Source of the DNA: Paramecium tetraurelia
Taxonomy: Eukaryota > Ciliophora > Oligohymenophorea > Peniculida > Parameciidae
NCBI RefSeq assembly: GCF_000165425.1
Contig: NW_001798979.1
Coordinates: 1-64,000, forward strand
Direction: 5' to 3'
Length of the DNA: 64,000 bases
The position numbers and the translations under genes are program-made. A model generated the notes under the pieces. The model saw only the letters and a list, made by a program, of their open reading frames with translations. It made no database searches and was not told where the DNA came from. Below, one piece after another: positions 1-64,000 of the stretch. Each line of letters opens with the position of its first letter. Within the stretch, counting starts at the first letter, position 1.

Positions 1-525
1 TATGTGCTACATTTTTATTGTTTAGGTGCTGCATTAAAGAATTAAAATAAATATACGGAGGCAATTGAGTGTTACGAATAAGCTATTTCCATTATTCCTA
101 GTAATGATAGTGCATGGAATAATAAGGGTAACTAATGTGACATATTACTATTATTTAGGCTCTATCTTAAATGATCTAAATAAATATTTGGAGGCATTAG
201 AGTGTTACGACAAGGCTATTTCCATTAATCCTAAATGTGATATAGCATGGAGTAATAAAGGTAAATTATTTTATAATTAGGTTTTGCATTACATAATTTA
301 AAGAAATATCAAGATGCTGTCGATTGCTATGATAAAGCTCTGTCTATATGTATTAATCCTCTTCGTCTAAAAAGAAAAGGTACACCTATCTAAATTAATA
401 TATATATAGCTGATTCGCTATTTGAGTTGCAGTAGAAAGAAGAAGCTAAAAAGTTATATTAGGATGCTTTAAACAAAGGATCAAATGAGAGGGATTACAT
501 ACAAAGATAACTCGCCAAATTATGA
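1..525 (+). CDS. TPR-repeat protein, 3' part (5' end outside window)
   Basis: Tandem 34-residue tetratricopeptide repeats with the ciliate consensus GxALxxLxxYxEALECYDKAISINP, a protein-interaction scaffold. Read with TAA/TAG as Gln, exons join without a stop until TGA at 523-525. Introns are 1-25 (5' base cut by the window edge), 128-158, 261-280 and 380-409 (20-31 nt). Each one splits the Gly codon at the start of a repeat (phase 1), so every repeat carries its own intron. The last exon loses the consensus and ends in a charged tail. The missing N-terminus may hold a B-box, as in the related genes at 40005 and 53881; that is inference. No specific partner can be named. Confidence 0.8.
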
Positions 526-601
526 AACACCTTATTTTAATAGATCAAATCCTTAAGAATTAAATCTCTTCAGTTAAATTCTAAGAATTTTTCAAGTCAA
601 A

Positions 602-1610
602 TCAATTATTTTAGACCTCTTCTTTTAAAATTGATAGGGGAATTAGTTTGAAACAATGTTCATAAGCAAAGTCTGCTAAGGACAAGGGTATGGTATGTTG
701 TTAATTTTGTTAAATCAAAATTAATTACCTTTTGAGATCCAAGTAATGGCATTAAAATATTGTCCTTATTAAATTAAGCATTCCCCTTAAAAATGACATA
801 AACATATTCACCTTTTCATCGCAACGCATTAACATAGTTTGAATCATATTTTAGAACATTGTCTACCTATTATTCCGACTCTTCATATTTGTCGAGCATA
901 TATAAGCACTTAGCTAATATTTATATTAAAATCACCTTTGCAGTATAATGATTTAATGTGATTTGGATCAATTTGTAAAGCTTTATCTGCCCATTTTATA
1001 GCTTCTGCAAATTGGCCAAGTGATTTTAAAGTTAATGCTAAATTTAATGATGATCAATAACATTTCATAGATAATGCAGATAAATTTTCAGCATTCAAAA
1101 CCTAAGATTAATTTAACATCTTAATTGTTGATTCTAACATTTCTTTCTCATTTAAAATGCCTTGTTATTTGCCTAATTAAATTAAAGTCTACCTCCAATT
1201 CCATTCATTTCCAACTATTTGTTATTGTTTTCATTTTATAAACGAAAATTCAAATCTTCTATTCTCAACTTAACAATCAGTTTGATTAAATCATTTTACA
1301 ACTTTTTGACACGGTTAGTTATAGAATACTATGCTTATACTTTAAATTCTTAGAAATATATCATTTCACCAATTGCTACGTTTAATTATTAAACGTTCAT
1401 TCTTACTCTTTCTTTGTTTAGTATAAATTTCAAATTAATCCCTTACTTGAATTTTTCGAATGAGTGAAAGATTGACTCAAATTACTCTGAAATATTATCC
1501 AATAATTTCAGACAATCCTACTCTTAATTACTTAGTTGTTCATTAAATTGAGGCATGTCAATCCATGATTCTAAATGAGCATTTTGAAATTTATTTTAAA
1601 CACATTTCAT
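602..1610 (-). CDS. TPR-repeat protein with an in-frame TGA
   Basis: Start ATG at 1610-1608. The N-terminal half is a helical, Gln/Asn-rich region without recognised motifs. It is followed by TPR units, for example KSLGQFAEAIKWADKALQID. Introns at 1173-1192 (20 nt), 1038-1061 (24 nt) and one of 22 nt near 917-938 join the frame exactly. At 816-818 an in-frame TGA falls where the TPR consensus expects a residue before Lys-Gly. TPR-like sequence continues beyond it (GECLIQQGQYFNAITWISK) to a second TGA at 602-604, but needs a 53-nt intron, which is long for this genome. So the protein is either truncated at 816 (242 aa) or the gene is a young pseudogene. An upstream exon near 1670 is possible. 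Confidence 0.6.
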
Positions 1611-1973
1611 AAAACAATAATATCAAATCTTTACAAAACTCCTTTAAGCATATCATTTTAATGTTATATTCATGCTCACTATTTTTGGCATTTTATCTCT
1701 AAACATTTCCCTTTACTCATTTTATTATATAAAAATTTTATATTAACCTAGAAAACATTTTATAAACTCTATTATATAGATGAATATTATTGTTATATTC
1801 AATATAAAAATTAACAAAACCAATCTCAAAAAATTATGGATTTAACAAATATGTAAATAACTATTTATTAGGCTTGTCTGTGGATAATCAAAGAAAATAC
1901 AGATCTAACAATATTGACACAGTAAAATAACTTAATCCTTATTTAAACATAAACAATTAGATTTATAGAATAC

Positions 1974-4262
1974 TCATATAATTACATTTGCAACTTTTTC
2001 TATAAATCTTTTAGCATAATCATCTGGATTTTGAGCAGAAGTATCTAAGGCAATATTTACATGAATAGCCTTTTTAGTGTGCTTTTCGATGATTTTTTAT
2101 GCATTCCACTCTTATAAGTAATCAATTATGGCTATGTGATAAAAAATTCCTTTTTCAACCGCATTTATGCATGGTATACATTACAGATCACATGAGAAAT
2201 AATTAGGAATCTAAGAAATATGAAATTAGTTTTACATCTGCTTCTTTAATATGTGAGTTATTCTAGCTATATGAATACCAATCCATTTTAATAATCAGGA
2301 GGGAATAATCCATCAACTTGATTCTGCTAAAAAAGTTGGCGTCATTAATTAAACATTTTCTCAATCTTTCTCTATGTTGTTAAGGTATATGCAGTTATTA
2401 TTCTAAATTCTGGAAATCAATGTCTTTTAACGTAATTTTCTTTAATTCAATATCATTAGTTTTTTTGTTTTTCTTTAAGACTTATCTTGAGTGTTCAGAT
2501 CCTTTGATATCATAAGTTCTGACTCTGTAGATGGAAGGTATTTACATAGCATTTCTCATCACGACTACATTGATCGATTCTTCAACCTAAATTATTGAAT
2601 AAATATAATACGTTTTATCTGAATAACTTGTAAATGCCATAGATTGGCGAAATAACTGTTTCATTTTCACTTAAATGAAGGAAGTAAGGTATCAGATTTT
2701 TTCTAATAACAGCTAATTCTTAATCAGACAATGTTTTGATGATTAATTTGTTATCATGAGTGAAAAAGAAGAAAGCACCCCCTTTGCCTCCATCTGGTCC
2801 TTTGAATTACTTAATTTGATCTTAATTGGCAACGAGATCAAATGATTTGAAATGATTAATCATTTTTATATCCCTCTCTCTGATCTTCTGGAATATGGCT
2901 GGAGCATAAACAGTAAATGTTGATTGTAACAATTTTAATTCAACTGTGCTTTCATTCTGAGACCCTTTGTTATCTATTTCGTAGAGGATTTCTTCAATAA
3001 AATCATCAGTATCTAAATTGTAATTAGATTTCAATTTAGCATTATCATTATTCGAAACTGAGTCATTTGAGAATTTATAATCTGTATATCTTCTAAGAAT
3101 ATTAATTTGATCAAATTCATCTTGTACAGATATTTCTGCCTTTACATCTGATTTGCAAACAGCTCTTATGCCAAAAATGATTGTATTGACTTAATCAAAT
3201 TTAAGATTTTAATGGATAGTATCGTAAAAGTTAGCATCGTCATCCACTAGAAGAATAGTTAATAATATTACATAATTCACTTTAGACATTGTCCCTCCTC
3301 CAAACTTTCCTCCACAATCTTTTGACTTGATCTTTAATAGTTGGATCATTGTATCTTAAAATGGATAATACTATTGGAGTGCATAATTTGGCTGAATTGC
3401 CTATAGTTATAAAAATCAGGAGAAATCCTTCATGAAAATATGAGCAATTGAAGCCTGCAATTGTAAAGGATACTGCCTCGCATGTCCATATAATACATGA
3501 CCCTTTGATATAACGATAGTAATATTTTGCAAAAGTATCCTTGATTTCTCTGTATTTCTCATCATCAGGAATGGCTTTATTGAAGTACCATATTGTATAC
3601 AATGAAATGAGAGTGTATAAAAATACCAGTACGATACCAGCCAACGGAAACCCAGGATGATATTTGAAACTGCAGGTGCCAAATATTGAAAGACCATTGT
3701 TATTAGTAAACTTAGCTAAGAGTGGAATTGAAATCATTGCTAACCATGCCAATGAATGCAGTATCGTAGGCAATTTGGGTATTACTTTGAATTGAGTTTT
3801 TAGAGTTAATCGAATGTAAATGCAAAACACTACATTATAAGATACTTCTCCTGTTCCAGCGAATATACTAAACATCGAATTGATCTGACAGAATAAACCT
3901 GAACTCAAAGGATTCTAACCATATGTAGTGTAGTAACAAGCAGTCACAAACCAATGTATACATAATATTGCATCAGACAGAGATATAAAGAAAACTATAT
4001 CCCCAGGCATTTTCCTTGTATTCGGATACTTGATAAAGCTGTAGGTGATGAATATAGTGCACATAAAGGCTAATGGGGCTAAATGATGATAAAATTTTCA
4101 AATACAAACTATAAGAAATATATATTGATCTAAGGGTTGCACTTTAATCTTTTCAGACAGTTCCTAATCAGTCAAATTATCGTAACAATAAAACACATCA
4201 TCATCACTATAAATCCCTAAGGCTGAGCTCAATAATAAAAAGTAGATTATCAATTTTATCAT
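1974..4262 (-). CDS. seven-transmembrane receptor fused to a phosphatidylinositol-phosphate kinase (GPCR-PIPK)
   Basis: About 725 aa. The N-terminus has a hydrophobic leader and a short acidic luminal segment. A seven-helix membrane region follows to about residue 300, with features such as FCQINSMFSIFAGTGEVSYN. A linker leads to a full PIP-kinase domain: glycine-rich loop GGKGGAFFFFTHDNKLIIKT, YDIKGS (the family's DLKGS), MDYSLLI, and IIDYLQEWN near the C-terminus. These match PIP4K/PIP5K enzymes, which phosphorylate phosphoinositides at membranes. Receptor-lipid kinase fusions of this kind are known from oomycetes and Dictyostelium (RpkA). Four introns of 25-34 nt join all exons in frame, for example a 34-nt intron just after the TM region. 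The ligand is unknown. The fusion is read directly from one continuous spliced frame. Confidence 0.85.
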
Positions 4263-4577
4263 AAATATTATTATTAATACATAATCTTAATCTATCTCTA
4301 TTACTTACCAAATTTTATGATGATCTCCACTTCAATCTCTATAGAAAATTATCATATATCTAATATCTCTCAAATATCACAATAATTTAATAAAGTAGAT
4401 ACTATTTTAATGAATATTACTGATGGATATTCAGACAAGTTATTCAAATTTCTATAAAAATCAATTATGTAGAATGTATATTCTTGATTTCGAAATCTAT
4501 ATAATTTATAGTACATTAAATCTCTTAATTTAATCAAAAACCCACAATTATTTATCATTTTTCACCAAATCTAATCA

Positions 4578-5932
4578 GAAAACAAATTAGATGAAAGAAT
4601 TATTTCTTTGTATAAAGGATAAGCAGGAATCGAATTAGGAAATAATTGTTGGGAACTATTTGTTTTAGAACATCGGATTTAAGTAGATGGGTATAGTATA
4701 TAAGTTAAGAAATTGGGAATTATCGATGATGCATTTCAGAATTTCTTTTCAGAAACTGGAAATAACAAACACTCCCAAAGATCTTTATTTATTGATTTAG
4801 ATAGGAATACTATTGATGAATTGAAAAGAAGCCAATTTAGAGAATTATTTAGACCTTAATAAATGATTTTAGGAAAGGATAGTGCTATAGACATTTATGC
4901 AGGAGGCTACTATGGAGTTGGAAAAAAATATTATAGATGCCGGTATGGATCGAATTAGATAATTTAAGGAAGATTGCATGGGTTTTTAGGGATTTATAAT
5001 ATTTCATTCTGTTGGAGGAGGTACTAACTCTGGATTTGCATATTTATTATTGGAAGCAATACGCAATACACGAAGAATTTGGTAAGCAATCAATCAATAG
5101 CGTTGCTACTTTTCCATCTCCTTAAATTGAATCATCTATAATTGAACCATACAATACATATTGTGTGAAAGTGCATTAAATGATCATAACGATGTCTTTA
5201 TCTTATTAGATAATGAGGCCATCTATGATATTTGCAATAGGCATTTGGAGACAGAAAGGTGTTCTTATACAAATTTAAATGGAATTATAGCTTAGGAATG
5301 TTCAACTTTAACACTTTCATTAGGATTTGATGGATAGTTGAATTTATAGTTGGATGATTGTCAGACAAATTTAGTTCCTAAAATTCCTTTTATGCTTTAG
5401 AAAAATAATAAATCATTAAATCAAATGTATCATCATATGCATCAATTGTTGCAATTTCAAAAATCGTGACATCTCTTTTTTTCAACCTTAGAACATAATG
5501 GTTAAATGTGATACAAATCATGGAAAATATATGGCAAGTCCATCTGTATTATAGAGGGGAAATAATACCAAAAGAAGTTAATGCTGCACTTGCATAAATA
5601 AGATTTATTAAATAAGTATATGTAATATTAGATTGGTGTACTAAAGGATTTAAATTAGATATTAATTATAACCTCCTGCCAGCATATATGATCTCGAATA
5701 AAACTGCAATAGAAGAAGTTTTTGCAAGAATAGATTATAAGTTTGATCTCATGTATTCCAAAAAGGTGCTCATTTATTGGTTCATATAAGAGGGAATGGA
5801 AGAGGGAGAGTTCATTGAAGCAAGAGAAAATATTTCAGCTCTTGGAAGGATTATTTTTTTTCGAGTGAAGCAGCTGAAAGAGACGGAGAGTACTTTGAAG
5901 GACTGAGTATATATAAAAATTAAATCTTATGA
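4578..5932 (+). pseudogene. alpha-tubulin pseudogene
   Basis: Translation in alternating frames follows alpha-tubulin from end to end: GQAGIELGNNCWELFVLEH near the start, FIDLDR, GGGTNSGFAYLLLEA (the GTP-binding glycine loop, normally GGGTGSG), DNEAIYDIC, FDGQLN, QTNLVP, KCDTNHGKYMA, and the C-terminal EGMEEGEF. At least five frame changes are needed, including one at a run of seven A residues near 4923-4930, others near 5080, 5165 and 5560, and one before the tail. None coincides with a convincing GT...AG intron. No initiator ATG precedes the first conserved block. The gene is clearly dead, but all regions are retained, suggesting relatively recent loss of a divergent tubulin copy. Homology is from recognition of conserved tubulin motifs. 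Confidence 0.85.
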
Positions 5933-6142
5933 TAAAGAGACTAATTTCAAATAGATCTTCTCTTTTTGTTCAGAGGTCATAGAGATATCAAAATCGCAGG
6001 CATCTTTATAAAGGAAAATGCTTCATAATAAGAAGTTCATATAATTATTTCCAATTTATAATTTCCAATTGAATTAATATTCATAATGTATCTAAAGTTA
6101 TTATTATAGAAGCAAGTAAACAATAATAGCAGATATATCATA

Positions 6143-6484
6143 TCAAGCAAATTTAACTTTATAATTGATTGAATTTTGAAAATTTACTACTTCTTATTTA
6201 TAATTAAATTCTTGCTTGTTTACTAACAATATTTTATGATCTAAAAGATGATAAAATATTGAAATCTTCCAATCATATTATTTTGCTCTTTCTATGATTT
6301 TCCATACTTCAACATTCTGCTCTTCATAGATTATATCCCGTATTTTTGGATGGGAATTGTATAAAAAAATTTCCACAAAACAATTGGATATCTGTATAAA
6401 AAGACCAATATTCTAGATTAGTATTGATTTCAATACTATATGGGTGGTTGATTAGCAATAATAATGACAGATTATATACACCAT
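6143..6484 (-). CDS. small hypothetical protein, possible armadillo-type fragment
   Basis: An uninterrupted TGA-only frame of 113 codons from ATG 6484 to TGA 6145-6143. The protein is helical with patterns such as EEQNVEVWKIIERAKQYDWK that resemble one or two armadillo/HEAT helices, but no family can be named. It sits between the dead tubulin and the giant LRR gene. It could be a remnant of a larger repeat protein rather than a functional gene. No intron was needed. Confidence 0.35.
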
Positions 6485-6637
6485 TAATTAATAATTTATA
6501 GATTCTATGATATTGATTATTGTAATTGTCAACTAATCATCAGTTCATTCTGTCAGAAATCAATATATTCATTTATCTAACATATTTATATGCGATTTCA
6601 TTAATAAAACAGTTATTTATTATAATACAAAATTTGT

Positions 6638-9600
6638 ATGTAAAATATATTATTCGGTGGAGCACAAAAAGCAGCTAATGGAATAGTTGATGAGTTCTCT
6701 AAAAGACCTTCTAGAGCGCTGAGTTTAAGAGTTCACAATTAAAAAGGAGAAAAAAAAGGATAAAAAAAAGCGAAGTTCACTTTTAAACCCGATTTGCCTT
6801 TAGAGTAGTAATTTGCTCAGTTAGAAGTATATTGAGGTTAATTTGTTAGATATATGCATTACAGCACAATCGAAGAAGACTGTAGATAAAAGGATTCAAA
6901 GGTACATTTAAGATTGAGAACTGGATTAATATAGAAACTAAGTTAAGAAATATGTAGGGATTGAAAGCAATCGGATTTATAGATACATAGTTAGATAAAG
7001 TTCATTTGGATGTATTAAGCAGATGGCTTTCCTGGGTGGATCCATAAAAATTAATTATTGAATTATAACAGAATGAGCTTGATAATGAAGATGTTGCTGA
7101 ATTCCTTTACTTTTTATTTGAAAGAAACATTGATGTCAGAAGTGTAAACATATAATATATGTTAGATATATATAATGGGCAACCCTGGAATTTATAAAGG
7201 AGTCTTACTAAAAGAATTGAACGATTATTTATTTAAAAAGTTCGAGAAGAACATGATACATTATTATAAATTGATTAAGAATAAATAAGCTCTTTCGGTC
7301 GCGATCATCAGGTTGTTGAGGAGGAAAAATGATGAAGCAAAAAGTAAAAGAATACACAGAGCTGAAGTTAAAATAGATTAAACCCAATATTATAAACTTT
7401 AATTGAAAAACTGTTTTACAGATAAGAATTGGAAAGGCTTTTAAGATCTTATACAAACAACATATAAAGAGGATAATCTAGAACAATTAACATATTTAGA
7501 TATTAGTAACAATTTTTTAGGCACTCAGAATGCTTTTAATAACATGTGTACCTCAATGTCTTCTGCCAAAGGTTTACTGGTCCTAAAAATTGCTAATTAA
7601 CCCTTGATTCATAATTCTTAAACTATTGAATTATTGATGGGGAATAGGTACGACAATCTAAAGCTAAGAGAATTCGACATCTCTGATAATAAGGATATGT
7701 TGGAGAAAACTTTCAAAGCCCTTTCAGATAACATTTTCAAATTTTGCAAGATTATTACATTTACAGGGAGTATGCCTTAATAATTGTCAACATTATTTAA
7801 AATGTTTGTTCTGACTGAAGCATTTGCAGACAAAACTAAAGAAAGTAAATAAATCTATAGAGAAAGTAATTTATTCAATTTATTCAAATAGAAAAATATT
7901 TCAGAAAAGATTATTTATAAATTTTAGATTTAAGTAGTATTGAGAATTACAATCGTCATGATTTAGTCGAGAAACTACTCCTAAATACAGTATTCACAGA
8001 ATTTACCAATATAAGAACACTACGTAAAATAAATATGTATCATTTCAGATGTGTAAAATTTTGATGTTGGAAGGTGTTAAGGATATGTCAAAGCCAAAAA
8101 GAAATTTCTAACATACATGGAGAAGAAGAAATAAGATGATACTTTCTTTAAAAATTATAAGCATCCTTTGAAGCATATTGTTTATCCTAAACAAACATAT
8201 AGAATGGAAATATAAACAAAAAAAGAATTCTTTTTAGAATATCTATTTACAGAAAAAGGTAGCATTATAGAAATTGAAACAATCATAATCCAATCAAGCA
8301 CATTTAGGTAAGCAAATAGAGCTGAGGGATTATAGGAGGCATGTGCTTTAGTTATAGAAAAAACAAATGCCAATGCAGATGTTCGATATTCAATTAAAAA
8401 AATATCAATGGATGATAGTGATTACCAAATGAATTACCAGACTTTATAATGTTTTTTGTGTTTGGCTTCAGTACAATTGGAAGAATTTAGTTATTCTAAT
8501 GACTCTATGACATTTGAATGGGATGTTTGGTATCAAGAAATGAAATCTTATTGTACCAAGCTTCAAACTGATTAATTTCATAGTTTGAAAACACTAAAAC
8601 TTCAAAACATTTCAGATATGTATATAGAAATCAATTAATTTATCGAACTGCTTGTTTTTAATCCAAAAATATAACTTAAAGAACTCGTAATGATTGATGT
8701 TTACACCAGCAATATTTAAGAGAATTATGAATCTTTGAAAAGCATAGTTGATTAGAGTGGAAAGGTTACACTTGAAAAGTTAGCACTGGGAGAACTTCAA
8801 GCAGGTTAAGGAGAAGAAATGATATTTGAATAAGTTATTTTTAACAAAAGAGTTCAACTAAAAAGCTTAGTATTAAAAAATGTAAAGCTTCAATAATTTT
8901 TAAATAAAATAGAAAAATTAGTAGAAGAAAATATACATGACAATCCACTGTAATTTTTGACTTATTTAGAGATTGATAAAATTAACATATAGTAAAAGGA
9001 AGATTGGAGAAAAGTGATTCAAATTTTTATAATTAATTAAAGACTGTCACTCTAACTTTTGAAAATAAAGAATACAGTATTAAATTAATAATTCTCTGAA
9101 ATACTAAATTAATTACTTTTTCCGTTTGAGTAAGAATTATTTAACATAATTAAGTCAAAAAAAGAAACAGCAGGAATGGTGATAGATTTAAATGAACAAA
9201 ATATGCTGTCATAAATTTAAAATGAAAGTATAGGGTTACCATTTGTTTTGTATGAATTGAATTATGAAAATTGTACAATCTAAGACGATGTCTTGAGCGG
9301 ATTCTTAGTCATTTGTGAACTGAAGAATCTCTCATTCATCAATTGTCAAGATTTAAAGATTGGAATCAAAAAGAGTATGGAAATAATCAAACGCTTAGAA
9401 TTAGATCAATATTATTCATACAAAATTAAGTCTTTCTCCTGTGAAAGAACTGAAATACAGGATGTTGAAACTTTTCAATCATTGATTAAAGAGATAGCAT
9501 TAAACTCAAATAGATAATTATTAGAAATGCTCAATTTAGACAGCTGCGCTTTGAATGATGAAATGATGCAAGCATTATCCAAATAACTTATGGCCATAAA

Positions 9601-12600
9601 GGAAGAACAGAAATTATATAATAGAGTCTTCCTCCTTAGAGATCTAAATTTAAATAATAATAATAAAATTTCGGTAAGCTCTTGGCAATAACTTTGGGAT
9701 GTTATATTGAACGAAAGCAAATTAGAAAAAAAGGAAGAAGCGCATATGGAACAATCAATAACTGTAGTTAACCCATCATTCTTATTAAGTACTTTTGAAA
9801 AGGAAAAAGAAAATATTATAAATGAGACCTAAAAACTAATTGAAACCTCACAATTATTTTTAAAAGAAAAGATACTATATAATTATAAGAAATTCACTCC
9901 TTAATTCCCAAAACAAATAACAAGTTTAGTTATCAGAATGGATTTCAAAACTCTCAATGATAATGAATTAAAATATGAATATTATCGATTGATTGTTGGC
10001 TTTATAATTCATCCTGAAAGTGAATTAAAAACTTTAGAACTAGAATCCCTAAATATGATTGTCTTCATTAAGGCTTGTATTGAAGCTTTTGAATTCTCTA
10101 AATATTATTTAGAATCAGCATTGAAATAATCTAAACATGATCATAAAAGTTAGATAAAATCTGTAACCATTAAATCATTAACAGCAAATGATGCAGAAAG
10201 TACTGAGAAATTCATTTAAATATTTCTTTGTTCTACCCATATTGAATTAAGTAAACTATCTGTATTTGGATGTACTTAGCCTATTTTACATTTAATTCTA
10301 AAAAACATTGACAGAAAAGAGGTTTACCAATTAGAAGAATTATCTCTTCCAGATCTCGAAGAAACTTTAGATTTAGAAGATACAATAAATTATTGTTAAT
10401 GGTTAGTATTTGGTTAGAGAATGCCTATAAAAAAACTAAGCAGTTGTCCAAATTTAGCAGATATGAATTAAGAATAATTTAATCAATTCAATCTTTCGAA
10501 AGTCAAAGTAGAGTCTATAAATTTAAAATATAAATAAGATACTTCTAGCAATGTTAAATAATACAGTCTTCTTTTAGCTAAATTAATTTTAAATGGGTTG
10601 TAAGAAATAACAATTGATAAGTCTGATACCACTTCAATTATTGTTGAAACCTTCAATAAAGTCAATAATTTAGATAATTTGAAGTTAAAAAAATTAATTT
10701 TTAAAGGAGATTTTAAGCTTAATAAAAACTTATTTGAAAAAATTTCTAAATTATTTGAGAAATTAGAATTTTTCTAGGTTTAGAAATTACTATTAGAGAA
10801 TGAATTTGAAATTTATGACATCTGCTAGCTAATGGATGTGCATAAAACTAAAAATCTTAAATTTGATATTAAATCAGTAACATGCAACAACCCAGGTGAA
10901 TTTTACAAGAAATTCCTTTTCAACCCAAATGTTGGTATAACAGAAATCATTCTAAAAGATCCTTAACTGTTGGAAAATAAATTTGATATCTATGAATTAG
11001 GATAAAAAATAAGATATTTCAATCTAAACATGGGTTTATTATACAATTCTAGTACATAGCTGAATGTCAATGCGCTTTAAATTATTAGCAAAATGCTGAT
11101 CTATAATGAATCAAGCAATTTAGAAGAGTTAGTCCTACATTAGTGCCATTTCAAATTAGCAGGAATAGAAGCACTATGCAAATATTCTAATAGCTTAAGA
11201 GAGAAGATCAAAAGTGACGGGAGAGAAAAAACTGCTTAATTGAAATTAAACAGAATTACACTCTATTATTCATTGTATATTGGTGATGATGGAGTCCAAA
11301 AATATGTTAATGATTTATTGTATTTTGAATACATCAATATAGAGAGATTTGAAGTATAAGTGACGAATTGGAATGATGCAATGACAAATAGCCTATGTTT
11401 GGCAGCATAAAATTGGTTTTAATTCTAAAAGGATAAGTAAAGATAATATTCAACAAAATATCCAATAAAATATATCGACATTGGAAGAAATGAATTTATT
11501 GAGGAACAAGAAACCTGGTCAAACTTTTTAAAGACGTTTGTTTTCACTGATAACACTCCTGATTTGGAAACCTTGAATATTCATTTTATGGCATTGAATG
11601 ATCTAAAAACAAGATATCTAATAGCAGAAGCACTCTAATTCTTCTCCAAGAAACCATCAAACTATAAATTTAATGTTAAGAAGGTTAATTTTTCTTAAAA
11701 CAATTCATTGACTCATCTAGGATGGTAAAATTTATTTAAAAACTTCTTCTTTCATCCAAAGGTTTACTTGGAAGAATTAAATATGATTAGTACGATGTTA
11801 GATAGTCAAATAAAGCTAGATGTCATAGCGTAAGTAATAAAAGAAAGAGCTCTTGATTCTCCTAATAAAAAAGTGCCACTTCACACATTCTTATGTTATA
11901 ATGTTAGTCTAAAAGATTATATTGCTGACTATTTATCTGAATAACCACAAAATTACTAAACTCCTTATGATATTCCTGTTGAAATAGAGTATAATAATAG
12001 TCTAAATTTTGGATATTTTGATGGAGTCCCAGAGGCATTTGGTGATATTTTATAAATGTTTTAAAGAATTCTCAAAACAAGGTAGAATATCGTATATATA
12101 AAAGACTGGAAACTCACTAGATCAAAATATTCACCTTATCATTTAAACATGTGTGATCATTATTTAAATATTCTAAATTAGTATTATACTACCAAAAAGA
12201 ATGATTTAATTGATATCTGCATTAGTTTGTAGTCTTTAGATAATTTTGCAAATTATTTTGGATACATAACTGAGTATCCAGGCTCACCTTACCCATATAA
12301 TTTATTATTTCAATAAAATTCTTTTAATTATTTTAAAGAGAAAAGTTGTAATATCTTTAAAATTAAGATTATCTAAACAGAATTTGCTGAATTAGAATAA
12401 ATTAACTAATTTCAAATTTTGAATATATGGAATCATGTAAAACATAGCAGCACTAGTATTGATTAGATTTAAGTTGAATATGATTTAAACGATGACCTTG
12501 TTGATGAAATGTTTAGGCAAGGCTTCGATGAAAGAGATATAATTTCTCTAATTAGATTGATTCCTCCTTCAAAAATTCGAATTTAGAACTCTCTTAGTAT

Positions 12601-14201
12601 TTAAGCCATAAAAGGAATATACTCTATTCTTTACGACACTTATTATTTTAAATATGCAATGATAAGTTATAGTTTTGATAACTTCCTCAATATTGGTATT
12701 GGTTACTCATTAAGAGAAGTATTTTATAACTATAAGGCTGTTGGACCCATTCGAAAATTCTTTAAAATCGCATTTTATAAGTTCTTTAACTTTTTTGTTA
12801 TACCCACAAAGAGATACATATTTAATGATGAAGTAAAACGATTAAACGATTATTTATCTTAACAAAAATTCTACTTTTTTATTATCGTCATTACAAACAT
12901 ATTATTTTTTGTGATAACTTTAGCTGGACCTTATTTGCTAACATATAAGTTATTAGATAGAGATGCTGTTTAATTAACGAAAAATTATATCTGCGCTAAT
13001 GGAACAAGCAAAGAAGCCTCATATTTATATTACTCATTTGCTTTCATTACACTTATAACTGAGGCAATACTATATTATAAAGTGGCTTAAATAGTTCCAA
13101 ATCACACTTAAAGAATTATTGTTAGTAAAATAACAAATGAAAAGGAGTAAAATGAGGAAAATTAATAGTAACCTGATGGGCAAATCCAAGAAAAACATAA
13201 TAATAAGGTACTCCCTTCAAGTGAAGAAGATGCAAGCATGCTTAAAAAGTAAAAGTAAACTCAAAACCAAAGCCAAAACTTTGACATGGGAAGACACAGC
13301 ATCTTATAAAAAATGGCTACTGCTGTTAATAAAAAGATTACTTAATATGCTGGTAAATTTACAACTGCAGTCACTGCATAAGCAGAAGAATTCACATAAT
13401 CAAAATGGGGGATCCTATTAAGTTATGGAATAACTTTATTATCTTCTTAATTATTCAAATTCGATCTATATAATGATGTTGTCTTCATTTTAAATGCCTA
13501 CAATTGTGAAGAATTTATAGTATTTATTTTAGCTCTTATTACAACTGCATTCTCATAAGGAATTTACATTTTACAATTCTTCTATCTAATAAGTGTCAGA
13601 GTAGTTTAAAACTAAAAAACGGCAAAATTGCTGTCAAGCAAATTTATTAATGATTTCTATGCTATCAGTTTTCTTGGTAGAAATGCAGCACTTTCAACTC
13701 TCCTAGATTCTTCTGCCCCGTTTAATGTTATTATTATTCCAAATACTCGAATAGGAAGATATTTTCTCCCTCATCATGCTGGAAAAGCAATGAGCAATTT
13801 AGTTAAATCCTATTTCTTTTAATTTTTATGCGAGGATTTACCTTAAACTTTATTATAAATGTATTTTGTTGTTAGTTAAGCCATTAGAAGAACAAAAGAG
13901 CTTTAAGTGTAAGTTTATATTTCGATTTGCACGGCTATCCTAACAGCCTTATTATCATTTTATAAGTAAATTATATGATTTATCACTTAGATTTTTATCA
14001 ATTAGACCCACAAATTTATTGTAAGAAAATTTTGATGAATTGTCATCCAAACTATCCAGTGGATATAATTAATTAATTTAAAATAACTTGCAGTAAGAGA
14101 ATGATTAGATTAAAACTTATATTGATTTATATAACACGGTTGATTATGAGATTGTCAATGTAGAGTAATCATAAGAGGAAAGACAATCATTATTGAATTG
14201 A
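6638..14201 (+). CDS. giant leucine-rich-repeat-like protein with multi-pass membrane C-terminus
   Basis: About 2,480 aa from ATG 6638 to TGA 14199-14201. The basic N-terminus (GGAQKAANGIVDEFSKR) is followed by about 1,900 residues of long, irregular leucine-rich repeats. Their units repeatedly read like LxLxxFxISxNKxxLE or LKKLIFKG. The last 450 residues contain about five or six hydrophobic segments, for example near 12870-12950, 13020-13080, 13420-13470, 13500-13590 and 13900-13960, separated by charged Gln-rich linkers. A Gln-rich cytosolic tail ends the protein. Seen introns include 23 nt at about 6832, 22 nt at about 7145, one near 8030 and 25 nt near 13965; one or two further small introns are likely. 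The role is unknown. The architecture suggests a large membrane-anchored recognition or adhesion protein, but that is inference. Confidence 0.7.
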
Positions 14202-14721
14202 GTTTATTTATAATATAAACTCTACCCAATTATAATATTGGCTAGATGTTTCTTAATGATTAATAACATCTGTTATTTTTTCAATTAATTTTTGTTTAAA
14301 ATTCAGAGGTGAATTATGGTAAAATTTGTTCACCTTTCAACTTGTTTTTATATATATTCAAAATATTACTTATTCGATTCTTGGTGTCTTTATTTAAAAA
14401 TGAGCTCATTTAGAATAGCTCTTTTGATAATACAAAAATTAAAATAAAGTAAATTATATATTAATATATATGAGATTAAATTTATAAAATAAATTACAAA
14501 TAAATAGTTAAATTTCTAGAAAATAACATAATATTATTCATTTGTATAAATAAATAATAATCTTATAAATATTATTAAATAATATATATATGTAATATAT
14601 AATTGAAAAGTTATAAAGTGAACTAAGAAATCTAGAATTTAATGATATTAATGAATTATATATATTACAAGCTTCTTAACGTAACAGATAAATAATGGCA
14701 ATAATGATAGATTTATATATT
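14202..14721. other. intergenic, AT-rich
   Basis: About 520 bases between convergent gene ends. I see only AT-rich sequence without a supportable reading frame, RNA gene or repeat. Confidence 0.5.
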
Positions 14722-16170
14722 TCAAATAATTTTATTCAGAAGATAATAGTCCCCTTCATTATAGATTTCTTCAGGAATTATTTCACCATATTTTTGGCTT
14801 TCCCTTTTTGGAAGTGATAAAAGTTCGGCATCATCCTCATTCAAAAGAAAAGGATCTGTTTCTTAATTTATTCTTTGAACAGACATAACATTAGAAAGAC
14901 AATTAACTTCTTTTTATATTGAGAGATTTAATTTAATTCCAATTTGATGGGATTTTAATAGTTCCTCTTTTGATTTCGAAGATCTAATGATTAAATATAA
15001 CCTTGATATTTCATACAATAAATTCATATAACATAATTTTTATTGCATTTAATTTTTAATTTTATCTAAGAATTTGTTAAACTCAATCTAATCTACCTCC
15101 TTATTGTTCAAAGTAACTTTGGTTACTTTAAATCTCCAATTTTTAATGATTTTAATATATTTAAATTCTGGATAATATATTTTCATCAAATCAGATAGTA
15201 TTTTTTAATTTAAAAAGTATTGATTGCCATAAATAATAAAATATTTAATCATAAAAAGTATTGATACAATAGATCCGATATTTGCTAAAAGATCTCCTAA
15301 ATATGGATATTCAAATATTGTTTTTGTTTAAGTTCCATTCATAGCGACATATACTACAGCGAGGGCTTGATTTTAATACGATAATTTGCACCTTTCTGCT
15401 GAAAGAGACTAAGTTTGTACTTTTGCTCCACTAATATATTCTTTTTATTTAGATGTCCCAAATAATAAATAATCCTAAAGTTCAAAAAAGTTTGTCTCTA
15501 AAAATGTATTTATAGAATAACAACTCTACAATTCTAGTTCGATATATATATCTTAAATTGTAGTTTGTTCTGATCCATCTCTAGAATCTAAAGTTGTCGA
15601 TTCTACTTGTATACCGAAAAAATTAAAGCGCTGTTAAAAAAATTATTCTCTTAATTAAGCTGAACCACATGTTTCATTTTCTTTTAAATACTTTTCTTCG
15701 CATAGAGATATGAATAAATACATTTATTTTGATGTTTGTAAATATCCATCAATAAAAGAATAACCCAAATCTAAATTTGGTACATACTATTTTCCAATAG
15801 AAGACTCTATGTAATTTTCGATTATCATTGGCTCAGTAGGAGCAAATTGATCAGTATACATTACTAAAGGTAGTAAAATTCGCGATTCAAATGGATCCAC
15901 CTATCCCTCAAAAACCTCATAATAGACACTGATTCTTCCTGAGTTGTAGTCGAGTAGTTTGTAATCTGAAACATATTTTGAATTAGAAATCTTTGGACTC
16001 ATTTAATTACTTTTCCATAAATAAATTATCCAAAATGCGTAAGCCAAGCTTGTCACACTTATTAATAAGCTTAATAATCCTCCTAATGTGCTTTTAAACA
16101 ATGCTTATTGCTAATTTATATTTTGTAAGAAAGGAACACCAAAGAAGTCAGCCTTTTTTAAAAAATTCAT
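14722..16170 (-). CDS. two-pass transmembrane protein of unknown function
   Basis: A single intronless frame of 482 codons, ATG 16170 to TGA 14724-14722. One membrane helix lies near the N-terminus (about residues 28-55, LLSLLISVTSLAYAFWIIYL). A long extracytoplasmic region of about 240 residues has several Cys. A second helix lies near residue 275 (LLANIGSIVSILFMIKYFII). A charged C-terminal region follows. This layout is typical of putative transmembrane proteins common in ciliate genomes, but I do not recognise a named family. Lack of introns contrasts with most neighbours. Confidence 0.75.
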
Positions 16171-16988
16171 ATAATAAATTTAAATGTAATATATTCATCA
16201 ATTATATTAGACAAATTTATATAATCAAATAAATATAGTTATTTCAATTGAACTTTAATTTAAATCAGTATCATATAATATTACTATTTTTTCTAGAACA
16301 ATATTATAAATTCAAATCTATTATTACCCATTTATTCTAATTTTTTCATTCATATTTCTAAATATTTACTTGTTTTTCTTTTGCTTGTAGAATTTACACT
16401 TCTTATTTCACCATCCATCAGAAATTGATCTATATGATTTTATAGCTTATAGATGAAACACTTTCATATTATTATTAGTTCCGAAATATCATCCATAGTT
16501 GAACAATTTTTGATAATTAATTACAATATTTCAAAATTGCTTTGGAGCATCTAAATTCCTGTTCTTGTACGCAAAATGAAACATATTAATTTATTAATGA
16601 TATCATAAAACTTGTAAATATAATCTAATTGGTATTTCAATGATTTTCATTCAGATTTTGCATAATATAGCTTATCAGCCAATCATTTGATTTCAATCAT
16701 TAAACTTAATATAAATATCTTGATATATTATAACTCATTAATTGCTTAAACGACATTCTATTTTACATTTAATTTTGAACGCTCTTGAATTAAAATGATA
16801 CATACTTCAAGGGCAATTTATGTATCTATATAAATACATAAATTATATTTGTGCTTTTTCATCTATAATAAAACAATATTATGATACATTCTCTATTTTG
16901 AGTATATCTGAATAAGTATATAATAAATAGATTATGAATCATTATGTGAAGGCAGTATTAATATTTATAATAAGAATAAATTTAATTA
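16171..16988. other. intergenic spacer
   Basis: About 820 bases between divergent genes. Short minus-strand pieces near 16380-16520 read weakly protein-like but are broken by TGA. No feature is supportable. Confidence 0.4.
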
Positions 16989-19900
16989 ATGTCTGAATAG
17001 CATTTGCAGGAGAATAAATTTACTTATGTAAATATATTGTAGCTAATTATCTATAGAGTTCAAATCTTGTGATTCAGAGAGAATCTGGACCAAGGACTGA
17101 TGAGCCAACAGGCGAGCCTGAATCATTAGTTGGAAAGATCAACCCAAGAATGATGGGTACGAAAGCTGTGAAAGATAAACCAGTGAAGAGTAAGAGGGAG
17201 CAGAGTTTAAATTTAGGAAAGCAAGTGAACATGGAAATAGAGGAAGGAGTTGGAATGCCAACTTATGAAAATCTATTGTACATCCCGAAAACAAAAGATA
17301 ATAGATTACACTATGAGCGATTATTGTCCATAGTTTATGGACTATTTTAGGAATAATCATAAGATGTGATAAAGTCTATAGTTGATGAAGTATTGGCTAT
17401 AATGAAAAATGATAATTTGAAAGACTCTGAGAAGAGGTAGGAAGTAGAAGCAATAATTGGAAAGTTGACAAATGAGCTATTTTCTGATATAGTATTATCA
17501 AGTAAAGCAATTACTGATTATAATCCTGAAATAACTCAAGGAAATACAGATGAGATGCAATTGCCATTGAATTTGGAAGAAGAACAAGATTCAAGTGATA
17601 TGGAGGAAATAATAGAAGAAGAAGACGATTCTTAGGAATAAAATGAATAAACAATCAAGGCAAAAGTTTAGGTTGAGGAGACAAGAAACAAAGTAGTTGA
17701 TATAGATGGATTTTGGTTATAGCGGGAATTGCAGAAAATATATTAAGACCCAATAGTTGCATAATAAATGGAATAGACAGTCTTAGACATTTTGAAATTA
17801 CAGACTGACATCGAATGTGAAAATTAATTGGTTTCATTGTTTGGCTAGGATCGCTTTGATCTTATCAGATTATTACATGCCAACAGACATAAAATATTTT
17901 ATTGTACTCTCTTAAGCAAGGCCTAGAGTGCTGAGTAAGTAGAATAAATTCATTCTCAAATGAGATAGACATAAGAGGGTCTCTAAATCTTAATGGAATT
18001 ACAGAAAAAAAAGAAAAACGATGCTTAATTTTAAATTATTTAGGAGGAAAACGAGAAATAATATTATGAGTCTATAAATATTACTGATCAAGATCTTTAA
18101 GGACTTTCCAAAAAGATTGTTGATTTAGAGTAATTGCAGTTTGTATCTCAAGGACATTTGATGTCAAATGAGAAATGTCATTTACCTCCTCATTCTTTTA
18201 AAGTAACAAAGAAAGGATATGAAGAGATATACATTCCTGCCCCAAAGCCTAATGTTCATAAAGACAACTTGGTATAAATAGGCGAGTTACCTGAGTTTGC
18301 CTAACAAGCATTCAGAGGATTCAAAGAACTCAATACTATTTAAAGTGTAGTTTATTAAAAGGCATTATTAAGTAATGAGAACATGCTAATTTGTGCTCCT
18401 ACTGGAGCTGGTAAGACTAATATTGCACTTCTAACAATGTTATAAACTATTGGTGATTATTATCAAAATGGTATTGTGGATATTTAGAAATTTAAAATTA
18501 TTTACATAGCACCTATGAAAGCATTAGTAAATGAAATGGTACATAATTTCCAGAATAGATTAGAACCTTATAATATTAAAGTTGCTGAGGTTACTGGAGA
18601 TACTCACCTAACCAAGCATTAGTTGAACACTATCTAAGTATTGATAGCTACTCCAGAGAAATGGGATATTTTAACAAGAAAGATTTAACAAAACGATTTT
18701 ATATCATTGGTAAGATTAGTCATTATTGATGAAATTCATTTATTACATGACAGTAGAGGGCCAGTTATTGAATCAATAATTGCAAGATAATTGAAATTAA
18801 TGGAAGAGAGACAAGAAGTAGTTAGAATCGTGGGATTATCAGCAACACTACCAAATTATTCAGATGTGGCAACATTTATTAGGGTTAAATAAAGTGGAGT
18901 GTTCTTTTTTGACAATTCTTATAGACCAGTTCCATTATAATAATAGTATATTGGAATCAATGAAAAGAAACCAATTAGAAGAATGTTATTAACCAATGAA
19001 ATTTTATATGAGAAAGTCATAGAAAGGATTACAAAGTCACAAATCTTAGTGTTCGTACATTCTAGAAAGGAAACTGTCAAGACAGCTAAAACACTTAAAG
19101 AAATGGCATTTTCAAAAGATGAGTTATCTAAATTTATCAGAGAAGAAAGTTCTTCAAAGAAGATCCTTGAGACAGTAATTGCATAAGAAGATATCAAATC
19201 TGCTGATCTCAAAGAGCTGTTGGCTAGTGGAATAGCCATTCATCATGCTGGTTTATGCAGAGGAGATAGAGATTTAGTTGAAAGTCTTTTTGAAAAGAAG
19301 AATATACAGATTTTGATATCTACTTCTACTTTGGCATGGGGAGTGAATCTTCCTGCTCATACAGTTATCATAAAAGGAACACAAATTTATTCACCGGATT
19401 AAGGAAAGTGGATAGAGTTAAGTCCTTAGGATATATTACAAATGATGGGTAGAGCTGGTCGACCTAGATACGATACATCTGGGGAGGGAATAATATTGAC
19501 TACATATTAAGAACTCAAATATTACTTATCATTATTGAATGTTCAATTACCAATAGAATCATAATTTGTATCTTAATTAGCTGACCAATTAAATGCTGAA
19601 GTTGCCTAAGGTAATATCAAGAATCTGAAGGATGGAGTAAATTGGTTAGGATATACTTATTTATATGTAAGAATGCTAAGAAATCCATAATTGTATAATA
19701 TTCCAGACTATAGCAATGATTAGGCATTAATCAAATATCGTGCTGATCTAATTCATTCTGCATGTTTACTATTAGATAAGAATAGTTTGGTGACTTATGA
19801 TAAGAAAACTGGAAATATCGAGAGTACCATCTTAGGTAAGATTGCTAGTAATTATTACATTAAATATCCAAGTATGCAAGTGTACAATCAACATTTAAAA

Positions 19901-22900
19901 TAGAATATGGGTATGATTGACATTTTCAAAGTGTTTTCATTATCACATGAATTCAAATTGATTCCAATTAGAGAAGAGGAGAAGATGGAGTTGTAAAAAC
20001 TAATGATGAGTGTACCTGTTCCAATAAAAGGATCTCCTGAAGATTCAACAACAAAGATCAATGTATTGTTGTAAGCATACATAAGCAGATTAAAATTAGA
20101 AGGATATGCTTTGAATTCAGACATGGTTTATATTACATAGAGTGCTGGTAGAATTATGAGAGCATTGTATGAAATATGTTTACAGAAAGAATGGGCTTAG
20201 AGTGCATTGCAATGTTTATAATTATCTAAGATGATTGAGAAAAGAATGTGGAGTTGCATGACTCCACTTAGATAATTTAAAGGATTGCCAGATGATTTAT
20301 TAAGAAGAATAGAAAAAAAGGAAGGAATTACATGGGATCACTTATATGCGATGTCATCATAATAATTAGGAGAACTTATTAGATATTAGAATTAGAATAT
20401 GACAAAGTTGATTCACAAATATATTCACAAATTCCCTAAGATTGAAATCTAAGCATTTGCTTAACCTATAACTAGATCCTGTTTGAGAATAGACCTTCAT
20501 TTGAGTTGTGATTTCTAATGGGATGAGAAGATTCATGGAAGATAGGAACCATTCCACATTTTTGTATTGGATTCTGATGGAGAGAAAATATTGTATCATG
20601 AAATGTTCTTAATGAAACAGAAGAATTAAGAAATGGAATTCACTTTAACAGTTGCATTATTTGAAGTAATGCATCCAATCTACTATATCAAAGTGATATC
20701 AGATAAATGGATATCATGCGAAAGTGAATAACCAATTCCATTTAAAAATCTCATCTTACCAGAACCATTTAATAGATGCACAGACTTATTATAACTAACA
20801 CTGTTGTCAATTGATTAAATAAAGCATCAATAGATTGAGAATATATTGGCCAAAAAGATATTGTAGAATAGGTATTTCGACTAGATTCAAACCTAAGTGT
20901 TCTAATAGATATATTAGTCAAATGATAATATCTTCATTGGATCATCCACTTATTAATCTAAGAATATACTCCCTATTTTGGCTATTCTGTAAATGATTAA
21001 CATTTAGAAAGGATATAAGGCTGTATATGTTTCATCAATCTAAACTAATTGTGATATAAAATACAATTAATTCCTTTAAATATTCAATAAAACTATGTCT
21101 TTAAAAGTAGGAAAATTGACGGGACAAACTTAAAGTGACAATAAAATCTTAGAGTAGTGTGATATCATAGTATCAAATGCCATCAATTGGGATATCATCA
21201 GTAGAAGATGGAGAGCAAAAAAAGGATTCAAAGATATAAGAGTTTTTATTGCTGATGATCTACATACTCTTGGATAATCTGGCAGTGTGTTAGAAGTGAT
21301 TGTATCAAGAATGAGAATGATTTCAATGGAAATTCCATTCAGAGTAGTGGGATTGTCTCTATCTGTAGCTGATTATAAGGAAATGAGCGAGTGGATTGGA
21401 AGCAAACACACTTTCAATTTCCAACCCATTGTTAGACCTAACAATATTCAAATACAAATCTAATCATTTGATCAATGTCAGAGACCTTTGAGAATCCAAG
21501 CAATGATCAAATAATTAAAAACCAACATTTCAAATACAGATTTAAATATCATATATGTATCTGATCGTAAACTAGCTAGAGTATGTGCTCTAGAACTCAT
21601 GATTAACAATAATAATTCATTATCAGGTTTTTCAATCAAAGAGGATTAATATCTTTAACATACACTCCAGTCATCAGTTGGATTCCTATATGAATGTATG
21701 GATCCTTAAGATGAGAGTGAAGTTCTAAGGTTTATATCTTCTGGAGAATTAAGAGTTGTTGTGGTCACCTACAAATTAGCATTGTACTATAATCTTAAAG
21801 GAAAGGTCTTTATTTTAGATAACTAAAAATATGATGGAATAGACAAGAGATATGTTGATTATACAATTGCTGAGATGCTAGAAATGATAGAAAGTACTAC
21901 TTCCTAATGTCATGTATTCACCTATGGTCCAAAGAAGGAATACTATAAGAAGTTCCTATATGAACCAATGCCAATAGAGTCTCATCTTAATCATAATTTA
22001 GCTAATCATTTGAATGCTGAAATTGTAGCAAAAAATATTCACAATACATAAGATTGCATTGATTGGATCACTTGGACTTTTATGTACAGAAGACTAACCT
22101 AAAATCCAAATTATTACAGTCTACATGAAATTAATGGAGTAGCCATTAACAATTATTTAAGTGAATTAATAGAAACCACTATTGATGAATTACATGAGAG
22201 TAAATGCATTGCTGTTGAAGAGGATAATGAACTAGAAGCTATTAATTCTGGTATTATTGCCAACTATTACTACATTAATATTGAAACAGTCAAGAACTTT
22301 TCAGATAAGATTAATGCAAATAGCAAACTCAGAGATTTACTATTTATCTTATCTGAAGCTAAAGAGTTTGAAGTATTGAATATTAGAAATGGAGAAGAAA
22401 TTCTTTTGGCTTAATTACTTCAGAAGATACCTTTCTAACCTACCAATGTTAAACTAAATGAACCAAACACAAAAGCCCTGATTTTATTATAAGCTCATTT
22501 CAGCAGAATCAAATTAAATTCTGATTTGAAGTCTGATTTAACAATTTTAGAATTGGCAATCAGATTAAGTACTGCCATGGTTGATATTGCTTCTTCAAAT
22601 CTTTGGTTAAAGCCTGCTATTCTATCAATGCAAATCTGCTAGATGATCGTTTAAAGTCTTTGGAAGGATGATGACAGTGTATTATTGCAGTTACCTCATT
22701 TTAATAAAAATACTATTGAACAATTAAAATCTATGAAGGTCTCTGATTGGGCTGATTTCTTTGATATGGAAGAGTCTGATAGAACTCAAGTTTTAGGTCA
22801 ATTTACATAATAACAAATTGACGACATAGCCTAAGCTGGCAACAGGTATATTATATATTTATATTAGACTACCTTCTGTTGAAATCTCAGATATTATTGC

Positions 22901-23240
22901 TGAAGAGGAAATTGTGCAAGGGGATATATTCCACGTTTAAGTAGTCTTAAGCAGACAAGATAACATTTACACAGATTATGTGATAGCTCCCAATTATCCT
23001 AAATAAAAGGAAGAGCAATGGTGGGTTTTATGCGCTGATAGGAACACTAATAGGCTGTTTGGAAACAAGAAGGTCTCCTTTTAATAGAGCATTAAAGTTG
23101 ATCTTAGATTTTAAGCACCTGAAGCTGGAGATTATGATTTAACTATATATGCCATTTGCGATTCCTATATGGGTGTAGATACAACATCATAATTCTAATT
23201 GAAGGTTAATCCTATCATTGAATAAGAGTAAGAATAATGA
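16989..23240 (+). CDS. Brr2-like U5 snRNP RNA helicase (Ski2-like, double cassette)
   Basis: 2,066 aa after removing a 29-nt intron (about 17026-17054) and a 22-nt intron (22846-22867). An N-terminal region with SNLVIQRE is followed by helicase cassette 1: Walker A APTGAGKT (about 18394-18417), DEIH (18728-18739), SATLPN, and motif [19 protein letters not shown]; then winged-helix and Sec63-type regions. Cassette 2 is degenerate: GSSTYQSKN in place of Walker A, DDLH in place of DEIH, then a second Sec63/FN3-like tail ending in acidic-Gln residues. DEIH in the first cassette, a decayed second cassette and total length close to 2,100 aa are the signature of Brr2 (SNRNP200), which unwinds U4/U6 to activate the spliceosome. 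ASCC3 is the main alternative, but it has two more intact cassettes. Confidence 0.9.
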
Positions 23241-23670
23241 TATATTACAATGTTATAATATCATAATTAAATTAATTAATATATTGAAGTCGATTAGCTT
23301 TGTTTCTGCTAATTGCTGATTTTCTTATTTTTAATTTGCAACATTATTTGACATATAAAATACTCTATTTTCACCCTATTTCCTAAGAAATCTTATTAAT
23401 TAATTAAAGAAAATTCAAAGAAAAGAGTTTACCAATTAGTCAATTTATTCATATGATTTAAATTTAAATCATATTTCAATATAACATGACAATATTTTAA
23501 CAGGGATTATATGTTTTATTAAAAATTTCTCATACACTTTCTATCAAACTACCTATGGATAATGCGAATAAGCCAGAAATATTGATAAATCAAAGAATAT
23601 ATTGAAATCTGATTTGTCTAGACAAAAAGTGGTTATATAATCTTTAATAAGATAATATTGATAGGATTAT
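23241..23670. other. intergenic, AT-rich
   Basis: About 430 bases between convergent gene ends; no supportable feature seen. Confidence 0.5.
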
Positions 23671-24357
23671 TCACATACTTTTAGATAAATCAGTAGTGCA
23701 TGATCTTCTTTTACTAGACATATACTTTTAGAAGCTTTATTTTCTTTGGACAATCTATTAGCTTAATCGTTTATTAACTAAATAATCGAATGATTGATTT
23801 GCTGTCTTTTGAGGAGTAATATTAGTATGAAATCGTTTGTCTTTGAGTTTAGTTGATTTTTCTATGGTTTTGGAATTGCTTATTTTCGTTGACTGTTGGG
23901 TACATAGTTCAATTTGTCTGTAGTAATTTAATTCTTCTTATAAGATGTTAACTTTTCGATAGAGTTCCTCATTCTCTTTTTTTAGTTTCTAAAAACTAAA
24001 TATCGAATGAATAATACATTCATTGTCTTTTTTGTATTTTTCAATAATTCATCTCTGTCTTACTCTAACTATTTGATTTGGTTTTTCATATCATCATATT
24101 TCTAATTCATTAGGTAGGATTCCTGAAATATAATATAGAATTACTCTAATATGCACTCTGACTTCGGATTCATACTTCTGCAATTACTTTTCTAATTCTT
24201 TGTAATCCTTTTTGATTGAGTTATTTTGAATATGTTCGATGATGATGGTCAATTATTGAATTAAGTTCTGGGATTTCACAAAATTTTAGAAGGAATTGAT
24301 ATCGCTATGATCAGCAACTAGATGGTATAATTTAATTAACAATTAGGACACTGACAT
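23671..24357 (-). CDS. coiled-coil protein
   Basis: 211 aa from ATG 24357-24355 to TGA 23673-23671, with introns of 22 and 29 nt joining exactly. The middle third is heptad-rich (for example KNQIKQLEQDRDELLK and KLKKENEELYRKV). The C-terminus is basic with RSCTTDLSKSM. The start lies only 27 bases beyond the stop of the same-strand coiled-coil gene at 24385-26000. The spacer itself looks like an intron, so the two may be halves of one former gene. No family recognised. Confidence 0.65.
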
Positions 24358-24384
24358 ATTTATATTAATATATAGTATATACAA

Positions 24385-26000
24385 TCATTTCAATCTGGTT
24401 TTGAGTTTGGCTTAATAATCAAGATTGTCCTTTTGCACTTTTTCAAGTTGCTATGACTTTTCTAGAACTTTCATTCTCAATCTCTCGATTTCCTTATCTT
24501 ATAATTCACATTTGCTTTATAATTCATTAATGGTGATATTATTCATTTTGACATCCTCTGCAAATTTCTAATATTATTTGTGCTACAGAGCCAAGTGTCT
24601 GTAATTATCAGCTTGCCTTGATAGATCGTTTATCAAACTTTCATTTTATTACTTCAATAAATTAACTTCCTATTCTTTAATTTGAATGACTTCATTGATC
24701 TTATCTTCTTCTCTCTCTTAATAATTGGAAGTACTCTTCATCTACATTTCAATTATCACTAATTCTTGATCCTTTTAAGCAATGATGTTATTCAATCTAT
24801 TGCATTCACCCTCCAACGTATTAGTTTTACATTCTAAATCTCTGAAGTTGTACTGATAGAATTGTTTCAATTCTTTCAATTATTTATCTAAGACTTAATT
24901 ATCACTTCTCAACTGATGATTCTATTCCTTTTGTTACAATAACTCCGATTGTAAAAATTGAATTAGCTTAGCCTTAGATTCTTGAATTTCTTTCACTTCC
25001 ATCTCCCTATTCTTTTATTCATTTTCCAAATTGATTTGCAATCTCTTAATCAATTCTTGATCTCTTTGTTATTAGGTTTGAAGTAAACATATTTGTTCAG
25101 CTTATTTTCCAGTCGATAAAATTAATTCATCAACTCTTTATTACAATTAGGCTTTGTGTTCCTAATAGGTACTACTAACATGTTTGAAATCACTCTCCAA
25201 TTCTTTGACTCTACTACTTAAATTGGAAGCTTAAACAGTTTTGTTGTCAGCTACCTCCTTCAATTTCTTTACTGATGATAATAAATCAAGATTTTAATCC
25301 TTTTAAATCTAAAGCTTTTATTTCAATTCATTCAGATATTATTCCTAAGAGTTTATAATAGTTTGTTATTTCATCAAAGTAAATTCTTAGTCCTTTGATT
25401 AGAGGTCAAATTAAGAAATAGCTTATTCTAACTTTTCTTCTAATCCATTATTAATCTACTTAACCTAAATCAACTCATTTTCCTATAGATAAAATAAACA
25501 GATTACCAAAACTTGAACAAGGTTCTAATTATTATTCTCAACATTGGAAATCTTAGAAAGAGATTGTTGCAACTTAGCTATCTCTGATTTGTATTACATA
25601 ATTTCTTATCTTGAACTTTATCTATGGTTGATCTCTTATTGTTCCAATTAAAACTTTAAGGTAGCCACATCCTATTTCCAATTGATATCCAATTGTCTTA
25701 AGGCATCTGCATGGGTCTTGTCTTATACCTCATTTTTATGTTATAGCAACTCCATTTAATTCTAACGAATAACTATTGACATCTTACTTTTAGGTCTTGA
25801 TTCTCTGCAAGTACCTTTTGGTTTTCCAAAGTCATTGATATGGATGGCTATTATTTAAGACGGTCTTTCAACTTCTGATTCTCTCCTTACAATCTGTCTA
25901 TTTCTTTAAGGAATGTCTCGATTTCTGAAATAGACTTGCATGATTTCTCAGGGTTTCTCTCTACTGAATTATAAGATTAGAGTGGTTATCTAGTATTCAT
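24385..26000 (-). CDS. long coiled-coil protein
   Basis: 521 aa from ATG 26000-25998 to TGA 24387-24385. After about 60 residues of low-complexity N-terminus, most of the protein is heptad coiled coil rich in Gln, Glu, Lys and Leu (for example LQHKNEVQDKTHADALRQLD). Two introns, 26 and 24 nt, are required and preserve the frame. Such proteins in ciliates are often centrosomal, ciliary or cytoskeletal linkers, but no specific family motif is visible. See the 27-base gap to the next gene. Confidence 0.7.
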
Positions 26001-26199
26001 TTTGTTAACGGATAAATTAATTAATATTAAATTAAAAATTTTATTCACATATATATACAATTTAAAGGTGGGGGGTGACCAATGCCCATTCACATTCCAA
26101 CTCTACTAATTATTTGAATATTATCCTGCTCTCCACTTTATTTAACTTTGTATCCACAACATTTGGCCTTTATAGAATTCTATTTAAGAATATAATTTA

Positions 26200-26420
26200 A
26201 TTTTATACTGCGGCCAATTTATTTCTTATCAACTCATTCTTAAAAGATTTTCGGTGTGCAAAAAGTATTGTCTTGGCCGACGAATACTTTATGCCAGCCT
26301 TGTTGGCTGCCTAATCACAAAGTTAAACAAAACATTACATCTTGGATTTTATAGCTTTCAAATAAAAAGAGCTGGAGGAACAATAACTTAGCCTCAGAAC
26401 TGATGTAAGTGTAATTTCTT
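26200..26420 (-). pseudogene. helix-turn-helix (Psq/CENP-B-like) fragment
   Basis: A minus-strand frame contains AANKAGIKYSSAKTILFAHR, which aligns with AAKEFGVNFSTAKAILQTYR of the gene at 37401-38029. Upstream residues (KAIKSKMQCFVQLCDQ) match the preceding helix. No clean start or stop is found. The frame stays open into the promoter and start of the next gene on the same strand. The stretch is more GC-rich than its surroundings. Most likely it is a remnant, or an exon of a gene whose ends I could not place. Confidence 0.4.
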
Positions 26421-26949
26421 GGTTTTTGTTCAAGTTTTCTCTTTTTTGTGAAGTGGCGATGCTTTATGAAGGTGAATTATGTCTAGTCAACCGAGGCCAT
26501 GACGTAATCAAATTACTATGAATTTATTAAAAAAAATATTTCCGAAAAATTATGAAAAAGTCAGTGTTCATTAAATTATACATTAGAAATTATCAATATA
26601 TAGAGTTTTATCATATCACTAATTTTAATTGTATTAAGCAATCTTCAATTTCAACCAAAATTTAAATTATAATTTAGAATTTCTACAATTCTTATTCCAA
26701 CCCTTTATCCATACTTACTCATTTTTAAAGAAATATGAGTAATAATGGAATTATGGGTATTATTCTATTCTTATTGTAAAATTAATGTATTATGATAAGT
26801 CATAAATTCATTCTCAAAAATTCAATAATTATTATTATCTATATAATAATATAAATTAAATTTATTGATTATTTAATCTTAACTTTTTATTATTTTTTAT
26901 AAAAAATTTATAAATTCAAATTATAATTTCTATATTAATATACACTCTT
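26421..26949. other. intergenic
   Basis: The first 100 bases have moderate GC; the rest is very AT-rich. I see no supportable gene. Confidence 0.4.
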
Positions 26950-27303
26950 TTTTCCATCTTTTAACATCCTCTAAGAATAATTGTTTGTCTTATTCTATAC
27001 TTGATGAATCTAAAAATTGAAATCAGAAAAAACCATCTCCTTTAAAGATTGTTAAATGAAATCATCTTAAATTAGACCTCCAAATTATTTAATTTCTTAA
27101 TGTGCGGCAACCCTTTGTCAAATTTGTCTTATGTTTTGACCATTCAAAAAAGTTTTATTATAAGAAATATGAAGAAACCAATCATCAAAGAAGTTTAAGA
27201 ATTAAAATTTCTCAATTTTGTGTTGATATTATCATACTTATTCAATTTTTAGAATTTCTTCAAATATAATAGACAGAATAGGGAAATAATCTAGCGATAT
27301 CAT
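26950..27303 (-). pseudogene. coding-like remnant, unidentified
   Basis: From ATG 27303 the strand reads MISLDYFPILSIIFEEILKI, then after a possible 27-nt intron FFDDWFLHISYNKTFLNGQN, then an in-frame TGA, then more protein-like sequence (HQEIKQFGGLIQDDFIQ). Amino-acid composition is that of real protein, but I could not find introns that remove the TGA cleanly. It may be a decayed gene or one with an exon I mis-joined. Confidence 0.3.
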
Positions 27304-27572
27304 TTTAAATTTTGTTGTTTATTGTTTATAGGTTTAGAAATACTTCTATGATGAATTCTTATTAGCAATTGGAATTAAATCTAGATAACATAATCTAATT
27401 AATTTAAAAGATTGGTTGTATTTTTTAATTCTTATTTCTTTTTTAATTTCAGCGGATTCATTTAAATTAAGTTTAATAGGATAATTAACATTGTATTAAA
27501 GTGATCATAATGACAATATTGAATATCGAGTTCCTTAAATTTATTTTTAAATATTTTAATATATAAATATTA

Positions 27573-28691
27573 ATGGAAAAAAGCCTCAATCCTGTTTTAA
27601 AATATCATAAGAAATTAAAATAATAGAAACAGCAAAAACGAAAAGAAGCTCATGAAAAACACAAAAAATATGAGAGAATGAAATAAGAGAAACTTTAAAT
27701 AAAGTAACAAAAGGATGCCGAAAAATAGTAGGATTCAGATGGAGAAAAATAAGAAGAAATAATTGTTAAAGAAAATGAATAACCAATTATTAATGAGCCT
27801 CCTATCAATTTAGAGTTAATAAAAGACGAAAGAATTAAAGTACCAGGTTATTCCTAAGAATTTTCAAAAAAAGCAATTGAAATAAATAGAGCATTTTTGG
27901 ATCCTTCAAAACGAAAATATGTTCCATCTCATGAAACAAAAATTGCATCATAGATTAATGATAAATTATTGGAGTATCAAGCGAAGCCTAATGAGAAAAT
28001 ATATAAAAGTAAAAATAATTATTGATCTAATCTAGATGCTGATGGAGTGATTATTACAGATGAAGTTTTAAAAATATTTGGGGGAAAAGTGGATCCTTCT
28101 AAAATAAAAATTGGATATAAATAAAAGTAGCTCTAAACATAATTTTCTACTTATGATCCATTTAGTAAAGTAACTGAATAGATGAACTTTGATTATATTA
28201 AAAATTTAGAAGAATAGAGATTACCTTAACCTCCATAATAACCTTAGGTTGAGGAAGTGGAGCCTTAGCCAGTGAAGAAAATATTTTTACCAGATGAAGA
28301 AAAAGAAGAAAAGCCTATTTGTCCAGATGTGATTGTAAAAGAGAGCACTGTTAAAAAATGCAAGATTGATTTAACAAAATAATAAGTTCCTTTGATACCA
28401 CTTCATCTATAAAGAAAGCAGAATTAATAATAATAATAATAACAATAATAGTAACAATAACAATAACAATAATAATAATAGCAATAACAATATCAATTAT
28501 AATAATAGTAATAACAATAGCATTTGCAATAACAATAACAATAATAATATTATCATTAGTAGTAACAAATAAAGCAAGAATAAATTATTAATAACTAAAA
28601 TAATTTTAGATAAATTGTAAAAGAAAGTCAAATTAAGAAAAAACCAGAAGAGGCTTTTTAAGATTTTATGAAGGATCTCGAAAAATTGTGA
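27573..28691 (+). CDS. polyglutamine protein, WBP11-like C-terminus
   Basis: 363 aa with one 27-nt intron near 28011-28037. The N-terminus is very basic and helical (SLNPVLKYHKKLKQQKQQKR). A middle region with KRKYVPSHETKIASQ follows, then a Pro/Gln linker, a long Gln tract (28426-28569) and a C-terminus ending EEAFQDFMKDLEKL. The ending resembles the WBP11/SNP70 terminus (YxAFMKEMEGLL), and a basic N-terminus with NPV also fits that spliceosome-associated family. The match rests on short segments only, so the family call is tentative. Start chosen as the first ATG after a stop. Confidence 0.7.
28426..28569 (+). repeat. polyglutamine tract encoded by TAA/TAG/CAA
   Basis: A near-pure run of TAA, TAG and CAA triplets. 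It encodes about 22 consecutive Gln, then shorter runs broken by Tyr, Leu and His. On the other strand it looks like a poly-Leu ORF, which is an artefact. Confidence 0.85.
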
Positions 28692-28816
28692 TTTATTTGA
28701 TATTGGGATAATTTTAAGCAACTTTGCTATTTTATAGAAAAATAACATAAAAATATAATAAATATTATATTCTAATAATTTTATATATATTATAAATTAA
28801 AATCAAATCTGATTGG

Positions 28817-29360
28817 ATGAATCAATTTCGATAAGAAGATAATTAAAAATAAGAGATCTAAGATGATAATCTAATGTTTAATATAATTTTTATTTTATAG
28901 AAGGCAAATACCAAACTATAGTAGGTTTCTGCCCATTGCAAATATAAATAGGATCATGAAGAAGGCACTCCCTGAAAATGCAAAGATTGCTAAAGATGCC
29001 AAAGAAACTGTTTAAGAATGTGTTTCAGAGTAAGGAATAATTAAATAGATAGATTCATATCATTCATAACATCAGAGGCTTGCGAAAAATGTAAGAATGA
29101 GAAAAGGAAGACAATAAATGGAGAAGACTTATTGTATGCCATTAATACATTGGGTTTTGAAAGTTATGTTGATATATTAAAACTCTATTTAAATAAGTAT
29201 AGAGAGGTATGATATACATAACATTCAATAGGCAGTTAAGGCTGTAGAGGGCACAACAGGGGCAACAAATTAAAAAAGGAAAAGACAAAATTCATCTGAT
29301 GATGATGAAGATGATGATGAAGAAGATGAAGAAGATAACGATGATGATGATCAATCCTGA
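28817..29360 (+). CDS. NF-YB / HAP3-type histone-fold transcription subunit
   Basis: 156 aa after removing introns of 25, 23 and 25 nt. The histone-fold core begins [20 protein letters not shown], continues with [34 protein letters not shown], then [20 protein letters not shown] and [10 protein letters not shown]. This is the diagnostic NF-YB sequence, which pairs with NF-YC and then NF-YA to bind CCAAT boxes. The C-terminus is an extremely acidic tail of Asp/Glu (about 29298-29350). Length is normal for a compact HAP3 protein. Confidence 0.93.
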
Positions 29361-29952
29361 ACATTTATATAGATATAATGTTAAGATGTTTATTTATTCG
29401 ATTCTAATCTTCATTTTAATTAAATGACAATATTCTAAGTTCAACATTTTTATTATTAAATTATCTTTAGGATTGTCTATAATTGTATTGTATATATTAG
29501 AATATATTAATAATCTCTTTAATTTTTATAGAATTCCAGATCATTAAAATTACATTAGTCTTAAATGTATATTATATTACTCTAAATTTAAAATGGTCAA
29601 TAAGAATTTTGTTATTTATTATTAGATCATTTTAGTGATATTCATTTTGATGAGCTAATATTTTATAATTCAGACATATTAAATAATAAAGAGAAGCTTG
29701 AATTTAATTCATTTAATATATCAGTCATTTATTATCTTTAATATTATTTTGGCATTACTCTTATAATTTTTTCGTTAAAATGTAAAGATTATTAAACTTT
29801 TTAAGTACTAGACTTTTATCATACAATTAAAAAGGTTTATAATTTAATTTTTGTTTTTATATTAGAAAAGGCTGGAAGTGGAATAGTAATGATATTTTAG
29901 TTTGTGTAAATATATAGATGATTAATATATAAAATAATGAATTTCACAATAA
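29361..29952. other. intergenic, AT-rich
   Basis: About 590 bases; no supportable gene, RNA or repeat. Confidence 0.5.
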
Positions 29953-32220
29953 ATGAAATACGGAGATCGGGTACTCATGTAAAATAATTTATTATGACAG
30001 ACAGAAGAAGAACTCAATCAACTAACATTGGATGAGAACATGGGGGAGTTGAGAAGAGCATAATACATTCTTTAGAGAGGTCATCCAATTTAAAAATATG
30101 CAGTATGATGGATAATAATTAGATTTACTCGAACATTCATAAGTTATTTAAGGTGAGCGGATTTAGTTTACTATTTCCGATAATCAATGAGGATTTAGTG
30201 AAACAAGATGAAGACACGATTGCGATAGCCACTAAAGAATTGTTAATGATTGCAAAGTAGATGAAAGAGTAGGAGCAACAGATGTTGCTTAATTAGACAT
30301 TTCATTTTATGAAGAATTACAATTTGAAATTGGCAGAAGGATGGTTTGAGTTATTTGAAATGTTGTATTGTTGTGACATTCACAATTCAATAAGATTGAT
30401 AGATGAGTTAACTGATATTGAGGCTGAGACACATTGGAGATTGAGAGGAGCTCGGTTGCTACAGTACATCCCGTAAATCGAGCGAATACAATTACTTTGT
30501 ATGGATAAGGATCCTCAGGTAAGGTTTGAGATTGTGAAGACAATATAGATTGTTTACTGTAGTTTTACTCCTGAGAAATTTAGTACTTATTTGCAGATGA
30601 AGGTATATAAATAATATAACAATGAAGATTTTTGAGTTGATTTATGATTATGAAGTACAAGTAAGGATGGCAGCAATTGAGATGTTTTTTATGGTTTAAT
30701 CTCATTTATAAGATAGGGAAAAGATGATTACAAAATAATTCTTTGAATTCCTAAGTTCCCAGAATGTATAAATTATAACAATAATGTCAAGAATTTGTGG
30801 GAAAGTATTAATGGAAATCATGGATGTAAAACCTGATATTTAAAAATTTCTAAAAGTGTTCATTTCATTTGCTGAAAACACAAATGAGGAATATCGAATT
30901 AACTTTGCATACAATTTTCCTGCCATTCTCCAAATCTTAAAGGGAGATTGCTATGACTAACTAAAAGAACCTTATTTGCGATTGTTGCAATTTGATACAT
31001 CAACTCAAGTTAGGAACTTACTCCTGGCAAGCATCCCAGACGTGATCTCCACTTTAAAAATTCATAAGACTCAATCATTGATACCTTTGATTCGCAAAAT
31101 GCTGGATCATCCAATAATATAATACAATCTGTATTCAATAATCTATGCTCTTTGGCCGAGCTATGATTAACAGGAACAATTGATTCTATCAGTAATAATT
31201 AATTAAAATGACTTAGAAAATGTTGGTGAATGATATACTCATAGACTTAGTGAAATAGATTAATTGTAAAGCCAACGTTATGTTATTAGAGTAATTACTA
31301 AAGTAAAACTGCATTATATATACAGAGACTTCACGAATTCTTCTAATAATGCGATGCTTACCTGTTATTGTTGTCTCCCCTGATGAATTTATTATCAGCA
31401 GATTCTTAAAATATCAGAACATTGTCAGCTCAGAATGTAGCATATCTTGCTTATCATGATCAGTAATGGAAATATCAATATGTCATAGATCTATAAATAG
31501 TCAAATGATAAACTTGTGTATGAATAGTATCAAGTTCAGAATGCGTATCTGTTACATCGAATTTATTTCTTAAACTATAGATTTATGTTCCAAGAGATAT
31601 TTCCATCTCAATAATTTTATTAGTATATTGGCATTAAGTCAAGATAAGATCTACGATGTACGTATTAAACTAAGTCGTATCATGAAAAAGATATAAACAA
31701 TAATTTTAGATAATGATGAGACTGCATGTATTGCATATGATCAAGCTATTAAACAACTTTCTAGGGAACCAATCATCAAAGAAGTAAATAGTAATCTCAT
31801 TGAGTGTAGATTCTTAAGCAAAATGAGTCATTGCAATTTACTTTTGGAGATGATTTACTCAAAGAATAAAAAGAACATTTGTGCTTTGCCAGGATTTCAG
31901 CTGATGACATTGATGCTATAGAAAAAAATGAACACACTGGATCCATTTCGCCATTTATCATTAAGTCTAAGAATGGATATGGACATAGCAGAAAACGTTC
32001 GTCTGTGACTCGACAACCCATCAATAGATCTTAACCGAATGCTTCATTTACTTAAAAACTTACTCAAATTTAAACTAAATACAATCCTATCAAAGTTTCA
32101 GAAGATATGAGTCGTAGAACTTCTGTTCCTCCTGTTCCTGGTCGAAAATTACAACTCGCTCTAAAACCAACCAATACTCAATTCAAACCCAAATTAAACT
32201 AATAACGATTGAGAAAATGA
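29953..32220 (+). CDS. HEAT-repeat protein resembling PP2A/PP4 regulatory subunits
   Basis: 704 aa with six introns of 20-30 nt (29971-30000, then near 30107, 30604, 31191, 31436 and 31782), all frame-preserving. The body is tandem HEAT helices with Asp-x-Arg turns such as DKDPQVRFEIVKTI, YEVQVRMAAIEMF and DTSTQVRNLLLASI. This is the pattern of the PP2A A-subunit and of PPP4R1 scaffolds. The C-terminus is a basic, disordered tail (SRKRSSVTRQPINRSQ, RRTSVPPVPGR). It probably scaffolds a phosphatase, but other HEAT families cannot be excluded by eye. The stop is followed after only 18 bases by the next gene. Confidence 0.65.
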
Positions 32221-32238
32221 ATAATATATTATTATTAA

Positions 32239-33468
32239 ATGGACCCTGTACCAAAAAAGAAAAAGTCTGTCTCTTCCAAATAAGACAAATCCCAAGCAGG
32301 CAGTGTCAAATCTAAGAAGTAATAGCCTCCTGGAGAAATTTTGGAATAATAACGTATACTATAATTCAAATGTTAGATTCATAACATGATCTTCAAATTG
32401 ATGACCATCAATAGCATGATCCCTTTATTCCTCCTCCCATTTAAACATAAGTCAAAGTTTGCATTCATCACAATCTCCCATTCCAGTTTTTCTGTGAAGC
32501 ATGTGAAGATCCTATTTGTTAACAATGTACCATCCTAGGCCCTCACAATACTTAACTACATAGAATTAATAGATTAAGTGATTCATTCAAATTGCGATGT
32601 GCTAAAATTGAAGAATCAATCAAAGCCAATCTGTTAGGGAAAAGAGAATAACTGTTAGCATAAATTCATAGAGTAAATTAACTAATCATTCTCTAGATAG
32701 AATATAGAATCGAAGAGATTAAATATGTCAAAACCATCATTGAGAGAGATGCAAGAGCTGAATTTGGAGGAGTCTTGGAAAGATTAAAATAGAGTGAAGG
32801 ATAAAAGTTGGCAATCCTGAGTCATGAGATATCTGAATTATAAAGGTATATATCAATTTTCATTCTTAGAGATTTGGATAAAATCAATGAAGTAGGATCA
32901 TAATTCTATGATCTCAAAGAGATTCCTGATCCTTGTCCATTCCTTCTGAAATCAAGAAACATTTATGATTAGATTGAATATATGGTTGCCAAACCATTCA
33001 AAGTCTAAATTGATGTTTACCCATATGATTTACCAAGAGAACTTACTGAATTAAGATTGCAATTACAAAAGGCCTCTGCTTAATAATAATTGATCGAATT
33101 CAAAAATGAAATCATTTGGAAATTACTTAGTGAAAAATAAATAGATGAAGAAACAATCAAGTAAACTACCCATCTATATAAATTGATAGACAAGAATTGG
33201 AAAGACAAGCAAGTGAGGAGATAAATGAATGGAGTAAATTGGTTGACAAATTCTCATAGGAATTAAAGAGGTAATAGCTGGTTTGCTATTATTGTGGCTG
33301 TAAAATGGAAAAGTAATATGTTAATTCAGTCTGCGCATAAAATAGACAAGAATAAGATTGTAAAATACATTATTTAACATTTTAGATGATAAGGTGTTTT
33401 GTAATGAATAACCACCATAAAACTATCACGGCACTAGTAGGCATTATTTTGCAGATCCAATTTTATGA
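32239..33468 (+). CDS. B-box zinc-finger / coiled-coil protein
   Basis: 375 aa after removing introns of 23, 24, 29 and 26 nt. A basic N-terminus is followed by a B-box (CIHHNLPFQFFCEACEDPIC, then CTILGPHNTQLHRI), with the Cys/His spacing of B-box type 2. A coiled coil follows of the BBC type (RINRLSDSFKLRCAKIEESI). A C-terminal region has CYYCGCKMEK and later CNEQPP, HGTSRHYF, suggesting a second zinc site. B-box/coiled-coil proteins usually oligomerise and act as adaptors or, with a RING, as ubiquitin ligases. No RING is seen here. Confidence 0.75.
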
Positions 33469-33524
33469 ATCTAAATTATATTTATTGATTTTTAATATTA
33501 AGATTATTTGATTTATTGTCAATT

Positions 33525-34450
33525 ATGAATGCAAAAATAGTAATCTATTAATTAATGAATATTTATACTATTATAGAAATTCTTAAACACACTGAATAGA
33601 GAGGCGTAGAATTACTTATCGATGCCTTGATTATTGGAATAGAAATTGGGAGAAAAAATCTTTAGAACCATTAAAAAATAGCTTAAATAGTTGGATCTCT
33701 ATCAAATTTGAAACATGGAATAGATTTCAGTTTTTCTTCACCTTTTCTTAGGGATGAGATATTTGATAGAGTACTCAATAAGAATGAGAAGGTAAACCTA
33801 TTTCAAATATTCAGTTAGAAGATATTCTCATGAATGTATAATAACAATGCTAAGAGAAATATTAATTACAATAATAATAAACAAATAATTGTAATATTTG
33901 CTCCTAAAGTATCGAAAATAATTCCGAAAAGAAATTTATCGCTGCCTGTTAACATCAATTTCACAAATAATGCGTAGAAAATGTATTGGCTTAAGGATTC
34001 AATATTAGAATTGGATTTAAATGTCCCATATGTGGGTAATCTACCTTTAAAGAGGATATTGAATATTAATTGAAAGCCAATAACAATTTTAAGACTTCAT
34101 GTTGTCCTACTCCTCAATGCAAGAAATATTTCTCATATATTGGCCAAGAAATTTATAGATGTTCAGAATGCGAAAAGAAATATTGTTTAAAATGTTAATC
34201 ACAGAATCATCCAATCAATGAATGTAAAACTGATATCAAAACTGCTACATTTGAAATGGGTGATAATTACAAGGAATGTCCAAAATGTAAATTGTGGGTT
34301 AAGTAATTGGAAGATGAAAAAATATTATATTGTTTGTGCAAATACACCTTTTGTTTTGGTTGTGGCAATAAGGATGGAAATTGTAATTGTAATAAAGATT
34401 ACAAAATTTTATAAAGTTTAACAAAAGGTTTCTTTCAGATGATATAATGA
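33525..34450 (+). CDS. RBR-type (RING-IBR) zinc protein, probable E3 ubiquitin ligase
   Basis: 300 aa with one 23-nt intron near 33793. The N-terminal half is helical. From about 33890 the RING reads CNICSQS...CQHQFHKQC...CPICG. It is followed by an IBR with CCPTPQCKKYF, YRCSECEKKYCLKC and NHPINEC, and a C-terminal CPKCKLWVKQ...YCLCKYTFCFGCG resembling RING2. The Cys-His array matches RING-between-RING ligases, where RING2 carries a catalytic Cys. The RING2-like part is shorter than usual, so catalytic competence is uncertain. The start is the first in-frame ATG; a shorter upstream exon structure is conceivable. Confidence 0.75.
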
Positions 34451-34534
34451 TCAATATAATTACATTCAATTTGTTGTATTTAATGAATTTAAATAATTAC
34501 TGGAGTCCTTAGTTTTTTATATCTTTATAAAACA

Positions 34535-36438
34535 ATGCATCCTATTAGAGATAGATAAATATCATTAAATAAGAATGACTATGTAAATTAGGATGCATTT
34601 CAAAAAGATGCTTCTAATAGATTGAGAAATTTTAGTTACTAAAAGATAGAATAATCAATAATCAATATGGATAATAATGTGAAACTTCCAAAAATAAAAA
34701 CTGTTAATTATGGAGTTAGCCCATTTATTGAGAGAAGAAGGTTAGGATTAATTGAATTAGTAAGGTAAAACATAAGACAAATAATTGATATAAGAAATAA
34801 AATTATATTATAAAATGAATTTAAGTCTAATATCTGGAGAATAAAGTTCAGATGATAGTGATGATTCACCTGAGTAAATTTAAATACACAGGGAAAGAAA
34901 ACACCTGTCAGAAATTGATGTACTTATTGCTACATTATAAATTGAACCTAAAAAAAGAACTTGGCAACAATTAAAGTTTCTTTGTGATACTCTCGAATCA
35001 AATGTCCATTATTTTTCATAATTACGTAACAAGCTTACTACTTAAATCCTTATTAAACTAATGGCTACAATTTCACTAGAATAATTTACTACATTTAATG
35101 TAGTGTTTAATTAGGGAGAGACTGGGAGAAAGATGTATATCATATTAAAAGGGGAAGTGGCTGTGCTTATAAAGACAGATGATCAAAATGAAACAGTTCT
35201 AAAAGAGGATAATAAAAGAAGACGTAAATTCATAGATATATTTAGGGGGCACAAGGACATTCGATGAATTGATTATGCATAGATTTTCAAACTATAGGGT
35301 TGTAGCCTATAAAAAATAATATGACTATTTTGGTGAAATAGCAATTGAGCAAAGGATTCCTCGCACAGCTACTGTAATTGCCAAAGAGCCTTGTACTTTG
35401 GCAATAATAACTTTTGATGCATATTAATCATTACTGAGCGAATTATAGGCAGATAATTTGTAATTAAGACAAGTGGTGATAGCTCGAATGTATCCCTTTA
35501 GTATTTTGAATGAATAACAGTTTTAACAGATCTTACACAATTATGAAGAACTCAATATACAAGGCGGTTGTTTGTTATATAGAGAACAATAGAATGCAGA
35601 TGCATTATATTTAGTTATAAAGGGAGAAGTGTTGGTTCAGATTAAAGAATTAGTTGACAATGCAGCTGCTTAGATTCAAGAACAAAAGTACTTTGTAAAT
35701 TTCTAAAAGTAACAGAGAATCAAAAATATTGGTCTATTTGGAATAGGACAAATTGTTGGTGATTATGAATTGTATTTAAATAAGAAATACAAACATAAGT
35801 TGATAAGAAGAACAATTTCAATAGTTAAAAGTGATTCTAAAATAATTAGGATTCCAATTAAATAATTTTTAGATGTAATAGAACATGGATTATCAGCAAA
35901 ATGGTTGTTGCGTTATTTGAATGAGAAGTATGAATAGAAGGAATAGTTACCAATATTGTAATTGAAGGATGAGTAGGAGAATAGGAAAGTACAATCATTC
36001 ATATCACCTCAATTCAAAAAAATGATACTTAGATTGAAGAGACATCATGATCATAATAAAATCTCAAGTGATCGGTACTAATAGGTCAATTACAAATAAA
36101 CTTTGGAATATGATAACAATGAGTAATAATTTACTGGATTAAAGAAGGAAATCAATTATTAAGATAAATCAGTGCTTAAATACCTTGCAAAGGATTAAGT
36201 GTTACATAAGAGAAAGAGTAATACTTTGACTGGATTTAGTATTGAGAAGTTTGCTTCAACTTTAAAATCAAGAGTTAGGGTTACTAAATTGTTAACTCAA
36301 ATAGATGAAGAATCAACTTGTTATAGGTTTCATTCTACTCCAACTAAAACAAATGGATTTTCATTTAAACAGGCAAAAACTCTTACTAATATTCAATCTC
36401 CATAATATAAATTCAACTAAACATTCAAATTGAATTGA
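34535..36438 (+). CDS. cyclic-nucleotide-binding-domain protein
   Basis: 619 aa if it begins at 34535 with a 22-nt intron near 34833-34854; a 533-aa product could begin at ATG 34815 without that intron. Another 22-nt intron lies near 35224-35245. The first cNMP-binding fold shows FNVVFNQGETGRKMYIILKG and YFGEIAIEQRIPRTATVIA, the phosphate-binding cassette with Glu and Arg in place (GEIA...PRTA). A second, more divergent fold follows (YREQQNADALYLVIKGEVLV, then GIGQIVGDYELY), in which the key PRTA is missing. No kinase or channel segment is present. A basic Ser/Thr-rich tail follows. It may be an effector or scaffold outside the usual PKA regulatory family. Confidence 0.8.
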
Positions 36439-37400
36439 TTATTATTTATTTATCAATTTTATAAATATAAATAATAATCAAATTGGCTTAAACCAGTAAA
36501 TTCCAATAACTTAATTAATATTACAATTATGTTAACAAAATCAAATAGTAAGAGTACTGAATATCTCATTCTTCAATTATTGGATACTATTGTATATAAT
36601 ATTTTATTTCAAAATTTCCATTAGACGCAGACTTGAATTTTCAGTATATCGAAATTTAATTGTTTACTAATAAATTATATTTGTTCAATTTTAGAAAAGT
36701 AACTTATAAAAAATTAAAAGATGTTGATTTTAAATCAATTGGCGAATATTAATTAATATGAAATGTATTAAAGTATAAATAATGTAAAAATATCAAGATA
36801 ATAAAGTTATACCTCGTTTTTATTAATATTAATCAATTTATATTTCTAATTTAACTAATTAAACAACTAGGATGTTTGTAGGAACACGCCTTCCATAAAA
36901 GAAACATTTCTTTTTCAATGAAATAATTATCCTTTTTATTTACTTAATTCTCAAAAGAGTAACCTTATTTTGAAGTGAGGGTCAACTTGAATAGTATACC
37001 AACCTCAATTAATGCTAATTGAATATGTATTAATATAATTCATTAAACCTCATTAAATAAAATCGTAAATATATTGAAAATCTCAAATTATAAAAATCCT
37101 AATCTATTCATTTTGTATATAACTCTATTTAGAATTAACAATGAAATTTTCGAATTTTTAGATTGATTTTAATTAAAATGCCAATGTGATATGTAAGTTT
37201 AGAGAATATTTGATAGAGTACCATCTAAATCTAGTATTGACGTTGATAATTTTTAAACATAATTCTCATAAAGTCTGATGCTTGCATAAAATAGAAATGT
37301 ACGAATATCTAGTTTATTCTTTAGTTTGAAAATTTGTCAAAATATTTAAAGTGAGATCCTGAATACTTTATATAATTTTATCTTCATTTATAAAATTTCA
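36439..37400. other. intergenic, AT-rich
   Basis: About 960 bases. Short frames exist around 36870-36970 but carry no recognisable motif and are broken. Nothing supportable. Confidence 0.45.
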
Positions 37401-38029
37401 ATGATACATTCTGAGGAGGAGAGTGTAAATAGTTTTACACCTGAATCGTAATATTCATTTGTTATCTTTAGACAAGAGTAAAACCCTGAAGAGCATAAAA
37501 ATAAGGACTCCAAAAAATATGCCATTATTGATCAATCAATTCGTGTTCAATTACTACGCCGTATACTTTCGAAATAGGCAACAATAAAGGATGCTGCTAA
37601 AGAGTTTGGTGTTAATTTTTCAACTGCAAAAGCAATATTGCAAACTTATAGAAAGGAAGGAAGAATTGGAAAGAAAAAAACAAGAGAAAGGAATAAGATC
37701 AAATAGGAATCGGGAGAAAATAGTTCACCTAGAAAGATTTAATCTATGTATAATCTAGAATAGCCTTAATAAATGAGAGCAACATCTCCAGAGTAGAAAC
37801 CTTAAATACCACAAATTTAACCGATATTCCCCGTGATGAGTTCTCCAAATTTAGATAATAATGGGGCTTAGATAGCTTTAGCACTTTGCTAAAGAGAATT
37901 GGCTCAATAAAAATTAATTAATTTCTAATTATTGATGATGATTCAAGTAACCTAGAATCTTTATTAATTTAGAACTTCAAAAATATTTCACAATTATAAG
38001 TCAAAGAAGAACCCAATATAATTAATTGA
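37401..38029 (+). CDS. helix-turn-helix DNA-binding-like protein
   Basis: 192 aa with introns of 24 and 26 nt. The core is RVQLLRRILSKQATIKDAAK followed by EFGVNFSTAKAILQTYRKEG. This is a compact helix-turn-helix like the Psq/CENP-B N-terminal or homeodomain-like folds found in ciliate expansions. A basic stretch (KKKTRERNKIKQ) and a Pro/Gln-rich region follow. A related broken copy lies at 26200-26420. DNA binding is inferred from the fold only. Confidence 0.65.
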
Positions 38030-38091
38030 ATTATAAGTAAATTTTATTATTTATTTATCCATCGTATTAAATATATATACAATATTAATAA

Positions 38092-38763
38092 TCACTATTA
38101 TTACGGAGCTCTTTCTGCTGATTGTAATTCCTCTAATGTATTTAATTAAATCAACTTTACCTATTGGCATTTTTTTAACAAAGAATAACATAGCAACAGT
38201 TATTGCAATCATGAAGAAATACTAATTTTGATAGATTTATGATAAGCTCAACTCATCCTCTTTCTAATGAAATATTTTATATGCTATTACTTCAAAGTAA
38301 TCTTTTCTTTAAATGATCTCAAATAGCATTGAATCCCTTGTTTGAATTCTCTATTATTTAGTTTATTATTGTTATTAAGGTTTTTATCTTGATATTGGGT
38401 GAATTTTAGATACAGAAACATTTGTACCTTTATTGTTTGTATATACATCAATAAATGCTGATTCATAAACAAAATATTTAGAATGAATCTCTAAGAAGTA
38501 TCTACCATTTGGAATATTGTAACTAGCAATAATGTTGAACAGTTTACAATGCAAAGATTCCATTTTTTTATGTGTATGCTTCATATTATCCATAATTAAG
38601 CGTTACTTTGAGAATTGGATCATCTTGTACAAATTCTCTTTGTAATTCTTGAATAAATAAAGGAAAGTGCATTACAATACAAAACCTTGCCTTCAATTTT
38701 GGATTAGGCTGCAAAAACAATCATGGGAAATGCAAGGAGTAGAAGATGATGAAAAATGGCCAT
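38092..38763 (-). CDS. EMC7: ER membrane protein complex subunit 7 (EMC7)
   Basis: 196 aa after removing introns of 28, 25 and 28 nt. Signal peptide MAIFHHLLLLAFPMIVFAA; beta-sandwich with SKIEGKV, KNGIFAFYNIPNGRYFLEIH (the EMC7 DGSFxxxDIPxGSYxVEV) and YFVYESAFIDV; a linker; a single membrane helix (YFFMIAITVAMLFFVKKMP) preceded by a short amphipathic stretch; and a short acidic tail starting EELQSAE. EMC7 is a lumenal/TM subunit of the EMC insertase of the ER membrane. Length and order of parts match the family. It shares a 34-base intergenic region with the divergent gene at 38798. Confidence 0.85.
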
Positions 38764-38797
38764 TTAATATATAATATATATTTGTTATAATTTGAAA
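38764..38797. promoter_or_regulatory. 34-base bidirectional intergenic region
   Basis: The ATGs of EMC7 (minus) and the coiled-coil gene (plus) are separated by only 34 bases of almost pure A/T. Both promoters must overlap here or extend into coding sequence. Confidence 0.5.
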
Positions 38798-39432
38798 ATG
38801 GAACAAGGAATTGAATAATTGATGTTTAGTAATCGAAATAGATAAGTGGGCTAAATTGTGAGTAATAGATAGAAGAAGGATACGAGAGAGGAAGAGGGTA
38901 TAAAAATAATAAGATTGGATAAACTGAGATAATAAATCATGAGTTTGGAGATTGAAACGAAGAAGCCAAAGTTGAAATTGAAGAAACTGAATAGTGAGAA
39001 CATGTTACTGAAGGAGAAGCAACAATTAGAAGATGACATAAAGGATATAAGTTAGAGATTAGAGAAAATGAAATAGATCAAGATATAGAGTAAATAGTAA
39101 TAGAGTGATTTGTTACAAGATAAATAAGTAAGTATGACTGAAACTTTGTAAATAGGATTTCGAATAAAGATGGAACAACATTTAGAATGAGGATGAGATT
39201 TAAAGCTTTTAGGAAAGAATGCAAAGTACATTATTATTGATATATTCTTAATTTGATACTAGCTTTACTCAACGAAGATTAGGAACCACCAAATCATGAA
39301 ATAGAGATCCTAACTAAAGAAGTTGAGGATCTTTTGTGTTTCAAAATAGATGAAGAACCAACAAAGTAAGGTAACACCAAATACAACCTGTTCACAATAG
39401 AGGAAGAACAATAAGATTAATCATTTACTTGA
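38798..39432 (+). CDS. coiled-coil protein, unknown
   Basis: 189 aa after introns of 28 and 37 nt. A Lys/Glu-rich coiled coil fills the centre (SLEIETKKPKLKLKKLNSEN, then LLKEKQQLEDDIKDI). The C-terminal third is acidic (LTKEVEDLLCFKIDEEP). No family recognised. Divergently transcribed from EMC7. Confidence 0.65.
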
Positions 39433-39499
39433 ATTATATATTTATATTAATAATAATTATGTTCATTAACATTTATTAAATGTAAGTTTGAAATAGAAA

Positions 39500-40008
39500 A
39501 TGATTACATCTTAAATCAAGACTATATTCTTCAGCCTATTATTTATTGTGCTATTTAGCTTAATGCAGTAAGTTTGCATCAATTATAATTTTTGGGATTT
39601 TAATAGTCTATTATTTAGAGTCAGAAAAGTAAATAATTAAAATCATACATAGATATGCTTGAAATCTCTAAGAAATATGAGGTTAAAAAGGTTAGTCCAA
39701 AATATTAAAAATAGCAAATGAAAGCTCTCAATTAAACACTAAATATGCTAGTCTTGGATCAGAATTATTTATTATTACTTGATCTTTCTTTTCCAATTTT
39801 ATATGTTATTTCTATTATAAACAACATTAATTTTGACAACTTTTTTTTGAAATTATATCCAGACTTCAATTAGATTTATCCAAATTCATTAGAGTCATTT
39901 GTTATTTGCTAATAATAAGAAATGAGGACAAATAAATTCATTAATAATACTTAAGTTGATTTTATTATATTTCATATTATTTATAATTAAAATTTTCTCT
40001 TTAGATGA
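39500..40008 (+). CDS. hypothetical hydrophobic protein
   Basis: 157 codons if a 35-nt intron at the end of the signal-like N-terminus is removed. N-terminal hydrophobic helix (IKTIFFSLLFIVLFSLMQ), a short helical segment (KQLKSYIDMLEISKKYEVKK), and a second hydrophobic stretch. The last 30 codons are AT-rich and its stop overlaps the ATG of the following B-box/TPR gene by 3 bases, so the 3' end may be mis-assigned. A weakly similar, broken sequence lies in the matching place (53230-53415) upstream of the second B-box/TPR gene. Confidence 0.4.
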
Positions 40009-41466
40009 TATAATTGCGTTGTAAAGTACCTTAACATAATGCAGGGATAATTGAATTTTATTGTTTTAGCAATAACTGCAAAGAGAATAGATTAAGCTGT
40101 TTATAATGCCTCGTAGATGCTAAACATAAAGGTCATCAAGTCTTGAAAATGTCATAAATGAGTGAACACACTTAAGAATTTCAAGGAAAATGTTAAGAAA
40201 TTATCGAAAACTTATCTATTTTTAAATTTCATTTAGATGGTTGTATTGATGAATTGATTAAAAACTTACAAGAAAAATTCTAATAAGAACCAAATAACAT
40301 AGGTCAATTCACTTATGATTAATTCTAATCTTATCTATCAGGGCTCCTAGATTTTGATAAAGATAAAAATATGATAGATAATGATGTGATTGAATTTCTA
40401 AAATTAACCACAAATAATATTAATGATGCTGTTGAGAAGCTTGAAGTAAAAGCAAGCTTGCATTACTAAGCTCCTCCTGAAATGCAATAAAAAGTGAGAG
40501 ATCTATAAAACTAGGGTTTATTCTTATAAGATATTTTTAGGGACTTAATTATTCTAAAATAACAATATCATGGGGGCTTAAGATATTATGAATTAAACCT
40601 TAATATTAGATCCTAACAACAAAGTTTCTTTAGTAATGAAGGGTATTCATTATACATTAAATTTTAGGTAAATTACTACTTTCTTAAACTAAAAATTGTG
40701 AAGCTTAAGCTACTTTTGAGAGATTGCTGAAAATTGATCCTAATAACATAGATGCAATTAATGGTTTAGGTATGAATTGATTTATGTCTAGGGGATTGCT
40801 TAAGAGAAAGATCTAAACATGAGGATGCACTAAAACAGTTCGAAAAAATACTTTAACTGGATTAAAACAATAAACAAGCCTTGCTCGGAAAAGGTATTAA
40901 ATGTAATTATAAAATTAAGCTTCTTGTTTAGGAAAATAGAGAAAATTTCCAGAAGCTAAATTAATATATGAAAGAATATTAGATTAAGATAAAAAGGAAA
41001 TTGAAGCAATTTGGGGTTTGGGTATTTAAATTATTAAATTTCAATAGCTGATCTCTTAAGAATTTAAGGGAAAGATGAAGAAGCAATAAAGTAATATAAT
41101 AAAGTATTATAATTAAATTAAAATCATTTGAATTCAATAAGTGGTTTGGGTATTATATGAATATTAAACAATTTCAATAGGTGAATGTTATAGACTACTT
41201 GGAAAACATGATGAGGCAATGAAATATTTGAAAAAAGCATTGCAAATAAATTCCAGACATGTATTAACTTTAGCTAGAATGGGTAAAACATGATTTATAT
41301 AATTAGGGGATTGCCTAAGACAACAAAAGAAATTTTTAGAGGCTATAAATTATTATAGCGAAGCCTTAGCCATAGATCCTCAAGATGAGTGGTCTCAGTC
41401 CAAATTGAGTAAGGTTTTATCTTATTTCAAGGTGAATGTAGAATAAATAGTCAAAGAATAATGTGA
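40005..41466 (+). CDS. B-box / TPR protein, copy A
   Basis: 419 aa, eight introns (22-31 nt, sum 202), the coding length dividing exactly. N-terminal B-box-like zinc finger (CKVPQHNAGIIEFYCFSNNC, then CLQCLVDAKHKGHQV), a helical linker with KLEVKASLHYQAPPEMQQKV, then seven TPR units such as GDCLRERSKHEDALKQFEKI. Every TPR begins with a Gly codon split by an intron in phase 1. It is paralogous to the gene at 53881-55332 (same intron count, positions and ending S/D-E/Q-C). Probably an adaptor with zinc-finger and TPR interaction surfaces; partners unknown. Convergent with the MORN gene, 40 bases away. Confidence 0.8.
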
Positions 41467-41506
41467 TTTTTAAAATGATATTAAGATTATTAACAAGAAT
41501 ATTATA

Positions 41507-42844
41507 TCAATCTTTACTGAGCTTAACTACTTTCGCTGGAGTATTGGCCCCTAATTTTTTGTTAGCAATTTTTCCATTAATCCATTAACCTTTAAAAGTA
41601 TTTCCATTGCATTTAATGATTTATCCATTTCCATGTTAAAGTCCTGCTTTCCAACATCCCAAATACTTTTAATTATTAGGCCAAATTAAAACACCATATC
41701 CTTCTCTCAAATCATTTATATATTGGCCATCATATTTTCTTCCATCTGGCCATTCGAAGACTCCTTTACCATTTTTGATACCATTTTTCCATTCTCCAGT
41801 GTATATTCTTCCATCAAAGAAGATTAAAGTTCCAAATCCTGAAATCAAATCATTTTCAAATCTGCCTTGATATATAGATCCATCGGGATATACCAATTTG
41901 CCCAACCCACTTTTAAATCCATCTATAAAACTTCCTAGCCTTGGAATACACATCAAAATTTACCCTCATATGTCCATCCACCAGAATACGTTTATACTCC
42001 ATGCCCATTAGGTAGGTCATTTTACCATTCACCATCATAATATGTGCCATTAGAGAATGTATACTTTCCTTTGCCTTAAACTTGCCCATCAACCCAAGTA
42101 CCTAAAAACAAATCTCCATTTGAATGTTAAAATGTGCCTTAACCATATGGTTTATTTTCAAACAATTCTCCTATGTAGAATGAATTTTCAGATAAAATAT
42201 ACTTACCAAAACCATGCATCATTCCATTCTTCCATTAACCTTCATAAAAGCAACCATTTTAGAGTTAGATACAAGGGAATTTCTGCTATTACTTGGTTGA
42301 GACTAATAATTAGTCTTATTTTTGTAACGGTATGTAGCATAGCCCATTCATTTCTGCAGAGATAGCTATAGGAGTGCTTGGAGGCCTGCTGATATCTGAA
42401 AAGGAACTAGCATCATCCTTAATGTCCTTATTTATGTGTAAAGTAATATCTGCAATGCAAAACTATTTTACATTGCTTTCTTGCTACTCATCCTATTTTT
42501 GAGGCAATCTTTTCTAGGATTATTGAATTTAAATAGTATTCTTTTTAATTTATGAAGTTTTCTCTATAATCAAACCATTGTGAGAACTCTTTTAATCTAA
42601 AATTGAAGAACTTTGTTTCTGAGCAGTTGATCTAGATAATTTAGAGTGAAATTTTCTATGTGAAATTAAGATAATACTTTCTAATTAAATAGCCTCTGAA
42701 ATGCGCTTGTATTTTAATCAATCCATTATATTCTTATTTGTCTATCTTCTTTTCAATTTGTTGCTTACTCTTTGTTGTTCTTACAGTCAATATCTCTTGG
42801 GTCTTATTTGGGGCAGAATCATTACACTGCTAACAATTTCCCAT
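41507..42844 (-). CDS. MORN-repeat protein with myristoylation and IQ motifs
   Basis: 428 aa after introns of 22 and 29 nt. The N-terminus MGNCQQC fits an N-myristoylation plus palmitoylation signal. An IQ motif follows (IKIQAHFRGYLIRK), a calmodulin-binding site. A disordered Ser/Gln region leads to about ten MORN repeats (for example YEGQWKNGMMHGFGKY, YTGEWKNGIKNGKGVF), then a short basic tail. MORN repeats bind membranes or act as spacers, so a calcium-sensitive, membrane-attached scaffold is a reasonable inference. A decayed copy of its last part lies at 55366-55790. Confidence 0.85.
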
Positions 42845-43481
42845 TTAACTAACTCAATTATTAATATTTATGAATGTTATCATCTAACCTACAAAACTAT
42901 AATTTTCTTATATAAAATCTTTTGTTTCAAACCATAAACATCAATCAAATTCAAAACCAAAACCAAAACAATTATATTGTCCTACTTAAGTATCATTTCT
43001 CGAAGAATTAGAATTTCCAAGGTGAAAGATAAATGAATTTATATCATCACTCTACTTCGCATTTACTAGAGATTAATTCAGAAGATCAGAATTTTTCATA
43101 AAATAAAGAAGAGTTATATGATTAAGAATTTTAGATTATTAAAAAGAATGATATAAAAATAAATATAAATTGATACACAATCGATTGTTTCATTTATAAG
43201 AAATTATTTAATCATCCATTGTTAATATAAGATCAAAAGTAAATAATGATTGGATTGAGATATCTTTAAGTAGTTTAAGTTAACCAAATAAGTAGATACC
43301 TAAGATTACAATTTTCTATGGAATCTAAATAAAGTAATATTCATATATATGGATTCATGTGTATCTATATTTTGAGTATGTTAACTATAAGAATAATTAA
43401 ATTTGTTATATACATTTGCAGTGAATCAATAATGATTGTTGATTAAATGTCATTTTATTATTAAATTTTAACTGTTAAGCC
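42845..43481. other. intergenic, possible small ORF
   Basis: A 46-codon frame begins at ATG 43033 (MNLYHHSTSHLLEINSED) but ends at TGA without recognisable motif; the remainder is AT-rich. No firm gene. Confidence 0.35.
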
Positions 43482-44309
43482 ATGAATACTTTCTATGCAT
43501 AGAATTTAAGTCTGAGTTAATTACGTTAATTGCCACAAGAACGTATGCATGTTAAAATGTACAAAAATGAAGAGTACTTTAAATATTGATTAAATAAGAA
43601 TAACATTGACACCTCAGAGCAATCGTAGTTAATTGAATGAAGTAAAGTGCTACTCATATTTATCAAGGCTATCGAAAATCTTGAAACGCAATGGCATTCT
43701 ATACGTAGATAACATCTAGAACAACGTTCTTGCAGTCGAAGTCCAGCCAAAAATAATCTCATGAATTAATTGCTAAAAAATAAGGATAAATAATAATAGT
43801 GTATTTTGAAAAAGGTTGTACCTTTATCAACCATAAACTTAGCCAAAATCTAAGATTAACAGCAACAATAATAAATTCAATACAATCCATAATAATCAGC
43901 TCAACGCAATCATCTTAAAGTAGTTCATTTTATATTTGTTTAGGATTCCTCCCACTTTTAATACATAGCCAATAAATACTGTAATATCTACAGAAGACCT
44001 AGTCCAGAATAATAATATTTAGTCAATTCCCTTAGAGATAATGAATAAATGAATTATTCAATAGGAAGAAATTAAGTCCCATAACAATAATACCAAAGAA
44101 ATAATCTTAAAATGTTAGATGAACGAGTGCGAGTCAATTCTCAAGATAAATACGCAGCCTAAGCATTATCCAACAGTAATATACTCAAAAAGGATGGACC
44201 TTAACGCAAAAGGGTTTCACAATATTATAAAGATGAAGAAAACAAGATGACATCTGTAAAATCACCAGCTATGTAAAATTAAAGAATTATTGCAAAAAAA
44301 AGAGCCTGA
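43482..44309 (+). CDS. Gln/Asn-rich hypothetical protein
   Basis: 258 aa after introns of 25 and 26 nt. A short helical N-terminus (ITLTPQSNRSQLNEAIENLE) is followed by basic, Gln-rich disordered sequence with RQHLEQRSCSRSPAK and a C-terminal stretch DKYAAQALSNSNILKKDGPQ. No domain recognised. Disorder and Ser-Pro/Arg-Ser motifs suggest a regulatory or scaffold role, but that is speculative. Confidence 0.6.
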
Positions 44310-45260
44310 AGTAATGTACATTAAATCTATTTTATATTGATAAACTTGTACGTTACCCTATATATTTTTTGTTTATCCTAATATAAAATTAGTGTCTCAT
44401 TATTTTCAATAGACATTATTAACTATTTGTAATTTATGAGATAAAATAAACATCATAAAATTACTCTCTTTTCACGTAATTTGATAATTTATTAAAAGCA
44501 GTCATGCTTGAAAATGATTTTAATCTTCTTTGAAGGAACAATATAAATTAGGATTATTAATTTTAATTCATATATCGTTTAAGATTAATAATAGTCTTAC
44601 TTTTTAAATGGCAATAATCTGGAGATTTTTGTACAGAAAACAAAAACTACCACTATAAAAATCTAAAGGGGTTACATCAATATTTTAAAGTGATTTAGAA
44701 TTTAGCAATCATTTTTTGTCAATACAAATATATTTTAGGTTAGCATTTTTAAATGATATGATACTGATAAATTTCCAATCAATAATATCAATCTATACTT
44801 TAGAAATACTATGTCTCGTTATTTTACATAAATCTCAAATATTATAGGACTATGTAATCTAAAATTGAATTAGAATTAATGTTATTAGTCTATAAGAAAT
44901 TATTTATTATAAATTAATTATTTAATAAATTTAATTATGCAAACTATATATATTTGTTTTATTTAAATATCCTTGTTAAAAATTTAATTGATGAGTGCAG
45001 AGTTAATTAGTGGGTGTATAAAGGAGATATAAATTTTTAAATTGTTTATTTAAAAGCCATTTCGTAGAATGGTTTATTTTTCAAACAAAAGCAGAGTAAT
45101 AGATACGTTATAAGGGAGGTGATTCGTGTTTATATTAGAGTTTATTTATAAATTGTAATTATGTAATATACGATATGTAAAGTTCTTAATTCTCCTTAGA
45201 GTATGTGTTGTTTTTATTGATAAATATGTGAATTAGTTATATTTAACTGCAAAGTGTCTT
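44310..45260. other. intergenic, AT-rich
   Basis: About 950 bases without a supportable reading frame, RNA gene or repeat. Confidence 0.45.
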
Positions 45261-47896
45261 ATGATAGATTTTGAATTTTCAGAAATTAGGAAGTTTATTG
45301 ATGAGAAAATAGTATTAATAAGTGAGACATAATAATACTATTGTCAAAGAGAGGAGAGTTAATTGAGAAAATTAATTAATATGGGAAAATTATGGAACTT
45401 AATTAAAAGTCAGCTTGTTATACTATTAATGAGCTTGCTTTTGATTCTTCAATGCATTTTTGGTTCAGATGAATACTACTATTTGTTTGCGGTGTTATTA
45501 TTGCAATTAGCTCGTATGGCTAGGGAGTATTTTGGAGCATCTTAATTTTAAGTGGTACTAATCATACAATATTTGGGATACATGACAGTTCTGTATTTTA
45601 GTAGTTAGAAAAATCTGTTATCGTGCATGTGTGTAATGTAGATAGGATAGACTTTAATATTTGAGAATGAATTCACGAACAAATGGTTAATAATATTGTT
45701 TTCGGTAGGAGCAGATATGCTTGTGTTATTATTATTTATGCCTGATGAAATAAGTCAAATCTATTTACCTTGTGTATCCATAGGCATAAAGACATTGACA
45801 CAATTGATCAACTAACCTAAATTAAATGGAAACTTTAACTTCAATTAAGAAAATTTGTTCGTGGATAGCAATCATCACTCTACTTATCGGATGTCAAAGG
45901 ATCGCAATTTTCATTCTGATAGTCAGCCTCCCACTCCTAAAAACGATCCTTATTAGGTGGAATTGCTGAGTTTTTTTCCTTAAGGGATAGCACTGGTTGC
46001 ATTAAATGATGATGTTTAGTTTTGCAATGAGAATATGAAAAAGATTTTTGTTTAAGATGGAAGTCAGCAATCAATTTTATAAGCAATATTTAGTTTGGAG
46101 GAGCAGCAGGTTGTGGAGTAAGCAGAGAAGTAATCAATAGAACAACCGAAATAATCGATGAGTTCTTTTTCAACATTTCAACCTGTACCTATTCAGAAGA
46201 CATAATTCACAAGTGCAGCAAGATCTCAAAATAAGTCATCAGGAACTGTGGTATAATAGTAGCTGAAGGAGAGACCATTGCCAAGAGCCTAGACATAGCA
46301 TAAATAAAATACATTGAAACTCCAGGACACTTTTATTACAGATTGTTGTGTATGAAGATCATAATAATTATTTAGGTAATCGAGTAAGAGATTCAGTGTA
46401 TGAAGAAGCAGATCTAAAGAAAGGAAGTCCAGAATTTGATGAAGACTACTCATGTGTAGGAACACATTGTGGTTTTGGGGTATATTCGATCGGAGAAACA
46501 GAAGAGAAGATAAATAGAAATCAAGTTGTATATAACATTGATCAACGACTGTCCTTACATTTTAATAGTTGCTAGAGACATAACTCATAGAGATTACATT
46601 CGAACTTTGAAGAATTACAGCAAATAGAAATCTAAGATGTTGGCCTTTGTCAGTCATGAATACAGAACTCCTTTGAATTGCATTATCGATCAATTGAATG
46701 AGAGTCTGAGAGATGAATGCAGAAATAGATCAGAGACTATCTTTTGTGAGAAGGATAAGGAGATCCATAAACATGTGAGGATTGCTTTGCATACAGCCAA
46801 ATAACTGTTGAATCTCTCCGATGATCTCCTTGATCTGGCACAAATTAGAGAAGGCAAATTTACAGCTGTCAAATAAAAGTTCAATCTAAAGAACATGATG
46901 AAGAGTTGTCTCGAGTTATTCTCAGCCACTGCTGAAAAGTAATAAATAGTCTTGAATTTGAATTACAATGCTCATGTTCCAAAGATTGTAGAACAAGATT
47001 CCAATAGAATCAAATAAATCATTATGAATTTAATAGGAAATGCCTTTAAATTCACTGAAAAAGGAAACATCACTTTGGAAGTCACCTAAGGCTCAGATAG
47101 AAAGAGAATCACCATTTCTGTGATTGACACAGGTATAGGTATTCCTGATGATGATAAGGTCAAACTATTTAAAGCTTTCGCTAAAGGCAGTAGTGAGGAG
47201 AGTAAGAAGATGAACACATAAGGAGTTGGATTGGGATTATTGATAAGTAACTAAATCTTATAAAATCTCAATGGAGACATTCAAAATGGATTAAAACTTC
47301 ATTCTCAAATTAATAAAGGATCTACTTTTTATTTTACAATTTAAATTTGCGATGTACAATAAACCTTCTCGCTTCATGATTTAGAAGAACGTAATCAGGA
47401 AAGTGAAAATTCAGAATAAAATTCTTTGTTCATTCCTGATGATGATGACAAACCTTAATAATTGAAAGTTATAACCAAAAATTAAAATATTAAAGCATCA
47501 ACTAAAGTTTCGATTGGAGATCCTAAAATTTTGATTGTGGATGATGTGTAATTAAATGTTGAAATGATTGCACGTATGATTCAAGACACTGCTGTCGATT
47601 GGGCCTTGAATGGGTATCAAGCAATACAAAAATGCAAAGAAAGAATCAAGCACAATCAGGAATTCTACAAAGTTATACTTATGGATTTAGAAATGCCAAT
47701 TATGAATGGATTTTAAGTGTCTTAAGCTATTATTACTTTGTGTGCTGAATTGGGAGCATCTACAACTATTATTGGGTGTTCGGCGTATGACTCAGAAGAG
47801 TAGATGCAAGAATGTTTAAAAGTAGGAATGACAGCATACTTACAAAAGCCTGTAGAATAGAAAGCCCTTAAAAAAATCTTATTTAAGTATCTATGA
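45261..47896 (+). CDS. membrane-bound hybrid histidine kinase with receiver domain
   Basis: 860 aa with introns of 31 nt (about 46345-46375) and 22 nt (about 46480-46501). Four to six N-terminal hydrophobic helices (e.g. SQLVILLMSLLLILQCIF, LIILFSVGADMLVLLLFM). A Gln/Ser-rich linker and a small PAS-like strand region (YILIVARDITHRDYI) follow. The H-box is SHEYRTPLN, the phospho-accepting His near 46657. The ATPase has NLIGNAFKFT, DTGIGIP and GVGLGLLIS. The C-terminal receiver reads ILIVDDVQLN, LMDLEMPIMNG (acceptor Asp), CSAYDS and LQKPV. All catalytic motifs are present. Sensor ligand unknown. A phosphotransfer partner is expected elsewhere in the genome. Confidence 0.92.
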
Positions 47897-48042
47897 ATTA
47901 TATATTCTTATTACTTATATTCTTTTCAGTTTTCTCAAATATAAATATTTTTGCCCGGAATTTTGTATAATTTAAAAATAATAAATGGACCCACATCAGA
48001 TATGTAAGTAATTGCAGGAATAGTGTTATTAAGAGAACGACG

Positions 48043-48261
48043 ATGTAACTACTTTCATTTCTAAAAGAGCTGAGAAATCGTGTGGCGGAGATGGAGGCCA
48101 AGAATGCTGAATATTAGGATCAAATTGAAGGGCTGAAATAAATAATTGAAGAAAAAGATGCCAAAATCAAACAATTAGAAGACACATTAGCTAATTTACA
48201 AAATAAGCCCATCAAAAAAACCATTTCAAAGAAGAAAGATAAGAAGTCCACTAAAAAGTGA
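48043..48261 (+). CDS. small coiled-coil protein
   Basis: 72 aa from ATG 48043 to TGA 48259-48261: LKELRNRVAEMEAKNAEYQD then KQIIEEKDAKIKQLEDTLAN and a Lys-rich C-terminus. A longer form starting at 47985 needs an unusually short intron. No family recognised. Confidence 0.5.
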
Positions 48262-48355
48262 TATAATAATTTACTTAAATTATCAAACACAGACCTTAAA
48301 TCAGCTGTCTTTAAACTCAAAACAGAGTTTTCAGATGCTCTCTTTCTCTTATAAA

Positions 48356-49588
48356 ATGGTCATTCTCATACAAAGAGGCTCCATATTCTCCTAATCAATA
48401 CGACATTTATCAAAAAGTACTTAATTTGAACAACCTCCATTAGAATTAGAAATTCAACTAAATAATATTTATGACTCTCAAACCAAGAACTCCAATCTAT
48501 CAATCACAGGTTTCTAAATAATTAGTGTCTATTCCTGATTCACATCACTCTAATTGATTAAAATAGATAGATAATGATTATAAGCAGATCCTTAAGGAAC
48601 GTCTTCCAGAAATCGAGAAGGATGTATTTTTTCCAAATTCAAAGTTAAAATATACCAATAATCCAATAAATAGAACAATTGACTATTAATCTACATTCTC
48701 AATAATGCAAATCTGGAAACCAGCCTTGTATTCTCGAAATGTAAATCAGATAAAAAATCAATATGAAGTAATCATCACAATAATATATTTTTAATAAATT
48801 GAACTTAAAATCATGGATCAATAGTAATAAATTAATTTCATAACATTCTAAGTTTGTTCAATGATTCTTTTATTTCTGAACATTGCTCAACTTACATCAA
48901 ACCATTAAAGTGCAATAGATTCAGATTAATCCATAGGAGATTAGGTAGTTAAATCCAAAATTTCAAGAATTATATGAATAAACAAAATAAAAATCTCATT
49001 ATTTTTAATAAAAAGCAAACAATCTACAAGAGTCTCATAAGATCAAGAAGGTAAACTTCAAATAAATAAGTATGAACTCTTAAAGTTCAGTGATATTCAG
49101 AAGAAATCCTACAAAAGATTTAATTAATCGTTAATCGCATCAAAATTAATTAAGGGAGAGCGGCAATATAATATCTCTGAGAACAAACCACTAGACAACA
49201 TTTAGCCTTTAAAGTATCCATTCTTATGTATCCAATTTGCAGCATTAAACTCAGACATAATAAACTAAACGCATATCAACCAAGTATGACTTTAGTACTG
49301 TTGGTTTAAATAACAGATGAGAATATGGAATAATAATAACAGCAGATAGAAAGAGATATTCTTACTTGCAGCTAACCAAAATTCTTGAGTCACTCTCTAA
49401 TTAGAAGTCTAAGTGACAAGCATAAATTTCCTAGTAAATGAAAATACTTGATTTATGCGATTAAAAATGTGAAAAAATCAGATAAATACTTGGTTATTGG
49501 TGTTGGAATTACCATAATTATTAAGAACCCTAGAAATTGAATAAAAGATCTATTAATATGAATTATGATATATATTATTTATAATTTA
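48356..49588 (+). other. unresolved coding-like stretch
   Basis: Several pieces in different frames read like protein: from ATG 48356 (SIRHLSKSTQFEQPPLELEI), around 48560-48760 (DYKQILKERLPEIEKDVFF), around 49040-49250 (ELLKFSDIQKKSYKRFNQSL, PLDNIQPLKYPFLCIQFAAL), and around 49420-49560 (EKIRQILGYWCWNYHNY). They are separated by TGA codons and frame changes that I could not remove with credible introns. It is either one multi-exon gene with introns I failed to place, or a decaying gene. No family recognised. Confidence 0.3.
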
Positions 49589-50170
49589 ATGCAAGAACAT
49601 CCTTTGGGATTGTTGAGTCAAGGAACAACTATATACTTAAAAAGGAGATTAAGTATTCGTTTTGATTATCTTCTGAGATCAAAACGTAGAACATCAAAAT
49701 TTCCATCTAAATATCTTTAAGGGTGGGGGAGACAACTGAATGGTGCAAGTAAGAGCACATTCAAGAATTCAAATTTATTTAAATGGTATATACTAATTGA
49801 TATTGCTTTGTTTATTAAGAGATTAAGAAAATTAAGAAATAGAAAAAACTTATCTAGAATTAATGTATTAAATGAAAAATCCAATAAGTAAATAAAAGCA
49901 GCTTTGTTTGCTATAACATTATCAATATTGTTATTGCCACTTTTATACGTTTTCAATATTGGTTTGAAGTCATATCAATATATCAATATTTATATCAGTT
50001 GTTGTCTATGTTATTAGGGAATGCTGAGATTCATTTTGTTTTTCACTCTGCCAGCCTATGTTATTTTGATAGTAATGGCAATCATTTTTGCAGGTGTAGA
50101 ATTAATTAGGTAAGTTCCGTTGTTGACCTCGAAAAAATAGAGTGTCCATTAAATACTATTTGGAAAATGA
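49589..50170 (+). CDS. multi-pass membrane protein, unknown
   Basis: 193 aa without introns. Basic N-terminal half (YLKRRLSIRFDYLLRSKRRT). Then two strong membrane helices, AALFAITLSILLLPLLYVF and MLRFILFFTLPAYVILIVMA, with a hydrophobic segment (YQYINIYISCCLCYQ) between them. Stop only 21 bases before the next gene's ATG. No family recognised. Confidence 0.55.
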
Positions 50171-50191
50171 TTGTATATAAAAATATTTTTA

Positions 50192-51531
50192 ATGTACTGT
50201 TAATAAGGTGGTTATCACAAGGGTAATGAGTTGCCATACATTATGAGATGAACATCTGGAGATGGTCTGTCTTCACAGTACTTGCATAGTGAAGGGAGAA
50301 GTTCTAAATTGCGTTGTTTGCATAGACGAAAGACACAAAGGTCACAAAATGATTCCCCTGTAGAAATTACTTAATCTAATTAAAAAACAAGAATCCTTAA
50401 TTATGTTAGTAACTATTACATTATCTACATTTTCAAGAACACTCTACACCAATCTCAACACTCGGAGATGCAGATTGCTCAATTAAATAAGTTGCAAGAA
50501 CAAATTAATTAGGCAATTTAAAAACAACGAGAATTGGTTGAATAACAACTCAAATTTGATAAAAGTACGTTGGCATCGTAAATTTAGTTATTATATCATA
50601 CTAGCTTATGACCTCGATTAATGAGGAAAAGCTGTTAGGCTAACTTATATAAAAATTGTTACTCAAACTTGAATACAACCCAAGAGCATAGTAATTGATC
50701 ACAAGAACTGAGTAATTAAAAGAAGAACAGCCATAAATTACCTAATTCTTGATGAATCTTACAAATTTTAAGGACACATTAAGAATCTCAAATCAGGACA
50801 CATAATTAGTACAAGCCTCAAGAACAAGTAGTACCTACCGACAAATTAGAAATAACTCAATCAACACTGAAGGCTATAGAACTATGAGATCTTTTGATCG
50901 TTCTCCCCTGTCTCCTTAACCATTTGAAGACCGGCTTTCTGTTACTCAATCTTTATCGAATCAATATTACAGACCAAATTCATAGGGAAAACCAATTATT
51001 GGGGAACCTAGTCCTCCTCCTCCTATGAGAGAAATTTCTTATAAGTTTCATTCTGAGTACCATGGTATTGGAGCTTAAGTTAAAGGAAAGCAGGTCAAAT
51101 AAGTGTTAAATACTGAAGGCAATTTGGCTTTGATTGGTCCATCAATATACGGAAATGGTTTGATTCGAGATAGTAATCTCAAATTATTGATCAGATCCTG
51201 TTAAAATTAAAACATAAGATATCCTATGGCCTTGGGAATAAGCGATTAAAAAAGAGTCAAAGAAAAACTATATCAAAAGGATTCAGAAGGATGTTATTTC
51301 CTGAATTCTCATGGATATATTACCTCTGAGAATTAGAGTAAAATTAAGTGTGGGAAACGCTTTTATAATGGAAGCTATGTGGAGTTGAAGTTCAAGCCTT
51401 TCTAAAGTGAGTTGCATATAACCATAGATGACGGAGAGCCCATAATAATTAAAATTTCATTAAGCCAATCTAAATTGATTTATTTCACTGTTAGATTAGG
51501 AGATTTGCATGATGCTATTGAGATTATGTGA
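50192..51531 (+). CDS. TRIM-like protein: B-box, coiled coil, SPRY-like C-terminus
   Basis: 420 aa after introns of 25, 29 and 23 nt. The B-box spans the first intron (YHKDEHLEMVCLHSTC, then CVVCIDERHKGHKM). A coiled coil follows (MQIAQLNKLQEQINQAIQKQ), then a Ser-rich linker with several SP and PP motifs. The C-terminal domain carries CYFLNSHGYITS, KIKCGKRFYNGSYVELKFKP and ELHITIDDGEPIIIKISL, the strand-and-turn pattern of SPRY/B30.2. No RING precedes the B-box. In animals this order defines TRIM proteins; here convergent assembly is possible. The SPRY assignment is by pattern only. Confidence 0.7.
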
Positions 51532-51636
51532 ATTGAAGATTTTGTTATAAGTTGAATTTCATAAAAATTGATAAGAATCTATTCAATTATTATATTAACA
51601 TAATTAATTAAAGTCATACTCGATAATAACTTATAT

Positions 51637-52819
<1,183 letters not shown>

Positions 52820-53229
52820 TAAATATTTTAATTAAATCCTGATAAAACGAATTTCAATTAAATTATGTAGTATCAATTATCTGCTTTCGTTTCTAATTAA
52901 TATTACTTCAATTTAAGATATAATCATTAAATATTATTAATGCTAACATTTTATGTAATTCTTAAGTTGTTACTTTACTAAAATTTGTTCTTATGGAATT
53001 TTTGAATTAATCAGATATTCATTTCTTATTTTTTAATTTTCATCAAGATTTTTAAGAAATTTAAACAATAACCGATAATGAAGATGGATGACTAAAATCA
53101 GAAAATTTGAATCTTCTAAAAAGAATGAACATTAAAAAGTGCTTCAAAAATAACATATTCTGCAAATTAACATTAACAAATAAAATAGTAAACGTTTAAA
53201 CATTATATTTAATTATATCAAACTAATTG
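52820..53229. other. intergenic, AT-rich
   Basis: About 410 bases, no supportable feature. Confidence 0.4.
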
Positions 53230-53415
53230 CAATTCTAAATAGCCTTTCTAAAATTAAATAAATAAATTATCAGAAGCAACCAAAATACATAAAAATGCTT
53301 TAAATTAAATGCTAAATATGATAGTGAATCTTGAGTTTATCATATTCACTATTCTATTTGATCAATTATGTCCATATTAAAAACAGTATTAATATATTTT
53401 TCAGAAATCTTATTG
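53230..53415 (+). pseudogene. remnant similar to the 39500-40008 ORF
   Basis: The frame reads KLSEATKIHKNALNQMLNMI, resembling PKYQKQQMKALNQTLNML of the ORF upstream of copy A. It ends at TGA 53413-53415 without an intact start. Position relative to the B-box/TPR gene matches copy A. Similarity is short and could be chance. Confidence 0.35.
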
Positions 53416-53880
53416 AAAACAACAATACCTTATATAAAGAAACTATTTGATTATAAACTTGAAGTTTGTAATCTCCAAATAAATTATATCAAGATTTTAT
53501 TTAGAAAGCAAATGTAGTCGGAATATCGTCGGAGCCTGTGTTTTCAGAGTTGAACATAAATAATCATTATTGAGATGGTGTTATTACGGCAAATATTTTT
53601 AAGAAAATGAGATAATAATTAAAATAAATATTCTATTTAAAGCATTTGGAAAAAAGAATTCAAATAGCAAATAAAATAATTTAAGTGACTTGTTAGTTAC
53701 TATTTAGATTGAGATACCATAAAAAAAATCTATTAAACGAATAAGATTAATAATAATTTTTAAATGTATTTTAAGAATAAATATTTATTAATACATTAAT
53801 CCTATTATTTTTAAGTTCATCATAGATATTGTTTTTTAATATATTAATTAAAATATTCTTTTTAATTTAGAATCTTTACA

Positions 53881-55332
53881 ATGAGAATGTTTTCTTATAA
53901 TTGCATAGAATAAATACATAAAAATCACCAGATTGACTTTTATTGCTTCAATCCGGATTGTTAAGACAGAAAATTATTTTGTTTAGAATGTTTATAATCA
54001 GGAATGCATCTTGGGCATGCTCATAAATTAGATGATATTGATAGACATAGAATAAAAATTTATGATAAATGCAAAGCCCTTATTGACTAATTAAACGATT
54101 ATAAACTTCATATCCTAAATTTTCTGGAACTATTAACCAAAACTTTACAATAGAAATTCTAAACCCCACCAAAATCAAATTATAGCTTTGATCAATTAGA
54201 ATCTTACATTAATACGCTTTTAGATTTTGAAACCAATTAATCGTAAGTAGAAAATAAAGTAATTAAATACCTCTTGAAATCTTAAAGTAACATTTAGGAT
54301 GTTATTATACAACTTGAAGTAAAAGAACGTTTACATTACTAAGCTCCTTCTACGAGCTTACAAAGAGTGAGAGATTTATAAAGATAAAGTTTTATAATTT
54401 TTTATTTAGGTACTCAATTATTCTAAAATAATGAACTCCAGAAGGCTCAAGATATCTTGGATCAAACATTGGATTTAGATCCTAATAACCCAACTTCTTT
54501 AGCATTGTAGGGTATTCATTATTACAAAAACAATAGGTAATCTACTACTTTCTAAAGCTAAATATACTGAAGCCTATAATATCTTTTCGAAACTGAACAA
54601 GATAGATCCAAATCATATTTAAGGATTAAATGGATTAGGTATGCATACTTTTATATCAGGTGATTCTTTAAGAGCAATAAAAAATTGTTCTGTAGCATTA
54701 GAAGAATATAAAAAGGTACTTGCGTTAGATTCCCTAAATGTATAAGCCTTGATAGGAAAAGGTATTAAACTCAAAATATAAATTTTAGCATATTGTTTAG
54801 GGTAAAAATAAAAATTTCAAAAAGCCTAATAAATTTATGATTAGATATTATTTAAGGAACCAGCAAATGTCTAGGCAATTTTTGGTCAAGGTATTTTTGT
54901 AAATAAGATTACGAAAGCTGAGCTTCTAAGAATAAAAGAGAAATTTGATGAAGCTATAACCTTGTATGATAAAGCCCTATCATTAAATAAAAATCACATA
55001 GAATCATTAAGTGGAAAAGGTATTGTTATATTGTTTAACAATATGAATAGGGGATTGTTATAGATCACTTGGAAAATTTAGAGATGCAATGGTTTGTTTG
55101 AAAAAAGCAGAAGAACTAAATCCCCTAAATAGCTAAACTTTAATTAGAATTGGTAAAAATGATTTATACAATTAGGGGATTGCTTAAAATTAGAAGAGAA
55201 ACTTACAGAAGCCTATTCTTATTATGAAAAAGCCTTAAAAATCAATCCTCTAGACGAATGGTCTTAGTTAAAAATGGGTAAGCATTCATCCTATTTGAAG
55301 ATCAATGCAAAAACAATATTCGATTTATATGA
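53881..55332 (+). CDS. B-box / TPR protein, copy B
   Basis: 417 aa with eight introns (21-31 nt, sum 198). B-box-like finger (CIEQIHKNHQIDFYCFNPDC, then CLECLQSGMHLGHAHKL), a helical linker with VKERLHYQAPSTSLQRV, then seven TPR units (for example ILDQTLDLDPNN). Intron number, place and phase are identical to copy A. Protein identity with copy A is moderate by eye, in which LEVKxxLHYQAP and the TPR consensus stand out. An intact reading frame in both copies argues that both are under selection. Confidence 0.8.
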
Positions 55333-55365
55333 TTGTGAGGTTTTTCACATATTAACAATATTATA

Positions 55366-55790
55366 TCAATGATTTGTAATTTAACTACTTGCCTGGAATA
55401 TCAATGGTTAATTCAGTGGCAATTTTCCATCAACCCATTAACTATTAAAGTATTTCTTACCATTACATTTATAATTTTCTATTTCATGTTGATATCATTC
55501 TTTTCAAAACCTCTAATACCATTAACCACAAGTACGTATTAAACACGATATACTTCCCTCAAATCGTATAAGGTTTGATAATAATCAAATCCTTCCATAA
55601 GACTATTTTCATCTTCATTTACTTGATACTAGATCGATTATATTTATCAATATATTCAATCCACTTTATTCCATCTTTAAATCCTTCAACCCTTGGAGTC
55701 CATATCAAATTTTCTCTCAAACTTACCTTACATTTTCCACTTTATATATGATAATTATTTAATTTTTAGTCAAGATACAATTTGAAAGGA
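55366..55790 (-). pseudogene. decayed MORN-repeat gene, 3' part
   Basis: Minus-strand pieces read YYQTLYDLREVYRV and NYKCNGKKYFNSQWVDGKL. These match YDGQYINDLREGYGV and IIKCNGNTFKGQWINGKI of the MORN gene at 41507-42844. An in-frame TGA and several frame changes break it. No IQ motif or MGNC start is found upstream. It occupies the position the MORN gene has in copy A, tail-to-tail with the TPR gene and 33 bases away. Confidence 0.75.
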
Positions 55791-56088
55791 AATTCAATCA
55801 TCTATTTTTATTTCATTCTGTTCTTGGATAAAATTGATTCATTATTCATATTTTATGCTTAATAGTTTTTAATTAAGAATCTACTAATAAATATATAAAT
55901 TTATAAGTATTAGTTTTAATAGAACTTCCTATAAATATTAAAAATGGACTTGTTATCCAATAATAACTAAATCCTTTATAATTATAATGACTTTATTTAT
56001 CAAATAGAAAGGATTTCTGCACATATTTTCATCTATTTAAGATATTATTTATAAGAATGAGTAAATAAAATAGATAATCAATATTATT

Positions 56089-56496
56089 ATGTCAGATTAG
56101 ATCAACGTGGCTATTATTCGTCTAAATTAAGAGAGAAAATTACTGAAGGAACGCTAGAATACTTTTAATTCTGAAAGCTCTCAAAATAATAGAACTGTGT
56201 ATTAAAAGTAGAGACTGTCCACTCTTGATCCTCCGAAGTTGTTCATGCAGATAATATAAGTTCCTTATATGAAAAATCAACGACCAATTAAGGTCAAGAC
56301 TAAATTGAAAGTCAATATAAATTTCAGGAGACGTAGTCTGAGTTAGAAGACAGAAAAGATTAGTAATGCAATGGTAGGAGTAGTAAGGAAATTCGATTTA
56401 TCTTTTTTAAACTATGATCCTTTGCCTATTGTGTATTATAATCAAGGGAAGATGTTGAAGTAGAAGAGATAGGGCTCAAATATAATAAGTATTTGA
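56089..56496 (+). CDS. small basic hypothetical protein
   Basis: 135 aa, intronless, ATG 56089 to TGA 56494-56496. Basic with KTKLKVNINFRRRSLSQKTE and MVGVVRKFDLSFLNYDPLP. No family recognised. Convergent with the small gene at 56540-56752. Confidence 0.55.
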
Positions 56497-56539
56497 TTTT
56501 TTAATGTTTATATAAATATTGTAAATGCTAATACAAAGA

Positions 56540-56752
56540 TCAAAATTAGTCTCTTAATTTGCAATCCAAATACTGGATAACCAAGATGGGTTTATCAACT
56601 TTGAATGTCTTTTTATTTGTTGGAGAGATGTTGCTGTCCCATGAATCATCCAAACTAAATGTTTCAATTTCTTCTGCCTAAGGACTTGGTAAGGGTCTAT
56701 TGGGATTAATAAAGTTGATACTTGGTTTTGATGTGTTGAGGAGTATCTGCAT
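56540..56752 (-). CDS. small hypothetical protein, start uncertain
   Basis: 70 codons from ATG 56752 to TGA 56542-56540: SKPSINFINPNRPLPSPQAE then ETFSLDDSWDSNISPTNKK and PILVIQYLDCKLRDQF. The frame is open about 50 bases further upstream, so a 5' exon is likely. No family recognised. Confidence 0.45.
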
Positions 56753-57112
56753 AAGGGAAGTGAGAGTGTGATTAAAGGTTGAGTTGATAAAAGCCTGACA
56801 TCAAAAAGGAGTGATAAGAGTTATAGAAAATAAATAATGGATTTGATATTATTAAATCATTTATTTAAATTGATTTCAAACATAATAATTGAATAAAATT
56901 TGTTCTAGAAGGTACAAAATGTTTTAAGGCGTACTGAATATTACAAACAATATATATTTAAAAAATTACATAAAATTAAATAAAAATACGTTAACTAGAC
57001 CCATAATTCTTGTTGTTTAATATTTAAGCAAGTAATACTTGGAAACAATTATAGGAGTGGGTCTGTGGAAATGATTATATAATTTAATCATAATTAAAAA
57101 CTTTATATAAAA

Positions 57113-59803
57113 ATGAATAATGAAATGTTACAGGATGAAAATGACCAAAGTGATATGTATATAGAATCCTAATTTGATGAGCATAAAAAACACTTACAAC
57201 CGGATTGCTTTCTCATGGAGGACAAAGTGCAATTTTCCAATTTAAACATGAATGAACCTCTAGACATGAAATCAGCTTCTGAAACTGTATTTGTAGTAAT
57301 CAACTGTAGATTCAAGAGTTCATTTACACAGAAGAGAAATTAGAAGTGCAAGGAAAGGGTTTGGTTAGTACTTCGTTGGATTAGAATAAATTTGTCAATA
57401 TTAAACTTCTTGATTTATCTAGATGCAAGCTCTATTAAATTCCAGAAGATGTGAAGTAAAATGAATCATAAAAGTAGATAAATGATCAATTTATAAAAGA
57501 TGTATTTGAGTTAGAATGTGTTGGTAAATGTGCCACGATTTTTGGAATCCTTGAATTATTTAGAAGTCTTGGACTTGTCTTACAACTTAATCTAGAATTA
57601 TCAAGTTCATATAAAACACTTAAGACAACTCAATCTTGCTAGTAATTGTATTAAGCAACCTTATTTGGGTGAATTGGATGTTCTCTGTATTTAGATGAAT
57701 CCAATTACTCATCTACCGCAATAATTTCATAAAGCATTGGCAAATATGAATCAATTAGAATTTGATTGGTTTAAATATTGCAAGCCTCCATTGCCATTTA
57801 GACTCAATTTCAAGAAATATCCCTTGATTTAAGAGAAACTAATTAAAGCACTCACATAACAAACTTTGAGTTTCTAGGAATTCATCAAGTTATTGAGTCA
57901 GAATGAATAGAACTTTAGTTGTACTGATTACAAGGAGAGGAACTTGTATTGTCAAGCAGGGATGAATGATGAAATTGGAGTGTTGTATTGTTTAAATTCC
58001 ATCATTCCTTAGGATATCAACAAAACTGATTTTGATAATAATACACCCTTGTCAGTTTGTTATTTGGAAGGCAAAATGAGGTTAGTTTTCATAATAATAA
58101 AGATCAGTGAGCTTATTAAAGACTTTAGGTGGTAGATTTTCTTTGAATACCATTCATTGCATGAGTCAAAGAGCTGATGTGCAGAATTTAAAGTTTCTTT
58201 TGGGGGTAAAGGAAAATTTTCACTTGTAATTAAGGACTACAAACATCTAACATCCGATTAATGATGAATCCTTAGTGATGATGAGGAATATCGATGGTAA
58301 TACTCCATTGCATCAATTAATGATGAATTTTGATAAATATGAATAGAGTTCAGAGTTTGCTGAGATATTATTATTGTATGGAGCTGATCCAAACGTTGAG
58401 AATTGCGAAGGTTACACTCCTCTTGATATTGCAATAAGGAAATAATAAATAAAGGGCCTTAAATTTGGAAATTATTTCAATATGTCTCATCATGCTGATT
58501 TTGCTAATAATAGATTCTTTGATTTTTCCCATTAATCATCAATCACAGGTTATGGTCTATGTCACATTGCTGTAATGGTAGGAAATATTGAAATCTTGGA
58601 ATTCCTAATTTCAATCAATGCAGACTTTCTCCCCATTAGTAAATCTAACAAATTACCTAGAAATTTGGCTACTCAAAGTTTAGTTGCCTTAAAGAATATT
58701 CGAAAACTAGAAAAAAGGTACATTTTAAATAATGTGATCAAAGAGAAATCTCTATTGGAATAATAAGAAAAGTAAATTAACTAATTTAATTAGAAATGTA
58801 TATTAGATGAGACATTAAATCGAAAAGAATATTGTTTAAAGACATCATAATATGATCTAGAAGTATGCAGACTAAGAAGAAATTGAAGATGACCAATCCA
58901 TCGAAAGTTATAATGATTTTAGTCTCCAAGTAGGAAGTGAATGTACTGTCAGAGATACTGTTGCAGAGTCTGCTCCCATATTTAAAAAATAATTAAATCA
59001 GTAAAAGGATTCAAACACTTCTGTGTAGTAGAATTTTTAACAGTTGTCATCTCTAGAATTTTCTGACCATTATCCTGATGTTTTAAAATTATTGAGAAGT
59101 GGTAATATTGATACAGCAATCAAGAAAATAGAGAATGTCTTACAGTATGAGCAAATAAGTGTGGCTGAGAGACTCAAATATAAAAATCAGTTGTCCTTAT
59201 TGAAGTTAAAATTCAAATAAAAAAATATTGAATTAAAATCTAAAATTGGCTAGGATGTACAATTAATCTTAAATGAATACCAATTTAAATCATTAAAAAC
59301 AGACCTTAGAAGTAAGTTATCAAAGTATCATAGATAAATATTTCAAAAATGTTCAAACTATATTAAATGCCTAAATAGAAATGGAAATTTCTATAGCTTT
59401 AAATATAGTATCCAGATAAAAAATTATATGTTCATCCTATAATTTAAATAGGGATCTATAAGTTTCTGATCTCTCTCTTATAAATGATCTTAGAACCAGG
59501 TTGAGTGTAAATCTAGTCTATGACATAAATAACTATGCATCTCACTTATTTTCTTCATAAAATTAACTATATCAATGGCTCTATAGTTGCTTATCAAAAA
59601 AAGAAAAAATATTATTCTTAACTAGTTTTTTTAATCTACAAAACTACGAATATCTTTAAATGATGAAATTTAAGAAGAAAAGAGTACTTGTTGTAAAACA
59701 GGACGATCTCAGTATTGAGAAGGATATGGCTGAATTAAATAAAGTTCCAATCAACTAAATAATTAGTAATCATAACTAGTTTTGTAACAGTAAAAGAAAT
59801 TGA
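57113..59803 (+). CDS. leucine-rich-repeat plus ankyrin protein
   Basis: 860 aa after introns of 23, 19, 22, 22 and 22 nt; coding length divides exactly. An acidic N-terminus is followed by LRRs (KLLDLSRCKLYQIPEDV, then INLQKMYLSQNVLVNVPRFL, YLEVLDLSYNLI, HLRQLNLASNCI). Ankyrin repeats begin with GNTPLHQLMMNF and continue with LLLYGADPNVENCEGYTPLD and LCHIAVMVGNIEILEFLIS. A helical C-terminal region of about 300 residues has no known motif. Both repeat types are interaction surfaces, so a scaffold is likely. The 19-nt intron is at the lower size limit and should be checked by cDNA. Confidence 0.75.
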
Positions 59804-59906
59804 AGCTAACAGTCTATATTTATTATTATATTCATTATAAAGCTAATCATCATTTCAAAAATTTAGATAAATACTCGTATTTTAATCGATATTGAGAAAA
59901 TCACCA

Positions 59907-61077
59907 TCAATATTTAAATTAAAATATTTTAATAGTTTTGCATATCCATATGTAAGGATAAGTCCACATAAGGCATTCCAAGGGATAGTCTTTCTTAAAT
60001 ACTATTAATTACATAACTGAAAATCATCACCCAAACATTGTCACTGTTAATAAAGTCTAAAAATTTCACAGTTGATAATGGAATTATTAGAAGTAAAAAG
60101 CGAAAACACTTTTATTTCCAATTCAACTTTGAATAATTTTGAGTGAATTCTTCTTCATTATTTTTCCCATGGCTGAGTTTGATTCCCAAAAATATGAAAA
60201 AGATAAAAGTGATTTCGAAGCTTTTATTCAAACAAAAACTTTGGAACACCTAAGAACTATGAATTGAAAGAAGTTCAGTTTAATTTGGACATTTCTTGTA
60301 AATATTCTATGTCCATTGTGTAAGTTTGGCTTAGTTTAAGTATAGATTCTTTCTATCCAAAAAGTAAAATAAAAATGAGATACCCAACCAACCTAAAGTT
60401 GATAAACCAACCATAAATACAAATTTCCAAGTTAGATCAATAGATGACAGTCTAGTTTTTAAATATTCCATTATAGGTTAATGCAAATAGGAGAGATAAA
60501 TTAAAATAAAATAACTCGAATACATCCAACCCAACAGAATCTAACCTATTGTATGCATCCCTAAATAGATGCGAGACAATGCAGTCATTACAGTCCATAT
60601 GGAAACAAAACATAGGATAATACTTTTGATTAGTTTTGGCTTTTTCACAAAGGTTGAAGGGAGAACCATCAAAGGCAATAAAAAACACATCAGCAATGAC
60701 CCCATAGCATGTCCTGAGGGTTTACCAAACTCTTTATTGCATGACAATGCAACAATATCGGGTTCAATCCAATAAGGTCTTGGTTGATGATATACATTTT
60801 TAAGAACTGAGTTAAATGAAATTGTAAATTATATTAAGCACATATATATGATGGAGGCCAATTTATTTTCTGTAAATATAAAGATTAATAAAGCTATTCC
60901 AGGAAAAATGTTTATCCAATTGGAGAAGAAATTAAACATACTTTACAGCCCAGGGGTTTGCTTCTGTTACATATATTTCGTAATCCTTGTATTAAAATCC
61001 CAGAGCTGCTGATCATAAATTACATCAAGGATCAAACAGGCTATGAAAATGATGGTTGCTGCTATGAAAATCTTCAT
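59907..61077 (-). CDS. PAP2-type lipid phosphatase (membrane)
   Basis: 383 aa with one 19-nt intron near the 3' end. The three PAP2 motifs are visible: KNVYHQPRPYW (K-x6-RP), KPSGHAMG, and SRIYLGMHTIGQ. Seven or more hydrophobic helices surround them. Motif 3 ends in Gln where the usual SR-x5-H-x3-D has Asp. Motifs 1-3 closely resemble sphingosine-1-phosphate/dolichyl-phosphate phosphatases of the ER. The C-terminal half has further helices. The Asp-to-Gln change positions a key residue differently, so activity is uncertain. The start at MKIF was preferred to an upstream in-frame ATG that would overlap the divergent promoter. Confidence 0.8.
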
Positions 61078-61186
61078 TATTGTGTAAATTGATAATAAAT
61101 ATATTATTTTGATATTGTCCTTCCATTTGATGTGATAATTAAGAATATATGTGTAATAATAAACAACAACAATTATTTTAATATAA
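61078..61186. promoter_or_regulatory. 109-base bidirectional intergenic region
   Basis: Shared upstream region of the divergent PAP2 and 61187 genes; AT-rich, no specific motif identified. Confidence 0.4.
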
Positions 61187-62511
61187 ATGATTAAGAGATT
61201 CAAGAAACTATTTCAGGGTCAGAGTGAGTTCCAATCATTTCTAACTAAATCTAGTCTGACAAAAGATAACTTTGTATACAAACAAGAAGATGTGGAAATA
61301 TTGGTACCATTCTTAACTGATGACCAAAATATAATTGAATTTTTTTAGGTGTATCAGGAAGATAACTGTCAACCTTATACGATAAAAATGAAAATGCTCA
61401 TAACAATTCATCAGGTACTCAATATCAGTGACGAATTCGCGTAATAATTCATTAAAATAAATTTTGCATATTTTAATAAGTATCAATGATTGTATATTAG
61501 CAGACCTTCACAAAAACCAGAAACCTTTGTGTTTAAGCAGGTGACTAATGAAGTCTGGTTGCTGGAAAATCTGTAGATTCCATTCCTCCAGTATTTGTAA
61601 AAATTGGCATTGAATGTGTAGGAGATCAAGAGTTATCGAAATCACCACTTTAGAAAACCTATTCATTAATCGAAGTATCTAAATCTAGTCTATTTAAGTC
61701 TCGTAGTTGAATGCTTTAAATTAGAAAACCTCGTCAATTAAGGATTATCTCTTGTTCCCTAACTGAAAACGTCCCTCTCCAACTTCCCACACGACTTTCT
61801 CTTGAAGAAATTGGCTTGCAATCTTTATAGTGAATTGAGGCAATTTCAAAGACAATTGATTAATTCTCTCTCTGCTCTATTGGACACCAACTCTAGGGCC
61901 TCAAATATTGAGATATTTGAGTTCTTCAGAGAAGTAAGATCTCTCTCTCACAATACACATAGGTGCAAATGATAGAGAAGAAGACCATGTCCTATTACAT
62001 GTTACACAAATTGTTTGATCCTGGAAGAAAATTGATGCCTCCTTTGTAATTGAAAATTGATCTGAAAAGTGCAAAGCATCTCGAATAGTAAGCTTTCAAT
62101 GAACAATTAAAGATTAATTAGCAAAAGCAAATGAGAAGTCAAAGAAATTCCAGATCAAATAGTTTAGATCAGCAATAACGAGTCTCCTAAGGCTTTATTA
62201 GTTAAAGGGAGCGCCGCTTTATGATGTATAGCAGAGCAAAGAAGCAAGATACAATTCAAGAAGACATCGAAATGCCAACAGAGGAGCAACAACCATCAGA
62301 GAAGAAAAAGATCCCCCAAGTGGTGGACAATTAAGTCAATGATATTATTTCAAAACAGTTTGATCCTGAAGATAACAACAATGATAGCTAGATTTAAAAA
62401 AAAGAAAGTGGTAATGGGAGTGAAATCAATGAGATTAATAGTTAAAAGGAAACCAATGACATTGTTAAAAATCAAGAAAGCACAAGCTAAGCAGATTAGG
62501 ATGAAAGTTGA
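61187..62511 (+). CDS. unknown protein, possibly ANTH/ENTH-like helical N-terminus
   Basis: 424 aa with introns of 21 and 29 nt. The N-terminal 270 residues are helical with TIKMKMLITIHQVLNISDEF and KYLNLVYLSLVVECFKLENL. The order of basic residues and helices is reminiscent of ANTH clathrin-adaptor domains, where a similar helix precedes the lipid-binding site, but the match is weak. The C-terminal 150 residues are disordered, Gln/Ser/Glu-rich, with repeated acidic patches. The gene starts 110 bases from the divergent PAP2 gene. Confidence 0.6.
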
Positions 62512-62554
62512 GATATTTGATTAATTATAAAGTTGTTTTTTTGTATAATATTTT

Positions 62555-64000
62555 ATGAGTGCAGTCGAAGAAATAGAGAGATGCTTATCTTAAGCAATTC
62601 AACTGAGAACTGTTACTGAAATAGTAGCTACAATGGGTACAAAAGTGCTCACTCTACAGAACTTTTAATTATTGATAAAGAAATTCAATAAGAACATAAT
62701 CAATAAAGAAGTTGAAGAATATTACTACAAAGTCCTCACAGATTTTGATAGTCGGGTTGGGATTACCTAAGAAATATTCGAAAAGTTAGTAGAGAATTTA
62801 CCGAAACCTAAAAGACGACAAGATGTTGTAATGAGTTTAATTGAGGGGATACAATAGAAGAAAGCATCATTAGAAAGGATTTATAAATTTTTTGATTATG
62901 ATGGGGATGGAAAAATGCAATTAAACGAAATGAAAGAACTTTTGGAATATTTATACCCAGAAATTACCGAAGAAGATATCAAAATACTAATGAAAAATAA
63001 TAATGAAGTCTAATTTTCTTTCGAAAATATTAAAACTTTATTATCTTTTGAATAAAATATGAATGCCGAAATTGTTATTGTTAAAGATAAAAATGAACTA
63101 AGTGACAGCGAGGAAGATGATGAATATTACGATGAATATGGAATGTTTAAAGGAAATCAAGAAGAATTCTTTGATGAATAGAGTTTCTCACAAGATTCCC
63201 CATTTTATGAATCTTTTATTAATTTCAAAAATCTCTACTTCAAATTGAAAGAAAACAAAACAATTTTCGTTGATCCCGACTTCAAGCCTGATGAGACAAG
63301 CTTAGGAAATGTGGGGACTAATTTTGAATGGAAAAGACTTACTGAGATCTGGAAGAATGCGTAAATCTTCTAAAAAGACCTATATCATTCCAACAATGAA
63401 TTAGGAGTTCATACTTTAGTTTCACCAAGAGACATTAAATAAGGATCACTTGGAGATTGCTATTTTTTATCTTCTTTAGGATCAATTGCTAGTAAACAGT
63501 AAATATATTATTTAATATATAGTCCTGATAAGATTTTCGATCTATTTTAGACTCCTATTCTAAATCCTTACGGTATTTATGGAGTTTGGCTTTGTATCCA
63601 GGGAGTTTGGAAATTGATTACTCTAGATGATTATGTACCTGTCTATGATGATCAACCAGCATTTAGCGGGAGTGACTCTCAAGAAATGTGGGTTATATTA
63701 TTAGAAAAGGCTTGGGCTAAGTTGTTTGGAAGCTATGCGAATATTGTAAGTGGTGATCCAAGGGAAGTAATAGCAAGCATTACAGGAGGACCTACTTGGT
63801 GTATCAGTAGTGATGAAAGCACTTTTATTGAGAGATTGAAACAAATTATGAATTCGTATCAAAATTATATTGTCTGTGCAGGAACATACTCTGATAAGCC
63901 AGAATCAGAAATGATGGGCTTAGTTCGTAATCATGCTTATTCGGTGTTGAATTTTCGAACTATTAAATTGCCAAGCAAAGAAGAAGTTTAACTCATATAA
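62555..64000 (+). CDS. calpain-family Cys protease with N-terminal EF hands (3' end outside window)
   Basis: The N-terminal 200 residues carry EF-hand-like loops, best in YDGDGKMQLNEM, another weaker in DSRVGITQE. An acidic linker follows (SEEDDEYYDEYG), then the calpain protease core: QGSLGDCYFLSSLGSIA (catalytic Cys codon 63458-63460), GIYGVWLCIQGVWK, DDYVPVYDD, and NHAYSVL (catalytic His codon 63932-63934). The catalytic Asn lies beyond the window. A 24-nt intron near 63498-63521 joins the frame. EF hands in front of the protease, rather than behind as in animal classical calpains, is notable. No TGA is reached by 64000. Confidence 0.88.

Follow-up and report, generated by a model that had tools for sequence, protein, structure and literature searches.

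GPCR-PIPKs are treated as a family across diverse eukaryotes in a 2025 study whose proteome set includes Paramecium tetraurelia (PMC12716839). In ciliates, Tetrahymena TtPIPK2a-c and 15 P. tetraurelia genes were described as type IV transmembrane PIP kinases in 2013 (PMC3823935), and ciliate members were listed again in 2018, with the P. tetraurelia duplicates noted (PMC5784254). Eleven of the P. tetraurelia members fell into the ciliate clade and the subgroup PtPIPK2a,b,c,e outside it (PMC3823935); the later work has the ciliate genes as a clade of their own (PMC5784254), and the published trees do not place them firmly with either the amoebozoan or the oomycete members (PMC3823935, PMC5784254). 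A linker motif of 13 residues (LRxGI: LR, nine residues and GI) was described as unique to GPCR-PIPKs; it is present in all 223 oomycete members studied and mostly missing in the ciliate models (PMC5784254). The function of GPCR-PIPKs is known only from relatives such as Dictyostelium RpkA, which is found on endosomes and phagosomes and the loss of which lowers PIP and PIP2 (PMC3206951). No catalytic data for type IV PIPKs were available in 2013 (PMC3823935). Activity, ligand and mechanism were still listed as open in 2018, when it was also asked whether the accessory domains are active (PMC6033456), and neither an established ligand nor kinase activity in vitro is described in the papers cited here. 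Our literature searches, which covered open-licence papers, returned no title on the function of ciliate GPCR-PIPKs. That sensing is tied directly to the synthesis of lipids is the published hypothesis for the family.

A preliminary description of the locus analyzed here had suggested that the known range of such fusions would be extended by one from a ciliate. This claim fails because ciliate GPCR-PIPKs, 15 from P. tetraurelia and three from Tetrahymena, were already published in 2013 (PMC3823935), with ciliate members again in 2018 (PMC5784254). The gene illustrates well a kind that was already known, fused proteins having been reported from both Paramecium and Tetrahymena.

Gene model and neighbourhood

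The gene lies in a window of 64,000 nucleotides of P. tetraurelia DNA (contig NW_001798979.1, positions 1 to 64,000), to which all positions refer. The ciliate code fits the locus: in the first 8 kb, table 6 gave 58 frames of at least 60 aa versus 6 with table 1, the longest of which had 208 aa. In our splice model, 728 codons and a TGA stop come from five exons joined over four GTA...TAG introns (Table 1). The protein starts with a signal-like N-terminus, followed by the seven-helix domain, an acidic linker and the PIP kinase domain. Two paralogues, C13 (L010) and C197 (L011), have the identical domain order and all four introns at matching sites. The extent of the gene had been given correctly in the preliminary description; the strand, unstated there, is minus. 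An intron of 34 nt had also been proposed between the two domains. An intron is predicted there, but a length of 25 nt (3271-3247) is more likely, since every other intron in the gene starts with GTA. The 34-nt form would use a GTG that lies nine bases further upstream, with no change of frame; a GT is present at this offset in all three copies (GTG in the window and in C13, GTT in C197).

Table 1. Parts of the PIP kinase gene, with window positions and supporting evidence
Feature	Position	Strand	Basis
Whole gene: five exons, predicted 728-aa 7TM-PIPK	1974..4262	-	splice model, six-frame translation, paralogues
Exon 1: signal-like N-terminus, short N-terminal domain, start of TM1	4106..4262	-	splice model
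Intron 1, 27 nt, takes out an in-frame TGA	4079..4105	-	splice model; same site 28 nt in C13, 24 nt in C197
Exon 2: seven-helix receptor domain and helix 8	3272..4078	-	AF2, PDB fold matches, dN/dS 0.068 against C13
Intron 2, 25 nt, at the receptor/linker boundary	3247..3271	-	splice model; same site 24 nt in C13, 25 nt in C197
Exon 3: kinase N-lobe (glycine loop, IIK), preceded by the acidic linker that holds the LK(x)9GI segment	2612..3246	-	splice model
LKFDQVNTIIFGI, counterpart of the LR(x)9GI hallmark	3167..3205	-	alignment; motif defined in PMC5784254
Intron 3, 25 nt	2587..2611	-	splice model; 23 nt in C13, 22 nt in C197
Exon 4: catalytic motifs DIKGS and MDYSLL	2236..2586	-	splice model
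Intron 4, 25 nt	2211..2235	-	splice model; 22 nt in C13, 23 nt in C197
Exon 5: IID, activation loop (QKIIE), C-terminus, TGA	1974..2210	-	splice model

If intron 2 were left unspliced, the receptor frame would stop at a TGA near 3240, and the locus could then be read as two genes, a seven-helix receptor alone and a separate PIP kinase whose frame overlaps that of the receptor and begins with an ATG at about 3349 or 3289. Frame 1 is indeed open from the ATG at 3349 into the kinase, and this start, which lies inside the receptor exon, was picked by the codon-based gene finder. That program had been trained on only eight ORFs and is believed to penalise hydrophobic stretches; it omitted all or most of the receptor in the window gene and in several paralogues (e.g. 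L014, L022-L024). Its models did link the two domains in L013 and L026, in C13 from TM2 onwards and in C197 beginning with the signal-like N-terminus, and intron 2 is present at the matching place in both C13 and C197. In C13, the kinase is in frame with the receptor and the frame equivalent to the 3349 start does not reach it. We rejected the presence of two genes because the frame from 3349 is not kept in C13, and consider it very improbable. A receptor-like seven-helix region and a complete PIP kinase in a single spliced frame, as proposed in the preliminary description, agree with the PF01504 match, the AF2 model, its GPCR matches (see below) and the paralogues with the same order and introns. 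The gene is real and looks intact.

Other features were seen nearby on the plus strand. Tetratricopeptide repeats are present at the edge of the window (2-634, TPR_1, E 2.2e-9). At 4608-5906, a divergent tubulin-like gene extends over several frames (Pfam Tubulin, E 1.2e-17; Tubulin_C, E 2.9e-9) and may be a pseudogene or a multi-intron gene. An open frame of 2322 codons in the ciliate code (7010-13978) matched no Pfam family at E <= 0.01; judged by eye, it contains repeats that look leucine-rich and a membrane region at the C-terminus.

Receptor and kinase domains

The AF2 model of the receptor was built from exon 2 only and therefore is without the first part of TM1. It consists of seven helices and a helix 8, with medium confidence (mean pLDDT 68.6). 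A fold search of the PDB with this model gave 29 matches at E <= 0.001, all of them GPCRs. These include Frizzled/Smoothened and rhodopsin-class folds, with identities of 7-15% in those rows. The seven-helix topology expected from the preliminary description was thus predicted from structure. Of the two families that it named for a Pfam search, PIP5K was matched (E 1.5e-47); for the receptor, Pfam and NCBIfam searches gave no 7TM family over the cut-off. The best 7TM row, Frizzled, was below the cut-off (E 0.023) and came from the C197 paralogue only. We did not name the receptor from the sub-threshold rows (tRNA_int_end_N3, SpoIISA_toxin and Frizzled), which were taken as chance, although Frizzled agrees with the fold list. 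Charge gives modest evidence for topology, since K and R are absent from the third inner loop and acidic and basic residues are equally numerous in the tail; the predicted topology is weakly supported.

The C-terminal part matches Pfam PIP5K (PF01504) with an E value of 1.5e-47 over residues 473-725, covering profile positions 12-287 of 288. Its sequence matches in the PDB were PI5P4K2C (2.5e-24), PIP5K1A (9.4e-18) and PIKfyve (1.5e-9). The glycine loop, IIK, YDIKGS, MDYSLL and IIDYLQEWN are present, and the glycine loop, DLKGS-type motif (as DIKGS) and MDYSLL named in the preliminary description were all located. The AF2 model of exon 3 had a pLDDT of 53 and was set aside as too poor; Foldseek against the PDB gave no match for it at E <= 0.001, and the top rows were PIP kinases (PIP4K2B and relatives). 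Type I PIP kinases have a dilysine in the activation loop together with a K-x-x-E spacing. In the window gene this loop reads AQKIIEKHTKK, with QK, not KK. Because QK replaces the dilysine but the K-x-x-E spacing is retained, a 5-kinase-like activity with altered substrate affinity appears most likely from the sequence.

In codon comparisons with C13, the nearer paralogue, the receptor had a dN/dS of 0.068 and the linker one of 0.30; three pieces of the kinase gave 0.051, 0.099 and 0.052. Against C197 the values were 0.145 for the receptor and 0.64 for the linker; synonymous sites in the kinase were saturated. These ratios indicate that receptor and kinase are both under strong purifying selection and that the linker is weakly conserved.

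Of the features of GPCR-PIPKs, the protein shows DLKGS-type, MDYSL and IID motifs and, in the AF2 model of exon 2, seven helices before the PIP kinase. We assign the gene product, with a probability of about 0.9, to the type IV transmembrane PIP kinases, also called GPCR-PIPKs and, in the naming used for ciliates, 'PIPK2'.

PIP kinases of the genome and the linker motif

A PIP5K profile search over the 69-Mb genome (231 contigs) gave 65 matches, which were grouped by eye into 31 loci, the window gene and 30 others. In 15 of these (window, L010-L014, L022-L028, L033 and L034) a cluster of hydrophobic segments precedes the kinase; the clusters of these TM-PIPKs were judged by eye and not each counted to seven. 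The remaining loci include EF-hand-like and FYVE-like forms, as judged by eye from gene models. A kinase-domain tree was made from 23 of the 31 loci, all from this genome; L009 was left out as truncated and L015-L019, L035 and L038 because the glycine-loop pattern missed them. In this tree the TM-PIPKs split into a group of 11 that includes the window gene (support 98/99) and a group of four (L025-L028; 83/77). The 15 TM-PIPKs need two changes on this tree, which carries a long-branch warning. Number and split agree with the published P. tetraurelia set of 15 members with its 11 + 4 pattern (PMC3823935). Going by count and split, the window gene could belong to the 15 listed PtPIPK2 genes.

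Some loci deserve separate mention. A partial copy of the gene at G000:C109:212192-212943 (L009:293-1044) matches window 774-2717, with a DNA identity of 95-96% over 1068-2717 and 84.6% over 774-1028, non-coding part included. It ends abruptly within the kinase; with the receptor, the catalytic lysine and the glycine loop all missing, it resembles a duplicate truncated at the 5' end. The gene finder model of L028 (G000:C3; 1084 aa) has a secreted coiled-coil-like N-terminal region and a multi-helix TM-PIPK, and could be two genes run together. Eight loci (L029-L032 and L035-L038) encode, by eye, soluble PIP kinases with EF-hand-like N-terminal halves. A calcium sensor is carried by PfPIPK/NCS. 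The EF-hand-like kinases are reminiscent of this protein, which is named in the Figure 5 legend of PMC3823935.

In the window gene, the linker segment LKFDQVNTIIFGI has the form LK(x)9GI, with spacing exactly as in LR(x)9GI. Over this stretch 12 of the 15 TM-PIPKs were aligned and all 12 line up at this segment. In the linker segments of 14 of the 15, a GI end is present in six and LR together with GI in none; those of L026 and L033 fit the motif least. A PSSM of the 14 segments found its best place in seven of the eight soluble EF-hand-like PIP kinases, which are paralogues and not independent, at an MMxG[IM] segment in the same register before the kinase. The segment is MMxGIQ-like, with GIR or GMR in two. 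In the eighth kinase another place was chosen, and no such site was found in five other soluble PIP kinases scanned. When the seven kinases were compared with 200 shuffles each, 0, 16, 20, 59, 40, 26 and 23 shuffles scored as high, so that all were beaten in one kinase only. In phmmer, MIGI of an EF-hand-like kinase aligned with QLGI of PIP5K1A. With hhalign, the GIs of the TM-PIPK and soluble groups were paired in global alignment, and the segment was omitted in local alignment.

LRxGI might therefore belong to the kinase, as its N-terminal helix, and not to the receptor, a reading to which we give slightly less than even odds. It is kept as a suggestion because local hhalign omits the segment and six of the seven scores fall within the shuffles. 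If it is true, the receptor was joined ahead of one of the kinase's helices, and movement of that helix may transmit the signal. In that case the seven-helix PIP kinases would do without a dedicated coupling motif, and their origin could have been as simple as the fusion of a receptor to an entire kinase. Rereading the linker motif in this way would alter thinking on coupling.

Possible mode of action and relation to described GPCR-PIPKs

What is said here of coupling, substrate and ligand draws on knowledge of the family. Most likely the protein would act as a receptor in the membrane that carries its own PIP 5-kinase. The N-terminus would lie outside or in the lumen of a vesicle and the kinase on the cytosolic side, and with this orientation the kinase would be held permanently on the membrane that contains its lipid substrate. 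A stimulus would alter the helix bundle, and helix 8 together with the acidic linker would relay the change to the kinase, whose position or pairing on the inner face would change and with it the PI(4,5)P2 output. The kinase probably would convert PI4P to PI(4,5)P2 locally. GPCR-PIPKs are one of the few kinds of protein in which a seven-helix receptor may act on an effector without a G protein.

Such gating may also have been lost, leaving the receptor as a membrane anchor only or the kinase as a scaffold with little activity. The QK in the activation loop would fit this, since the same residues in TtPIPK2a were interpreted as suggesting lower substrate affinity (PMC3823935), as would the linker with its dN/dS of 0.30 as compared to 0.05-0.10 in the domains. 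However, the constraint on the receptor is about that on the kinase (0.068 against C13), above what a mere anchor would seem to need, and the kinase has kept its glycine loop as well as IIK, DIKGS, MDYSLL and IID. We consider loss of gating unlikely. As an intact-looking, constrained member with close paralogues in a Paramecium-type genome, the gene offers a practical test case, not a discovery.

The closest resemblance, as far as descriptions go, is to TtPIPK2a and the 15 PtPIPK2 proteins, which share with the window gene a signal-like N-terminus, seven transmembrane helices and a C-terminal PIP kinase with IIK, MDYSL and IID motifs; TtPIPK2a also has QK in its activation loop (PMC3823935). 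RpkA of Dictyostelium, again likened by description, likewise combines a seven-helix receptor and, after it, a PIP kinase in a single protein (PMC3206951). Oomycete GPCR-PIPKs have the same domain order and the same spacing of the linker segment (PMC5784254, PMC6033456), but carry LRxGI (PMC5784254) where the window gene has the LK variant.
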